Assembly (NCBI GenBank): GCA_027577595.1
Contig: JANBRJ010000105.1
Coordinates: forward strand, 1-54,173
Length of the DNA stretch: 54,173 nt
From: Coemansia sp. RSA 487
Taxonomy: Eukaryota; Kickxellomycota; Kickxellomycetes; Kickxellales; Kickxellaceae
Reading direction: 5' to 3'
The notes under the pieces were generated by a model. That model saw only the letters and a program-made list of their open reading frames with translations. It had not been told where the DNA came from and made no database searches. Positions within the stretch are counted from its first letter, which is position 1; each line of letters starts with the position of its first letter. The translations under genes were made by a program, and so were the position numbers. Positions 1-54,173 of the stretch are shown here, one piece after another.

Positions 1-76
1 TCTATCTATCTGTGATGACATGGCATGCTGTTAAATAGTGGTAAACATACATCCGGTAATTAGATTTCGTATCACA
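1..76 (-). repeat. Short interspersed repeat B, copy 1 (cut by the window edge)
   Basis: Reverse-complement copy of the repeat at 3768-3899. It starts at 76 with TGTGATACG and runs leftward out of the window. Long blocks match copy 2, including the stretch that reads AACAGCATGCCATGTCATC on the minus strand. The class is unknown. Confidence 0.75.
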
Positions 77-254
77 GGCTTGCTTCAAAGTCTTCTCTTC
101 GGAATGCTCGCTTAATACCAGACTAAATCATTGGCAATACATCTAATCACAGTATCAAAAAGCTAGTACACTTTGTACAAACCTATTAAACCACAATATA
201 TCTTGAAAACATAGCAAACGTTACTTGTGCTGGGCTTATTTCACTATTTAAATT

Positions 255-521
255 TTAGAATGATGAATACATGACCTTTCCATTGTGCGTGCAATAGTGC
301 CCAACTCTGTTATATTTCAAATCCGGCACTGAAGCAGTTGCTGTCCTGAGTTCGACTTTGGAATCGCCTTTGAAATATGATTCAATCCTCCTGTGGAGCG
401 CATATAGGCTATCATCAGACTTCATCGTTATATGTAGCGTTGTACCAATTGCAGATCCCACGCTGGTGGCTTTAAGATTCTTTGGATTTGCTACAATCAC
501 AGATACAACAATATCACTCAT
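255..521 (-). CDS. Ubiquitin-fold-like small protein, array gene 1
   Basis: An 88-residue member of a nine-gene tandem family found only in the first 7.4 kb. The shared plan is an N-terminal strand (MSDIVVSVIV), a variable loop, then strand plus helix (TTL-x-I, a D-S/E-L turn, L-x-x-x-h-x-R-x-E), then a strand, a VPD/VPN turn, and a final T/V-x-x-Y-C block ending in S-F. Laid against ubiquitin this follows beta1, beta2-alpha1, beta3 and the TLSDYNI block, so a beta-grasp fold is inferred. There is no C-terminal Gly-Gly, so classical conjugation is unlikely. An upstream in-frame ATG at 602 lies only about 24 nt from the TATA box (626-635) and is probably at or before the transcription start. 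The ATG at 521, 105 nt from the box as in the other members, is preferred. Function unknown. Confidence 0.7.
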   Translation of the reverse strand: MSDIVVSVIVANPKNLKATSVGSAIGTTLHITMKSDDSLYALHRRIESYFKGDSKVELRTATASVPDLKYNRVGHYCTHNGKVMYSSF

Positions 522-625
522 CTTGAGAATATATGCTAAGCTCTGTTCTAGCGATGATGTTAACTCGAGAATAAAAGAAAAGTTGCTGTAAAGAAAAAAC
601 ATCCCGCTGTATCTTTGACCATCTA

Positions 626-635
626 CTTTTATATA
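626..635 (-). promoter_or_regulatory. TATA box of array gene 1
   Basis: TATATAAAAG on the minus strand, 105 nt before the chosen ATG. The same spacing recurs in the other array genes. Confidence 0.6.
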
Positions 636-867
636 CAGCTATATGTTACTATAATTAGAGTTATCTATTTCTATTGTCAAATTTAGAAAATAGCTGCTTT
701 TTATTTCAGCTGACTGGGTCAAAAATAGTCGAAGAATTGTCTGAAAAAAGAGGCAAGTGGACAACGCTTTCCAACATATCAATGATGGCATGGAAACAAC
801 AAAAGCTTTTTACCATCCACTGTTTGCGTATTTATAGTATGTATTTAGGCTTATTATCTGTCAGCTT

Positions 868-1134
868 TTAGAATGATGCATTCATCATATACCCTTTTAA
901 ATCACAATAGCCTTTGACACTAATTGTGCTCAAATTAGGCACTACTCTGTTTCCTATCGTGAGTTCAACATCGTCAGTGCCCGCATAATATCCTTTAATC
1001 TTCTTATATAGTTTATCCATCTTATCGCCAGGTCTCATTCTTATTTTTAATGTCGTTGCATTTGAATGTTGTAAACCTTTGGTATTAAGCCTCCTAGGAT
1101 TCGCTACGATTACCGATATAACAATATCGCTCAT
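868..1134 (-). CDS. Ubiquitin-fold-like small protein, array gene 2
   Basis: An 88-residue protein starting MSDIVISVIVANPRRL and ending KGYCDLKGYMMNASF. The helix segment carries K-M-D-K-L-Y-K-K-I-K and the late strand reads VELTIGNRVVPN. The encoded protein is identical to gene 5 (3215-3481), and the nucleotide identity runs well beyond the coding region. It heads the first three-gene block (genes 2-4), which was duplicated to give genes 5-7. The fold call is inferred from the strand/helix pattern shared by the family. Function unknown. Confidence 0.75.
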   Translation of the reverse strand: MSDIVISVIVANPRRLNTKGLQHSNATTLKIRMRPGDKMDKLYKKIKGYYAGTDDVELTIGNRVVPNLSTISVKGYCDLKGYMMNASF

Positions 1135-1240
1135 TTTATAGTACTAACCAATTTTTTTGTCTAATTGTGGTGCTAGCTTGAGAACAATGGAAAATGAGGT
1201 TTGTAGAAAAGGTGCTATCTAAAACACTGAAAATTATATA

Positions 1241-1250
1241 CTTTTATAGT
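1241..1250 (-). promoter_or_regulatory. TATA box of array gene 2
   Basis: ACTATAAAAG on the minus strand, 107 nt before the ATG at 1134. Identical in gene 5. Confidence 0.6.
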
Positions 1251-1563
1251 CTCCTCTGGCCAGTTATGATTTTCATATATTATATTTGCTTGCAATTTCA
1301 GCATCCAGACAATTTCTATTTCTATTACGTAATCCAAAAATAGATGTATAGTGGTGTCGGGGGGAAACATTGGTGGAGAAGGTAAGCCAAAAAGATATTT
1401 AATGATGTAGAAACAAATATGATATCTACTATCCGTTTGCAGTTTCCTTTTTCCTATTTTGGTTTATTAATTTGATAGAATAATGTTGGATATGGTTGAT
1501 GTTGTCATTATGAAAATAGATCAAATGTTGCTTATGAACGGCATAATTACCCTACTTCAAAAT

Positions 1564-1830
1564 TCACAATGACGCACACATATCCTTTCCTTTAAGCTCA
1601 CAATACTTCCCGATTGTGTTAACTGTCGAATCTGGCACTGCTACCCCATTTATGGTAAGCATCACCTCTTTATTTCCAGTGAAATTAGACTCAACTCTCT
1701 CATAGAGAGTGTATAGGCTCTCATCTGGGCTTATGTTTATCTTTAGTGTTGTTGCACTCACATATTTTTGGCTAAAGCCTTTAAGCTTACTAGCGTCATT
1801 TACCATTACTGATATGGTAATATTGCTCAT
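1564..1830 (-). CDS. Ubiquitin-fold-like small protein, array gene 3
   Basis: An 88-residue protein starting at the ATG at 1830 (MSNITISVMV); the in-frame GTG two codons earlier is not a credible start. It has the clearest ubiquitin-like core of the family: TTLKINISPDESLYTLYERV parallels the ubiquitin beta2 strand and helix, and TINGVAVPDS followed by NTIGKYC parallels the beta3-beta4 and DYNI region. The C-terminus is CASL rather than the usual SSF. By eye it is about 72% identical to its duplicate, gene 6; most changes lie in the loop and helix faces. The TATA box is at 1938-1949. Confidence 0.72.
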   Translation of the reverse strand: MSNITISVMVNDASKLKGFSQKYVSATTLKINISPDESLYTLYERVESNFTGNKEVMLTINGVAVPDSTVNTIGKYCELKGKDMCASL

Positions 1831-1937
1831 TTTCACTTTAAAATCACAGTGTCTGTAAAATAGTTGCGCTAGGTTGAGAAAAAACTAAAAATGCAATGCA
1901 AAGAAAAATATTCCCAATTTTGTCTTTAACAGTCTGA

Positions 1938-1949
1938 TTTTATAGTCGC
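1938..1949 (-). promoter_or_regulatory. GCGA-TATA promoter core of array gene 3
   Basis: GCGACTATAAAA on the minus strand, 108 nt before the ATG. One of the clearest examples of the shared promoter core. Confidence 0.6.
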
Positions 1950-2235
1950 CTCTGTAATACAATATGCCACCCATTCAAGCTCAGTTTCAAGTTTAATAAT
2001 TTTTAGATTCCTATTTTAGATTTCCGAGGCAAAAATAGCCATAGAGAAACTGCTAAAAGAAAATAGAAGACAATCTAAGCTATGTGGAAATGCAGAAACA
2101 AATATGACAGCTAATATCTGTGATTTTCGATTATCTTATTTCAGTTTTTTATTTTTGATGCAAAAAATAGATTATACATCTTCTTTTCTGATGTTAAACG
2201 TGTTGATTTTAGCTAACATGCTTATTTCTCGATAT

Positions 2236-2502
2236 TCAAAATGAGGAATTCAAATAGTATCCATTTATATCACAATAGTACTTTACTGTGAGTAGTCTTG
2301 AATTTGGCACTACATTATTTCCTGCCATAAGCTTAACTTTGTAATCGCCATAGAAATGCCTCTCAACCTGCTTGTGGAGCTTTCTTAGGGTGTTGTCAGC
2401 TTTAATTTGTATGTTAATTGTTGTGCTACGTGTACCTTTTGGACATTTGACAATGAGATCCTCAGGATTGTCTATCTGCACTGATACGTTAACATAGCTC
2501 AT
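2236..2502 (-). CDS. Ubiquitin-fold-like small protein, array gene 4
   Basis: An 88-residue protein starting MSYVNVSVQIDNPEDL and ending KYYCDINGYYLNSSF. The motif order is as in the rest of the family. It differs from its duplicate, gene 7, at 13 positions by my count. Twelve are in the first 53 residues, only one near the end, and none in the stretch from the third strand through the YC block. This suggests the C-terminal half is constrained and the N-terminal half is free or diversifying. TATA box at 2606-2617. Confidence 0.72.
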   Translation of the reverse strand: MSYVNVSVQIDNPEDLIVKCPKGTRSTTINIQIKADNTLRKLHKQVERHFYGDYKVKLMAGNNVVPNSRLLTVKYYCDINGYYLNSSF

Positions 2503-2605
2503 CCTTTAATATTTTCCAAACGTATATCCTATATTGCCGCATTAACTGGAGTGAAGAAAATACTAGGGCTGAGGAAAAGTGCAACCCATCTCCTTGAGTG
2601 ACAGC

Positions 2606-2617
2606 TTTTATAATCGC
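2606..2617 (-). promoter_or_regulatory. GCGA-TATA promoter core of array gene 4
   Basis: GCGATTATAAAA on the minus strand, 104 nt before the ATG at 2502. Confidence 0.6.
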
Positions 2618-3214
2618 TAATAAGATATTTAATTAATCTTTAAATAACTTTTATTATATTCTATATACGGCATGGATATCTATTCTTAGTAAAAAATTGA
2701 GCCTTAGGGATGTTAGCTAAGGGAATGGGCTGACAAATAGTGGCAAAAATATTTACTGCAGTAAAGAAAGCATAATTTCTACTTTCCACATTGGAAATGA
2801 CAGTATTATTTGCTAATGTTGTGGTGATCTGGAGTGATACTCCCGTGGTTTCTGATCTAAATGAACCCGATACACGAAGGTATAAAAACCGTGTCTACCA
2901 AGCAACCAAATAATTCTCCCTTATTTTTATGAATTTTATCAAATAAATACATCACAATGTATGTACAAGGTAGCCATAGTATGCTTTTATCAGAAAGTCA
3001 AAGGATAAAGTAGCAAAGTAGGTATTTTCAGCGACTTTATCAAAATGCTTGTCATTTCAGCTGACTGAGCCGAAAATGGTTGAAGGGCTGTCTAAAAAAG
3101 AGGCAAGTGGACAACACTTACCAGCATAATGATGGCATGGAAACAACAAAAGCTTTTTACCATCCACTGTTTGCGTATTTATAGTATGTATTTAGGCTTA
3201 TTATCTGTCAGCTT

Positions 3215-3481
3215 TTAGAATGATGCATTCATCATATACCCTTTTAAATCACAATAGCCTTTGACACTAATTGTGCTCAAATTAGGCACTACTCTGTTTC
3301 CTATCGTGAGTTCAACATCGTCAGTGCCCGCATAATATCCTTTAATCTTCTTATATAGTTTATCCATCTTATCGCCAGGTCTCATTCTTATTTTTAATGT
3401 CGTTGCATTTGAATGTTGTAAACCTTTGGTATTAAGCCTCCTAGGATTCGCTACGATTACCGATATAACAATATCGCTCAT
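3215..3481 (-). CDS. Ubiquitin-fold-like small protein, array gene 5 (copy of gene 2)
   Basis: Its 88-residue product is identical to gene 2. It is the first gene of the second three-gene block. It shares the same TATA box, 107 nt upstream at 3588-3597. Because the neighbouring duplicate pairs (3/6 and 4/7) have diverged to roughly 72-85%, identity here points to recent gene conversion rather than a recent duplication of the whole block. Confidence 0.75.
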   Translation of the reverse strand: MSDIVISVIVANPRRLNTKGLQHSNATTLKIRMRPGDKMDKLYKKIKGYYAGTDDVELTIGNRVVPNLSTISVKGYCDLKGYMMNASF

Positions 3482-3587
3482 TTTATAGTACTAACCAATT
3501 TTTTTGTCTAATTGTGGTGCTAGCTTGAGAACAATGGAAAATGAGGTTTGTAGAAAAGGTGCTATCTAAAACACTGAAAATTATATA

Positions 3588-3597
3588 CTTTTATAGT
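3588..3597 (-). promoter_or_regulatory. TATA box of array gene 5
   Basis: ACTATAAAAG on the minus strand, 107 nt before the ATG, identical to that of gene 2. Confidence 0.6.
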
Positions 3598-3767
3598 CTC
3601 CTCTGGCCAGTTATGATTTTCATATATTATATTTGCTTGCAATTTCAGCATCCAGACAATTTCTATTTCTATTACGTAATTCAAAAATAGATGTATAGGG
3701 GTATCGGGAGGAAACATTGGTGGAGAAGGTAAGCCAAAAAGATATTTAATGATGTAGAAACAAATAT

Positions 3768-3899
3768 TGTGATACAAAATCTAATTACCAGATGTATGTT
3801 TACCACTATTTAACAGCATGCCATGTCATCGCAGGTAGACAGGTCTTTTCTTCTCTTGGTGGCTTCTTCAGTTTTTTAATATACTTTTATTCATACTAA
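3768..3899 (+). repeat. Short interspersed repeat B, copy 2, with 6-bp target-site duplication
   Basis: A 132-bp insertion starting TGTGATAC and ending CATACTAA, flanked by AAATAT at 3762-3767 and 3900-3905. The duplicate locus near 1417-1430 has one AAATAT and no insert, so it is the empty site and sets both ends. The 3' third is T/A-rich. No inverted ends and no coding potential were seen. Other copies lie at 1-76 and about 6423-6556. Confidence 0.75.
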
Positions 3900-4049
3900 A
3901 AATATAATATCTACTATCCGTTTGCAGTTTCCTTTTTTCCTATTTTAGCTTATTAATTTGATAGAATAGCGTCGGATATGGTTGATGTTGTTATTATGAA
4001 AATAGATCAAGTGCTGCTTATAAACGACATAGTTATTCTACCTCAAAAT

Positions 4050-4316
4050 TCAAAATGACGAATACATGAACTTTCCATTAGCCTCGCAATAGCTCCCAAT
4101 TGTGTTTTCTGTCGAATCTGGCACTGCTACCCCATTTATGGTGAGCTTCACCTTTTCATTTCCAGTGAAATTACTATTAACTCTCTTATAAAGAGTGTTT
4201 AGACTTTCATCTGGGTTTATCTTTATCTTTAGCGTTGTTCCACCTACATATCCTCGGCTGAAGCCTTTAATTCTATTAGCGTTACCTACCATTACTGATA
4301 TGGTAATATTGCTCAT
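4050..4316 (-). CDS. Ubiquitin-fold-like small protein, array gene 6 (paralogue of gene 3)
   Basis: An 88-residue protein starting at the ATG at 4316 (MSNITISVMVGNANRIKGF) and ending SYCEANGKFMYSSF. It keeps TTLKIKINPDESLNTLYKRV and TINGVAVPDS. About 25 of 88 residues differ from gene 3. The TATA core is at 4427-4438. Spacing to gene 5 is longer than between genes 2 and 3 by the length of repeat B plus its target-site duplication. Confidence 0.72.
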   Translation of the reverse strand: MSNITISVMVGNANRIKGFSRGYVGGTTLKIKINPDESLNTLYKRVNSNFTGNEKVKLTINGVAVPDSTENTIGSYCEANGKFMYSSF

Positions 4317-4426
4317 TTTCACTTTAAAACCACAGTGTCTGTAAAATAGCTGTGCTAGATTGAGAAAAAAAAACTAAAAATGCAATGCAAAGAAAAATAT
4401 TCCCAATTGCCTCTTCAACCGTCTGG

Positions 4427-4438
4427 TTTTATATTCAC
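4427..4438 (-). promoter_or_regulatory. TATA promoter core of array gene 6
   Basis: GTGAATATAAAA on the minus strand, 111 nt before the ATG. The GCGA half has drifted to GTGA. Confidence 0.55.
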
Positions 4439-4733
4439 CTCTGTAATACAATATGCCATTCATTCAAGCTCACTTTCAAATTTAACAATTTTTAATTTCT
4501 TATTTTAGTTTTCCGAGGCAAAAATACTCATAGAGAGGCTGCTGAAAGAAAATAGAAGACAACGTAAGCTATAAGCTACTTGGAAATGCAAAAACAAATG
4601 ATATCTAATATCCGTTTGTGATTTTCGATTTTCTTATTTCAGTTTTCTATTTTTGATGCAAAAAATATTTTACATCTTATTTTCTAATGTTAAACGTGTA
4701 TTCTTTTTAACTAACATAATTATTTCCCAATAC

Positions 4734-5000
4734 TCAAAATGATGAACTCAAATAGTACCCATTTATATCACAATAGTACTTTACTGTGAGTAGTCTTGAA
4801 TTTGGCACTACATTATTTCCTGCCATAAGCTTAACCTTGTAATTGCCATTGAAATGCCTCTTAACCTGCTTGTGGAGCTTGCTTAGAGTCTCGTCAGCTT
4901 TAATTCGTATGTTAATTGTTGTGAAATGTGTATTTTTTGGACATTTGACAATGAGATTATCAGGATTGTCTATCTTCACTGATACGTTAACATAGCTCAT
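4734..5000 (-). CDS. Ubiquitin-fold-like small protein, array gene 7 (paralogue of gene 4)
   Basis: An 88-residue protein starting MSYVNVSVKIDNPDNL and ending KYYCDINGYYLSSSF. It keeps the family helix (L-x-K-L-H-K-Q-V) and the VVPNS turn. It is about 85% identical to gene 4, with substitutions concentrated in the N-terminal half. The promoter core lies at 5104-5115. Repeat A is inserted just upstream of the promoter. Confidence 0.72.
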   Translation of the reverse strand: MSYVNVSVKIDNPDNLIVKCPKNTHFTTINIRIKADETLSKLHKQVKRHFNGNYKVKLMAGNNVVPNSRLLTVKYYCDINGYYLSSSF

Positions 5001-5103
5001 CCTTTAATATTTTCCAAACGTATATCCTATATTGCCGCATTAACTGGAGTGAAGAAAATACTAGGGCTGAGGAAAAGTGCAACCCATCTCCTTGAGTGAC
5101 AGT

Positions 5104-5115
5104 TTTTATAATCGC
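5104..5115 (-). promoter_or_regulatory. GCGA-TATA promoter core of array gene 7
   Basis: GCGATTATAAAA on the minus strand, 104 nt before the ATG at 5000, identical to the gene 4 core. Confidence 0.6.
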
Positions 5116-5153
5116 TAATAAGATACTTCATCAATTTTCAAATAACTTTTATT

Positions 5154-5299
5154 GTGATAATGATCGGCATGCGAGTTGCATGGTGAGTCACAATCACAGG
5201 TTTAATTACTGTAGTGTTTTGTATCGGCACAAAAGCCAGATTGTTCATGGAAAATAAAGTTAAGGAACTTTAGTTCCGTCAAGGCTTTTATTTGTAACA
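5154..5299 (+). mobile_element. Repeat A, copy 1: solo-LTR-like insertion with target-site duplication
   Basis: A 146-bp insertion relative to the duplicate locus near 2643-2660, flanked by TTTATT at 5148-5153 and 5300-5305. If the preceding T is counted in the element, it starts TG and ends CA with a 5-bp duplication, the usual look of a solo LTR. An AATAAAG stretch lies in its 3' half. There is no coding sequence. A second copy is at 8852-8998. A short non-autonomous DNA element is the alternative. It is younger than the gene 4/7 duplication. Confidence 0.55.
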
Positions 5300-5828
5300 T
5301 TTATTGTATTCTATATACGGCATGGGTATCTATTTCCAGTAAAAGATTGAGCCTTAGGGATGTTAGCTAAGGGAATGGGCTGACAAATAGTGGCAAAATA
5401 TTTACTGCGGTAAAGAAAGCATAATTTCCACTTTCCACATTAGAAACGATAATATTCTTTACTAATGTTGTGGTGATCTGGAGTGATACTCCCGTGGTTT
5501 CTGATCTAAATGAACCCGATACACGAAGCCATAAAAATCGTGTCTGCCAAGCAACTAAATCGCTATCCCTTCTTTTTATTCTTTTTATCAAATCAATATA
5601 TCACAATGTATGTACGAGGTAGCCATAGTATGCATTTATTAGAAAATCAAAGAATAAAGTAGCAAAGTAGGTATTTTCAGCGATTTTAGTATCAAAATAC
5701 TTGTCGTTCAGCAGCAGTATATTTTTCATTTATTTTCCTTTTCTGTTGGGGGTTTCTTATAGCTTTATTGAAAATACTAGCTGTTCGCATTTTGAAACCA
5801 TGTTGCACAACTCAAATATATCTAAACA

Positions 5829-6128
5829 TTAGCTTTTGGCAAAACCATTTTCATCCTGCAATAACAGAAATACTGCCTGCATATAGCAAACACTGTCATC
5901 GCAATAGTCTTTGACAAGAATTTTCTTTGAATTTGCAACCTTTTTTGTATCTATATAAAGTGTGACCTCGTCAAATGAGGAATAATTTGCTTGAACCCTT
6001 TTATAAAGATCTGCCAGGGTTTCATTGTCTGCCATCATCAGTTTCAGTGTTGTGGAGTGAACCTTTCTAAGTCCTGGGCTTTTGTTATTTAAAATGTTGC
6101 TCGTTTTCACCTTCACAGTAGTAACCAT
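5829..6128 (-). CDS. Ubiquitin-fold-like small protein, array gene 8 (divergent)
   Basis: A 99-residue divergent member. The ATG at 6128 (MVTTVKVKTSNILNN) aligns with the MSDIVISV start of the others and lies 103 nt from a weak TATA-like AATACAAAAG at 6231-6240, so the long in-frame extension upstream is taken as 5' leader. It keeps TTLKLMMADNETLADLYKRV, the strand VTLYIDTKKVANS, and KDYC. The end is longer than usual (extra Gln/Asp/Asn-rich tail) and adds a second Cys (VCYM). Gene 9 is its closest relative. Confidence 0.6.
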   Translation of the reverse strand: MVTTVKVKTSNILNNKSPGLRKVHSTTLKLMMADNETLADLYKRVQANYSSFDEVTLYIDTKKVANSKKILVKDYCDDSVCYMQAVFLLLQDENGFAKS

Positions 6129-6422
6129 TTTCACAATCAATAGTAAGTATGTACCAAATATTAATGTAAGTCTAGCTAGATAAAAGAAAAATGTAGTTTT
6201 GTGGATAGTGGTGCCTTCCTCAATACTGTACTTTTGTATTTCCATGTTTGCAGGTGTACATACCCTATCATTTTTTGATTGGCCAATATCTATAATGTCT
6301 ATATTTGATTCAGTTTCTGAGTTAAAAATAAGCATTTTTAATTGTAGTATAGGTAAGGCAATAAGTAGCACATCCTTGAGTTGTTGGATTCTGTTATTAA
6401 TAGATAGTTTCTGAGCTATAAA

Positions 6423-6556
6423 TGTGACACGAAATCTAATTACCGGATTTATGTTACCATAATCCAACAGTATGTCACGTCAACACAAGTTGGGCATGTT
6501 TTTTCCTTTTCTTTCCCTTTTTCCGTTTTTATAATATATTTTATTCATAAAAAATA
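6423..6556 (+). repeat. Short interspersed repeat B, copy 3 (diverged)
   Basis: It begins TGTGACACGAAATC and follows copy 2 through the ACCGGATTTATG and CAGTATGTCACGTC region to a T-rich 3' part ending near TTTTATTCATAAAA. It is more diverged than copies 1 and 2. The 3' end is approximate. Confidence 0.6.
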
Positions 6557-7098
6557 AATATTGGAGAGAACTAAATATGTGATAACAACTCAGCTCGTGA
6601 GTTGGTGAGCCGAGCTCATATGAGATACTTAGCTGATTTGCATTATGATTGACTTATCACAAGTCAATCGTACTGTTAGAAAGCATATGACATATGCCTC
6701 CCAGTTATCATGATAGGTTAGAATTATTTTCTATGGCTAAATGGCCATGATTTATTGTAGCAAATTTAAAAGAATTTTAGCTCTGCTTGAAATCGAGGTC
6801 ATTGTGTATTGTGAAACTTATTGTGAAACATTGAGAAGAACACTCATATACATCTAGCTCATACTAATGTTGTCCTCATTCAGGGATTTAATATAAGTAA
6901 CTTCAAGTCAGTAGATATTATTTTGCAATTTTGGTATCTGTATTTATCATTTAGCAACAGCACATTGTTTATTTCTTTTCCATTAAAGTTAGAGGTTTCT
7001 CATATTTTTATTTAAAGCACATGCTCTTTACATATTGGACCCATGCTACACCCCTCATATATCTCTAAATGTTAATTATTAGCAAACTCATTTGCATC
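6557..7098. other. Intergenic, AT-rich; one hairpin and short terminal inverted repeats
   Basis: No gene is seen. A perfect 9-bp inverted repeat, GATTGACTT (6647-6655) with AAGTCAATC (6661-6669), has a 5-nt loop. TGTGATAA at 6578-6585 and TTATCACA at 6654-6661 bound an 84-bp segment with the same terminal octamer as repeat A, but no target-site duplication was found. Confidence 0.4.
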
Positions 7099-7371
7099 CT
7101 ACAATGATTGAACTGTTGCACACATATAGCAAACACTGGTATTGCAATGGTCTTTGACAAGGGTTGCATTTGAATTTGTAACCTCTGTTCCATCTCTATA
7201 AAGCGTAACCTTGTCGGACGAGAAATGCTTTGCTTGATTCCTTTTATAAAGCTCTGCTAGGGTTTCATTTTCTGCCATCTTCACGGTTAGTGCTGTATAA
7301 TTAGAATTTTTAGGTGCTGGGCTATTGTTATTCAAGATACTGCTTTCTTTTGCTTTTACAGCAGTAGTAAT
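7099..7371 (-). pseudogene. Ubiquitin-fold-like array gene 9, start codon lost
   Basis: The reading frame is open and homologous to gene 8 (ILNNNSPAPK against ILNNKSPGLR; MAENETLAELYKR; VTLYRDGTEVTNS; KDHC; VCYM). The codon matching the gene 8 ATG is ATT at 7371-7369, and no other in-frame ATG lies between the TATA box and that point. The TATA box (TATAAAAG within 7474-7483) is intact at the usual distance, about 103 nt. The gene may be dead, or it may initiate at a near-cognate codon. The family-specific YC appears as HC. Confidence 0.5.
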
Positions 7372-7473
7372 TTCTACTATCAATAGCAAGCATGTATCAA
7401 ATGTTAATGTGAGTCTAGCTAAAAGGAAGAAAAGCGTAATTTTATGGATAGTGGTGCCTTCCTCAATTCTGTG

Positions 7474-7483
7474 CTTTTATATT
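7474..7483 (-). promoter_or_regulatory. TATA box of array gene 9
   Basis: AATATAAAAG on the minus strand, at the family spacing from the expected start position. Confidence 0.45.
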
Positions 7484-7839
7484 CCTCCATTAGCAGGTGT
7501 AGTTATCCCACTATGCTTTGGTATCCTAGATTTTATAACTATTCTTTATATTTTCTGCTTTTGTTTTAGTTTCCAGGTTAAATGAGCGTTCTTAATTATA
7601 ATAGAGATGGAAAAGCTACAAGTAGCATGACGTTTAGAGCTATGCTGACCATTCAAATATGGCTGTTCTTGTAGTCACTATTTAACTATCTAATTTATAT
7701 TTGACGGATATTTGTCACTTTTACAAAGTGTGTATTATAGTATGAATGACTTATTCTCCTTAGGAAATGAACAGAGTGAGAAGCAACCATGGGTGCTGAA
7801 AATCTTGCCCTGTGTAGGATATCTTAAACTATAAAAATA

Positions 7840-8060
7840 TAACACAAGTGGGGAGGATTTGGCCTACCAAATCTGCCTCACTACATTAAATCAACTTTTG
7901 GTGTTCTTCAGTCACCTGAAGTTGTAATACATCTGTTACATTTAGACTATAGAGCACGGCATCTGTATCAAGCTTCCGTGGTCAGAGGAAAATGAAGCTG
8001 TGCTTTCAGTGCTGCTTACTGAAGGTTGGGGTGGATACCAAAGGAGGTTTTCATGAACTG
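7840..8060 (+). mobile_element. LINE-like reverse transcriptase remnant
   Basis: A 49-codon open stretch from 7846 encodes KWGGFGLPNLPHYIKSTF followed by a hydrophobic and basic run. GG-F/L-GLPNL is a hallmark of the region just after the catalytic palm of L1-like non-LTR retrotransposon polymerases. Another frame downstream (about 7996-8058) encodes EGWGGYQRRFS. The fragment is short and frame-shifted, so it is a decayed relic. The ORF at 8515-8742 (WSATADWRIFRF) may be a further piece but is too weak to call. Confidence 0.45.
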
Positions 8061-8397
8061 TTAAACCTCCCTAGTTAAAACTAATCTCCATGGATAGTCT
8101 GTGTGACGGATTTGCCATGGACCCAGGACAAAATAACACAGAGTAATTATTCTATATCTTGTTTCTCAAACTAGATATAAGAAGAAAAATCCTTGCCTTC
8201 CTCAGAAGCCAATGACCCACGGGAAACGCTGTCCTTATATGTAACAGGAGGCCGTTACATGTGGTGGACTATTGCATTGTTAGCGTTTAGTGGCTGTGAA
8301 AACCCATTGTCATGGGTTTGCCTTGCATACGACACTCACACTAGCGCGACAGTCTGTTTAATCTATCAATGGGAATAGTAGACCTTGCAAAATCAAT

Positions 8398-8463
8398 TTA
8401 CTTGGATGGTGGATCGTTAATGGGCTTAGGATATATAGGCTTGTTTGGTTTTTCTACTGGCAT
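8398..8463 (-). CDS. 21-codon proline-rich minigene, copy 1
   Basis: A complete ATG-to-TAA frame of 22 codons, starting MPVEKPNKP. A second locus at 9565-9630 encodes a peptide of exactly the same length. The two share Met1, Pro2, Pro6, Lys8, Pro9, Pro12, Pro14, Pro18, Pro19, acidic residue 4, and basic residues 5 and 21. A minus-strand CTATATAAAC (8545-8555) lies about 83 nt upstream of the ATG, and the leader sequences of the two loci are also similar. Conserved length and residues at two loci argue for a real, unnamed micropeptide, although it could be one exon of a larger spliced gene. Confidence 0.45.
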   Translation of the reverse strand: MPVEKPNKPIYPKPINDPPSK

Positions 8464-8544
8464 GTTGACAAATATACTTGTATTGATGATATTGAAAATG
8501 AATGAATAAATTGAATGGAGAAAACATCCAAAGAAAACATGTCA

Positions 8545-8555
8545 GTTTATATAGC
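8545..8555 (-). promoter_or_regulatory. TATA box of proline-rich minigene 1
   Basis: GCTATATAAAC on the minus strand, about 83 nt before the ATG at 8463. Confidence 0.4.
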
Positions 8556-8851
8556 TCTGAAAACTGCCAGCCATCTATGCAATTTGCTACTTTATAGGAT
8601 ATATAACAATACTTGTGAGAATTCTCATGTAAAAATTGTCTTTGGCCCAAATCAGAACACTTTCCTAAGCAAGCATTGGTCGGCCACTGCTGACTGGAGA
8701 ATTTTCCGCTTTGTTCATACAATGATGATGTTCCCTTTGTAGATAATGTATTTTATTTTTACTCTTTATACTAAGCACCATTTAATATAAAAATTATGTA
8801 TTAGATCATTATCTGGCCAATATCTGTCACATACCCCAAAGTCATATAGCT

Positions 8852-8998
8852 TGTTACAAATAAAAGTCTTGACGGAACTAAAGTCCCTTGTCTTTATTTT
8901 TCATGAATAGCCTGGCTTTTGTAGCCATACAAACACTACAACAATTAAGCTTGTGATTGTGACTCATCATGCAAGATGCAAGCTAAGTCATTATCACA
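8852..8998 (-). mobile_element. Repeat A, copy 2: solo-LTR-like
   Basis: Reverse-complement copy of 5154-5299. It runs from TGTTACAAATAAAAG to TTATCACA and matches along its full length with scattered differences. The flanks TAGCT and TAACT may be a decayed target-site duplication. No internal genes. Confidence 0.55.
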
Positions 8999-9564
8999 TA
9001 ACTGCTGTCCACATAAACACGGGAAATGTTTCACCAACAATATGAGAGTACTTCCATTTGATTGGCTGGCGTAAATATATGTTGGCCAACAATGTTTGAA
9101 AAGTACGTGTTAGGGATTTAATTTAATTTATTAACCCAAGTATTTATAAAGAGCCAAAAAAGACATTGCCAAGATTTCAGTAACAATCAAGACCGTGAAT
9201 GTATATAATTGCTCAAGGAATTGTTGAGCGATTATATTAATTCTAGTCTATTTTGTTTGCTGTAATTATCCAATGTCTGTGATAGCGATCCAACTTACAG
9301 GCTGCTAAGCTGAGTCACAATATAATTAGCTCAATATGAATCAACCATATTGTTGGTAAGCATACAATTTATGCTTACCTATTTTCTATTATTTTCTGTT
9401 TCCATTTGAAATGCATAACTGCATATTAGCAAATGAGTATCTAGTAGCTACTTTGTTTTATTTATTACAACCCAATATAAAACAGAACTGTTTATTCGGG
9501 TTTAAAACATTTCAAATTCATTAATTACTGAAGTCATTTTAAATATAAATCCATTGTTTCCAGT
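8999..9564. other. Intergenic, AT-rich
   Basis: No ORF, repeat or promoter that I can support. Confidence 0.4.
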
Positions 9565-9630
9565 TTATCTTTTCGGTGGTGGTGTATATGGGGCAGGAAG
9601 GGTAGGTTTTGTTGGTCTGTCAGGAGGCAT
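9565..9630 (-). CDS. 21-codon proline-rich minigene, copy 2
   Basis: A complete frame starting MPPDRPTKP and ending with a Lys-Arg pair before TAA. It has nine prolines in 21 residues, with Pro 2, 6, 9, 12, 14, 18 and 19 shared with the copy at 8398-8463. A GGATATATAAAG box (9726-9737 on the minus strand) lies 96 nt upstream. Nothing in it suggests a signal peptide or known domain. Confidence 0.45.
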   Translation of the reverse strand: MPPDRPTKPTLPAPYTPPPKR

Positions 9631-9725
9631 GTTTACAAGTGTACGTTGATGGGTATGCTGATGGCTTGGTTTAGAAAACTAGTGCTTGATGTTGTTGGAT
9701 GGGTAGATTATGTGACAAGTGCATT

Positions 9726-9737
9726 CTTTATATATCC
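9726..9737 (-). promoter_or_regulatory. TATA box of proline-rich minigene 2
   Basis: GGATATATAAAG on the minus strand, 96 nt before the ATG. Confidence 0.4.
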
Positions 9738-10377
9738 CCGCCGAGTGTTTGTAGTTCGCTTGTTGTACTGCTTTCTTTGGTTATTCAGCAATGACTGGGA
9801 AATTTCTATCATCAGCATAAAAGCAAAAGTGCTTCTTTTTAGCACATTTTGCTATATGTTTTATGTTTTTCTTGGCTATTTGGAAATATTGGGGATTATA
9901 TCACACTTTATAATATAAAGGTGCTTGTGTCCGTGCCTTTTTGGCATCAAGCTTTAAAGCTTGTATTAGCTGGAAACCTGACTGCCAGTGACTAGAAAAT
10001 TCTTATCACTCGCATAGCAAAGTTTCGTTTTACATCGTTGGCAGCTATTCATTATTTGTCTTCATTACGAATTATAAATTTAAATATATGAATTATGTAA
10101 ACACTGATCAATTGTGGAAATGTTTCAACTTTTCTTTTGTGTATGGAAAACATGAACACATTTGATGTCAATATTACAAAAGGGTAAACGAATGTTCAAA
10201 TGTAAAGCACACCCCTAGCTCCAAAACCAACCATCGAATCAAGAAAATTATAAAATGCATATTCTTTAAGTGAAGGGCTATTTTGTGAACTGAGCTAAAA
10301 AAAATAGAATAGAAAAACGTACACATAAAAAGATTGAATTTTTCATAGGTAAAGTGTGACAAGCACACAAAAATTCC
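9738..10377. other. Intergenic, AT-rich
   Basis: Contains the 3' flank of the thioredoxin-fold gene. No further gene is supported. Confidence 0.4.
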
Positions 10378-11298
10378 TCATTGGAATCTTATATTAACAT
10401 CAACATTCACCGAAACGTTAATCGAACCAGATAGAGGCACAGCGCCTTGAGTAGAGATCTTCTCTGCTACCTTTAGTGCAACAAGCTCGCTTAAGTGATT
10501 TCCAACAAGACGGCCGCTATCGACAGCAGATGAATTGGCTGAGTTGACATTTATTGACCCTGCGAAACCGCCACTATATCCTGCTGCGCTGGTCGGCGAT
10601 GGTGGCGGAGGATAGGGATAATTTGAATAGATATACATTGGGTGCGAAGGAGGTAAAATGGCAGGATTTCCGTAAGGAGTTGGCATATGTGTTGGGTGAT
10701 GCTGGGCAGGTGGGTAGTTTACTTGTGGCAAAACATGTGGTTCCCTTTGAGCTCCCACTGTTACACTAGCAGACCCGGTGGCTGCGTTTGTAACAGCAGG
10801 AGTGGTGTTATTATTACCAGCAGACGGGGATGGTGGACTTGGCATAGACACTGATTCCCTGTTTGAACTCGTGCTTTGTAGAGATTCTCTCCGTGCTGAG
10901 CCACTATTACTACTACTAGGGGCCAAATCGTCATTTTCAAAGCTGCTGTGGTTTTCTATTGCCCGGTTTACGAATCCATCCAATGATGCTTTGTCCATGG
11001 TTGTCAAGCAAGAATAAAACTCCATATCTGCCAATGTAAATGCTTTTGCAAGGCCACCGCCTCTGTAAATGCTGATAGCATAGTCGCCAGTTATTCGTAC
11101 ACGCGATCTGATATCTGGACGTTCCTTTAAATCGATATAGCAGAACTTGTACTCGGGAACCTTTAGTGATAAACGTCCAAATGGCAATATAACCTCCTTG
11201 GGTACTCTGTATTTGGCGCAAAAGAGTACTACAACAACCTCATGGTTTAGCACCATGTTGTCAAACTCCTCCTGAGTTTTCGCTGTGATAATTGGCAT
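10378..11298 (-). CDS. Thioredoxin-fold protein lacking the redox motif, with Ser/Pro-rich tail
   Basis: A 306-residue protein, single exon. Residues 1-100 follow the thioredoxin pattern: an N-terminal T-x-E-E-F-D helix, the strand VVVVLFCAKY, a middle FCYIDLKERPDI strand/helix, then ITGDYAISIYRGGG where thioredoxins have the cis-proline strand and the following glycines. The WCGPC active site is replaced by FCAKYRVP and the cis-Pro is absent, so it should not work as an oxidoreductase. Residues 120-250 are low-complexity Ser/Pro/Asn. The C-terminal 50 residues are ordered-looking and end in alternating hydrophobics (SINVSVNVDVNIRFQ). A binding or adaptor role is inference. Start chosen at the first ATG of the frame. 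Confidence 0.6.
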   Translation of the reverse strand: MPIITAKTQEEFDNMVLNHEVVVVLFCAKYRVPKEVILPFGRLSLKVPEYKFCYIDLKERPDIRSRVRITGDYAISIYRGGGLAKAFTLADMEFYSCLTTMDKASLDGFVNRAIENHSSFENDDLAPSSSNSGSARRESLQSTSSNRESVSMPSPPSPSAGNNNTTPAVTNAATGSASVTVGAQREPHVLPQVNYPPAQHHPTHMPTPYGNPAILPPSHPMYIYSNYPYPPPPSPTSAAGYSGGFAGSINVNSANSSAVDSGRLVGNHLSELVALKVAEKISTQGAVPLSGSINVSVNVDVNIRFQ

Positions 11299-12300
11299 CC
11301 CTATACTACGGGTGGTTATCTTCTGCTACGAGAGTAAAGTGGACGGATAGAAAAGGATTAGATATTGAAAATAAATAAATAAAAAGTTGACAAAAAACGA
11401 TAGAGACAAAAGATTAACAATGGAAGGAGAGGGTTCGTAGAAAACACGAATTACAATGAAGACCACTTTTTCCTCTTTTCATCCGTATACTATTCCTTTT
11501 ATCTTTAGTGTTTCTTTCTAGCACCTCCCACTGCATCTTACTTTAGAATAGGGGCGTACATGACTGGAAAGGATTAGCTGCCTTAAGCAAAATCGTAAGC
11601 GCTGCTGCGTCACAACGGGGGTTTACATGGTCGCTTTCTATTCTATCCTATTCTTGGCTATTCTTCTTCTTTCTACATGGACACGCGTTGGAAGAAAGCA
11701 AAGATTGAAGAAGGGCGGCTATTGTCACTTGTCCAAAATGACACAGAAAAGGGAATGGGAGGGGACCAATTTCTCTGTATTCCTTTTGCACAAAGATAAA
11801 GTGTGGATATGTTTTCCATTTTAATCCTTTTTTGTTTTTTTCAGCCATTACTGGCTGCTCTGCTTCCAAGTAGGAAAAGACTGGAGGGAGAGAAGCTGGG
11901 CAAATACTCCCAGTCATTGGAAGAGCCCAGCGCAGATTTTTGATCACGAATGGGATTTATGCCGCAGCTAGCAGGGGAAAGAGAATCAAGTCGCATCATT
12001 TGGGTGAGCTATACAAGTCAGCCCTTGTTGCTACGGACACTGCAGAAGGGTTGGGATAAAGGATGCAGATGAACGGACAAGGACTGCGGCTATATCCGTC
12101 AAGTTCAGAGGGGTTTTAGAAAAGTGCTGTATAGCTGTAGTAATATTCCATTGCAATGAAAGCAGATGACCCGGATGTAATTTGAGATGAGGCGCAGCAC
12201 CATTCACGTGCTTACAGCTTCCAGCTATCGTCGCTCTGGCATTTTTAGTACAAATCCGGCGATGTTTTAATAGCAACGAACTAAAATAAACGCGTCACAG
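11299..12300. other. Intergenic between DDB1 3' end and the thioredoxin-fold gene
   Basis: Upstream region of the 10378-11298 gene and downstream region of DDB1. No additional gene or RNA is seen; the ORFs here lack coding character. Confidence 0.45.
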
Positions 12301-15300
12301 TCAGTGCAGCCTAGTCATGCTTTCGACAAGCCGAATGACGAACTCGAGTGACACGTCTTCACGCTGGCCAATATCAGAAACCGCCATCTGCGCTAGAACA
12401 GCCACTTCACCCTCCGCCTCAACCCTGGAATAGTCTAACCAGTATTGCGCCTTCCTAGCATGCTCCGCCTGCGCAATCGTCTGCTTGTCAGCAAGCAGCG
12501 GACTGCCGCCAGAGAAGACAAGCTGCTGGATTTCGTGGGGCAAGTCCAGAAATTGCTCAATAAGGTCGCCGTCCAAGAATCCAAACGCCCGCGAGCTGCG
12601 CTGGTCGCTGCTGTAGCCGCGCCATTCCTCGTAGTCCCACACGCCGGGCGTAGGCAGCAAGTGAGCCATGTTAGTCTGCAGCCTATCGAGGATCCTACCT
12701 AGCCGCCCGTTCTCTACGTTGGCAACCACACCGACCGCGCCCCTGAGCGTACCGTAGACAAGCACGGGTCGGAAAACATCAGGGAACTCGGGGTCCGATA
12801 CGTCCATCACTAGGGAGCCCGGGCGAATGACGTTGACTTGGTCGCCCAAGTGCCACCGCGCCTCAACGTAGAGCCTCTGCTGGTCGCCCGAGGAAGAGGA
12901 TGCGCGCTCGGCTCCGTCCGGCCTTTGCGACATCGCGAGCCGGAACAGATTGCTGTAGGCGTCAGCCACAAGATACCGCTTTTGCTTTGGGCTGCGGAAT
13001 GCCGTGACGTAGTCTGGAATCGGTCGCTGCTGCTGCTGCTGCTGGCTAGCAACTGTACCTGCTTCTTCCGAGATATACTTGGGAAACAGTGTCTCGGTTC
13101 TCAGAGTCAGTGGTGGCGGAATGGCTGCCACGCATGTTGTCCATGCACCTGCATAGTCCCTGGCCACAGGAACTAGTCGGCGATGGAGGATCTCAAAAGC
13201 CCCTTGTTGCTGAGCGGTATTTGCTGGCTGCTGGGCATCACCGCCCACAGTTCTGGGCTGCAGCGGCACCCGTACCTCCTCGTACCTGTAAACAGAGACG
13301 GAGGACATGATATCGCCAACCGCAACAAAATCGCCGTTAACTGCAACAGACAGCGACGCAATCTGCGTCTGCTGCGAGCACAGAACCACAAGCTCGTACT
13401 CCGAGTCCTCCAGATAGACGGCATTGAATCCTACATGGCGGATCTCGCGCTGTGACACAGGAAGAACAACATTAGGATCCCGCCGCTGCCACCCGAGCAG
13501 CAGCAGCCGGTTGTTGGCTGCGGCCAGCACCATCCCGCGGAACGGCACCAGCGAATACACGGCACCATGCGTGGTGAAGCACCCGATTATGCGCATGCGC
13601 CGCAGGAGCTCGTCCCATTGCACCACAAGGATGCGGCCACCGCTGGCGTCGTCTGCCTCTGGCATGACTATTGACGTGCCAAGTACAAATACGTTGTCCA
13701 GAGATCGGGCGGTTTCTGCAAATCCGCTATCTGCAGCAATCATCTCAGCATCATCGTCGTCGTTTGGCGACGCTGCTATGCCTGGACGCGGCAAACACAT
13801 GAACGAAGCTACGCAGAGGCTCTCGGGGATCTCGTATGGGCGCAAGAGCACGCTGCTAAGGCAGTCGATATTCTGTGAATCAAGAAGCGAGAACCGACCG
13901 ATCTCGACTGGAGGCCGGATCACCACCTGTCCGCGGACATCTGGTATCTGGCTCCCCTGCTGCGAGTTCGAATCCATCAGCGCCTCCTTTTCCCAGAGCG
14001 ACATGTCGGCAGTCGATACAGCCAAGCTGTCGGGATCCAGAGTGTGAATGGTCGCTATGCCGTAGAGTGCAGCCTCTTGGTGGTGTGCAAGATGGTGCGG
14101 GGCTGCCCAGTGTGGCATCGGGTGGCTGTGTACGTGGAGCTGCTGTGCTGGGTCCGCACGCCCGATCGAAAGATAGCCATCGCCTGTGACAAGACACAGG
14201 GACTCTGGGAAGCTAGTCGAATCAATCGACGCCACCTGCGCAATGTTGGCCGAGTCAACGTTGGCGTAGAGAAGCCTGCTGATGCCGGTCGACGGGTCGG
14301 CGGCCTGGCGCTTGTTGGCAAACAGAACAGATGGGTGGTCGCTTGCTGCAAACACGCTCAACGTCCCGTGATTCACAAATGGCGTCAGAATTAGCGGACG
14401 CGTTCCAAGCGTCACACACTTATGCTCGCACACGCTGAGTGCCGGGGGCCCGTGGGCCTGCTCCCTCTGTAAGTGCAGTGCGTACTGGTGCAGTCTCCCG
14501 TCGCCCAGACCGACTAGAAGGTACGGTGTGTGGCCAAGTGTGCTCATTAGGATCGATCGCGGGAGATTGTCGCCGCTCGGAGACGACGACTCCATCCCCG
14601 CCCCAAGCCGCATTGCTGCTGTTGCTGCCTCGACGGCTCGCTCAGACTTGCTGACTGGGCCATTGTTGGCTGAGAACGTGCCGCCTGGCATAGACAGCGA
14701 TAGGGCTACTGGCGCCTGCTCGAGGCTGGGCAGGCAAAGGAGGCAAATATCATTGATCTCCCACATGCCCAGAGCTACAAACGAGGACTCTGCTTGCAGC
14801 TGGTCAGCGTCCAGCGCGGTCCACGGGTGGATGTCGATGCACGAGACCGAGTGTTCGAGCTTGCGCTGCGCTACGCAGACCAACGATTCCTGTACATGTA
14901 AGTACGCGACAGTCGTGCCATCAACTGCAAGCGCTAACTGGTTTCCATGGATTGAGGCTGCGGTGATGGCACGAAGACCAATCTGGCCGGGCACCCAGGC
15001 TGCTGCTTGCTGCCAGCTGGACGTGTTTATCAGCACAACAGCAGTCGGCGTGACCTGGACAGCATGCTTGCGATCCGTCGTCAGCCCACATGCAACCGTC
15101 CGCTCGTCAAGCCGCCACCCGGGCAGGCTGAGCTCCTCGAGCTCGGCTGTAGCTCTCTGGGTCGGCTCAGTCCAGCCAATAATGCGTGTGCGCTGCACAA
15201 GGCCCAGAACTATCAACACCTGCCGGCGGCAGTGCTCCTTGTCCACATCCATCACCGATTCGCTGCTGTCCGCTGCTGCTTGTTCGGAATCCACGGTAAG

Positions 15301-17121
15301 CGACCACGAACCTACCAGCCCGTCGATATTGACACTCGCCAGGTTTTGGATCCCTACGCCGTTGCGTACGATGCGCAGACTCGTTCTGTTGCGCTCGCCA
15401 GAGCAAGTGATCACACTGCCGTAGTTGCTGCTTCCAGCCACGATCTTTGTGTCTTTAGCTGACGACTTTATCGAACCGTCTGCATTTCCGTCGGCCAACA
15501 GCGAAGCCTCAGTGCCGCCTTCTGCAGTTGCTGCGCTGCTGCTGTTGCTTTCGCCAATGCCGACAACGTGCAAGTCAACTACAGGTGCCAGATTCTGGAA
15601 TACCTCGAGCGGCTCGACAAACGTGTTTGGAGTAATGCGCGACGTCACCACGCTGCCAAGTCCCAGGGGCTGCTCAAGCGGATCGTAGGCATCGGAGCGT
15701 CCGTCGGAGGCCAGAGCCAGTGTCTGGTGCAGCGTAAGCTGGTTGGATTGCTCGACCTGTTCGTCGCTCAGCGGCTGCGTGTGGAGCCGAGCTAGCATCT
15801 GGTCGCCAAAATGCGATCCAATGTAAAGGCATCCGTCTGACAGGTATGACAGACTCGTTGCTATCGGAATATCGCCCAAGCGCTCGACAACAAGCCCGTG
15901 CACTTTCTCCAACGAACCACCAGTCCTTGCGTACCGCACAATCACCAATGAAAGCACGCCCTCGTCGTCGGAAATCAGCAGTCGCTCCCGCTTCTCCGAA
16001 TCAATCCACTGCCACGCCGTCACTGGTGCCTGCTTTTTAGAAATACTTAGCGGCTGCTTCTGCGCGTCAGACACCACAGTCAGCGATTCGTCACCAACAA
16101 CCATAACAGCGCCGCCGGGTAGCGGAATAAGTTTTGTAGCTGAGCCTTCTACGGGAGCGCTGGTCCACGAGGAAACGGGCCTGAGCTCGCCTTGGTCGTC
16201 GCTGACTCTGTACACGTGGACATGTCGCGCCATGTTTGCATCCTCGAAGAGAACCGCAAGCTCGGGCATATTCTTGGCGCCTGACCTTAGGAACTGGATA
16301 TCGAGAACCTTCAGTTCGCGTATGTACCTGGTCAGCACCGGGTACATATCCGAACTGCATGCTGGATGCGCAGTCGCCTTGCCCTTGCCCTTACTGCTAC
16401 TTTGCACACTGCTGGTACTGACCCCAACCATGCTGCTCTCCTGGACCTGCTTGAGATACGCAGGAACAAGCAGCTTGCTTGCGGTATGGTCGCGCATAGC
16501 GTACGGCCATTTTTCATCAACGTTGCTGTTTGCTGGTGCGCTGCTTCCCAAACTACCAAGCCCTCCTCTTCTTTGCTCCTGGCGGTCCTGCTGCTGATGA
16601 TGCCGATTCATTCCCGACACATCGTCACTGTAACATGAGCGCAGCAACGACCGCCATGCAGCAAGCGGCTGCGCATTAAGGGGCCCAAGCATCGGGAAAA
16701 GATGCACGATCCCCTGGTACGCATACATAGCGATAAGACGCGCCTCAGGGTCGATACACACAAGCTTGCCTTCGGTCGACGGGCGCCCTGTTATCTCGAT
16801 GATCTCGCCTGTGCTTTCAGTCGTAATACAGTGCTCTGTCGCATCCCACGAGAGCACGGCAAATTGGAACTTTTCCGACGTCACCAAAAGCAACCCTGTT
16901 AGGCGGTCCGAGGGCTGGAAGAAATGCAATGTGCTTATTTGTCCGTTGAGCTGGTACTCGCCTACCAGATTTAGCTGCTGCCGGGTCACAAAGGCATGCA
17001 CCTCAAGGCGATTCCCTTTCGCTACAACTAGGTTGAGCTCATGTGGTGCTGTGAAGGACCCGCTGACGCTGGCGGTCACTGAATTGGCCTTGTGCGCGGA
17101 CACCACGTACTGGTACTGCAT
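12301..17121 (-). CDS. DDB1: DNA damage-binding protein 1 (DDB1), enlarged
   Basis: A 1606-residue uninterrupted frame. The start is at 17121 (MQYQYVVSAHKANSV), matching the family start MSYNYVVTAQKPTAV; the frame is open 72 codons further upstream but that part is AT-rich leader. N-terminal marks are DLNL-type NLVVAKGNRLEVH, IGRPSETG-like ITGRPSTEGKLVCIDPEARL, and RHVHVYRV. The middle has LASVNIDGLVGSW. The C-terminus has GFLDGDLIEQFLDL and ends VIRLVESMTRLH, like human FIDGDLIESFLD and KVVEELTRIH. DDB1 is a three-propeller adaptor of CUL4 ubiquitin ligases and part of UV-damage recognition in the nucleus. Human DDB1 has 1140 residues; the extra length sits in Ser/Ala/Gln-rich and acidic insertions between conserved blocks. 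Paralogues CFT1 and RSE1 fit less well at both termini. Confidence 0.9.
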   Translation of the reverse strand: MQYQYVVSAHKANSVTASVSGSFTAPHELNLVVAKGNRLEVHAFVTRQQLNLVGEYQLNGQISTLHFFQPSDRLTGLLLVTSEKFQFAVLSWDATEHCITTESTGEIIEITGRPSTEGKLVCIDPEARLIAMYAYQGIVHLFPMLGPLNAQPLAAWRSLLRSCYSDDVSGMNRHHQQQDRQEQRRGGLGSLGSSAPANSNVDEKWPYAMRDHTASKLLVPAYLKQVQESSMVGVSTSSVQSSSKGKGKATAHPACSSDMYPVLTRYIRELKVLDIQFLRSGAKNMPELAVLFEDANMARHVHVYRVSDDQGELRPVSSWTSAPVEGSATKLIPLPGGAVMVVGDESLTVVSDAQKQPLSISKKQAPVTAWQWIDSEKRERLLISDDEGVLSLVIVRYARTGGSLEKVHGLVVERLGDIPIATSLSYLSDGCLYIGSHFGDQMLARLHTQPLSDEQVEQSNQLTLHQTLALASDGRSDAYDPLEQPLGLGSVVTSRITPNTFVEPLEVFQNLAPVVDLHVVGIGESNSSSAATAEGGTEASLLADGNADGSIKSSAKDTKIVAGSSNYGSVITCSGERNRTSLRIVRNGVGIQNLASVNIDGLVGSWSLTVDSEQAAADSSESVMDVDKEHCRRQVLIVLGLVQRTRIIGWTEPTQRATAELEELSLPGWRLDERTVACGLTTDRKHAVQVTPTAVVLINTSSWQQAAAWVPGQIGLRAITAASIHGNQLALAVDGTTVAYLHVQESLVCVAQRKLEHSVSCIDIHPWTALDADQLQAESSFVALGMWEINDICLLCLPSLEQAPVALSLSMPGGTFSANNGPVSKSERAVEAATAAMRLGAGMESSSPSGDNLPRSILMSTLGHTPYLLVGLGDGRLHQYALHLQREQAHGPPALSVCEHKCVTLGTRPLILTPFVNHGTLSVFAASDHPSVLFANKRQAADPSTGISRLLYANVDSANIAQVASIDSTSFPESLCLVTGDGYLSIGRADPAQQLHVHSHPMPHWAAPHHLAHHQEAALYGIATIHTLDPDSLAVSTADMSLWEKEALMDSNSQQGSQIPDVRGQVVIRPPVEIGRFSLLDSQNIDCLSSVLLRPYEIPESLCVASFMCLPRPGIAASPNDDDDAEMIAADSGFAETARSLDNVFVLGTSIVMPEADDASGGRILVVQWDELLRRMRIIGCFTTHGAVYSLVPFRGMVLAAANNRLLLLGWQRRDPNVVLPVSQREIRHVGFNAVYLEDSEYELVVLCSQQTQIASLSVAVNGDFVAVGDIMSSVSVYRYEEVRVPLQPRTVGGDAQQPANTAQQQGAFEILHRRLVPVARDYAGAWTTCVAAIPPPLTLRTETLFPKYISEEAGTVASQQQQQQRPIPDYVTAFRSPKQKRYLVADAYSNLFRLAMSQRPDGAERASSSSGDQQRLYVEARWHLGDQVNVIRPGSLVMDVSDPEFPDVFRPVLVYGTLRGAVGVVANVENGRLGRILDRLQTNMAHLLPTPGVWDYEEWRGYSSDQRSSRAFGFLDGDLIEQFLDLPHEIQQLVFSGGSPLLADKQTIAQAEHARKAQYWLDYSRVEAEGEVAVLAQMAVSDIGQREDVSLEFVIRLVESMTRLH

Positions 17122-17498
17122 TTGGCCTTTTTTAGATTGTGGATTTCGTAAATAATATGCAAAAAGAAAATAAAAGTATTTACTAGAAAAATAAAGCGAA
17201 ATCGAAAAAAAAGAAACTATTTCAAGCAATGGCAACAACGTGTTGGTTTGTTTTTTAATCGCGTGTTTGCTGATATCAGAAAATATCAAACAGTAAATGC
17301 TAAGCTTTGCACGTGCATTGTTAAATAGATGCCCCATTCTATACAGTTCTGGAGCGATTTAGAGTAAAAGTATTTTGGTGCAATTTGAATAATACGCATT
17401 GTTGTTTACACCAGCTTTATTTATTATATCGGCATTCCTATCCTTTTATCTGACTATTTATTCACTTGCAAAAAGCATTGCTCTTGGCAGAAAAGAAA
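17122..17498. promoter_or_regulatory. Divergent promoter, DDB1 / GON7-like
   Basis: 377 bp separate the two start codons. The region is AT-rich and must serve both directions. No sharp TATA box in either direction. Confidence 0.4.
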
Positions 17499-17741
17499 AT
17501 GTCAAAGATTACTGCTGAATTCAAGCACAGCAAGACTCCAAACGCGGCGTTTGTTTTGGAGAGCGATGCAGTAAACGATACAAAGGGTCTTCTTGGTGCG
17601 CTTGAAAAGATGCAGAAGGATCTTAACGCAAAGCTAACGACAATGATGGATGTCGAGCGGTTGACCAGATCGCCACCTCCGGCGACTGGGGAGGCTAATC
17701 AACCGAAGCGCCAAAAGTCCGAATCTGAGCCCTTGAATTAA
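17499..17741 (+). CDS. Small coiled protein, possibly KEOPS subunit Gon7
   Basis: An 80-residue protein starting at the ATG at 17499 (MSKITAEFKHSKTPN). The in-frame upstream TTG is not used as a start here. The central segment TKGLLGALEKMQKDLNAKLT resembles the Gon7 signature, a short L-x-x-L-x-x-x-Q-x-x-h-N-x-x-L-T helix, and the small size and disordered, charged C-terminus (KRQKSESEPLN) fit that family. Gon7 belongs to the KEOPS/EKC complex that makes the tRNA modification t6A. The match is short, so this is a tentative call; a generic small coiled-coil protein is the alternative. Confidence 0.5.
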   Translation: MSKITAEFKHSKTPNAAFVLESDAVNDTKGLLGALEKMQKDLNAKLTTMMDVERLTRSPPPATGEANQPKRQKSESEPLN

Positions 17742-20090
17742 TTAAACAAGCTTTTTCACCCCTATGTAAGGATATTTGTTTGTTTTGACGAAACCAAAGC
17801 GCAATTAATGCGGCTATTATGCATTTATTTAAAATAGATAGAGCGCAGAAGATGTGACAAGACCAAAATGGCAGCTATTGCGTGCTTCCTCTCTCTCTTT
17901 CTTTTGTATTTGTCCCCAATCGGCTCATTTCAAGTGTTCACGTTTTTTCAATATATCGGATGTGCTTGTGACATGACACATTGAAACTACACGCTCCGGA
18001 GATGTACATAAACAGTTGAAAATAGACATGAAATGGTAAACGTCAAGCAGCAGCAATATACATATCGAAAAAGCAAGTCGAACGGATGATGCCCATTACA
18101 GAGCCATGTCGCCATTGGACCTGAATAAATAAAGCAAACATATGGAACTATGAATATATCATTTTGTATAAGGAGATTTAATTCAAGAACGGGCGAAAGC
18201 TGCGTAATCATGATACCCGTGACATCTTTACCTACCAAGAGCTTTAATAATTTTTACCTTCTCCCCCAAAAAACTAGAGCGCCTTGGAGCAAAGTGACAT
18301 CATTGAAAAATTACGCTATCGGCTAGTCACATACGCGCGCGTATATAATGCACACATTCAAAACAAGGGCAACAGCAGCAATTATGAGATAAGCAGATAC
18401 CCATTCATCGAGGGGCAAATAAATGCATAAGATGGAGAGAAAATCGTGCATAGAAAATAGAGCATAAAAACATGTATGACGTGCAGTTGATGTATTTAAT
18501 TACGATGAGGAAAAACATGGCTTTCCGCTATTCGATAGCCACACGTGTTGATCCAGAAAGCCTGCTGCAACAATATGACATTGCTTGTAATGGGTGCCAA
18601 TGTGAAATCTGTTTCTTGTAAAATGGTGTGTGCTAGCACATACAACCGAATGCGTGTGACCTCCTGGCCTGTGCACCCTTATCAAAAGCGCTTCAAACCA
18701 TATGATAAACAGCCTCTTCAAGCTAATATAATAATACGGTGGTAGTGATGATTCAATAATTAAACGCTTTTTATGTATTGTCTTTACAATCTTTTATTTT
18801 TGGTTTTGCCTTGTTCTTTAATTTACATTGAGTGAAGGTATTATTGAAGCAAGAGTGTCATACATGTTTCGAATAGCTGACGATCTCCAATCGACAACAT
18901 GGAGAACATATCGGGTGGGGAGAGGTTAGTGCCATTCTTGCTGCCGCACAATAATCGCTTCGACGCTATTACTCATATCATCTAGCGTATTGCGGCAATT
19001 GTCAATACATCTGGATGCCGCAATTGGCTCCGATCGGCATTACAAATGTTGTGGAATTACACGGATATGACCAGGTGACATTTATCGTGCTTCCTCCGCC
19101 AAAAGAAAAAACAAGATGAATAGTGGAGATATGACAGATAGGGTGCATCCAGTGCTGTCTGATACACGTATGTCACCTGAAATATACGAGAGGATAAACA
19201 GAGCGCTGCACATTGTGCATCCAGCAGCCAAAACGGCAGCGAATGAAAAGGACACCAGCAGAGACGTAAAAAACAGCTAGTCGTTCTATGAATACCGGAA
19301 TGCCATTCCAAGCACTTACTATTCTGTGTCGGAAAAGAAAGGACACCGCAAGCATAGGGCGAGCAATTCAAGATAGGAGGAATGCGAACAGCAAATAGCG
19401 CCCTTTCTTTTGCAACCGTTTGAAAGGAAAACCGAATGGCCCTTTGTTGTTTGATGAATGGAGAAGACGGGTACTGCTTCTGGAATAGCAGTCTTTTATT
19501 TCCGACCATATTCCCTTTGACACCGGCAAGTCTTTGGACTATGAACAATTCTTTTATATGACCGTTGCTTTTGCAAACCAGAAGGTCCACGAAAATAAGC
19601 CGGGCGATCTTTGCAACAAAGAGGAAACCGTGCTGCCGATCAATGACACACATCCTTTGCAGTCATGTCTGGAGTCGCCAGTCAAGCCTCAAAAGAATGG
19701 CAGCAGCAGCCGCCGCAGGACTCGAAGATGCAAGAGAAGGGAGGGGCGTGTTGCTTGCTGGCCATGTCCCCACCCCCCAGTCAGCCGGCAGCTGACCCCT
19801 CCACCCCAGCCGCTGTGTCTAATTTTCAGGAGAGAAATGTGCCCTAAGCAGCACCTGCTTCAAGCTCTGTAGCTTAGCGAACACCGACTTTTTTTCTTGG
19901 CTGTTTTTCTTATTCCGAGCTTTTCTTCCATTTTCTACACTTGGCCAAGCGGCTCTATATAAATACCTCCCCAATATCCTCCAACAAATCGACTTTGGGG
20001 TTTCTTTTTTTTTCTCTGCGCTTTACATTTCAGACTTTTCTCACTCTACACTTTCTATAAACCCCATTTATTTTTACTTATAAATTGTAA
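17742..20090. other. Long intergenic region with one coding-like patch
   Basis: No convincing gene. On the minus strand, about 19040 to 18837, two overlapping frames look protein-like (RCIDNCRNTLDDMSNSVEAI, then NGTNLSPPDMFSMLSIGDRQ). They are joined only by a frame change and lack a start, so this may be an unrecognised spliced gene or a relic. The right end holds the promoter of the gene at 20091. Confidence 0.3.
19954..19964 (+). promoter_or_regulatory. TATA box of the gene at 20091
   Basis: CTATATAAATA, 137 nt before the ATG, followed by a C/T-rich leader. Confidence 0.45.
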
Positions 20091-20492
20091 ATGAACTCTA
20101 TAGATATTCCCCCATCCTCTCACCAGCACCACCACCACAGGTGCCAAGCAAACAGCAGCGGGTCGCAAAAGTCGACTTGGGTGAATCCGTTTACCGAAGC
20201 ACTGCACAGATCCGTCGAGCCCAACTGCCGCGTATGCGACTGCTCGATGGATAGCTGGGACATGTACTTTGACCATCTTATGTTTGACCAGGACCATCAG
20301 GTAAACGAGATGCGCGAACTTGCCGAGCGCTGCTCTAGAACAAAAGTGTCCATTTCCAGCCATTCGCCGCTGCCGCGGAGTAGACACGAAAGTCATTTGT
20401 ACAGAAGGCAACCACTGTCACCTTCACCCTCACCGATATCTACGCCATCTCTCTCCTCATCGTTTACAAGCTCTCCATTCCATCGTTACTAA
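20091..20492 (+). CDS. Hypothetical 133-residue protein
   Basis: Starts MNSIDIPPSSHQHHHH and has a Ser/Pro-rich C-terminus. The middle is the only ordered-looking part: a CRVCDCSMDSW motif followed by an aromatic and acidic helix (YFDHLMFDQDHQVNEM) and a basic end. Codon use and a TATA box 137 nt upstream support expression. No family recognised. The three clustered cysteines could bind metal, but too few ligands are visible to claim a zinc finger. Confidence 0.5.
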   Translation: MNSIDIPPSSHQHHHHRCQANSSGSQKSTWVNPFTEALHRSVEPNCRVCDCSMDSWDMYFDHLMFDQDHQVNEMRELAERCSRTKVSISSHSPLPRSRHESHLYRRQPLSPSPSPISTPSLSSSFTSSPFHRY

Positions 20493-22712
20493 AAACGGAG
20501 ATGGAATAGAAGAAGGGGATGCTCTGTAAAAAAACAAAAGCCCTTGTATAATATTTGCTTACTTGGACTGCGGTCAAAGAAACACATTGTTATATAGAAG
20601 CGCCCATTTTAGCGAAGGAGTTTCCAACCGATATGTGCTTAATATCCTTAGCTTTGTATTATTTCGTATTAATCTGTATACATTTATTTATTTCCATTTC
20701 TAAATCGATATACACAATATATTTCAGCTTATTACAAATATCAAAAATCCCTCTCGCCTGATAATTGAAGAAAGCTCTCCTGAGCCTGTTTTTCTTTTTT
20801 TCCGAATCGTCAGGAACAAAAATCGCCAGTCGGTTTCTCTTTAGTCGCTGCTGTACTGATGACACCATTCCTTTTTGCTACATAAAAATAGATGAACGCA
20901 CAGACGGAAAAGAATGGATGAGCTGCGGCAGAAGCCTGCACCTTGCATTCTACGACAATAGCAGATCGAGGAGTGGAAGGGAAAAAAAAAAAAAGAACAA
21001 TGGCTACAGCGTGAGCGTACGCGACTGGTGCTCATCCATGGGGTCCGCCCACTTTTGTTATTCTTTGTTGACAAGAGAACATTGTTGTCTCGCCTTTCAT
21101 TATTCGCTGCGCTGTATATTCTGTCCTTATGTTATTGCAAAAGTGGATGTGCCTTTTTCTGGGGTTTATAAACAGAACAACATCTCACTTTGGCTGCAGA
21201 ATGATCAGCCGCTTACGCTTCTTCTGGTGTTCACCGTGCGCAACAAAAAGAAAAAGAAAACCTGTATTCGCAAACACCTGAGCTTCTCTTTTCTGAATAA
21301 TAAGGCAAACGCAACGACTGGCACAGGTTGGAATGTTGTCACGAGGAAAAGCGATTCCTCAAGACTTGAGCAGCCATTTTTCTTATCGCAAAGTCCCATG
21401 CCACACTGAATATCGACAAACACGAATGGACAAGATTCTTCTTGTGTGAAGTATGAACTTTACAGAGTACCGTGTTGTATCATCACGAGCCCCCTTATTC
21501 TCTTTTCTTTTTCTCAGAGAAGAGCAAGCGAAAAAAGTGTGACTTTATTGTATCACGCTCTTGGGAAAACCCACCCACTTCCAGCCAATTTGCAATCGTC
21601 TGGTAATCATCGGATTGAATCAAGCAGTTGTACACATATGAAGGTCAAGAGATTTGCAACACAACCCATTGTAATTTAGGCTCAACTTTGAATCCAAAAA
21701 GTACGGATAGCCCTACACTATTTGGGAGAGAAAGCATCGCTTGCAGCCGCCAATACAAAACATAAGAAAAGCAGGAGAAAAAAGAAAGAAGCCATGATAA
21801 GAATTAGTAAAGAATAGTCAACCAGAAAAACACACAAACTAGCAACAACAGCAAGCATCATTTAGAAGCAAGCGCAATAAATGCAACAAACAACAACAGA
21901 ATACTTGCAACATAGGGCTTAGATTTCTTGGATGCCACCACCTTACCACTGCCTAACGACAGTGAAAGCACCCGCACACTGATGTAGAGGGGTACGATGA
22001 CAACTAGATAGGTAAGACACATACCGTCGGGAATAGCGCTCCTTGTCGTACGTATCGATGAAGCAATAGCTAAGCCGGAATTCGCACCTATCTATATAGG
22101 TGTCAGATACACTAACGCTTGGTAATCGATTTAGAAAGTTATTTTTCACCATTTTATTGTATGGAGTTTTATACTCAGCATCTCCTGATCCGAATTTCGT
22201 CAAATAAAACCAAATACAATTTGGGAGGTTGTATCTATACAAACCTCCCAAACTCAACCTCTTCTGGTGTCCCGCCATCTATTGTATTATTAATGACAAA
22301 AAGCCCACTCGGACCATCACCCGTTTATACAATAAACATCTGCTTCCTTGGGATTTGCGCTTGTGCCCAGTGTCGTGTTCTTTTTTTTCCCTATTTTAAA
22401 TATAATTACAGATTGTACGTATAAAACAATTGTCTATCGATAGATGCACCAGCTCACAAGCGCTTCAACACTGCTCCTGAATTATAAATAACAAACTTAA
22501 ACGAACCTTTAAGACACCCATTCCTATTGTTCCAGCAACGCATTGAAACATCCGCTGTATTGCAGAACGAATGGAATGTGTATAAAACTGTAAGCTCTTG
22601 AAACGTCTTTCCTTTTTTACTTTTTTTTATCTACTCGGTTTAATAAACGAAATTCCTTTTAAAGATTCAACAACCATTAATACCATTATAGCAAATAATA
22701 CCAGTGTCAATA
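20493..22712. other. Intergenic, GPCR upstream region; strong hairpin
   Basis: Several ORFs occur, the longest 214 codons at 20765-21409, but they contain poly-Lys and poly-Phe runs from simple A/T tracts and no domain. Around 22219-22251, TTTGGGAGGT and ACCTCCCAAA form a near-perfect stem with a loop of about 13 nt. A second palindrome, CACCTAT / ATAGGTG, lies near 22089-22106. TATAAAA at 22581-22587 is the likely GPCR TATA box. Confidence 0.4.
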
Positions 22713-24275
22713 ATGGCATCAATAATAGCTAGATCTGGCCTTAGCCTAGGACCTGAGGATCCCAATGAGCTTATCCAGCAAGCAGTTGCCATTCTCAACT
22801 CCAAGGACTGGGAGTTCCACACGGCCTACAGCATTGGTGGTGCGCTGTGCGGAATAATGGCTCTGTTCCTTATATCCGTCAGCATCTGGCGACCGGTTCT
22901 AGTGAATCGCGTATCACTGCGCTTGATATTCGCTATAATAGTCTACGACTTTATCGTGTGTGTCATCCAGGCTACAGCCGTCAGCCACTCGGCCTCGGCA
23001 AACTGCAGGGCAGGCATGTTCTTCAGCGCACTGTTTGGATACGCCAGCGTATACACGTCGACATCGATAGCCGTCAACCTCTACATAACGTTGCTGTGCG
23101 GGACACGACAAGCATACCTCCCAAGATACACCGAGTACTTGTACTACGCGGTGCCCTTATTAGTTGCGCTGTGCCAGTGGGCGCCACCGACAATTTGGGC
23201 TGCAGTCCACGGCTACTGCTCGGCATTCGAGCCCATCCAAACCGGCACCACCGCATACGTCCTCTACGTGGTGTTTTTGCAGCTTCTTCTCCCCTTATGT
23301 GCGCTGCTTTTCAACATTTGCGTGTCCATCCGCGTAATCTACGTGCTTGTACGTGAGCAGCGGAGTGTGAGCAAATCGCTGCGCGAAATCATGCAGCAGA
23401 CACACGACCGGCTGTTTGCAAGCGCCGGTGAGCTCGATTCGCTTCAAAGCACCAATGGCCGCAAACAAAGTATCATGTCAGAGCCCATGCGCAAGCGTTT
23501 GGAGCTCAATCTGCTTGTTATGCAGAAATTCAACAGCGCCGCTATTAGAATCGCCTTGTATCCGTTTGCTCCGGTTGCATGGTGGATCATCAACACCGTG
23601 TACTACGGGCTGCAGTACAATATAACCATGACGTATAAGGAGGACATTAACCGGTGGGTGCGAATGGCAAGCTTGGCTTGGTTCTCGATGCCCGCTATAG
23701 CCATTGCGAATTTTGCTGTCTTTGTCACCGATCCTGCTTTTGTCAAGGTCGTCAAGGAAGTGTACGGGCAATTGGCATCCATGTTCCGGCACCATACACA
23801 TAAATGGACAAGAGGCTGGGGAATGAGACGAGAATTGGAGGCATGCATTCTCACAAATATGACAGCATCGGCGAAGGATGGTAGCAACTCTTTGTCCAAA
23901 AGACATTTCTCTGACACGACATTGGCATTCGACGACAGCAATATGTTTAGCACCAACGACAATGAAACAATTTTTGGAGAAACTGTATTGCCTGCAAAGC
24001 TCAAGCAAGGGGATATACTACCGCCATTTTCATCGTCCATATCGAGCTCTACCGATAAAGATCTTGCGACAATAGAAAGCTCCATTGAAGCTGCATCCGA
24101 CTCCAAACACGTCCCCTCGCTATTTGACACAGCATTAGTAGACGATGACGGTGGGTACAGAGGCAACCAAATGTCGCAGTCCACGGCTGTCGTGTCTACG
24201 TATGGCGAGATGATCCGCCGCCACTTGATGACTGGAAACGGAGAAAACGCTAACCGCTTTTACAGCAAAATGTAG
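22713..24275 (+). CDS. Seven-transmembrane receptor (Git3/cAMP-receptor-like GPCR)
   Basis: A 520-residue protein. The first ATG is at 22713; an in-frame GTG three codons earlier is ignored. Seven hydrophobic segments can be read: LCGIMALFLISVSIW, LIFAIIVYDFIVCVIQ, the third from FFSALFGYASVY, YYAVPLLVALCQWAPP, YVLYVVFLQLLLPLCALLF, IALYPFAPVAWWIINTVYY and MPAIAIANFAVFVTDP. The layout, with a long third intracellular loop rich in basic and Ser residues and a 150-residue Ser/Thr/Asp-rich tail, is typical of fungal nutrient or cAMP-receptor-like GPCRs. The two pheromone receptor families do not fit. It would act at the plasma membrane upstream of a G protein; the ligand is unknown. Its 3' end is only 53 bp from the end of the convergent subtilisin gene. 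Confidence 0.75.
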   Translation: MASIIARSGLSLGPEDPNELIQQAVAILNSKDWEFHTAYSIGGALCGIMALFLISVSIWRPVLVNRVSLRLIFAIIVYDFIVCVIQATAVSHSASANCRAGMFFSALFGYASVYTSTSIAVNLYITLLCGTRQAYLPRYTEYLYYAVPLLVALCQWAPPTIWAAVHGYCSAFEPIQTGTTAYVLYVVFLQLLLPLCALLFNICVSIRVIYVLVREQRSVSKSLREIMQQTHDRLFASAGELDSLQSTNGRKQSIMSEPMRKRLELNLLVMQKFNSAAIRIALYPFAPVAWWIINTVYYGLQYNITMTYKEDINRWVRMASLAWFSMPAIAIANFAVFVTDPAFVKVVKEVYGQLASMFRHHTHKWTRGWGMRRELEACILTNMTASAKDGSNSLSKRHFSDTTLAFDDSNMFSTNDNETIFGETVLPAKLKQGDILPPFSSSISSSTDKDLATIESSIEAASDSKHVPSLFDTALVDDDGGYRGNQMSQSTAVVSTYGEMIRRHLMTGNGENANRFYSKM

Positions 24276-24328
24276 CCACTTTCTTTATATTAACTTTCAC
24301 AAACAACAATAAATAAAAATAAGCCAAG

Positions 24329-26960
24329 CTACGCGATCGTAAACGCTTGAGAATCCCAGACCTGAAAGTCGTCAGAGTTGCCTTCATCGCCCAATGGACG
24401 GAGAAAAGCAGCATGAATATGGTATTTTCCAGCTGGCGCTTGGACAGAATTAGTTAGCCCCTCATCAGTAAAAATGGTGCGGCCAAGCTCGAACTGTAAC
24501 ACCGGAGGAGAGCATGTCGGGCATGTGTGTGGTACATAGTCCATGTATCCACCAGGAATATATCCAACAGCATCATTTGTTGAATTAACGAGCTGAACGA
24601 TGCCAAGGTGGGAAGGTATTGCCATGCTAAACTGCACATAAACTAGCACTTCTCCTACAACTAGTTTTGCTGGATCAAGCGGATTCCCGTCTATATCACT
24701 AAGCATTGGATACCCGCTGTCAAGAGGCGCAAGCACGTCCAGTTTTGTATAGTCACCATTGAGTCCGGCATAAGGAACACTGTATATGCTGGTGGTCGTT
24801 TCATTGCCCCACTGCAATTTAAAATCGACTGTACCACCAAAGAATAGCTTATCTGTATTGTTTAGAGCCTTGGGCGCAATGATAGCCATCGTATACTCCT
24901 GTGTCTGTCCAGCAGGAACATTTGGTGTATCAAAGACCTGGATTGTAGGCAAAGTGTTTTCAGGTTCAACAGGCCAGTTGTTACCACCAAACGTCAAAGG
25001 CATATACGCTATGCTGCCATTCCGAAAGTACATAGAGAGTGATGCAGAGCCGGTATTACCGATAGAAACACGCATATCGTTCGACTTGTCGGTGTTTGTC
25101 AACATAATGGTGCATGTGGTCCAACGTGTGTCGCCAAGAGACATGCCAGCGAAACCAGCCACCGCCCCTTGTGTTGTGTTTTTAATGGATATTCTGGGCG
25201 GATCAATCGTTACCCTGGACTTTATTGCATCGTAGATGTTGATGAGACCGGCGCCGCCCTTGTATGGATGCTCAACACTTCCAGTGGCGGGGCTTACAAG
25301 AGGCTTTGCCGTTACCGAAAGGATTTCATCGATTTCGCTAACAGTCAAGTTTGGACGTGCTTCCTTGAGCAAAGCAATGGCTCCAGCAACATACGGACAG
25401 GACATTGATGTTCCTGAAAGCACCATGTAGCCACCATGCTTGATAGGGTATGTGGAATAAACGTTGCCTCCGGGTGCTAAGACATGAGGGGAGAGCTCAA
25501 GGTATGGATCTGGACCCATTGAGCTAAAATATGATAGCTGACCAGCCTCTCTTGAAGCTGGAATAGCAAAGGGCTTGGATGTTGGTCCCTTGATTGTGGC
25601 AGGGCCAGCTGCGATGGTGTCCATAATAAGCTGACCATATTTTGACTCTGTGAAGACTGCTGGCGCAAGTAGACCCTTTGTATCTATATAAACAAGGCCA
25701 GGTGTAGGTGGAATCACTAAGACTCCAATAGCACCAGCCATTATGAGTGCGCGTGCCACAGTGTCAGCGCTGCAATTTCTTTTCAGGGTATAAGCTACGA
25801 CCTTACCAGCTAAGTCTTCGTCAACATTAGCACAGCTAGTTTCGTTTGCAGTGATTGTTGGCGCGATAAGTGGTCTCCAAATCAAATTCAAACTGATGGT
25901 CCACAACAGAAGACAGTGTGGTTACGATGGGGCTTGATGAAACCGGATTTGATATTACCATTTCTACAACCGTATAGTCCCAGTTGTCAACTGATCCAAC
26001 ACCAATAATGCCCTTGGCCACTGCTGGCGCATTGGCTGTGAATAACCCACCTTTGCCGTCATTTCCCGCCGCTGCAACAACCACAGTACCCTTATTTGCG
26101 ATGTTTGTAGCTGCAATCGATAAAGGTTCGTCAGGCCAGCTACCCTCGCCAATGGATATGCTGATGATGTCCGATTTGTCGTTGAATGCCATTTCAACTG
26201 CTTTTATCACTATGTCGTCGGAAGTACCACCTGCTCCGTTGGCGGCCAGACAACCAAAGACGCGGTACATTCCCAGGGTCACGTTTGGAGCAACTCCACG
26301 AACGTTTGGCCCTTGCCCAGCAATGATTCCAGAAACGTGTGTTCCATGGCCATCGCAATCCATAGGGACTGGTCCTGGGTTGGTTTCGGTGTCTCCTACA
26401 GAAGGGTTAAAATTGTCGCCCACAAGGTCTGCTCCGTACTGCCACATGCACCCCTCGGTCTTCCAGCAGCCACCAAGCTCGGGATGGGTGTAGTCGACAC
26501 CTGAGTCGACAACTCCGATGTGGACACCCTTTCCAGAAAGTCCAAGTTCCTCGACCACCCTCTCTACTCCCGTGGGCTTGTGCAAATACGGGTCTGGAGC
26601 GCCGCTGCTTTTACCACATTGGCTGGCGATAGTGTAGTGTCTTACCGGCCATACGCGCTTGACCTTTTCGACGCTGGCCAACTGGAGCGGGTCGATTGAA
26701 TCGTCTGCTCTGACAGATATTCAGCGAAATACCTCGCTGTACTGATGGTTAACATCGACTTCAGAAATGGCCTGATAATGGTCGGCATGGTTGTCTGGCG
26801 CGTCATTCTCGAACTGGATAATGTAAGAGCCAGGGCTAGTCTTCACATGCGATGGGTAGGTATGAAGCCTCTTGCGGATCTCACGGGTTGAGATGGAGTT
26901 AGTGCTTGCGACTCCAAAGAGAGCGGCCAGCAGGACGCTTCCAAACCCAACGGCCTTCAT
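24329..26960 (-). pseudogene. Subtilisin-like secreted protease gene with two disruptions
   Basis: Reads as a prepro-subtilase. A signal peptide starts at the ATG at 26960 (MKAVGFGSVLLAALFGVAST) and is followed by an I9 propeptide (GSYIIQFENDAP). The S8 domain has Asp in VVDSGVDYTHPELGG, His in DGHGTHVSGIIAG, the oxyanion Asn in AAAGNDGKGG and Ser in LSGTSMSCPYVAGAIAL, with a PA-like insert between, then an Fn3-like C-terminus ending SQAFTIA. All catalytic residues are present. Two problems exist. An in-frame TGA at 26721-26723 sits where the family has Gly (YSEVFR-stop-ISVRADD; GGA to TGA would explain it). A one-base frame change lies near 25860-25875, between FEFDLETT and LIAPTITANE. No normal-size intron resolves either. 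It may be a recent pseudogene or contain assembly errors. Confidence 0.75.
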
Positions 26961-27114
26961 AGCAAAGTATCTTGATAATCTAGACACAGAAAAACTTCAG
27001 CAGCTTTGATAAGACGGAATCAAAAAAATCCTCAACGTATACTTAAGGAGCTTGCAATTAAAAATAATCGAAAATGCTGAATACTTTTGCTTGGGGCGAG
27101 AATAACGGACAAGA
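26961..27114. other. Upstream region of the subtilisin gene
   Basis: No distinct core promoter element seen. Confidence 0.3.
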
Positions 27115-27849
27115 TTAAGGTGCCACACATATTTTCACTTCAATTTCTTTCGGGTTGTTGGTTTTTTGGTCTTTTTCTGCATATTCAGAAAGGATCGCGA
27201 TTCTGATGCTTGATTTCAAAGGTACATTTTGCCTCATAGTGTATGTTTTCTGCCCACTCTGGCTGGGTATTTTTTGAATTTTGACAAGTAATGCGGAATG
27301 ATCACCAACTTTGCATATGCTCAATGATGTGCTGGAAAAGTATGCAAATATATGTATGTATGCCATGTTTGTTAGCTATAATCCCTTGGACTACGTGTTT
27401 CCTTTATGTATTCCATTTTCTTTATGAACAAGGAAAACCTTCTTGGATAAGTAATTTATTGACAATAGTGATTATATGGACAATAGAAACTAAAAGTAAA
27501 AAGAGCGCAAACAGTCATTTAAAAATATGATTTTTTGGACGCTTGTGCCGCTCAAACATTTGTAGCTATTGCAAAGTCGTATTCAACATTTATTTAAGCA
27601 CCTTACAGTAGCTGAATTCTGTGTATCCCATTCCTGTGTGTGCCGAGATTATTGTTCGAATTCAGTATCCTAAAATTCGATATCGTAGTGTTCGGCATCA
27701 ATGTACATACCGAAGAATAAATAATCAAATTCTGCATCCCAAAGCTTGCACTTGTAAATATAACCAGGGCCGTGACTCGTAAGATTGATATTATTTTCAA
27801 AGGTATGCGTAGTTTGTTGAGTTTCGGTATATTGAACTGCACGCTGGAT
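27115..27849 (-). CDS. Possible spliced gene of unknown function (approximate extent)
   Basis: Two coding-like blocks on the minus strand. The upstream one (27849 to 27711) reads VQYTETQQTTHTFENNINL and then GPGYIYKCKLWDAEFDYLF up to a consensus donor GTATGT at 27710. The downstream one (27348 to 27115) starts after a branch-like CTAAC and a TTTTCCAG acceptor, reads SICKVGDHSALLVKIQKI and ends KEIEVKICVAP before a stop. Their phases do not join directly, so a middle exon is missing or the gene is broken. A TATATAA box lies at 27949-27956, about 104 nt before an ATC where an ATG would be expected. No family recognised. Confidence 0.3.
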
Positions 27850-27948
27850 TTAGCTGCAGAAAAGTTAAAAAAACAAAGTTTGCAGCTGAAGACAATTGTT
27901 ATGCAAGAACAAATGAACAACAAAAAATGAACAGACCAAGTGGCTCGT

Positions 27949-27956
27949 TTATATAA
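27949..27956 (-). promoter_or_regulatory. TATA box of the possible spliced gene
   Basis: TTATATAA, at the spacing seen in the left-hand array. Confidence 0.3.
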
Positions 27957-28416
27957 GCAAGTGACGCCATACCTCATTGGAACAAAATGGGAGAGTACGA
28001 AAATGCCTGGCGTCCAACACGAAGTTTACATACATCCACTCCCGAACACATCGCATAGCAAGTGCAAAACATGGTTTAGAATTGATATACACGTTTTGTT
28101 TTTTTGCCGAGACCATTTGAATAAATTTATATTTTTATTATACGTACGGTAGTAAAATTGGCATTTAAAAGTATTAAAGCTACGCTGAAGAGCAATGGCA
28201 AAAGATGGGATGCACGCTTTACAGACAGATTGATTGTATGCGTTGATATAGGAAGCTATTTATCATTACAATATGAATAAAATTCAACATCTACGAATTT
28301 TGTACTGCTACGAGCTATATATTGCAAAGAAGTGCTATATTCAAGATCGATGGTTTAAGCTCCCTAAAAACAAGGTAAAATCATCGTATGGTATAAAGAA
28401 AGGCAATTTGGTATTG
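27957..28416. other. Intergenic, AT-rich
   Basis: Downstream region of EFG1. Nothing supported. Confidence 0.4.
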
Positions 28417-29214
28417 TCACTCGAAAAAGTCATCCTCTACCTGGCTATCATTCTTGCCGCTTTCGTTCCCTTCGTCCTGATCCGTTGCTGACGAGTCACC
28501 ACTATCAGCTCCAGTGTTATCATGACCATGCACTGAGGAGACGGTACGCAAGAGTGTGCGGTTGTTTTTGCGGACTGCTTTCCTGTCTTCGACCGATACC
28601 AATCGCGGGTCCTTTGGCAGATCGTGCTTTTCCATAGCTAACCGAATAGCATTTCTAATCAGGTTTTGTTTCTCCAAAACTTCTGGCGGTGTCTTGGACA
28701 GATCTGCAGGATACAACGATATATACTTTATCTCGTCCGGATAATACGTGGTGTAATTTAAATTGACCAACAGTTCCTGTATATTCTTTTCCTCATCGCT
28801 AGATTCACCTTGCTGTTGTTTTTTCTCAGCTTGCGCCAGCTTGCGAAGGACTTTTTTACGCTCAAAAAACTTGATCCCGTGGTACCGAGTGGCATTAGCT
28901 TTGTTGGATCGTGTATTTGTCAACTGCTCCTTCAGAATATTAAGGGCTTTGGCACGCCGCGCGAATTCAACTTTCTTGGTTGATGGAAGGCCCGTGTCTT
29001 TGGATAGAAGGCGATTGATATCGCGTAGCTGCTTATTGCATGCGCTTACGCTTGTTGGAAGTTCCTCATTATCCCACTTGTTGCCTCGTTTGCTATTTTT
29101 CCCTCCCTTTTTATGCTGGCGGTGTTTTTGGTCATACGGTTTTGTCTCGCGGTAGGGACCGTTCTGCCGTTGCTGCTTCTGCTGCTGTTGGCTGTTGCGC
29201 TCTAGTTTGGGCAT
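28417..29214 (-). CDS. EFG1: rRNA-processing protein EFG1
   Basis: A 265-residue protein, single exon. After a basic Gln/Lys/Arg-rich N-terminus comes the EFG1 core: KQLRDINRLLSKDTGLPSTK, RYHGIKFFERKKVLRKLAQA, and DLNYT-like NLNYTTYYPDEIKYISLYP. These match the conserved I-R-D-L-x-R-L-L, Y-H-x-h-x-F-x-E-R-K-K and L-N-Y-T-x-Y-Y-P-x-x-x-K-Y-I-S-L-Y-P blocks of the family. The C-terminus is an acidic Asp/Glu/Ser tail ending DDFFE. EFG1 is a nucleolar factor of the small-subunit processome needed for 18S rRNA maturation. Start at the first ATG of the frame. Confidence 0.88.
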   Translation of the reverse strand: MPKLERNSQQQQKQQRQNGPYRETKPYDQKHRQHKKGGKNSKRGNKWDNEELPTSVSACNKQLRDINRLLSKDTGLPSTKKVEFARRAKALNILKEQLTNTRSNKANATRYHGIKFFERKKVLRKLAQAEKKQQQGESSDEEKNIQELLVNLNYTTYYPDEIKYISLYPADLSKTPPEVLEKQNLIRNAIRLAMEKHDLPKDPRLVSVEDRKAVRKNNRTLLRTVSSVHGHDNTGADSGDSSATDQDEGNESGKNDSQVEDDFFE

Positions 29215-29513
29215 ATTTGACTGTGTGCTATTGCTAATGCCACTATCAAATAAATAAGAATGTATAAAATCACAAAAAAGAGAAAAGGTTGGTCATTGCT
29301 GCGTTTGCTTTTTTTTCGTTGAAGGCCAAAAAATGAAAAATAAAAAACTGATCTAATCTTTTGATCGACATGATTATGGCTGTAGATCAAGTTCGCTCAG
29401 ATACTGGAGCTTGCTTTCTTTGGCATTCAGGCCAATAATGCTCTTTGCGCTTGGGATAGAAGATGGCATATATATAAATTGAAAGTAACAAAAGGAAATG
29501 CCATGAAATATAT

Positions 29514-32261
29514 CTAAGAAAGTGAATCGTCTGTGATAGCGCAGTTTTTTGACTGGTCGCATTGGACACGCACTGCCTTTTCGAACTTGATGTCCTTTGC
29601 GTGCAGCCCAAGAGCCGTGATCTTTACGCGCGATCTCCAGAGCATAGTGAATGGGCGGTTGTCCCTGATAGCAGCAAACCAGGCAGTCAGGTCAGAGTCC
29701 TCAGCACCCCGCTTTGCCAAATGGACCTCGCTACCATCATGACTTCTAGCTGCCTTTTCTTCAGTGTTGCTTCTGCCAAGCGCAGCGTTGCCGTTGATGA
29801 TACGTCTTTGTGCAGCCATCGCACCATCCGATGGAGCATTGTCGACCTTGTCGGGACCTATTTGAACAAGTGAGCGTGGGGCCGTTTCCTTGGTCGCTTC
29901 AGACTGTGCAATGCCACGGGTGTGAGTGACGAGCAACCGCTTGTCTGTCAACGAGTGTGGCTCTGCATTATCGTTCTCCGTACCAGCAGCAGCAGCAGCA
30001 GATTTGGTTTCGCTAGCAACAGGGACGGACACTTCGAATGCTGGCCACGACCACCGCGAAGTGCCACGGCCCGGAACGTGGATAAGTCCGGCGCTGCCGA
30101 TGGACCCGACCTCTGTGTCGCCCCAATAGAGACGCAGGGGCTCGGTGAACTCAATATCCACGCCAATCGGTCCGCCAGATGTCAGGTTGCCTGCTATCTG
30201 CAGCATGTACGAAGAGGTGGCAGGAGCCGATATATCCAATGCCTTTGGAATAGTTGTGGATTGCTCTAAGTTTGGAATTATAACCATACCAGGCGGGGGA
30301 GATGGCGCTACCGGTGTGGCCGAGTCAGGCAATATCACTTTAGTGGCGGTTTGAGCAGCATGGCGGAAGACGCTGTTGCTTGACGCTGTCACATGCGATT
30401 CCATAGGTGACAGCGGCAAATTCGCAGGTCCTCTGGTCATCACCTTTATGGAATTTTCAGCTGACAGAGAGGCTGAGGAGGGCGATGAGAAGCCGTGGGT
30501 GTTTGTTGTCACAGAAGAGTGCTGCAGTGTCGGTGTGGACGTCAGCGATTCTGCGTTCCTTTGCTGCTGCTGGTGTTGTTGCTGCTGGTGCTGCTGCGTC
30601 TGGCGGTTCTCCAGCATTCCTGGCGGATGAGCGGCGGTGTTCGCTAGCTCCGAGTGATCAGGATGCCCCAGGGATGCAGCGTGTGCCTGCGTAGCCAACA
30701 ATATGGCACGCGATATGGGTGCCGACGACAAGTGCCGCAGCGTCGGTGCAAGCGTAGGCGACTGGTAGTCAAGATCGCGTACCCAAAGCATCTTCGCGTC
30801 GTGGTGTAAAGAAATGTGGGTGCCTGAGTTGGAGTTCTGCGCGATCTCTCCTGCCATGCGTCCATTATGATCCATTTCGTGCGCAGAAGGAGGGGGAGGA
30901 ATGGCAACGAAGCCACGGGTCGTTTGCGCCAGCGGATGCACCGGCCCAGCCCCGTGGCCGCTGTTGCTTAGCCTAAGGGCGCGAGACACTTGCGGCGGCG
31001 CAGATGCACGCACCGATGTGACGGTGAGTGAAAGGTCCTGGAGAGTTGAGCGCATCAGGAACGGGAAGACGCCGACAACCAATATAACGATGATGATGGT
31101 AAGAAGAGCCAGAAGCACGCCAAGAACAATCCCAAGCGATGTCAGCGGACGCTTCTGCACATACCGTATAACAGGGCCAATAAACCTGTTGTTCGCAAGC
31201 GAGGCGCCAACCATCGGGATCGTGGTCGCTGTGGTGCCTCGGGCGGTGAGAGCCATGGAATTGATTGCTGTGTCGGGATTGCAGCACTCCACGCACTTGA
31301 GCCGCTTGGTCTCGCTGTCGTCTGTGGTGCCTTCATCCTCTTCCGTGTGATGCTTGCGCTTGCAGGACTCGGATTCATCGATGGACGACAGCGACTTGGT
31401 ATCATCATCGTCAATATCTTCGCGGCGTCTGGTAAACCGGTCGGCTATTTTCTGCCTCAGCTGCTTGCCGCCCAACCATATCCTTTGCATACGCGTACTC
31501 TGCTGCTCTTCGTCTGTGGACCGCAGCGATCCAGGCACAAAGGCACGGTCGCTTTGGTCGCATTGCCCGCCGCTGGTGTGCGACATGGAGTCTGAGTACG
31601 CCGGAACGGTGCGCATGTTCTTGGGGGCGCTTCCGAACTGGTAGGACCGGTCGGCCAGCGCAATGGATGTGCTTCCTTGGAGCATCATGTCAACCGCAGC
31701 CTGGAGCTCACGGTCCAAGTCTGTGCCAGTGTCTGACAGCGAGCGATGCAGGAACGTGTCGCTGTCACCGAGCTGTCCAGATATGTCTATCTTTGTCGTC
31801 TTGCTGTTATTGCGACTGTCCATACTGCCTATATGGAATGTGTCGCTCTTTGACGTGCCGTCATTGCGCAAGTCCCTTTCGCTTTTGTTAATCGCCAAGC
31901 TATCATCCATCGTACGCTGGCCAGGATCGTGCTTTTGATTCTGATTCTGACTCTGATTCTGATTCTGACTCTGACTCTGATGTCTGTGCTGCTGGCTGTC
32001 GCTCGAGCCGTTTATCTCCAATATCCGTGGAATAAAATGGCTATCGGAGGACGCAGTCGCCGGCGGCTTTGGCGCCTCTTGTGGCTTATCCACCATCGCC
32101 AAACTATTGATAATCTGCGATCCCTTGGGCGTGGTTTGCGTGGCTGCGTCCTTAGTGTGCAAATTTTTGTCAAACGCCAGACAGATGCTAGATTCGGTGT
32201 CGAGGCAGATCAGCCTAGCCTTATTCTCGTCACCCTCTTTGTTCTTTTGTCTATTATCCAT
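29514..32261 (-). CDS. Large single-pass membrane protein with LEA/DUF3712-like outer domain
   Basis: A 915-residue protein starting at the ATG at 32261 (MDNRQKNKEGDENKARL); the longer frame upstream is AT-rich leader. Residues 1-370 are charged and disordered, with a Ser-Gln-Asn-Gln repeat encoded by a hexanucleotide tract near 31935-31980. One transmembrane helix lies at about 372-402 (LGIVLGVLLALLTIIIVILV), directly followed by the strand LQDLSLTVTSVRASAPP. Ser/Gln-rich sequence follows, then LQIAGNLTSGGPIGVDIEFT, LRLYWGDTEVGSI and a late KITALGLHAKDIKF. This outer pattern resembles the LEA-like domains of fungal vacuolar or plasma membrane proteins of the DUF3712/Tag1 kind. Function unknown; type II topology is inferred. 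Confidence 0.6.
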   Translation of the reverse strand: MDNRQKNKEGDENKARLICLDTESSICLAFDKNLHTKDAATQTTPKGSQIINSLAMVDKPQEAPKPPATASSDSHFIPRILEINGSSDSQQHRHQSQSQNQNQSQNQNQKHDPGQRTMDDSLAINKSERDLRNDGTSKSDTFHIGSMDSRNNSKTTKIDISGQLGDSDTFLHRSLSDTGTDLDRELQAAVDMMLQGSTSIALADRSYQFGSAPKNMRTVPAYSDSMSHTSGGQCDQSDRAFVPGSLRSTDEEQQSTRMQRIWLGGKQLRQKIADRFTRRREDIDDDDTKSLSSIDESESCKRKHHTEEDEGTTDDSETKRLKCVECCNPDTAINSMALTARGTTATTIPMVGASLANNRFIGPVIRYVQKRPLTSLGIVLGVLLALLTIIIVILVVGVFPFLMRSTLQDLSLTVTSVRASAPPQVSRALRLSNSGHGAGPVHPLAQTTRGFVAIPPPPSAHEMDHNGRMAGEIAQNSNSGTHISLHHDAKMLWVRDLDYQSPTLAPTLRHLSSAPISRAILLATQAHAASLGHPDHSELANTAAHPPGMLENRQTQQHQQQQHQQQQRNAESLTSTPTLQHSSVTTNTHGFSSPSSASLSAENSIKVMTRGPANLPLSPMESHVTASSNSVFRHAAQTATKVILPDSATPVAPSPPPGMVIIPNLEQSTTIPKALDISAPATSSYMLQIAGNLTSGGPIGVDIEFTEPLRLYWGDTEVGSIGSAGLIHVPGRGTSRWSWPAFEVSVPVASETKSAAAAAGTENDNAEPHSLTDKRLLVTHTRGIAQSEATKETAPRSLVQIGPDKVDNAPSDGAMAAQRRIINGNAALGRSNTEEKAARSHDGSEVHLAKRGAEDSDLTAWFAAIRDNRPFTMLWRSRVKITALGLHAKDIKFEKAVRVQCDQSKNCAITDDSLS

Positions 32262-33327
32262 TGTTTTTGCTTGTAGACAATTGCAAGATCTAAAAAGTTT
32301 TGTTAGTGTATAGTGTTTTGTAGAATAAGCTTCCTTTTGTCTCAAATGTGGAGCGAAAGAAAGAAATATCAAAGTGAAAGTATTGCCAACGAGAGAAATA
32401 AAAAAAGAGTCCAAGGGAAAAAAGGTTGGTCGAAAATGGAAATGATTCTTGTATATCAAATTGGTTTTTCTAGTAAAACAAAAAGGAGTGACAAGCTAAT
32501 AGGTGCTTCAAAATAAAGCGGTTTCGTTTTGGACTAGACACAAGTGCCAGAAGCCGACTAATAACCATTTAGACCAAAAATAGATAGAAACTAGTGTTGA
32601 TAAGCAAGCATCTCGGCCGTATGACATTTGCTAATCCATATGACAAAATGTCAAACTTTTTGCTAATAATATGGATGTCATCTAGAACATGGCTATTGTT
32701 ATTAGACATTCATTTACAAAAATGGTGGACCTAAAAAAAAGATAGGAAGCTAGACATGCTGCTCCCTATTTAATACTTGCCTATTTTTACAACCGATATT
32801 GCCCGTGGATAGGGTATTAGTTTCTTCTTCTCCGCATTCTGCCTCTTTTTATCCTCGCCAGATGTGTTCCTTTCTCCCTCGTGTACTCCCTCTTCCCTTT
32901 TGGTAGTCTAGAAATAGGGTAGAGTAGTAACAATGAATAATTGAGTCTAGACTTTTTAAGCAATAGCAAATATAAAATGCGGAGAAAGGAAAAGAAAATA
33001 AAAAGGAGCCATCTCAGAGCTTACAAGCCTCCTATTGAATGCCAAGCGTGGGTGAGCGGAAAAGGAAATTGTGAATCGGAAAGCTCCTCGGTGTTGACAA
33101 ACAGAATCGAGATTGGAAAAGTCCGCAACATCATAAATTCCCAGCCAAAAAAAAACACAAGCCTGTAATCTATGTAATCTGATTAATGAAACTTTTTCTA
33201 TGATCAATCCCCTGGCCCTAGATGATGCAAGCTAAAAAACACAACACTTTAGACGAAAAAAAAAAACAAAATTCGTATTTTCTCGTTTTCTTTTTAATAA
33301 ATCTATCTGCAAATTTAAAATTAGAAA
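32262..33327. other. Divergent intergenic region, membrane protein / RPC2
   Basis: 1,066 bp between the two start codons. It contains A-rich runs just before RPC2 (33255-33290) and C/T-rich stretches near 32820-32910. No clear TATA box and no gene. Confidence 0.4.
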
Positions 33328-36300
33328 ATGGAGGTCGATCGAATGACTAACGAGAGCCTCTACGAACACACACGCCTACGAAATGGCGAGCACGATGCAG
33401 CCGAGCGCCTTCTGAACCTAGGCACCGGCGAGGACGAAGCAATGAGGAAGAAAAAGCTAAACGACCCGATCCCCACAGCTGCCGACAAGTGGCAGCTTCT
33501 CCCTGCATTCCTTCGCGTCAAGGGCCTGGTGAAGCAGCACATCGATTCGTTTAATTATTTTATTGAGGTGGACATGAAAAAGATAGTCAAGGCTAACGAG
33601 CTGGTGACATCAGACGTGGACCCAAACTTTTACCTCAAATATACGGGGATTCGCGTGGGAATGCCTGAGCGTATGGATGCAGATGCAGCCAACAGGTCAA
33701 TCACACCTCACGAGTGCAGGCTACGCGATATGACGTACGCGGCGCCTGTGGCTGTGGATATCGAATACACTAGGGGAAAATCGCGAGTGATCCGCAAAGG
33801 TGTTGTCATCGGACGCATGCCCATAATGCTGCGGTCTGCACGGTGCGTGCTGACTGGAAAAGATGAGCGCGAAATGGCTGAGATGCAGGAATGCCCGCTT
33901 GACCCTGGTGGCTACTTCATTGTGCGCGGCACAGAAAAGGTCATCTTAGTGCAAGAGCAGTTGTCAAAGAACAGAATCATTGTGCAAAAGGACGGCAAAG
34001 GATATATGTCGGCATACGTCACTTCTAGTACACACGAACGTAAGTCCAACACATACGTGTCGATTAGCAAGAACGGCCGTCTGTATCTAAGACATAACAT
34101 GCTTTCCGAGGACATTCCTCTCGTCGTTGCTCTGCGTGCCATGGGACTGACTGCAGATAAGGAGATCGCCAACCTTGTCACTGGAGTCGATCCTGTGTAC
34201 CTGGACAAGCTGGCTCCATCGATGGAGGAGGGCGCGGCGTGCAAGCTATTTACGCAACGCGCAGCGCTGGACTTTGTCGGATCTAAGGTCAAAGGAATGG
34301 GCCGCCGCTCTGGAGCAACACGCCGCGCACCACACGAAGATGCATTGGACGTGCTCGCAAACATAGTGCTTGCACATGTTCCCGTCAAAGGCGGAGACTT
34401 CCGCGCCAAATGCATACATGTGGCGATGATGGCCCGCCGCGTGCTGCAAGCTGTAAGCAGGGGCGATGAGACCGATGACCTGGACTACTTGGGCAACAAG
34501 CGGTTCGAGCTTGCAGGACAGCTAATCGGTCTTCTCTTTGAGGATCTGTTCAAGCGGTTTAACTCGGATCTCAAGCTCAATGTTGACAAGGTGCTGAAGA
34601 AACCCAACTTGGCACGTGCCTTCGATGTGTACAACCAGCTACTGTGCCACGGCGACTTGATCACCCAGGGACTCGTGCGCGCCATCAGTACAGGCAACTG
34701 GTCGCTCAAGCGGTTCAAGATGGACCGCGCGGGGGTCACCCACATCCTGTCACGACTCTCGTATATTGCAGCACTCGGCATGATGACACGTATTAGCAGC
34801 CAGTTCGAGAAGACCCGCAAGGTGTCTGGTCCCCGAGCGCTCCAGCCATCCCAGTGGGGCATGTTGTGTCCGGCTGACACACCCGAGGGCGAGCTGTGCG
34901 GGCTGGTCAAGAACCTTGCACTGATGACGCACATCACCACCGATGATGAGGAGGACCCGATCCGCCGCGTTGCCTTTGCGCTGGGCGTTGAAGATGCTGC
35001 GCTGGTCACTGGTATCGAGCTCTATGCGGCCGATACGCACATTGTGTGCCTCAATGGTCTTATCCTGGGAACCACGCGCACGGCGCATCGCTTTGTTGGC
35101 CATTTCAGGGCGCTGCGCAGGTCGGGCCGCATCCCGGCGTTTGTCAGCATCTACACAGACGACCACGCACGCACAGTCAACATCTCGGCCGACGGCGGAC
35201 GCATCTGTCGGCCCGTCATTATCGTCGAGAACGGGGTGAGCCGAGTCACTGGTGAGCACATTCAGCGACTGATGGCTGGTGAGCTGCAGTTCGACGACTT
35301 TTTGCGGCTTGGGCTGGTCGAATATCTGGACGTCAATGAGGAGAACGACACAAACATTGCCGTTTACGAGCCGGAGATCAAGGCGTACACAACGCATGTG
35401 GAGATCGAGCCATTCACTCTACTCGGCGCAGTGGCTGGGCTGATCCCGTACCCGCATCACAACCAGTCACCGCGTAACACGTACCAGTCAGCTATGGGAA
35501 AGCAGGCGATTGGCGCAATTGCCTACAATCAGCTCAACCGCATCGATACGCTGCTGTACCTGATGGTCTATCCGCAGCAGCCCATGGTCAAGACCAAGAC
35601 TATCGAGCTGATCAACTACGACAAGCTGCCAGCCGGTCAGAACGGATCTGTCTTTGTCATGTCGTACTCCGGATACGATATCGAGGACGCGCTGGTCATC
35701 AACAAGGCGTCCTTGGACCGTGGGTTCGGTCGCTGCCAAGTATTGCGCAAATTCACTGCCATCGTCCGCAAGTACCCGAACGGTACATACGACCGCGTTC
35801 TTGGCGCGCCTATCACGCCCGACGGCAAAGTACTTGACAAGTATGCGCAAATCGACGCCGACGGCATGGCGGCTCCAGGAACGCGACTTGAGAATGGTCA
35901 GCTGTACTTACACAAGCAGTCACCTGTGGATGGCGGCACCGACATTGGCATAGGAGCCACGGGTCACCAGCCAGAGAGTGTCGAGTTCCGGTCCACGCCC
36001 ATGACGTACCGGTTCCCGGACCACGGATACGTTGACAAAGTGATGATCACCACTTCGGAATCTGATCAGACGCTGATCAAGTTTCTTTTGCGCCAGACGC
36101 GCCGCCCCGAGCTCGGCGACAAGTTCTCGTCGCGCCACGGGCAAAAGGGCGTGTGCGGCATTATCGTGCCGCAGGAGGACATGCCGTTCACCGACCGCGG
36201 CATCTACCCCGATATCATCATGAACCCTCACGGCTTCCCCTCGCGAATGACTGTCGGCAAGCTGATGGAGTTTGTGGCCAGCAAGGCCGGCGCCGTCAAG

Positions 36301-36831
36301 GGCGAGCTACAATACGGCACGTGTTTCGGCGGCAGTACGATGGAAGATATGTGCAAGATCCTGGTTGATAGCGGCTACAGCTACACCGGCAAGGACTATG
36401 TCACCTCCGGTATCACCGGTGAGCCCGTCGGTGCGTACATTTTCTCCGGCGCCACGTACTACCAGCGCCTCAAGCACATGGTGGCCGACAAGATGCACGC
36501 GCGCGCACGCGGTCCGCGAGCAGTCCTTACTAGGCAGCCAACCGAGGGCCGGTCGCGCGACGGTGGCTTGCGTCTTGGCGAGATGGAAAAGGACTGCTTG
36601 ATTGGCTATGGCGCATCGATGCTCTTACTTGAACGTTTAATGATCTCATCCGACGTCTTTGAAGTCCATGTGTGCGAAAAGTGCGGGTATATCGGGTACA
36701 AGGGCTGGTGCCAAATGTGCCGCTCCAGTAAGGCCATGGTCCCTATCAAGATCCCTTATGCATGCAAGCTACTGTTCCAGGAGCTCCAGTCCATGAACAT
36801 TCTTCCACGCCTGGTCATGGAAGACATTTAA
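33328..36831 (+). CDS. RPC2: RNA polymerase III second-largest subunit
   Basis: A 1167-residue protein, single exon, starting [14 protein letters not shown]. It is the RPB2-type half of the Pol III active centre. In order: [30 protein letters not shown], the fork region [20 protein letters not shown] (about residue 501), [17 protein letters not shown] (about 780), the hybrid-binding block [12 protein letters not shown] (about 930) with [15 protein letters not shown], and a C-terminal zinc ribbon with Cys pairs VCEKCG (1112-1115) and CQMC (1127-1130). The C-terminal [20 protein letters not shown] and the length (yeast Ret1 has 1149) identify the Pol III form rather than RPB2 or RPA2. Complete. 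Confidence 0.95.
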
Positions 36832-36898
36832 CATTTACTTTTTTCGTATTTATTGTAGGAGGAAAAGTTTTGAAAAACACTAATGTTATTTAGTTTGA

Positions 36899-37372
36899 TC
36901 ATGTTGCAGTTCTTTCAAATGTCTGAAATAATTTGTTTACTATTCTTTTTCTTGATTTCATTCGACTTATGAACACAATCGCGTACCTTTTTTCTGTCTT
37001 CTTGTCATCACGCGACATGTTGGCTACCTCAACATTTGCTGGTGATTCAATATTTGGCCCATCGAGCATCAAAGTAATTCTCAACAGTATCGACTCTACT
37101 GAGAATTCGGGATTCCAACACCAGCCAGAATCATAGTAGCCACTTATATCCTCGCCTACCACATCGAGAATCAAAATATATACTCATCCGTCCGGGAAAA
37201 TGTTCGGGTGCCATATTTCCGTTGCAAACTCTACTGTCGGCAGTGCACGCGGGAAGTTGTCTGGGAAATTGATAATGGCATTAAATATGCCATACGCATA
37301 TAGCAAATATACTGGTCCAAACATAGTTAATTTCCACTAGTATGTCTTTCCAGAGCAAAAAACGGCAAAGGC
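36899..37372 (-). pseudogene. E2 ubiquitin-conjugating enzyme relic (UBC7/UBE2G type)
   Basis: The main exon of an E2 is readable on the minus strand: AFAVFCSGKTY, WKLTMFGP, GIFNAIINFPDNFP, then EIWHPNIFPDG, followed by VYILIL, a UBE2G-type long acidic insert (GEDISGYY), FSVESILLRITLMLDGPN and ESPANVEVA with RDDKK. The family has H-P-N-h-x-x-D-G-x-V-C-h-S-I-L; here the catalytic Cys codon is TAT (37180-37178), preceded by TGA (37186-37184). A TAG stands at 37339-37337 before WKLTMFGP. A branch-like TACTAAC and an AAAG acceptor precede the exon at 37373. No upstream exon was found. Clearly dead as an E2. Confidence 0.7.
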
Positions 37373-38062
37373 CTTTGTGTTAGTAGTAGTTTTTTTTGCT
37401 TTTACGACTGTTCTTATCGCTAACAGAAACAGTTAAACCATGTGGAGCCAATAGTGACTTGCCTTGAAAATACTATCCTCATATAAACTAAGCGAAAACA
37501 ATGGGTTTGACCCATTAGCCAACGCTTTTTGCTTCTTATACAGTATTTTTGCGGCCCCATTCATAGCCGCTATCTGAGATAATCGTAATACTTTTAGAAC
37601 AATGTTGAAAATTGAAAAAGTGCAAAGATAAAAAAGAAAAAGAGGAAATTAAAGAATGTTTTGATTCCTCCAAATAGAAAGTTGATAACTTTTCATTATC
37701 AATGCAATATGTCATGTAGGCGATGGAATCTTTGACACCACAAACAAATGGCATTTTGCTTACAACTGCAATAGCACTATTTTGCTACTACAGTATTAAT
37801 TTTCATCTTGGTAAAGTCTTGTCAATTCACTAGTTTCATTGTTTCTATATTGTTTCTTACAAAACACACATTCTTGTATAAATACTGTTTATAATAAAAG
37901 CATTATAGCCTGATCTCAAAGGAAAAACAGGGTATTATATTTTTGGAATAAGCTGTTAAGCAAGGGCGCACGCTGTTTGCTTACATTTGCAATACTACCT
38001 TCATAATGCAATAGATGCAATCGCCAACCATAAATATGCTATTTTCATCTCAATGTATATCC
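37373..38062. other. Intergenic, AT-rich; unsupported small ORF
   Basis: A 72-codon minus-strand frame at 37536-37754 (MPFVCGVKDSIAYMTYC) has a TATTTATACAAG about 120 nt upstream, but its second half is simple-sequence Phe/Ser. I do not call it a gene. Confidence 0.3.
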
Positions 38063-38335
38063 CTAATGCTTCTTATAATTTTGTGCATGTTTGTGGCCGG
38101 CTTCTGCTGCATAGAACGTGTAAGCATCATCGCGACTCACATTAGCAAATTGAGTACGTCCATTTCCACTATGAATATTATATCCGCCTAATGGGTTGGG
38201 TGTGTATCCGTAACTTCCTCCTCTCCTCGCTGAAGCTTGGGCATGGCTTCGAATGATTTTTTCATGAGCTGCTTTAGCTTGCGATGATGTATACATGGTG
38301 GAATTTTTTGCTTTAGTTTTCGACGATTTAAACAT
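38063..38335 (-). CDS. Small basic hypothetical protein
   Basis: A 90-residue protein from the ATG at 38335 (MFKSSKTKAKNSTMYTSS) to FYAAEAGHKHAQNYKKH. The longer upstream frame starts before the TATA box and is rejected. The protein is basic and rich in His, Gly, Ser and Tyr, with a central GYTPNPLGGYNIHSGNG. Its promoter core, GGCGACATATAAAAG (38464-38478 on the minus strand), resembles the GCGA-TATA core of the ubiquitin-fold array 30 kb away, but the protein is unrelated to that family. No known domain seen. Confidence 0.5.
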   Translation of the reverse strand: MFKSSKTKAKNSTMYTSSQAKAAHEKIIRSHAQASARRGGSYGYTPNPLGGYNIHSGNGRTQFANVSRDDAYTFYAAEAGHKHAQNYKKH

Positions 38336-38463
38336 TGTAATTGTTAGACTATATGCTTCTGTTGCTTGGATAAAAATATTAATTGATAGTGGAATACTTG
38401 CGATGAAGCTGATTGTGCTGTAACTGATAGCTTTAATTCTCGAAATGCTAGACAATTCTTGCG

Positions 38464-38478
38464 CTTTTATATGTCGCC
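38464..38478 (-). promoter_or_regulatory. GCGA-TATA promoter core of the small basic gene
   Basis: GGCGACATATAAAAG on the minus strand, 129 nt before the ATG. Confidence 0.5.
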
Positions 38479-39629
38479 TAAAAATGTACACATGATGACA
38501 TCAAGCCGCTGGTATATTCCCCTCCCCAAAATATCAGCTATATTAAAATTTATCGATGTGAAAATATAAAAATGGGACCTTATTAAATGCCTATTGTACT
38601 AAAAGTCTTTATATCTAGCTTTGGGGAAGACTACCATGGAACATATGATATAAAGCAAATGGACTAAAGCAAGTGTTTTATACCAAAGAATATCCAACCA
38701 TATAGCTGTATCATTTCTCGGCTAATATGGCTATATAAGCCAAAAAGTTGCGAATGGGACAAATTAAACCACTGACATGAGCATATTTTAATGCGGCTTG
38801 TACTAGTCCGTAAGCACACGTGTAGTATGGAGGCTGTCGAATACCCATTGCTATCTCATTTTTAAGGGAACTGTTGGCCTCAGCTCTTGTATGTATATCG
38901 TATCTGTATTAGTAAAATGGTTCAATATGTGCTTTGTAGAATGAATGGTTGCAAGCATGCTTCCTTTTACTTTGGGGCCCTTTGTAGAATCCATTATAAA
39001 AATTTGGGGAAAGCGACCATCCTACCACTTGCTCTACAATCGCATAGGGCTTTAAATTGTCACTTTTGCATTCTTGACTGCATATGTATTGCCATTCAAA
39101 TACACACCAGTCACTAAGTCCCATCTTAGCAAATATACAGATTTTTTTCGCTGTATGCCAATTAATTGACGCGCTTTTCATTTATGACGAATCTGTGCTG
39201 TGCATTTGTGCATTTGTGCATTTGTCATTCCATCCAGAATCGTGTAATAATACTGCCCTCCTAATATTTTTGTGGTATGGCATGCCGTTTGCAGCAAAAT
39301 GTAGTTGGAGATTAGAATATCACTTACTTCTTCCAAGGAAAATACCTTTGTATGCTTATCTACCTTTTAAACAACCCAACTACATATTAGCAAACAGTTT
39401 TCTAGTACACCAATGTGAGCTTAACGTCCGCAATCCATTAAATTGAGATTCTCTTTAAAAATCAATAACTATCAATATTCGCTTGATGTTATTACCCATC
39501 TGTAGCTTGTGACGAGGTTAATTTGCAATTACCAGCAAAGGCAGGGAATAATGCATTCTCATTTACTTATTTACCATGAAAAATCGGGCGATGCGTCAAA
39601 TATTACCAGCCTTCAAAGTAAAACAACAT
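38479..39629. other. Intergenic, AT-rich
   Basis: A plus-strand CTATATAAG near 38731 precedes an ATG at 38827 that opens only 12 codons. No gene is called. Confidence 0.35.
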
Positions 39630-40395
39630 ATGCTTCCCTCCAGAGACTTTTCCGCGGCTTGGCCTGAAAACGCTATGTTTCATTCAGCACGTTCGCTGAG
39701 CATTTACCTGTTCATTTTAAATTACCAGGAGTTTGACGAGAACAGTACCATAGCCAAAGCCAAACCGTTCTTCTAGATAACGGAGTGCATCCAGACATCG
39801 ATGCCACAATTCCAGGAAGTTGCTCTCGATGATCAGAAGCTTGCGAGTGCGTACTACCATGAATCCGGTGACCATAAACGGAAGGCGGACAAGTTCCTAG
39901 CAACTGTTTTTAACAAGGCAAAGTCATTTGAAATTGATTTAAGAGCTGTTAAGCTGGCTAGCGACTATTTGGTTGGACGAAGCAGCACAGGGTTGACCGA
40001 TCTTAAATGTGCATTTACAAGCAAATGCGAAAATTTTCGGTTGCATTGTTGCCAAGTCTGCAGCGACCTTGGAGTCGCTGCTTGTTAAAGACTTTTACAT
40101 TGAAAATGTATGTTCGCTTATTTTTTAACGATGCAGGCACACCGATAGTATATCCACAACTGCAAAAGTTTACATTTTACCGCGGCAGTGCTTCTATTTC
40201 TTTTGAAAAGATTTGTGTGGATGAATCCATAGCCCTGTTTCCGGTGTTGCACTATCTTCGTTGGTCAGCGAGCTATATATTTGAGGACGATACACTGTTT
40301 CGAGGAAATAGTGATACTTTGGAGGATATACTTCCAATCCATAGATGCTATAGCAATAGCAGCATTGATACTTGCCATTCTGTGCCCTAACTTTG
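39630..40395 (+). pseudogene. Decayed paralogue of the F-box/LRR-like gene at 51743
   Basis: Pieces in different frames match the intact paralogue in order: PSRDFSAAWPENAMF (against LHDFSSTWPENVVF), then DQKLASAYYHESGDHKRKAD and FNKAKSFEIDLRAVKLASDY, then GTPIVYPQLQKFTFYRGSA and SYIFEDDTLFRGNSDTLEDI. Roughly 160 residues are then missing, and LAILCPNF resumes at about 40369-40394. Frame breaks and the internal deletion make it a pseudogene. It ends exactly where the BMS1 fragment begins. Confidence 0.7.
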
Positions 40396-41024
40396 TAAGG
40401 GCGCTGGAAGTGTCGCGGTTCGAAGGCGCTGCAATCAACACTGTCAGCGGCATCTGCGGCCAGGTCAAAAAGGCGGCTGGAAATACCAGTATGTTCTGGG
40501 CGCCGTTTGAGGACAAGGTCAAGACCAGCGACATTGTGTTTTTGCGTGCGTTCTACAAGATCCCGAGCAAGCAGTTCTACAACCCGATCACCTCGCTGCT
40601 GTCGGTGACGTACATGCGGACCATTGCCGAGATCTGCAGATCCAAGAATGTGCCTATGCCGAACAACGTCGACTCGCACTACAAGCCCATCAAGCGCGAG
40701 GTCAAGCGCTTCAACCCGCTGCAGGTCCCCAAGGCCCTCCAGGCCGAGCTGCCGTTCAAGTCCAAGCCCAAGTTCATCAAGACCAATGCGCCCACCAAGC
40801 GCGCTGTGATTATAAACAAAAAGGACAACCAGGTGGCCACTCTCCTCAACGAGATCAATCTCCTGAGCAAAGACAATGCAAAGAAGCAGAAAGAGAAGGT
40901 CCAGAATCAGCAGATTGAGTATATGAAGAAACGTCATGCTGCAGAGGAAGAACCCGACGCCCGCCGCAAGAAGAAGCACAAGTCATTCTTCCGTCGCGAG
41001 GGCCAGAACGAAAGACCGCGCTAG
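40396..41024 (+). pseudogene. BMS1: BMS1 C-terminal fragment joined to the F-box relic
   Basis: About 209 codons with no stop, in frame with the end of the F-box relic. The text is the C-terminus of the ribosome-assembly GTPase BMS1: ALEVSRFEGAAINTVSGICG, FEDKVKTSDIVFLRAFYKIP, KQFYNPITSLL, MRTIAEICRSKNVPMPNNVD, HYKPIKREVKRFNPLQVPKA and LQAELPFKSKPK, then a basic coiled tail. BMS1 proteins exceed 1000 residues, so the GTPase and middle domains are missing. The fragment is GC-rich and well preserved in an AT-rich setting, pointing to a recent segmental insertion. It has no promoter of its own that I can see. Its end is 120 bp from the convergent FunK1 gene. Confidence 0.75.
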
Positions 41025-41144
41025 CCCTTTTGGAGCCGGCTATGTACCAAGTAAGTAGTCCGTTTAGATTCTGGTTCCTTTTCTCTTTATACATTTGTTT
41101 TTGCTTTATAAAGTACTGTTTGGATAGGGATAGTGTCAAAATGT

Positions 41145-43696
41145 CTACTGGTTTGGAGCTGTTTCGTTGCCCTGTGCTATAGCTTTTTGCAAAAAGAAAT
41201 CCTCAGATGCTGCTGCGGCAGCTCGAATAGCCTTCAAAAGATCGTCCACAATTTCCTTTTCATATTCTTTGCGAACAACAAGAGGATCGGACTTGGGCTG
41301 TTTGCTGGAAGATTGATCACCTTGTGGTTCGTTCAGCATATCAGCAAATGCCAGAGTAAACGAGTCTGTAGCCACTATATCCTCCGTATCGAAGTAGGCT
41401 CCTTTGCATCCGTCGTGCTGGAATAGTGCCATGTAAATTTTAGTGGCCAAGAGCTTAAGTACATTGTACTCTTCCTGGAATCCGGCCAGAATAAGTCCAG
41501 AAAAGGTGTCCATGCTGTTCATTTGCCTGCGCTTACATTCTGCAATGTCCTGCATTGTCCCATGTCGCCATTTTTCTATCTCGGCTGTCTTTTTCTTGTT
41601 GATGTTGTCACGGTCTTTGCTGTTGATGCCGAATGTCCCGAGCCAGCATATCAAGTAGAGCAGCGACTCCCAGTCGTCAAGGGCAGATCGCTTTCCGGGA
41701 GCACCTTCCAGATTGTGGATGCTCATGTACGGGAGTGTTCCCGATCTTGTTCCGTTGCCGGTGGAATCCTGATCCACTGAAATCGCGTGGTCGTAGTCTA
41801 TCAGCAGCCCCTTCACTGGCCGGCGCAGAGAGTCGTCGCCGTCATTGGGGATGACAAGGATGTTGTTCACCGATATGTCCCGGTGAAGCAAGCCGCACTT
41901 CTCAAGGATGGCGTTGTGGCATTCCATTGCGTCGGAGAGAACCAGCACCAGCTCGCCTTGGTGTTCCACACGCTTTATGAAACCGCCAACCGGCGTCGTG
42001 ACAATAAGGCTGCGCACACGATACATTTGCTCCTCATCGCCGTCATCGTATTCGTAGATTGCCAACGTATCATCTATGATGTACTTGCCGCCAACACTAA
42101 GCTTTGCTCTGCTGCTGGTGACAACCTGGGGGTAGCTAAAGTTCAGGTTTTTGCCAGCAAACTTCTCCTTGATCAGCTGCAGATTGCGTGCCTCGTCGGG
42201 GACTGTCGAGATTGCGCTTTGCTTCTTCAAGTCACGCGGCAAGGACCAAGAGTCCTTTAAGACCACCTCCATGCCGCTTGGATCGTCCTTGCGCCTTGCT
42301 ATGTAGCAGCGCGTGTGCCTGCCGAACAACGACGATGCGTTCACTATCGTTCTTGTGGTGACATATGATGTAAAGCTATTGCGTTTGCCGTCGTTGTCGT
42401 GATCGGGGCAGCGGATCTCCCACGCGTTCTCTTCCCTGAGCCGCGTCATATTCGTATCGTACCCAAGCCGAGTGAAGCTGCAAAACGACCAATGTACAAG
42501 AAATGTCACAAGCCTTTCTCTCCCGCCGGGGCTTGCAAAGTCCATTTCAGACGTTGCTCGAACACCGTCGTGGTGGAAGAGGCAGCCCCTGACTTTGGTG
42601 CCGCACATCGTGAGCCCCCAGGCAAAGCGCCGGTGGTCCTGGTTTGCATAAATGTTCCGCGTGTACTCGACCAGCTGTGTAAACGCTTGCAGTGAGTCCC
42701 TTTCCTGCCGCTTGAGCTCACCGATTGCAAACATGTCCTTGTAGTTGGGGCTGCCTTGCGGCTCGATCGGGGATGATAGTCTGCAAAGCGCCAGCGCACC
42801 GTCGATTTTTGTTCTGTCGTCACTACCCTCCGGCTTGAAGTCGGCACCGTTGTACGGGAGGATAAGAACCGGTTCTATTGCACCAGAGCTCTTCTTGCGC
42901 TTTCCCTTCGGCTTGACGCTACGCTCGGCGATGAATCTTTCGGCGCCGGCTTTTACATGGTGTGCCACCAACATGATAAAGTCTCTGAACAGCGGATACA
43001 TATCCGCCTCGCTCACTCCCCGAAACAGCTCCTCGTTTAGCTTACTCAGCCGAAACGTGGATTCAACTGCCCTGTCCAGATCGAACGAGTCTCCGTACTT
43101 TTTCAATTCATCCTTGCCGATGACAGCGTCAAGGTTTTTTTCAGAGAGTGCACTGAGTCCATTGTTAATGGTGGTCAGGGTCGCTTCGACTATTGGATCT
43201 ACGATGGTCTTTGCCGTTTTCTTTGGCTCAACAAGCGAAAAGAGGCTGTCCACGTCCTTTCTGACAGCGTATTTTGCGATATACTCTGCCTCATGCCTAC
43301 GCTCGTCCATGATCTCCTTCATGCTTGTGCGTACGTTCTCAGGCGTGCCTTTGCCTTTTCCACAAGAGACACAGAGTGTTGATGCGGCTGTACCTTCCAG
43401 CAACTCGTTCTGTTTTTGTCCTATATAGTGACAGCTGGGTACGCAAACAACGGCAACGGTATCAATAGAATGCCTCAATATATTTATATAAGGGTCCCGG
43501 ACAAAAGTGTGTTCAATACAAGGTACTTACTGTTGTCTGGTGTCTGGAAATCGTTGTTCTTTTGTCTTTTCCTTGCAGGCGAAATACACTCTGCACTTGC
43601 GTTTCCACCAGTTTGCACTTGGTGTACATTGGACTTGCGCCTATTTCTTGGGGGGTTCCGGCCCTTCCTGGGCTGGTTTTTGCCAGTGGCTGCCAT
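41145..43696 (-). CDS. Fungal-type protein kinase (FunK1 family), two exons
   Basis: Join of 43531-43696 and 41145-43420 gives 813 residues. The intron (110 bp, 43421-43530) has donor GTAAGT and acceptor TATATAG; only this acceptor keeps the frame. Exon 1 (MAATGKNQPRKGRNPPRNRR) is basic, with NLS-like PARKRQKN. A helical N-terminal domain follows, then the FunK1 part: KDMFAIGELKRQERDSLQAF, LVHWSFCSFTRLGYD, the catalytic loop LLHRDISVNNILVI (HRD near residue 566), GLLIDYDHAI in the DFG position, and RSGTLPYMSIHNLEG. This set is characteristic of Pkinase_fungal. A Ser/Thr kinase role is expected; substrate unknown. FunK1 genes are often expanded in lineage-specific sets. Confidence 0.85.
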
Positions 43697-44156
43697 TTCC
43701 TGCAAACCTTGTCACTTATCACATAAATACAAGCGGAAACTAGCAACACATGGAAAAGCAAATAAGATAAAAGTAAACTTTGGAATTGAAGCAAAGTGGG
43801 GAAACGAAATAGAATGGAATGCAACAAGTGTGTGGTTCCTGAACATAGTATCTTTTGCCCTTTTGTTTACTTTTATTTGTTGTCAACAAAAATCAGCTCG
43901 GTTCGAGTCGCTTGCCTGTAAAACATTACCCACATGGCTCTGCCTATGTATAGCTTTTGCATTATTTGTGATCTGATTTGTTCCAACTGTCACCAAAACA
44001 ACATGTCTAGTGTTTTTAGCCGCCTTGGTCAGCCACGACTCATCTATCCGCCAGACGGTGCTAGTACCTAAGACACCAGGCATTCTTTTACTGAATACCC
44101 GTCATCCGCCCATAGCGGATACAGTGTCTGATCTATTGATTTGTTTATTACATTAG
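43697..44156. other. Intergenic, upstream of FunK1
   Basis: No distinct promoter motif or gene. Confidence 0.35.
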
Positions 44157-44660
44157 TTAGCTCTTTTCCAATTTTTCTAGCACTTTAATACATTCGCCAC
44201 TCTGTGCGTAAAAAAACTCACTGAATGTCATGGCGGGGAGTAGGCTGCTTTTGTTTATATGCTGCAACAACAAAAAAGAAAGCATCAACGTTGTTATAAG
44301 AATAAAAAGGGAGGAAAGCAGTAAACCGCAAAAAAAAGATCGTATGGACTGCAATTGGATGGTCTCGAGAAAGAGAGAATATTAATGTTTGGTTTGCGCA
44401 GTTCCGATTGTCGAGTTCAAAGATGGTCTGTAAAAATAAGAACGTTGCTCTGGAGAAAAGACACCAAAAAGGCTCTATAAGAATATAGCGGGGATGCGAA
44501 GAGAAATTGTATTGTTCATCTGGTCAGAAAACGTCTGCTGAGTATTTAGAAAAGATGGCTGTATTTCCACAGAGGAGGAAAGCGAAAAGAAGCTGTCGTT
44601 TGTTCCCGATTTGGAAAAAGAAAAAGAAAACAATGGTTTACTTTGTGTGCTTGACGACAT
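44157..44660 (-). CDS. Possible small multi-exon gene (approximate extent)
   Basis: The first block opens with an ATG at 44660 (MSSSTQSKPLFSFSFSKSGT) and runs to about 44475. The last block follows a good acceptor (TTGTTGTTGCAG) near 44260 and reads HINKSSLLPAMTFSEFFYAQ, ending EKLEKS at a TAG. A middle piece between TTTTACAG and a donor could read SLNSTIGTAQTKH. Donors could not be fixed, so no clean model was built. The F-S-F repeats are reminiscent of nucleoporin-type disordered tails, but this is only a compositional hint. Confidence 0.3.
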
Positions 44661-44917
44661 GAATTGACTCCACTTTTTTTTGCTTTTTGTGAGGTGTCGT
44701 TTTATTTGGTGTCATAATGCGGCTTGTATCTCTTCCATCCTCTTTTGGGGGGTTAGAGTTGATAGAGCAGGAGAAGAGTGGTAATAGTAATATAAAGCCG
44801 TGAACGGGGGGTACTTGAAGCGATTGCGACCACCCAACGTTGACGCTCCTCTCTCTTTTCTTCATTTCACAAAACTCTTGTTACTCTCATATAATATTAT
44901 AATATCGAAGCTTTACT

Positions 44918-45330
44918 ATGTCGTTTATATTGCTAACACCGCTGAAAGGCGAGCAGCACCAGGTGGCGAGGGATGGTGATGCGACGTCATTGAAGGAGAT
45001 GAGTGATAGCATGGTAAGCTAGAAAGCACATTTGGCGTTGGACTTTAAAATGGTCATGTTGCTGCTTTGTGGAGTACGATGTGAAAGGCCCAGTAAACCA
45101 GAAAAACGTGGGTCCGAAAGAATGGCTCACAAAGATCCGCAGGATATAATTGTAACCGGCGCGCCTCCATTGTTGGTATGGCACAATTGTGGCAGCGATG
45201 GACAGGAGATCGGGGGGGCAAGCTTGTATTCAGTTTTTTCATGACAAGCCTGTAGTCAGGCAGAACACGATGTGGCACGGATTACTTCTTTTTATGGAGA
45301 GCCAGAGCCAGGCGAAACAGTGCAGCAAAA
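44918..45330 (+). other. Possible gene remnant or unresolved spliced gene
   Basis: An ATG at 44918 opens MSFILLTPLKGEQHQVARDG to a consensus donor GTAAGC at 45014. A GTGGAG acceptor at 45074 keeps phase and leads into YDVKGPVNQKNVGPKEWLTK. The same frame then meets two stops and continues with WYGTIVAAMDRRSGGQACIQ and NTMWHGLLLFMESQ. Overlapping frames on both strands also look open, so this is weak. Confidence 0.25.
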
Positions 45331-46634
45331 TATAGCAATCCCCCACCTCCATGCTTTTTTTATCTCCTGTGAAGAATACATACGGGCTTTTCCCTTCTTG
45401 TTCGCCAAATACATCCGGTGAAAGCTCCTCTTGCGCAAGCCATATTTCCTTTGTTTTATTTTATTTCGTTCACACACTCGCTTGTTTGTATTTTCCGACG
45501 AATATTGCAAGTATTTTGAACTGCATCCTTTCATTTTTTTGTTGGCTCACAAATGAGCCAAATGATGCAGGCGAGGCTGTGTACCCGTGTCACTGGCCCA
45601 AGAAATATGAGTGATTCATATGGCGTCTTAATATCCGATATCGAGTCCTTTCATATTGTCATTTTGTTTTGTCAGCTATCGCCAAGCTGCGCCCCCTCCT
45701 CTTCATCCTCCGTTTCTTATTGCGCATTTGAAGTCGCCTCATTTCCTTTTTATGATATGCAGCAAAAAAGGATGCACACCGTTGCAATCATTGCGTCGGT
45801 GGTCTGCTTGCAAAAACCGATTGACATGGGGGGAGGGAATGCTTGGCATTTTCCTCTTTTTCACAGCCCATGCGGTCCGCGTATGATATCATAATATGCG
45901 GAACAGCAGATGGGTTTGGGGAGCTTTTCCCTGAATTTCGCAAATGCAAGAAGTTGGGAGGCGCAGCAAAGGATGTATATTCAAACTACAAAAGTGTCCG
46001 TTTCTTTCTGCATGCATTTGCTTCTCTATCTGGACACCTTTACGATTCATCGATTTTTTGCTTTCTTTCATGTGCGCATTGTATTTTTAGAATTCATGCT
46101 TGCATGAAATAAAACAAACAAGTCGATGAATCTTCAGACAATAAACCCAAAAAAGGGGATACCCATTTTTTTTTCCACTCGTCTCCTCCCTCTCCAGGAC
46201 ACACATGGGAAGCAGGGAGAGTGAGATGATTGTTAAACAAACAGTTTTCCTTTGGTTTACAAAAAACAGTCGATGACGCCTGGAATATCCTTGTAAACCT
46301 TTCGCTTTTCCTTTTATCTGCATTTCCCTAACACGCACTCTGGTTTTATTTGTTCTCTCTATTTACTTTTTTTGTGAACGCGTAGTTCTACCAGACACTG
46401 CCACTACTAGACCCAAGACACCACAGGGCGCAACGCAGCGAATCTTCACCCAGCGCAATCCCGGTCCCAACGCTTCTACACACGGTCGACCAAAACGGTA
46501 TCAGCGAAAATACAGAAGCAGCTTCCCCAGCGTTCCCGATTCCAGCGCAAAGATCCACTGGCCAGCGCCACACGCCAAAACGCCGTCTAATTTTGGGCAA
46601 ACGCGCCACAACGACCACAGAAACAGCGCCACAC
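45331..46634. other. Intergenic, upstream of the SEC2-like gene
   Basis: T-rich and C/T-rich stretches. No gene, no clear TATA box. Confidence 0.35.
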
Positions 46635-48323
46635 ATGACAGACGCTCTATTTACCGCACACGACCCGCTTCTGGCGGCCGCATCGCCTCTGGTAACGCCG
46701 GCCGGGTCGGACACCACAGCAACCGAGCCGCTTTCGCCCCAGACAGAGAAACAGCAGCCACAGCCACGCACTACTTCGAAAATAGGCAGCAGCAAGGCAA
46801 AGATATCCAAGCGGCTGGCCATTGTGGTCCCCGACGACGACGCGCAAACTGTAGCCGTCTGCGCAGCAGCGGCAGCCACTACGCAAAGCGCAGTAGCCGG
46901 GGCTGCGGACAACGTGGGTAGACGGGGACTCAGTGCTTCGCTACCCGAGCTGCACAAAGCCTATGAGCACACAATGCCCATCGTTGAGCGACCATGGTCC
47001 GAGCCCGATGCGCCCCGCGATGCTGCGCAGTCGCGTGCTGACACTGATGCGACGCTGCGCGGGACTAGCGGCTACTGTTCGCCGGTAAGCAGCATGCGGA
47101 GGCGGAGGCGGAGCAGTAGCACGACTGCGGGAAGGAGCTACAGCAACGAGCGGCCCGAGTCATCGCTTATCTTAGTGGAAGCCACGCAAGAAACCGTGCG
47201 CGAAAGCAATTGGTTCCGTAGCCAACCCCGTAGCTCCACCACCAACCATAACAAAGAGGCGAACGAGATCGAGGTGCTACGACGTGAACTCGACGAGACA
47301 CGCAAGCAGCAGCGCATCGAGTACGAGCTGCGCACGATAGCCGAGACCAAGTGCGCACGCATGGAGTGCGAGCTGGCCGAGCTGAGCTCCAACATCCAGC
47401 TGGAGGCGCAAAACATGGTAGCCATGGAGCGCAGGGGCCATAAGCGCGAAATCGACCGGCTGACACGCACTCTTGCCGAGGTCCAGCAGCTGCGTGACGT
47501 CGATGGCGAGCAAGTTGCTTGTCTCAAGCAGTGTCTGGAGGCTGCTGCCAGCGACTTGGATGGCGCACGTGCCGAAGTTGCACGCTTGCGCTCAGCCGTT
47601 GCTGCCTTTGAGCACCAACCGCAGCCGTCGTCGGAGCAGCACCAGAGTGCTCCTCCTCCTCATATGGAACCGCCGCATATCGCAGGCCGCATGTTCTTTG
47701 GCACCGACGGGACGCGTGCCGATACGCGGGTAGCCGAGTTTCTTGGCTTCCTGAATGTCGCGTCGGAGCGCGAGGCCATGGGTGGGGCGTTTGTGCAGCG
47801 GTGCATGCGTGAGGACGTCGAGCCCACGCTGGGAGTCAACAACGATGGGTCCTCAGGCAGTGGGATGCCCTCGCTATCTGCATGGCAGCGACATCGCCGG
47901 CTTTTGCACTCGGTCATGGACAACACGCTTGTGCTTGAGGCGTTTACCCCGCGCACAGGCACTGCCACGCGGGTGCTCTCGCTCGCCTGCCACCTGTGCG
48001 GAAGCTCCACGACCGCCGCATCCGCCGCCGCATCGTCATTGTCAACCGATAGCATCAGCAGCTCCATGTCTTCTACTAGGTGCGAGCTTTACCGGCTGCG
48101 GTTCGGCGATAACGAAGATAGCAAGCCGCTGTGCGCACACTGCCATGCGCGCATGGTCGCGGTGTGCAGCTTCTTCTCATATCTGCGCATCGTACGCAAG
48201 GGCCTGATCAAGCGGCCGATTGCCGACATTTGGCTAGAGGTCAACAAGGCAAGGCTGCAAATGTGGCTGGCCCGATCAGGTGCGTCTCCAGAGTGCAACC
48301 TAACGATTGCTGATGGTCTTTGA
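46635..48323 (+). CDS. SEC2-like Rab guanine-nucleotide exchange factor
   Basis: A 562-residue protein from the ATG at 46635 (MTDALFTAHDPLLAAASPLV); an in-frame TTG upstream is not used. Residues 1-200 are Ala/Ser/Thr-rich and disordered. A long coiled coil at about 205-330 contains ECELAELSSNIQLEAQNMVA and EIDRLTRTLAEVQQLRD, which parallels the Sec2 GEF helix L-x-x-L-T-x-x-L-F-x-E-A-N-x-M-V-A. The C-terminal domain, with a ACHLCG pair, LCAHCHARMVAVCSFFSYLR and an LIKRPIADIWLEV helix, matches the conserved C-terminus of fungal Sec2 proteins. Sec2 activates the Rab Sec4 on secretory vesicles for polarised exocytosis. A start further upstream by splicing cannot be excluded. Confidence 0.72.
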   Translation: MTDALFTAHDPLLAAASPLVTPAGSDTTATEPLSPQTEKQQPQPRTTSKIGSSKAKISKRLAIVVPDDDAQTVAVCAAAAATTQSAVAGAADNVGRRGLSASLPELHKAYEHTMPIVERPWSEPDAPRDAAQSRADTDATLRGTSGYCSPVSSMRRRRRSSSTTAGRSYSNERPESSLILVEATQETVRESNWFRSQPRSSTTNHNKEANEIEVLRRELDETRKQQRIEYELRTIAETKCARMECELAELSSNIQLEAQNMVAMERRGHKREIDRLTRTLAEVQQLRDVDGEQVACLKQCLEAAASDLDGARAEVARLRSAVAAFEHQPQPSSEQHQSAPPPHMEPPHIAGRMFFGTDGTRADTRVAEFLGFLNVASEREAMGGAFVQRCMREDVEPTLGVNNDGSSGSGMPSLSAWQRHRRLLHSVMDNTLVLEAFTPRTGTATRVLSLACHLCGSSTTAASAAASSLSTDSISSSMSSTRCELYRLRFGDNEDSKPLCAHCHARMVAVCSFFSYLRIVRKGLIKRPIADIWLEVNKARLQMWLARSGASPECNLTIADGL

Positions 48324-48787
48324 TTTGATGTTAATTTTATTTATTGATTTCCATTTTATGCATTGATCTTTATTTGTGAGCGGGAGAGGAGAGGACGCGC
48401 GTTCATTGCCTTAAACGCGCGATACGCGACATTGCTTTTTTTTCTATTGATCCTCGAAGGACGCTCGTGTTTCGCGGAGCCCATTCTTAAAGCAGCTTCC
48501 TCCAATGGAAGCGGCAAGAAGCTTTTTCTTTGGGGGATATGCGGGAATGAGGGCAAACTTTTTGTGTTTGTGCTCAGGTATAAAAGCAAAAGCAGAAGCT
48601 CCTTGAGTCCACGGTCTCAGTTTTTGCAACCTCTTCCCCCGTCCTTTTTTTCTCTCTCCCTCTCGCCTTTTTACTTTCCAGCTGAAAAGGCTTACTCTAG
48701 TAACTTTTGTTTGTTTGTTTGTTTGTTTGTTTTTTGCCTCTTCCTGCGTGCTGCCTCTCATCCACCCAAGCACTATCAAGAATAACA
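48324..48787 (+). promoter_or_regulatory. RNR1 promoter: MCB-like cluster, TATA box, GTTT repeat
   Basis: ACGCGCGT at 48395-48402, AACGCGCG at 48414-48421 and TACGCGA at 48423-48429 resemble MluI cell-cycle boxes bound by MBF in other fungi. GTATAAAAGC (48578-48587) is a TATA box about 200 nt before the ATG. The leader is C/T-rich and includes a (GTTT)n microsatellite near 48706-48733. Confidence 0.5.
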
Positions 48788-51214
48788 ATGTACGTTGTCA
48801 AAAGAGACGGCAACAGCGAAAAGGTGCACTTTGACAAGATCACCACGCGCATCAACAAGCTGAGCTATGGGCTGGACACAAACTATGTGGACTCTGCGGC
48901 AGTAGCGCAAAAGGTAATAAGTGGTGTGTACCAGGGCGTGACAACGGTGGAGCTGGACAACCTGGCCGCCGAGACCGCAGCATACATGACAGTCCAGCAT
49001 CCAGACTACGCGATCCTTGCCGCGCGTATTGCAGTCTCCAACCTGCAAAAAGAGACGCACGACAAGTTCTCTGACGTAGTGCGCGAGCTTCATGCGTACG
49101 TCAACCCCAAGACCAACAAGCACTCTCCAATGGTCTCTGACGAGCTACTGCGCGTCACCACCGAGCACGCGGAAAAGGTGAATGCGGCGCTCGACTACTC
49201 ACGCGACTTCAACTACAACTACTTTGGATTCAAGACGTTGGAACGCTCGTACCTTTTGCGCGTCAATGGACGCGTGGCCGAACGCCCTCAGCACATGATC
49301 ATGCGCGTGTGTCTGGGGATCCATGGCGACGACGTCGATGCAGCAATCCATTCGTACGAGCTGATGTCCAGCAAGCACTTTACGCACGGGTCGCCGACGC
49401 TGTTCAACTCAGGCACGCCGCGACCCCAGCTGTCGTCGTGCTTCCTCGTTGCGATGCAAGACGATAGCATCGAGGGCATCTACGATACGCTCAAGGTGTG
49501 CGCGCAGATCTCAAAGAACGCCGGCGGCATTGGGCTGCATGTCAGCAACATTCGCGCAACGGGCTCGTACATCGCTGGCACCAACGGCACCTCCAACGGA
49601 CTTGTCCCGATGCTCCGCGTCTTCAACAACACTGCACGGTACGTCGACCAGGGTGGCAATAAGCGGCCTGGCGCATTCGCCATCTACCTCGAGCCTTGGC
49701 ACGCCGACGTCTTCGCGTTCCTTGACTTGCGCAAGAACCACGGCAAGGAGGAGGTGCGTGCACGTGACCTGTTCTACGCTCTGTGGATCCCCGATCTGTT
49801 CATGAAGCGCGTCATCGACGGCGGCAAGTGGGCCCTGTTCTGCCCGCACGAGGCCCCCGGGATGCAGGAGGTGTGGGGCGACGAGTTTGAGGCCCTGTAC
49901 ACCAAGTACGAGAACACGCCGGGGCTTGCGCGGAAGGTGATTGATGCACAGAAGCTGTGGTACGCCATTCTTGACGCCCAGATCGAGACCGGCAACCCGT
50001 TCATGCTGTACAAGGACGCGTGCAACCGCAAGTCGAACCAGCAGAACTTGGGTACCATCAAGTGCTCGAACCTGTGTACCGAGATCGTCGAGTACTCAAG
50101 TCCCGACGAGGTTGCCGTATGCAATCTTGCATCCATTGCACTACCGACGTTTGTCAAGTCCGCCGACGAGTACGACTTTGAGCACCTGCGCTCGGTCGCC
50201 AAGGTTGTTACGCGCAACCTCAACAGGATCATTGACATTAACTACTACCCTGTCCCCGAGACGCGCACAAGCAACATGCGCCACCGCCCCATTGGCATCG
50301 GAGTGCAAGGTTTGGCTGACACCTTCCTTGCCATGCGCATGCCTTTTGATTCCCCAGAGGCACGCCAACTAAACCGCGACATCTTTGAGACCATCTACTA
50401 TGCCGCGCTCGAAGCTTCATGCGACATTGCTGAGAAGCTTGGTGCCTACGAGTCGTACGAAGGCAGTCCCATATCGCAAGGCAAGCTGCAGCCAGATCTC
50501 TGGAACCATACGCCGTCGGACCGCTGGGACTGGGACGCCCTGCGCACCCGTATTGCGCAGCACGGTGTGCGCAACTCTCTTCTCATTGCGCCGATGCCCA
50601 CAGCATCGACGTCGCAGATCCTCGGGTTCAACGAATGCTTTGAGCCGTATACGTCCAACCTGTATACGCGGCGCGTGCTGGCCGGTGAGTTCCAGGTCGT
50701 CAACCCATGGCTGCTGCGTGATCTGGTGGACCGCGGCCTGTGGACCGAGACCATGCGCCAGAAGCTCATTGCCGCCAACGGGTCGGTCCAGGAACTTGCG
50801 GAAATCCCCGACGACCTCAAAAAGCTGTACAAGACTGTTTACGAAATCAAGCAAAAGGTTATCATCGATATGGCTGCCGACCGCGGCGCTTTCATCGACC
50901 AGAGCCAGTCGCTTAACATCCATATGGACGGACCCAATTACCAGAAGCTCACGTCGATGCATTTCTACGGATGGAAGAAGGGTCTGAAGACCGGTATGTA
51001 CTACTTGCGCACCAAACCGGCCACCGATGCTATCAAATTCACTGTCGATGCTGAGATGATCGGCCTTAGTGTGAAGAAAGCTGCCGGGAAGGGTGGTGAT
51101 CCTGCTGCCAAGGACGGCGATTCGGAGAAGGCCGAAGAGCTGGATGATGAAGAACAAGCTCGGCTGCAATGTTCTATCGAGAACCGCGACGCATGCATGA
51201 TGTGCTCCGGTTAA
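48788..51214 (+). CDS. RNR1: Ribonucleotide reductase large subunit
   Basis: An 808-residue protein, single exon, starting at the ATG at 48788 ([20 protein letters not shown]), which is the usual ATP-cone start; the longer frame is leader. It reduces ribonucleoside diphosphates with the small subunit to supply dNTPs. Seen directly: the ATP cone (1-90), the active-site Cys218 in PQLSSCFL, Asn428, Cys430 and Glu432 in SNLCTEI, Cys445 in VAVCNLAS, the radical-relay Tyr pair in [10 protein letters not shown], the substrate loop [19 protein letters not shown], and [19 protein letters not shown]. The C-terminal redox pair is CMMC in the terminal CMMCSG. Class Ia, complete. Confidence 0.96.
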
Positions 51215-51742
51215 AGCGGTGGTTTTGTGTTTGTCGTTTTTTTTTGCTCTTTTTGTTTTCTCACTTTTTTCTGTTGTTTCACTAAGATATTTTGGCTATA
51301 TTATACCTTTGAATGAGTAACAATGCAACGTATTTACACAGGCGATGTCCAAAATTCACGATTAAACCAAGGAGGCTCTGCGACAATATCCGCAATAATC
51401 GCACAGCGAGAGAATATACCTTACAGCAATATTACCAATAGATACAGAAAAGGTATACAAGTATAAACCAAAGCTCCCAGCCTCTCCCATGTGTGTATAG
51501 CGGAAAGCGGAGTGACTGGGAGCGATTCCAGCCAGAAGCTGCTGATGTGGTCCACTCACTGGCATAAATTTGAGGTGACAGCCGACATCACGGCGTCATG
51601 TCCCATTTTTAGAAATGCATGTGTATATCGCTGACATACTTATTCATATCGAACTGCTAGCCCGCAGTTTTCCAATATCTATTCTAAAAACTGCACTTGC
51701 TTTACCAGCTTGCACCCATTTAATTCATTTCATTTTGCACAC
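51215..51742. other. Intergenic, RNR1 3' / F-box-like 5'
   Basis: A T-rich 3' flank follows RNR1. No gene. No strong TATA box before 51743. Confidence 0.4.
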
Positions 51743-53440
51743 ATGCCTTGTTTACCTGCATTTCAATGCCTACCATTGCATATAGCCGAGGCGATCGCTC
51801 GCTATTGCTATTCTACAATTTACCCAATAAAATTCTCAGCAATTGACGAATCTAAGGAAGCTATGGCCACATGGACCACGTTGTACAGCGTCAGTTATTC
51901 TTGGCAAGTGCTGGCTCTCGAACAGTTATTCAAAGGGGCTACTCTAAACATATCAACGATAAATGGAACGGGGCAGTTCATGTTTTACGACCTTCCAGAC
52001 AATATCGAGATAGATAGCACACACTATAACCGTGTTAGAAAAGTCAGCATCTTTTTTACCGATTTTAAAAGGCCAACTGGCAAGATATCCCTCCATGACT
52101 TTTCATCCACTTGGCCAGAAAATGTTGTGTTTCCTTTGGCGCGTTCTTTGCATGTTCAGTTGCCAGGTTTGATTTACCAAGAGCTTGATGAGGAGAGCAC
52201 GACTGGCGATGAACGGTTCCACTGGATATCGCAGCGCATAAAATTATCGATGCCAAAGCTTTACTCAGTGACTGTCGATGATAGTTCTCTCGACTATACA
52301 CAAGACAGAGGATCTTTTGCGTATCGGTTGAAGGCAGACGGGCTCTTGTCGGCAATATTTGACAAAACGAAGGCATTGAGTATCTGCATAAGTACACTCC
52401 ACTTGGTCAGCGACTATTCGTTCACAAGAAACGGTACCGGACTTACCCATCTGGAATGCTCCTTTACTGATAGAAACGATACGTTTCGTTGCATAATTGA
52501 CAGATCTGCTCCTACCTTGGTATCGTTGACTTTTGATGATCAAAACTTGCAGAACGTGGATTTGTTTGTTTTTCGCGAAAACGGCAGTCCAATAGTATAT
52601 CCAAGACTACGAAAGCTTTACTTCCTCAGCAGCGAATATGCTACTGCCACAAAACTTCGGGTGGAAAGCCGCATTTATTCATTTCCTGCGCTACAGTATC
52701 TCAAGTGGCATTCGATATATCTATTTGAAGATGATACCCTTTTCCGAGGAAATAGCGGCACTTTGGAATATCTGGATATTGTTGCTGATGTCGATTTTGC
52801 TGAAATGCTGCAAAGGTATCAGGTGTTTACCGGTGGCAAATATTCAAAACTGTGCCATGTTTCAATAAGAGACACTGAATACGGCTCAGCAACGAGACTA
52901 TCCTGTGAAGAGACCACGAAGTTATCTGTGAACCTTATCGCGCCAACAACAAAGTCTCTTTTACTTGATTACTGTGCTTCGGCTTACACCTACACAATTG
53001 CTGCAAGCCCTTATTTGGGAAACATTCAGGTTCTCCATGTAACTGGAGAAATGTTGGTATTGTTTGAACTCTGTAACCTTGTAAGGCTCTTACCAAATAT
53101 GACAAGACTTGCATGTCTTCCAGTAATGATCTGTCTTCACGCGGATTCCTCGGATATTAACAAAATTATGGGCGGTCTCGACGCAGAGCACTGCCCTCTA
53201 AGCCACCACCTTAGACACTGGGAGTGTTTAATAGATCCCTACGTATTAACACCTTACATGCCACATACAGTATTAGTGCTTGCCATTTTGTGCCCAAACT
53301 TTGCGTCCGTGCACATTCCGGAAGTACATAGAAAAGAATTCAGGCGTGATCTCAAATCGGCTCTTCGCCACGAAGTATACAAAAAGCACGCCGACAAGCT
53401 ACAGCGCATTCTTCGAAATGTGGGATTACCTTGCAAATAA
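51743..53440 (+). CDS. F-box/LRR-like protein of a lineage-specific family
   Basis: A 565-residue protein from the ATG at 51743 (MPCLPAFQCLPLHIAEAIAR). The opening L-P-x-H-I-x-E-x-I-x-x-Y looks like a degenerate F-box helix, followed by a W-rich stretch (SVSYSWQVLALEQLF). The rest consists of irregular leucine-rich strands with L-x-x-L-x-h pieces such as GLTHLECSF, LVSLTFDD, RLRKLYFLSS and GTLEYLDIV, and ends with HTVLVLAILCPNFASV. It fits the large families of F-box-type receptors for SCF ligases in Kickxellales, but the F-box is weak and function is inferred. A decayed paralogue lies at 39630-40395. The gene itself has no visible damage. Confidence 0.6.
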   Translation: MPCLPAFQCLPLHIAEAIARYCYSTIYPIKFSAIDESKEAMATWTTLYSVSYSWQVLALEQLFKGATLNISTINGTGQFMFYDLPDNIEIDSTHYNRVRKVSIFFTDFKRPTGKISLHDFSSTWPENVVFPLARSLHVQLPGLIYQELDEESTTGDERFHWISQRIKLSMPKLYSVTVDDSSLDYTQDRGSFAYRLKADGLLSAIFDKTKALSICISTLHLVSDYSFTRNGTGLTHLECSFTDRNDTFRCIIDRSAPTLVSLTFDDQNLQNVDLFVFRENGSPIVYPRLRKLYFLSSEYATATKLRVESRIYSFPALQYLKWHSIYLFEDDTLFRGNSGTLEYLDIVADVDFAEMLQRYQVFTGGKYSKLCHVSIRDTEYGSATRLSCEETTKLSVNLIAPTTKSLLLDYCASAYTYTIAASPYLGNIQVLHVTGEMLVLFELCNLVRLLPNMTRLACLPVMICLHADSSDINKIMGGLDAEHCPLSHHLRHWECLIDPYVLTPYMPHTVLVLAILCPNFASVHIPEVHRKEFRRDLKSALRHEVYKKHADKLQRILRNVGLPCK

Positions 53441-53919
53441 GATATATTCCATTTGGTCAAGAATAATGTCCAAGCCGGGAAGGGAGGTTTTGCTTACGCT
53501 GGTACTTTTTTCTTTTGGCAAATATCATATTGAGTTTCTGCATATGCCGTAAAAACAGCACAGCCAAAGCAACGTCTGACGAAAAAGAACGTTGGCAATA
53601 GTCTGCATGCGTTGAAAAGAAGTAAAAGAGATGTGTACAATGTTTTGCAAAACTAGCTGCATCGAAGAAGAAGGATGTATACGCACCGAATAGTCAAAGG
53701 TTTGCGGTGGTGATAATGCATTTTGCGTTCCAAGAAAAGTCGTTTGCGCAGGCGTAGCAAGTCATTTGCGTGGAATATGCGTCAGTACAAAACAGGAAAA
53801 CACAAATGATTAGTACTGTTGTCTAGAAGCAGCTGCAGATGTTTATCTCTTCAGCTCTCATTTAAGCACCTACCTGCAAAAGGGACTGCATCCTATCCTA
53901 GAACTAGGATTTGCCGTGG
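53441..53919. other. Intergenic
   Basis: No gene supported. Confidence 0.35.
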
Positions 53920-54173
53920 CTATAACCTTGGCTGAATTTCGTTGTGGTTGCTATTTGTTCGTCTTTGCCGTCGTCTTTTCTTCTTGGGCTGCTGTTCATT
54001 GGTGGTAGCAACGGCAGCAAGTTGACTGTGACAAAAGCGCTCTGGAATCTCACCATGGTCGCGAAGGCCATGGAAAATATGCCTAAAGCTGAGAGCGGCT
54101 GCGAGATCTCGGTTGTACATGCGAGAACGAGGAGCCAAAACACCATCCACTTCCACGGGACCCATACATAGTT
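53920..54173 (-). CDS. C-terminal end of a Fanzor/TnpB-like protein (partial)
   Basis: A minus-strand frame enters from the right edge and ends at the stop at 53920. It reads SRMYNRDLAAALSFRHIFHG, then GEIPERFCHS, then a basic tail (KKKRRRQRRTNSN). The N-R-D-x-x-A-A-h-x-h-R-x-I block followed by G-x-x-P-x-R-F is how the last RuvC motif and C-terminus look in eukaryotic Fanzor and other TnpB-derived transposon nucleases. The expected zinc-ribbon cysteines would lie mostly outside the window; only CMG near the edge is visible. Other frames here are also open, so this remains a motif-based call. Confidence 0.45.
   Translation of the reverse strand, partial: LCMGPVEVDGVLAPRSRMYNRDLAAALSFRHIFHGLRDHGEIPERFCHSQLAAVATTNEQQPKKKRRRQRRTNSNHNEIQPRL

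Follow-up and report, generated by a model that had tools for sequence, protein, structure and literature searches.

We identified, by ORF reading and tblastn, an array of nine related frames at the extreme end of contig C105 of Coemansia sp. RSA 487, all on the minus strand between positions 255 and 7371 of the window analysed here, a stretch of 54,173 nucleotides (Table 1). Even outside the recent duplicate pairs, similarity in tblastn extends down to E 4e-23 (g1 and g6), so the kinship of the nine is not a matter of chance. The most diverged copy, g9, was recovered in these searches only by g7, g8, and g9 itself. The initial annotation had described nine genes, and the frames do lie where it placed them, but only seven are intact, each exactly 88 codons long from the ATG and aligning without gaps. 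The two farthest copies, g8 and its sister g9 (dS 0.40, dN 0.30), look decayed, g8 being probably still in decay. No further copy was found elsewhere in the 17.8 Mb assembly by an assembly-wide search, and an Rfam scan of the window returned nothing reaching the gathering threshold. The next long gene inward of the array is Coemansia-like.

Table 1 Coordinates of the gene copies, duplicated units, and repeats at the contig end
Feature	Position	Strand	Remarks
g1	255..521 (88 codons 258-521 + stop)	-	Intact; TATAAA at -112
g2	868..1134 (88 codons 871-1134)	-	Intact; TATAAA at -114
g3	1564..1830 (88 codons 1567-1830)	-	Intact; TATAAA at -114
g4	2236..2502 (88 codons 2239-2502)	-	Intact; TATAAA at -110
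g5	3215..3481 (88 codons 3218-3481)	-	Intact; same protein and CDS as g2; TATAAA at -114
g6	4050..4316 (88 codons 4053-4316)	-	Intact; duplicate of g3; first sequence modelled; TATAAA at -117
g7	4734..5000 (88 codons 4737-5000)	-	Intact; duplicate of g4; TATAAA at -110
g8	5829..6128 (coding 5832-6128)	-	99 aa, divergent; C-terminus longer and altered; TACAAAA replaces the TATA box
g9	7099..7371 (about 7102-7371)	-	Degenerate; ATT replaces ATG; TATAAA at -110 from the ATT
Three-gene unit g2, g3, g4 with flanks	695..3061		Duplicated in tandem as 3046-5712; blastn pieces of 97.1%, 88.0%, and 89.8% identity
Second unit copy g5, g6, g7	3046..5712		Holds two repeat insertions
E1 dispersed repeat	3768..3910	-	Between g5 and g6; at least 40 genome copies
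E1, partial copy	5-76		Contig end
E2 repeat	5149..5299	-	About 147 bases, TG...CA, 5-base target duplication; solo-LTR-like; upstream of the g7 TATA box

The history of the array is one of a three-gene block duplicated in tandem, two repeat insertions, and partial homogenisation. A TATAAA box lies 110-117 bases ahead of the start in every copy except g8. Each intact gene thus possesses a TATA-box promoter of its own, and expression of the genes may be inducible. Neither of two neighbour genes, which by inspection are RPC2-like and RNR-like, carries a TATAAA between -120 and -105; the RNR-like gene has one at -209.

The proteins share less than was first described. The cysteine of the YC block is indeed found in all nine copies, and YC itself in eight (HC in the ninth), but the S-F ending said to be common to all is present in six. 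All seven intact proteins terminate in SSF, ASF, or ASL, and none of the nine C-termini carries Gly-Gly. Structure prediction with fold comparison, named in advance as a check on the proposed ubiquitin-like fold without Gly-Gly, agreed with the proposal: two confident AlphaFold models have a ubiquitin-like (beta-grasp), beta-beta-alpha-beta-beta topology, and such a fold is likely for the products. The two models are not independent, since both were built on the same 8 sequence rows, and two of the five models of g6 were poor (pLDDT 55.6 and 54.3). The YC block, taken earlier for the closing element, forms a helix in the models and is followed by the last strand, where the intact chains stop. 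Conservation is lowest in the long beta1-beta2 loop (residues 11-26), which has also received more than its share of the recent changes. At the position matched to I44 of ubiquitin in an alignment by eye, the six distinct 88-residue members have R, T, or M.

No named family had been recognised at the outset, and none emerged from Pfam, NCBIfam, PADLOC, or PHROGs, whose best E values (0.03, 0.044, 0.017, and 0.049, respectively) all fall short of 0.01. The ubiquitin family model PF00240 has 22 matches in the genome, none of them inside the array, and was unmatched in all eight members scanned (g5, identical to g2, was left out). UBX (PF00789) reached 12.7 bits in one of the eight against a cut-off of 21 and gave no match in the others; UFM1 (PF03671) was absent from these eight and, at E 10, from the genome (the controls were prokaryotic, none over the cut-off); and the Crinkler header (PF20147) had no match in the array. 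Eleven of the 22 PF00240 matches were examined, and ten were used for a profile comparison after one partial domain was left out. The family did not outscore shuffles against these ten same-genome ubiquitin-like domains, a result that speaks against a ubiquitin-fold reading: it scored 11.4, compared with a shuffle maximum of 13.5 (n = 40); on repetition, 11 of 150 shuffles reached the observed score in local mode, with the same outcome in global mode.

The search for relatives outside the array, also proposed initially, was carried out with a profile (A1) against 5.8 billion proteins; of the 450 candidates listed, not one reached E 0.01. With g2 alone, no candidate in the protein collection had three words in common with the query. 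The collection does cover Coemansia, since a control search with the frame neighbouring the array retrieved three Coemansia proteins from it. Members outside a duplicate pair have only 0-4 five-residue words in common, and these searches therefore rule out close relatives only; no gain was expected from a majority consensus as query. Prokaryotic contigs held no relative of g2, and searches of viral contigs with g2, g4, and g6 were likewise empty. None of the titles and abstract openings retrieved in literature searches reports such an array. Within their reach, which is that of close relatives, the searches gave no homologue that would attest to long-term maintenance, a point against the reading that we favor, on which the family would be lineage-restricted.

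Taken together, we favor, at a probability of about one half, a ubiquitin-fold family that is restricted to this lineage and whose free-standing, non-conjugatable members bind partners non-covalently, in the manner of Hub1. The products would be beta-grasp domains ending at the last strand; because there is no tail that an E1 enzyme could activate, their action would be non-covalent, probably the binding of partners instead of tagging. A constant scaffold may display a variable edge for binding to partners inside the cell, in the way that Hub1 engages its partner motif, with a diversity of partners among the copies, and copy number could be maintained through tandem duplication and gene conversion.

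Several known systems resemble the array in part. Hub1/UBL5, which binds HIND motifs, is likewise a free-standing ubiquitin fold without Gly-Gly, although here the fold is predicted. Hub1 is described as highly conserved and as having a di-tyrosine motif at its C-terminus (PMC8431670), whereas the array consists of several diverging copies with other endings. UFM1 has a glycine end, which the array proteins lack. UBX-type domains, such as that of FAF1 or 4rv0_B, which we take to be the UBX-like domain of NPL4, are parts of larger proteins, and the array stays below their Pfam cut-off; the FPR loop motif characteristic of UBX was not seen in the array proteins. The ubiquitin-like domain of RAD23 matched at E 0.14 at best, and the 88-residue array chain has no additional domain. 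Oomycete CRN proteins have a predicted ubiquitin-like N-terminal domain related to fungal SSK1 (PMC5289972). A C-terminal effector part such as that of Crinklers is absent from the array proteins, and the Crinkler model found nothing over its cut-off in the genome, with one match at E 0.08 outside the array.

The best sequence match of the array is of another kind. Over family residues 19-81, both family profiles have as their top PDB match residues 256-317 of 2cvo_A (E 5.7e-5 and 9.2e-5), presumably the rice AGPR, and this entry is also the top PDB match of three of the five single members searched (E 0.0066 for g6, 0.19 for g2, and 0.49 for g7). AGPR, also called ArgC, corresponds in fungi to the second half of Arg5,6. 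It is possible, though we regard it as rather unlikely, that the family is a fragment of the AGPR C-terminal domain that was freed and multiplied and that may regulate or disturb AGPR assembly. Profile-profile comparison of the family with 81 AGPR sequences gave a score of 31.2 (P 2.9e-4), which none of 100 shuffles reached, and one of 28.1 (P 8.5e-4), higher than all of 150 shuffles, but the hhalign probability was only 24-40%. In the genome's own AGPR, encoded away from the array on C100, the segment matched in 2cvo_A is the best local match of g1 (E 7.5e-4, single sequence, composition correction off), but of only this one among eight members, and neither g1 nor g8 had an AGPR row in its PDB search. 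The family profile matched just two AGPR sequences at E 10, both of which we assume to be from plants, while the genome's own enzyme matches 13 distinct AGPR-like PDB sequences. Likewise, the family HMM listed 6 of the 81 AGPR sequences, the best reaching 11.5 bits (equivalent to E 2.3 in a database as large as the PDB), and along with them 5 of the 10 ubiquitin-like domains, which scored 3.8-6.5 bits. The enzyme also has an NAD-binding half and a full length that the 88-residue proteins lack, and its C-terminal domain has a GAPDH-like alpha-beta fold in SCOP, with a strand order unlike that of ubiquitin and of our models. At the level of sequence profiles, the family leans more strongly toward AGPR than toward ubiquitin, which counts against the reading that we favor and could not have been seen in the initial annotation. 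That an AGPR fragment turned into a ubiquitin-like fold, or resembled one from the start, and then multiplied into non-covalent binders with a hypervariable recognition loop seems very improbable.

It is improbable as well that the frames are functionless, that is, decaying or neutrally drifting copies at an AT-rich, repeat-laden contig end. The first 8 kb do have 33-35% G+C, compared with 38-59% from 10 kb onward, and g8 and g9 fit such a picture, as do the dN/dS values of the recent pairs (0.84 and 1.19), which have wide intervals and are indistinguishable from 1. However, dN/dS over the older divergences is below 1, and the family is under long-term constraint, if weak. The seven frames are equal in length with aligned TATA boxes, and copies not recently duplicated align as proteins while blastn at 1e-5 leaves their flanks unmatched, dispersed repeats aside. 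Another comparison gave some short and weak similarities in the flanks. As the recent pairs do not differ from 1, the surface changes may have arisen through relaxed constraint or paralog exchange instead of selection. Positive selection was considered for g3 and g6, whose coding sequences diverge by 16.9%, more than their flanks do (9.5%; P 0.002), and was set aside: their synonymous divergence is also high (dS 0.22), g6 equals g1 at 24 sites where g3 differs (13 in the opposite direction), and paralog exchange accounts for the pattern equally well.

A role in conflict or defence, which overlaps with the reading that we favor, would have the proteins act against a ubiquitin-dependent step that parasites, viruses, or rival strains exploit, either as its inhibitors or as decoys. 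The TATA promoters, the variable loop, the fast rate of change, and the birth and decay of copies in tandem are all in keeping with it. The modifier mimicry or defence put forward in the initial annotation nevertheless finds no support, as no defence-library match is better than E 0.017, the I44-aligned position is not conserved, the conjugation tail is missing, and viral contigs yielded no relative of the three members searched; we consider such a role doubtful. Finally, covalent modifiers of the ubiquitin or UFM1 type, for which the fold alone would speak, are scarcely credible given chains that end at the last modelled strand without Gly-Gly.

Hub1, the comparison protein without a conjugating tail, is highly conserved, whereas this array would be a lineage-private, diverging tandem set. 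If the proteins are the non-covalent binders that we propose, their constant core and fast-changing loop would form a natural binding scaffold, and the array would give a handle on the origin of orphan gene families and on how they come to share folds. The similarity to AGPR raises a testable question, namely, whether a ubiquitin-like fold arose from an enzyme fragment or two folds share a sequence pattern by chance. Should the array derive from an AGPR fragment in the way outlined above, the ubiquitin fold would have gained a new origin as well as a new use in many copies.

The window spans contig C105 in full (54,173 bases), one of 184 contigs in an assembly of 17.8 Mb, and all nine minus-strand related genes of the initial annotation were located as related frames. 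Each of g6, g2, and g8 matched these nine places and no others in single-protein searches of the whole assembly (E 1). The claim that all nine are genes of about 88–100 codons stands only in part: g1–g7 are intact, every one 88 codons long, and show no gap relative to one another, g2 and g5 encoding the same protein, but the C-terminus of g8 differs and is longer, and in g9 the place of the ATG is taken by ATT. TATAAA starts 110–117 bases upstream of the start codon in eight of the nine copies (measured from the ATT in g9), and g8 has TACAAAA at this position. As background, TATAAA occurs between −120 and −105 for 4.0% of positions on the minus strand, which include the array itself, and for 1.8% of those on the plus strand in the first 8 kb. 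With duplicates collapsed into five groups (g1, g2/g5, g3/g6, g4/g7, and g8/g9), at least one copy of each carries the box. Promoters with a TATA box would fit inducible expression.

Features of the array and its setting
Feature	Position	Strand	Description
AT-rich end	1–10000		33–36% G+C; rest of contig 38–59%
Array g1–g9	255–7371	minus	nine related frames
First unit (g2–g4)	695–3061		
Second unit (g5–g7)	3046–5712		
E1	3768–3910; 6423–6561; 5–76 (partial)		dispersed repeat, ~140 bases, at least 40 copies
E2	5149–5299		dispersed repeat, 147–152 bases, at least 40 copies in genome
Next long frame	10381–11307	minus	three Coemansia matches (identity 64%, 48%, and 48%)
Fungal protein kinase	41148–43418	minus	Pkinase_fungal, E 5.7e-57
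Genome's own AGPR	C100, 21354–22418		one long frame behind a kinase-like part

The array grew by tandem duplication of a three-gene unit, the two units aligning in three collinear pieces (identity 97.1, 88.0, and 89.8%). The second unit carries two inserts, E1 and E2. As the ten E2 copies read have TG...CA ends and, judged from their flanks, 5-base target duplications (10/10), E2 is probably a solo LTR, recently active; the nine other copies read are 98–100% identical to the one at 5149–5299. Between g2 and g5, no coding difference was found in 267 positions, compared with 17/455 in the flanks (P 0.0005), for which the simplest reading would be gene conversion. For g3/g6, paralog exchange would most simply account for a coding divergence of 16.9% vs 9.5% in the flanks (P 0.002); the g4/g7 values are 7.5% vs 9.5% (P 0.38). 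Because a partial repeat copy sits at the contig end, further array copies may exist beyond it. Sequence surrounding 29 other E1 copies, taken over up to 3 kb, is similarly low in G+C (median 37%, range 33–46%), so a foreign origin is not needed to explain the AT-rich array end. The matches of the next long frame point to a Coemansia-like fungus as the host; Coemansia is placed in Kickxellales.

As initially annotated, the proteins belong to no recognisable named family: none of the family libraries searched names them. The ubiquitin-like layout was only partly borne out. Both AlphaFold models are confident, but with ten ubiquitin-like domains from this genome the hhalign score (11.4 or 12.5) did not exceed shuffles; the stretch matched was beta2-helix, in register. 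Unexpectedly, the top PDB match of the array profile was 2cvo_A (E 5.7e-5), labelled a putative semialdehyde dehydrogenase, which we take to be rice AGPR, the arginine-synthesis enzyme ArgC. AGPR 1xyg_A, presumably from Arabidopsis, ranked second (E 0.073), followed by six RAD23 ubiquitin-like domains (E 0.14–1.3), and an eight-row profile left this order unchanged. As single queries, g6, g2, and g7 retrieved 2cvo_A first; it was not among the PDB matches listed for g1 or g8.

When the array profile was compared with 81 AGPR sequences, of which 80 are prokaryotic loci and one comes from this genome, hhalign gave 31.2 or 28.1, above 100/100 and 150/150 shuffles, with a probability of only 24–40%. 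The family HMM matched only 6 of the 81 (best E 2.3 at PDB size) and five of the ten ubiquitin-like domains, the latter with lower scores. Within the genome's own AGPR, whose frame we take by inspection to be the Arg5,6 arrangement, the C-terminal segment corresponding to the 2cvo match was preferred by g1 only (1/8 members); this segment lacks the NYC motif present there in 2cvo and 1xyg. The AGPR link thus draws on sequence statistics and the ubiquitin link on predicted structure, and the two are hard to reconcile because the AGPR C-terminal domain has a different strand order. We give more weight to the predicted fold, since the two models are confident and since, in a by-eye alignment that is not a test, several C-terminal-half landmarks also match those of ubiquitin (NG with AG, VPD with LED, and TIxxYC with TLxDYN).

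Mean dN/dS among g1, g2, g4, and g6 is 0.63 (0.39–0.93; 1.15% of bootstraps at or above 1); recent pairs showed no difference from 1. Loop 11–26, bounded from the model and inspected for variation before its test, averages 20% identity among these four genes, compared with 52–57% in strands 1 and 2, and contains 14 of the 38 recent amino-acid changes. The possible role in defence or modifier mimicry that was initially proposed is unsupported. A paper on such an array was not found among open-licence papers. The usual route of conjugation is closed to the array proteins, which lack the tail, and the closest working analogue is therefore Hub1/UBL5, likewise not conjugated in this way. According to PMC8431670, Hub1/UBL5 works non-covalently, and stress induces it in yeast. 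As predicted free-standing ubiquitin-fold proteins, the array products combine a constant core with a variable loop, which suggests a possible diversity of partners.
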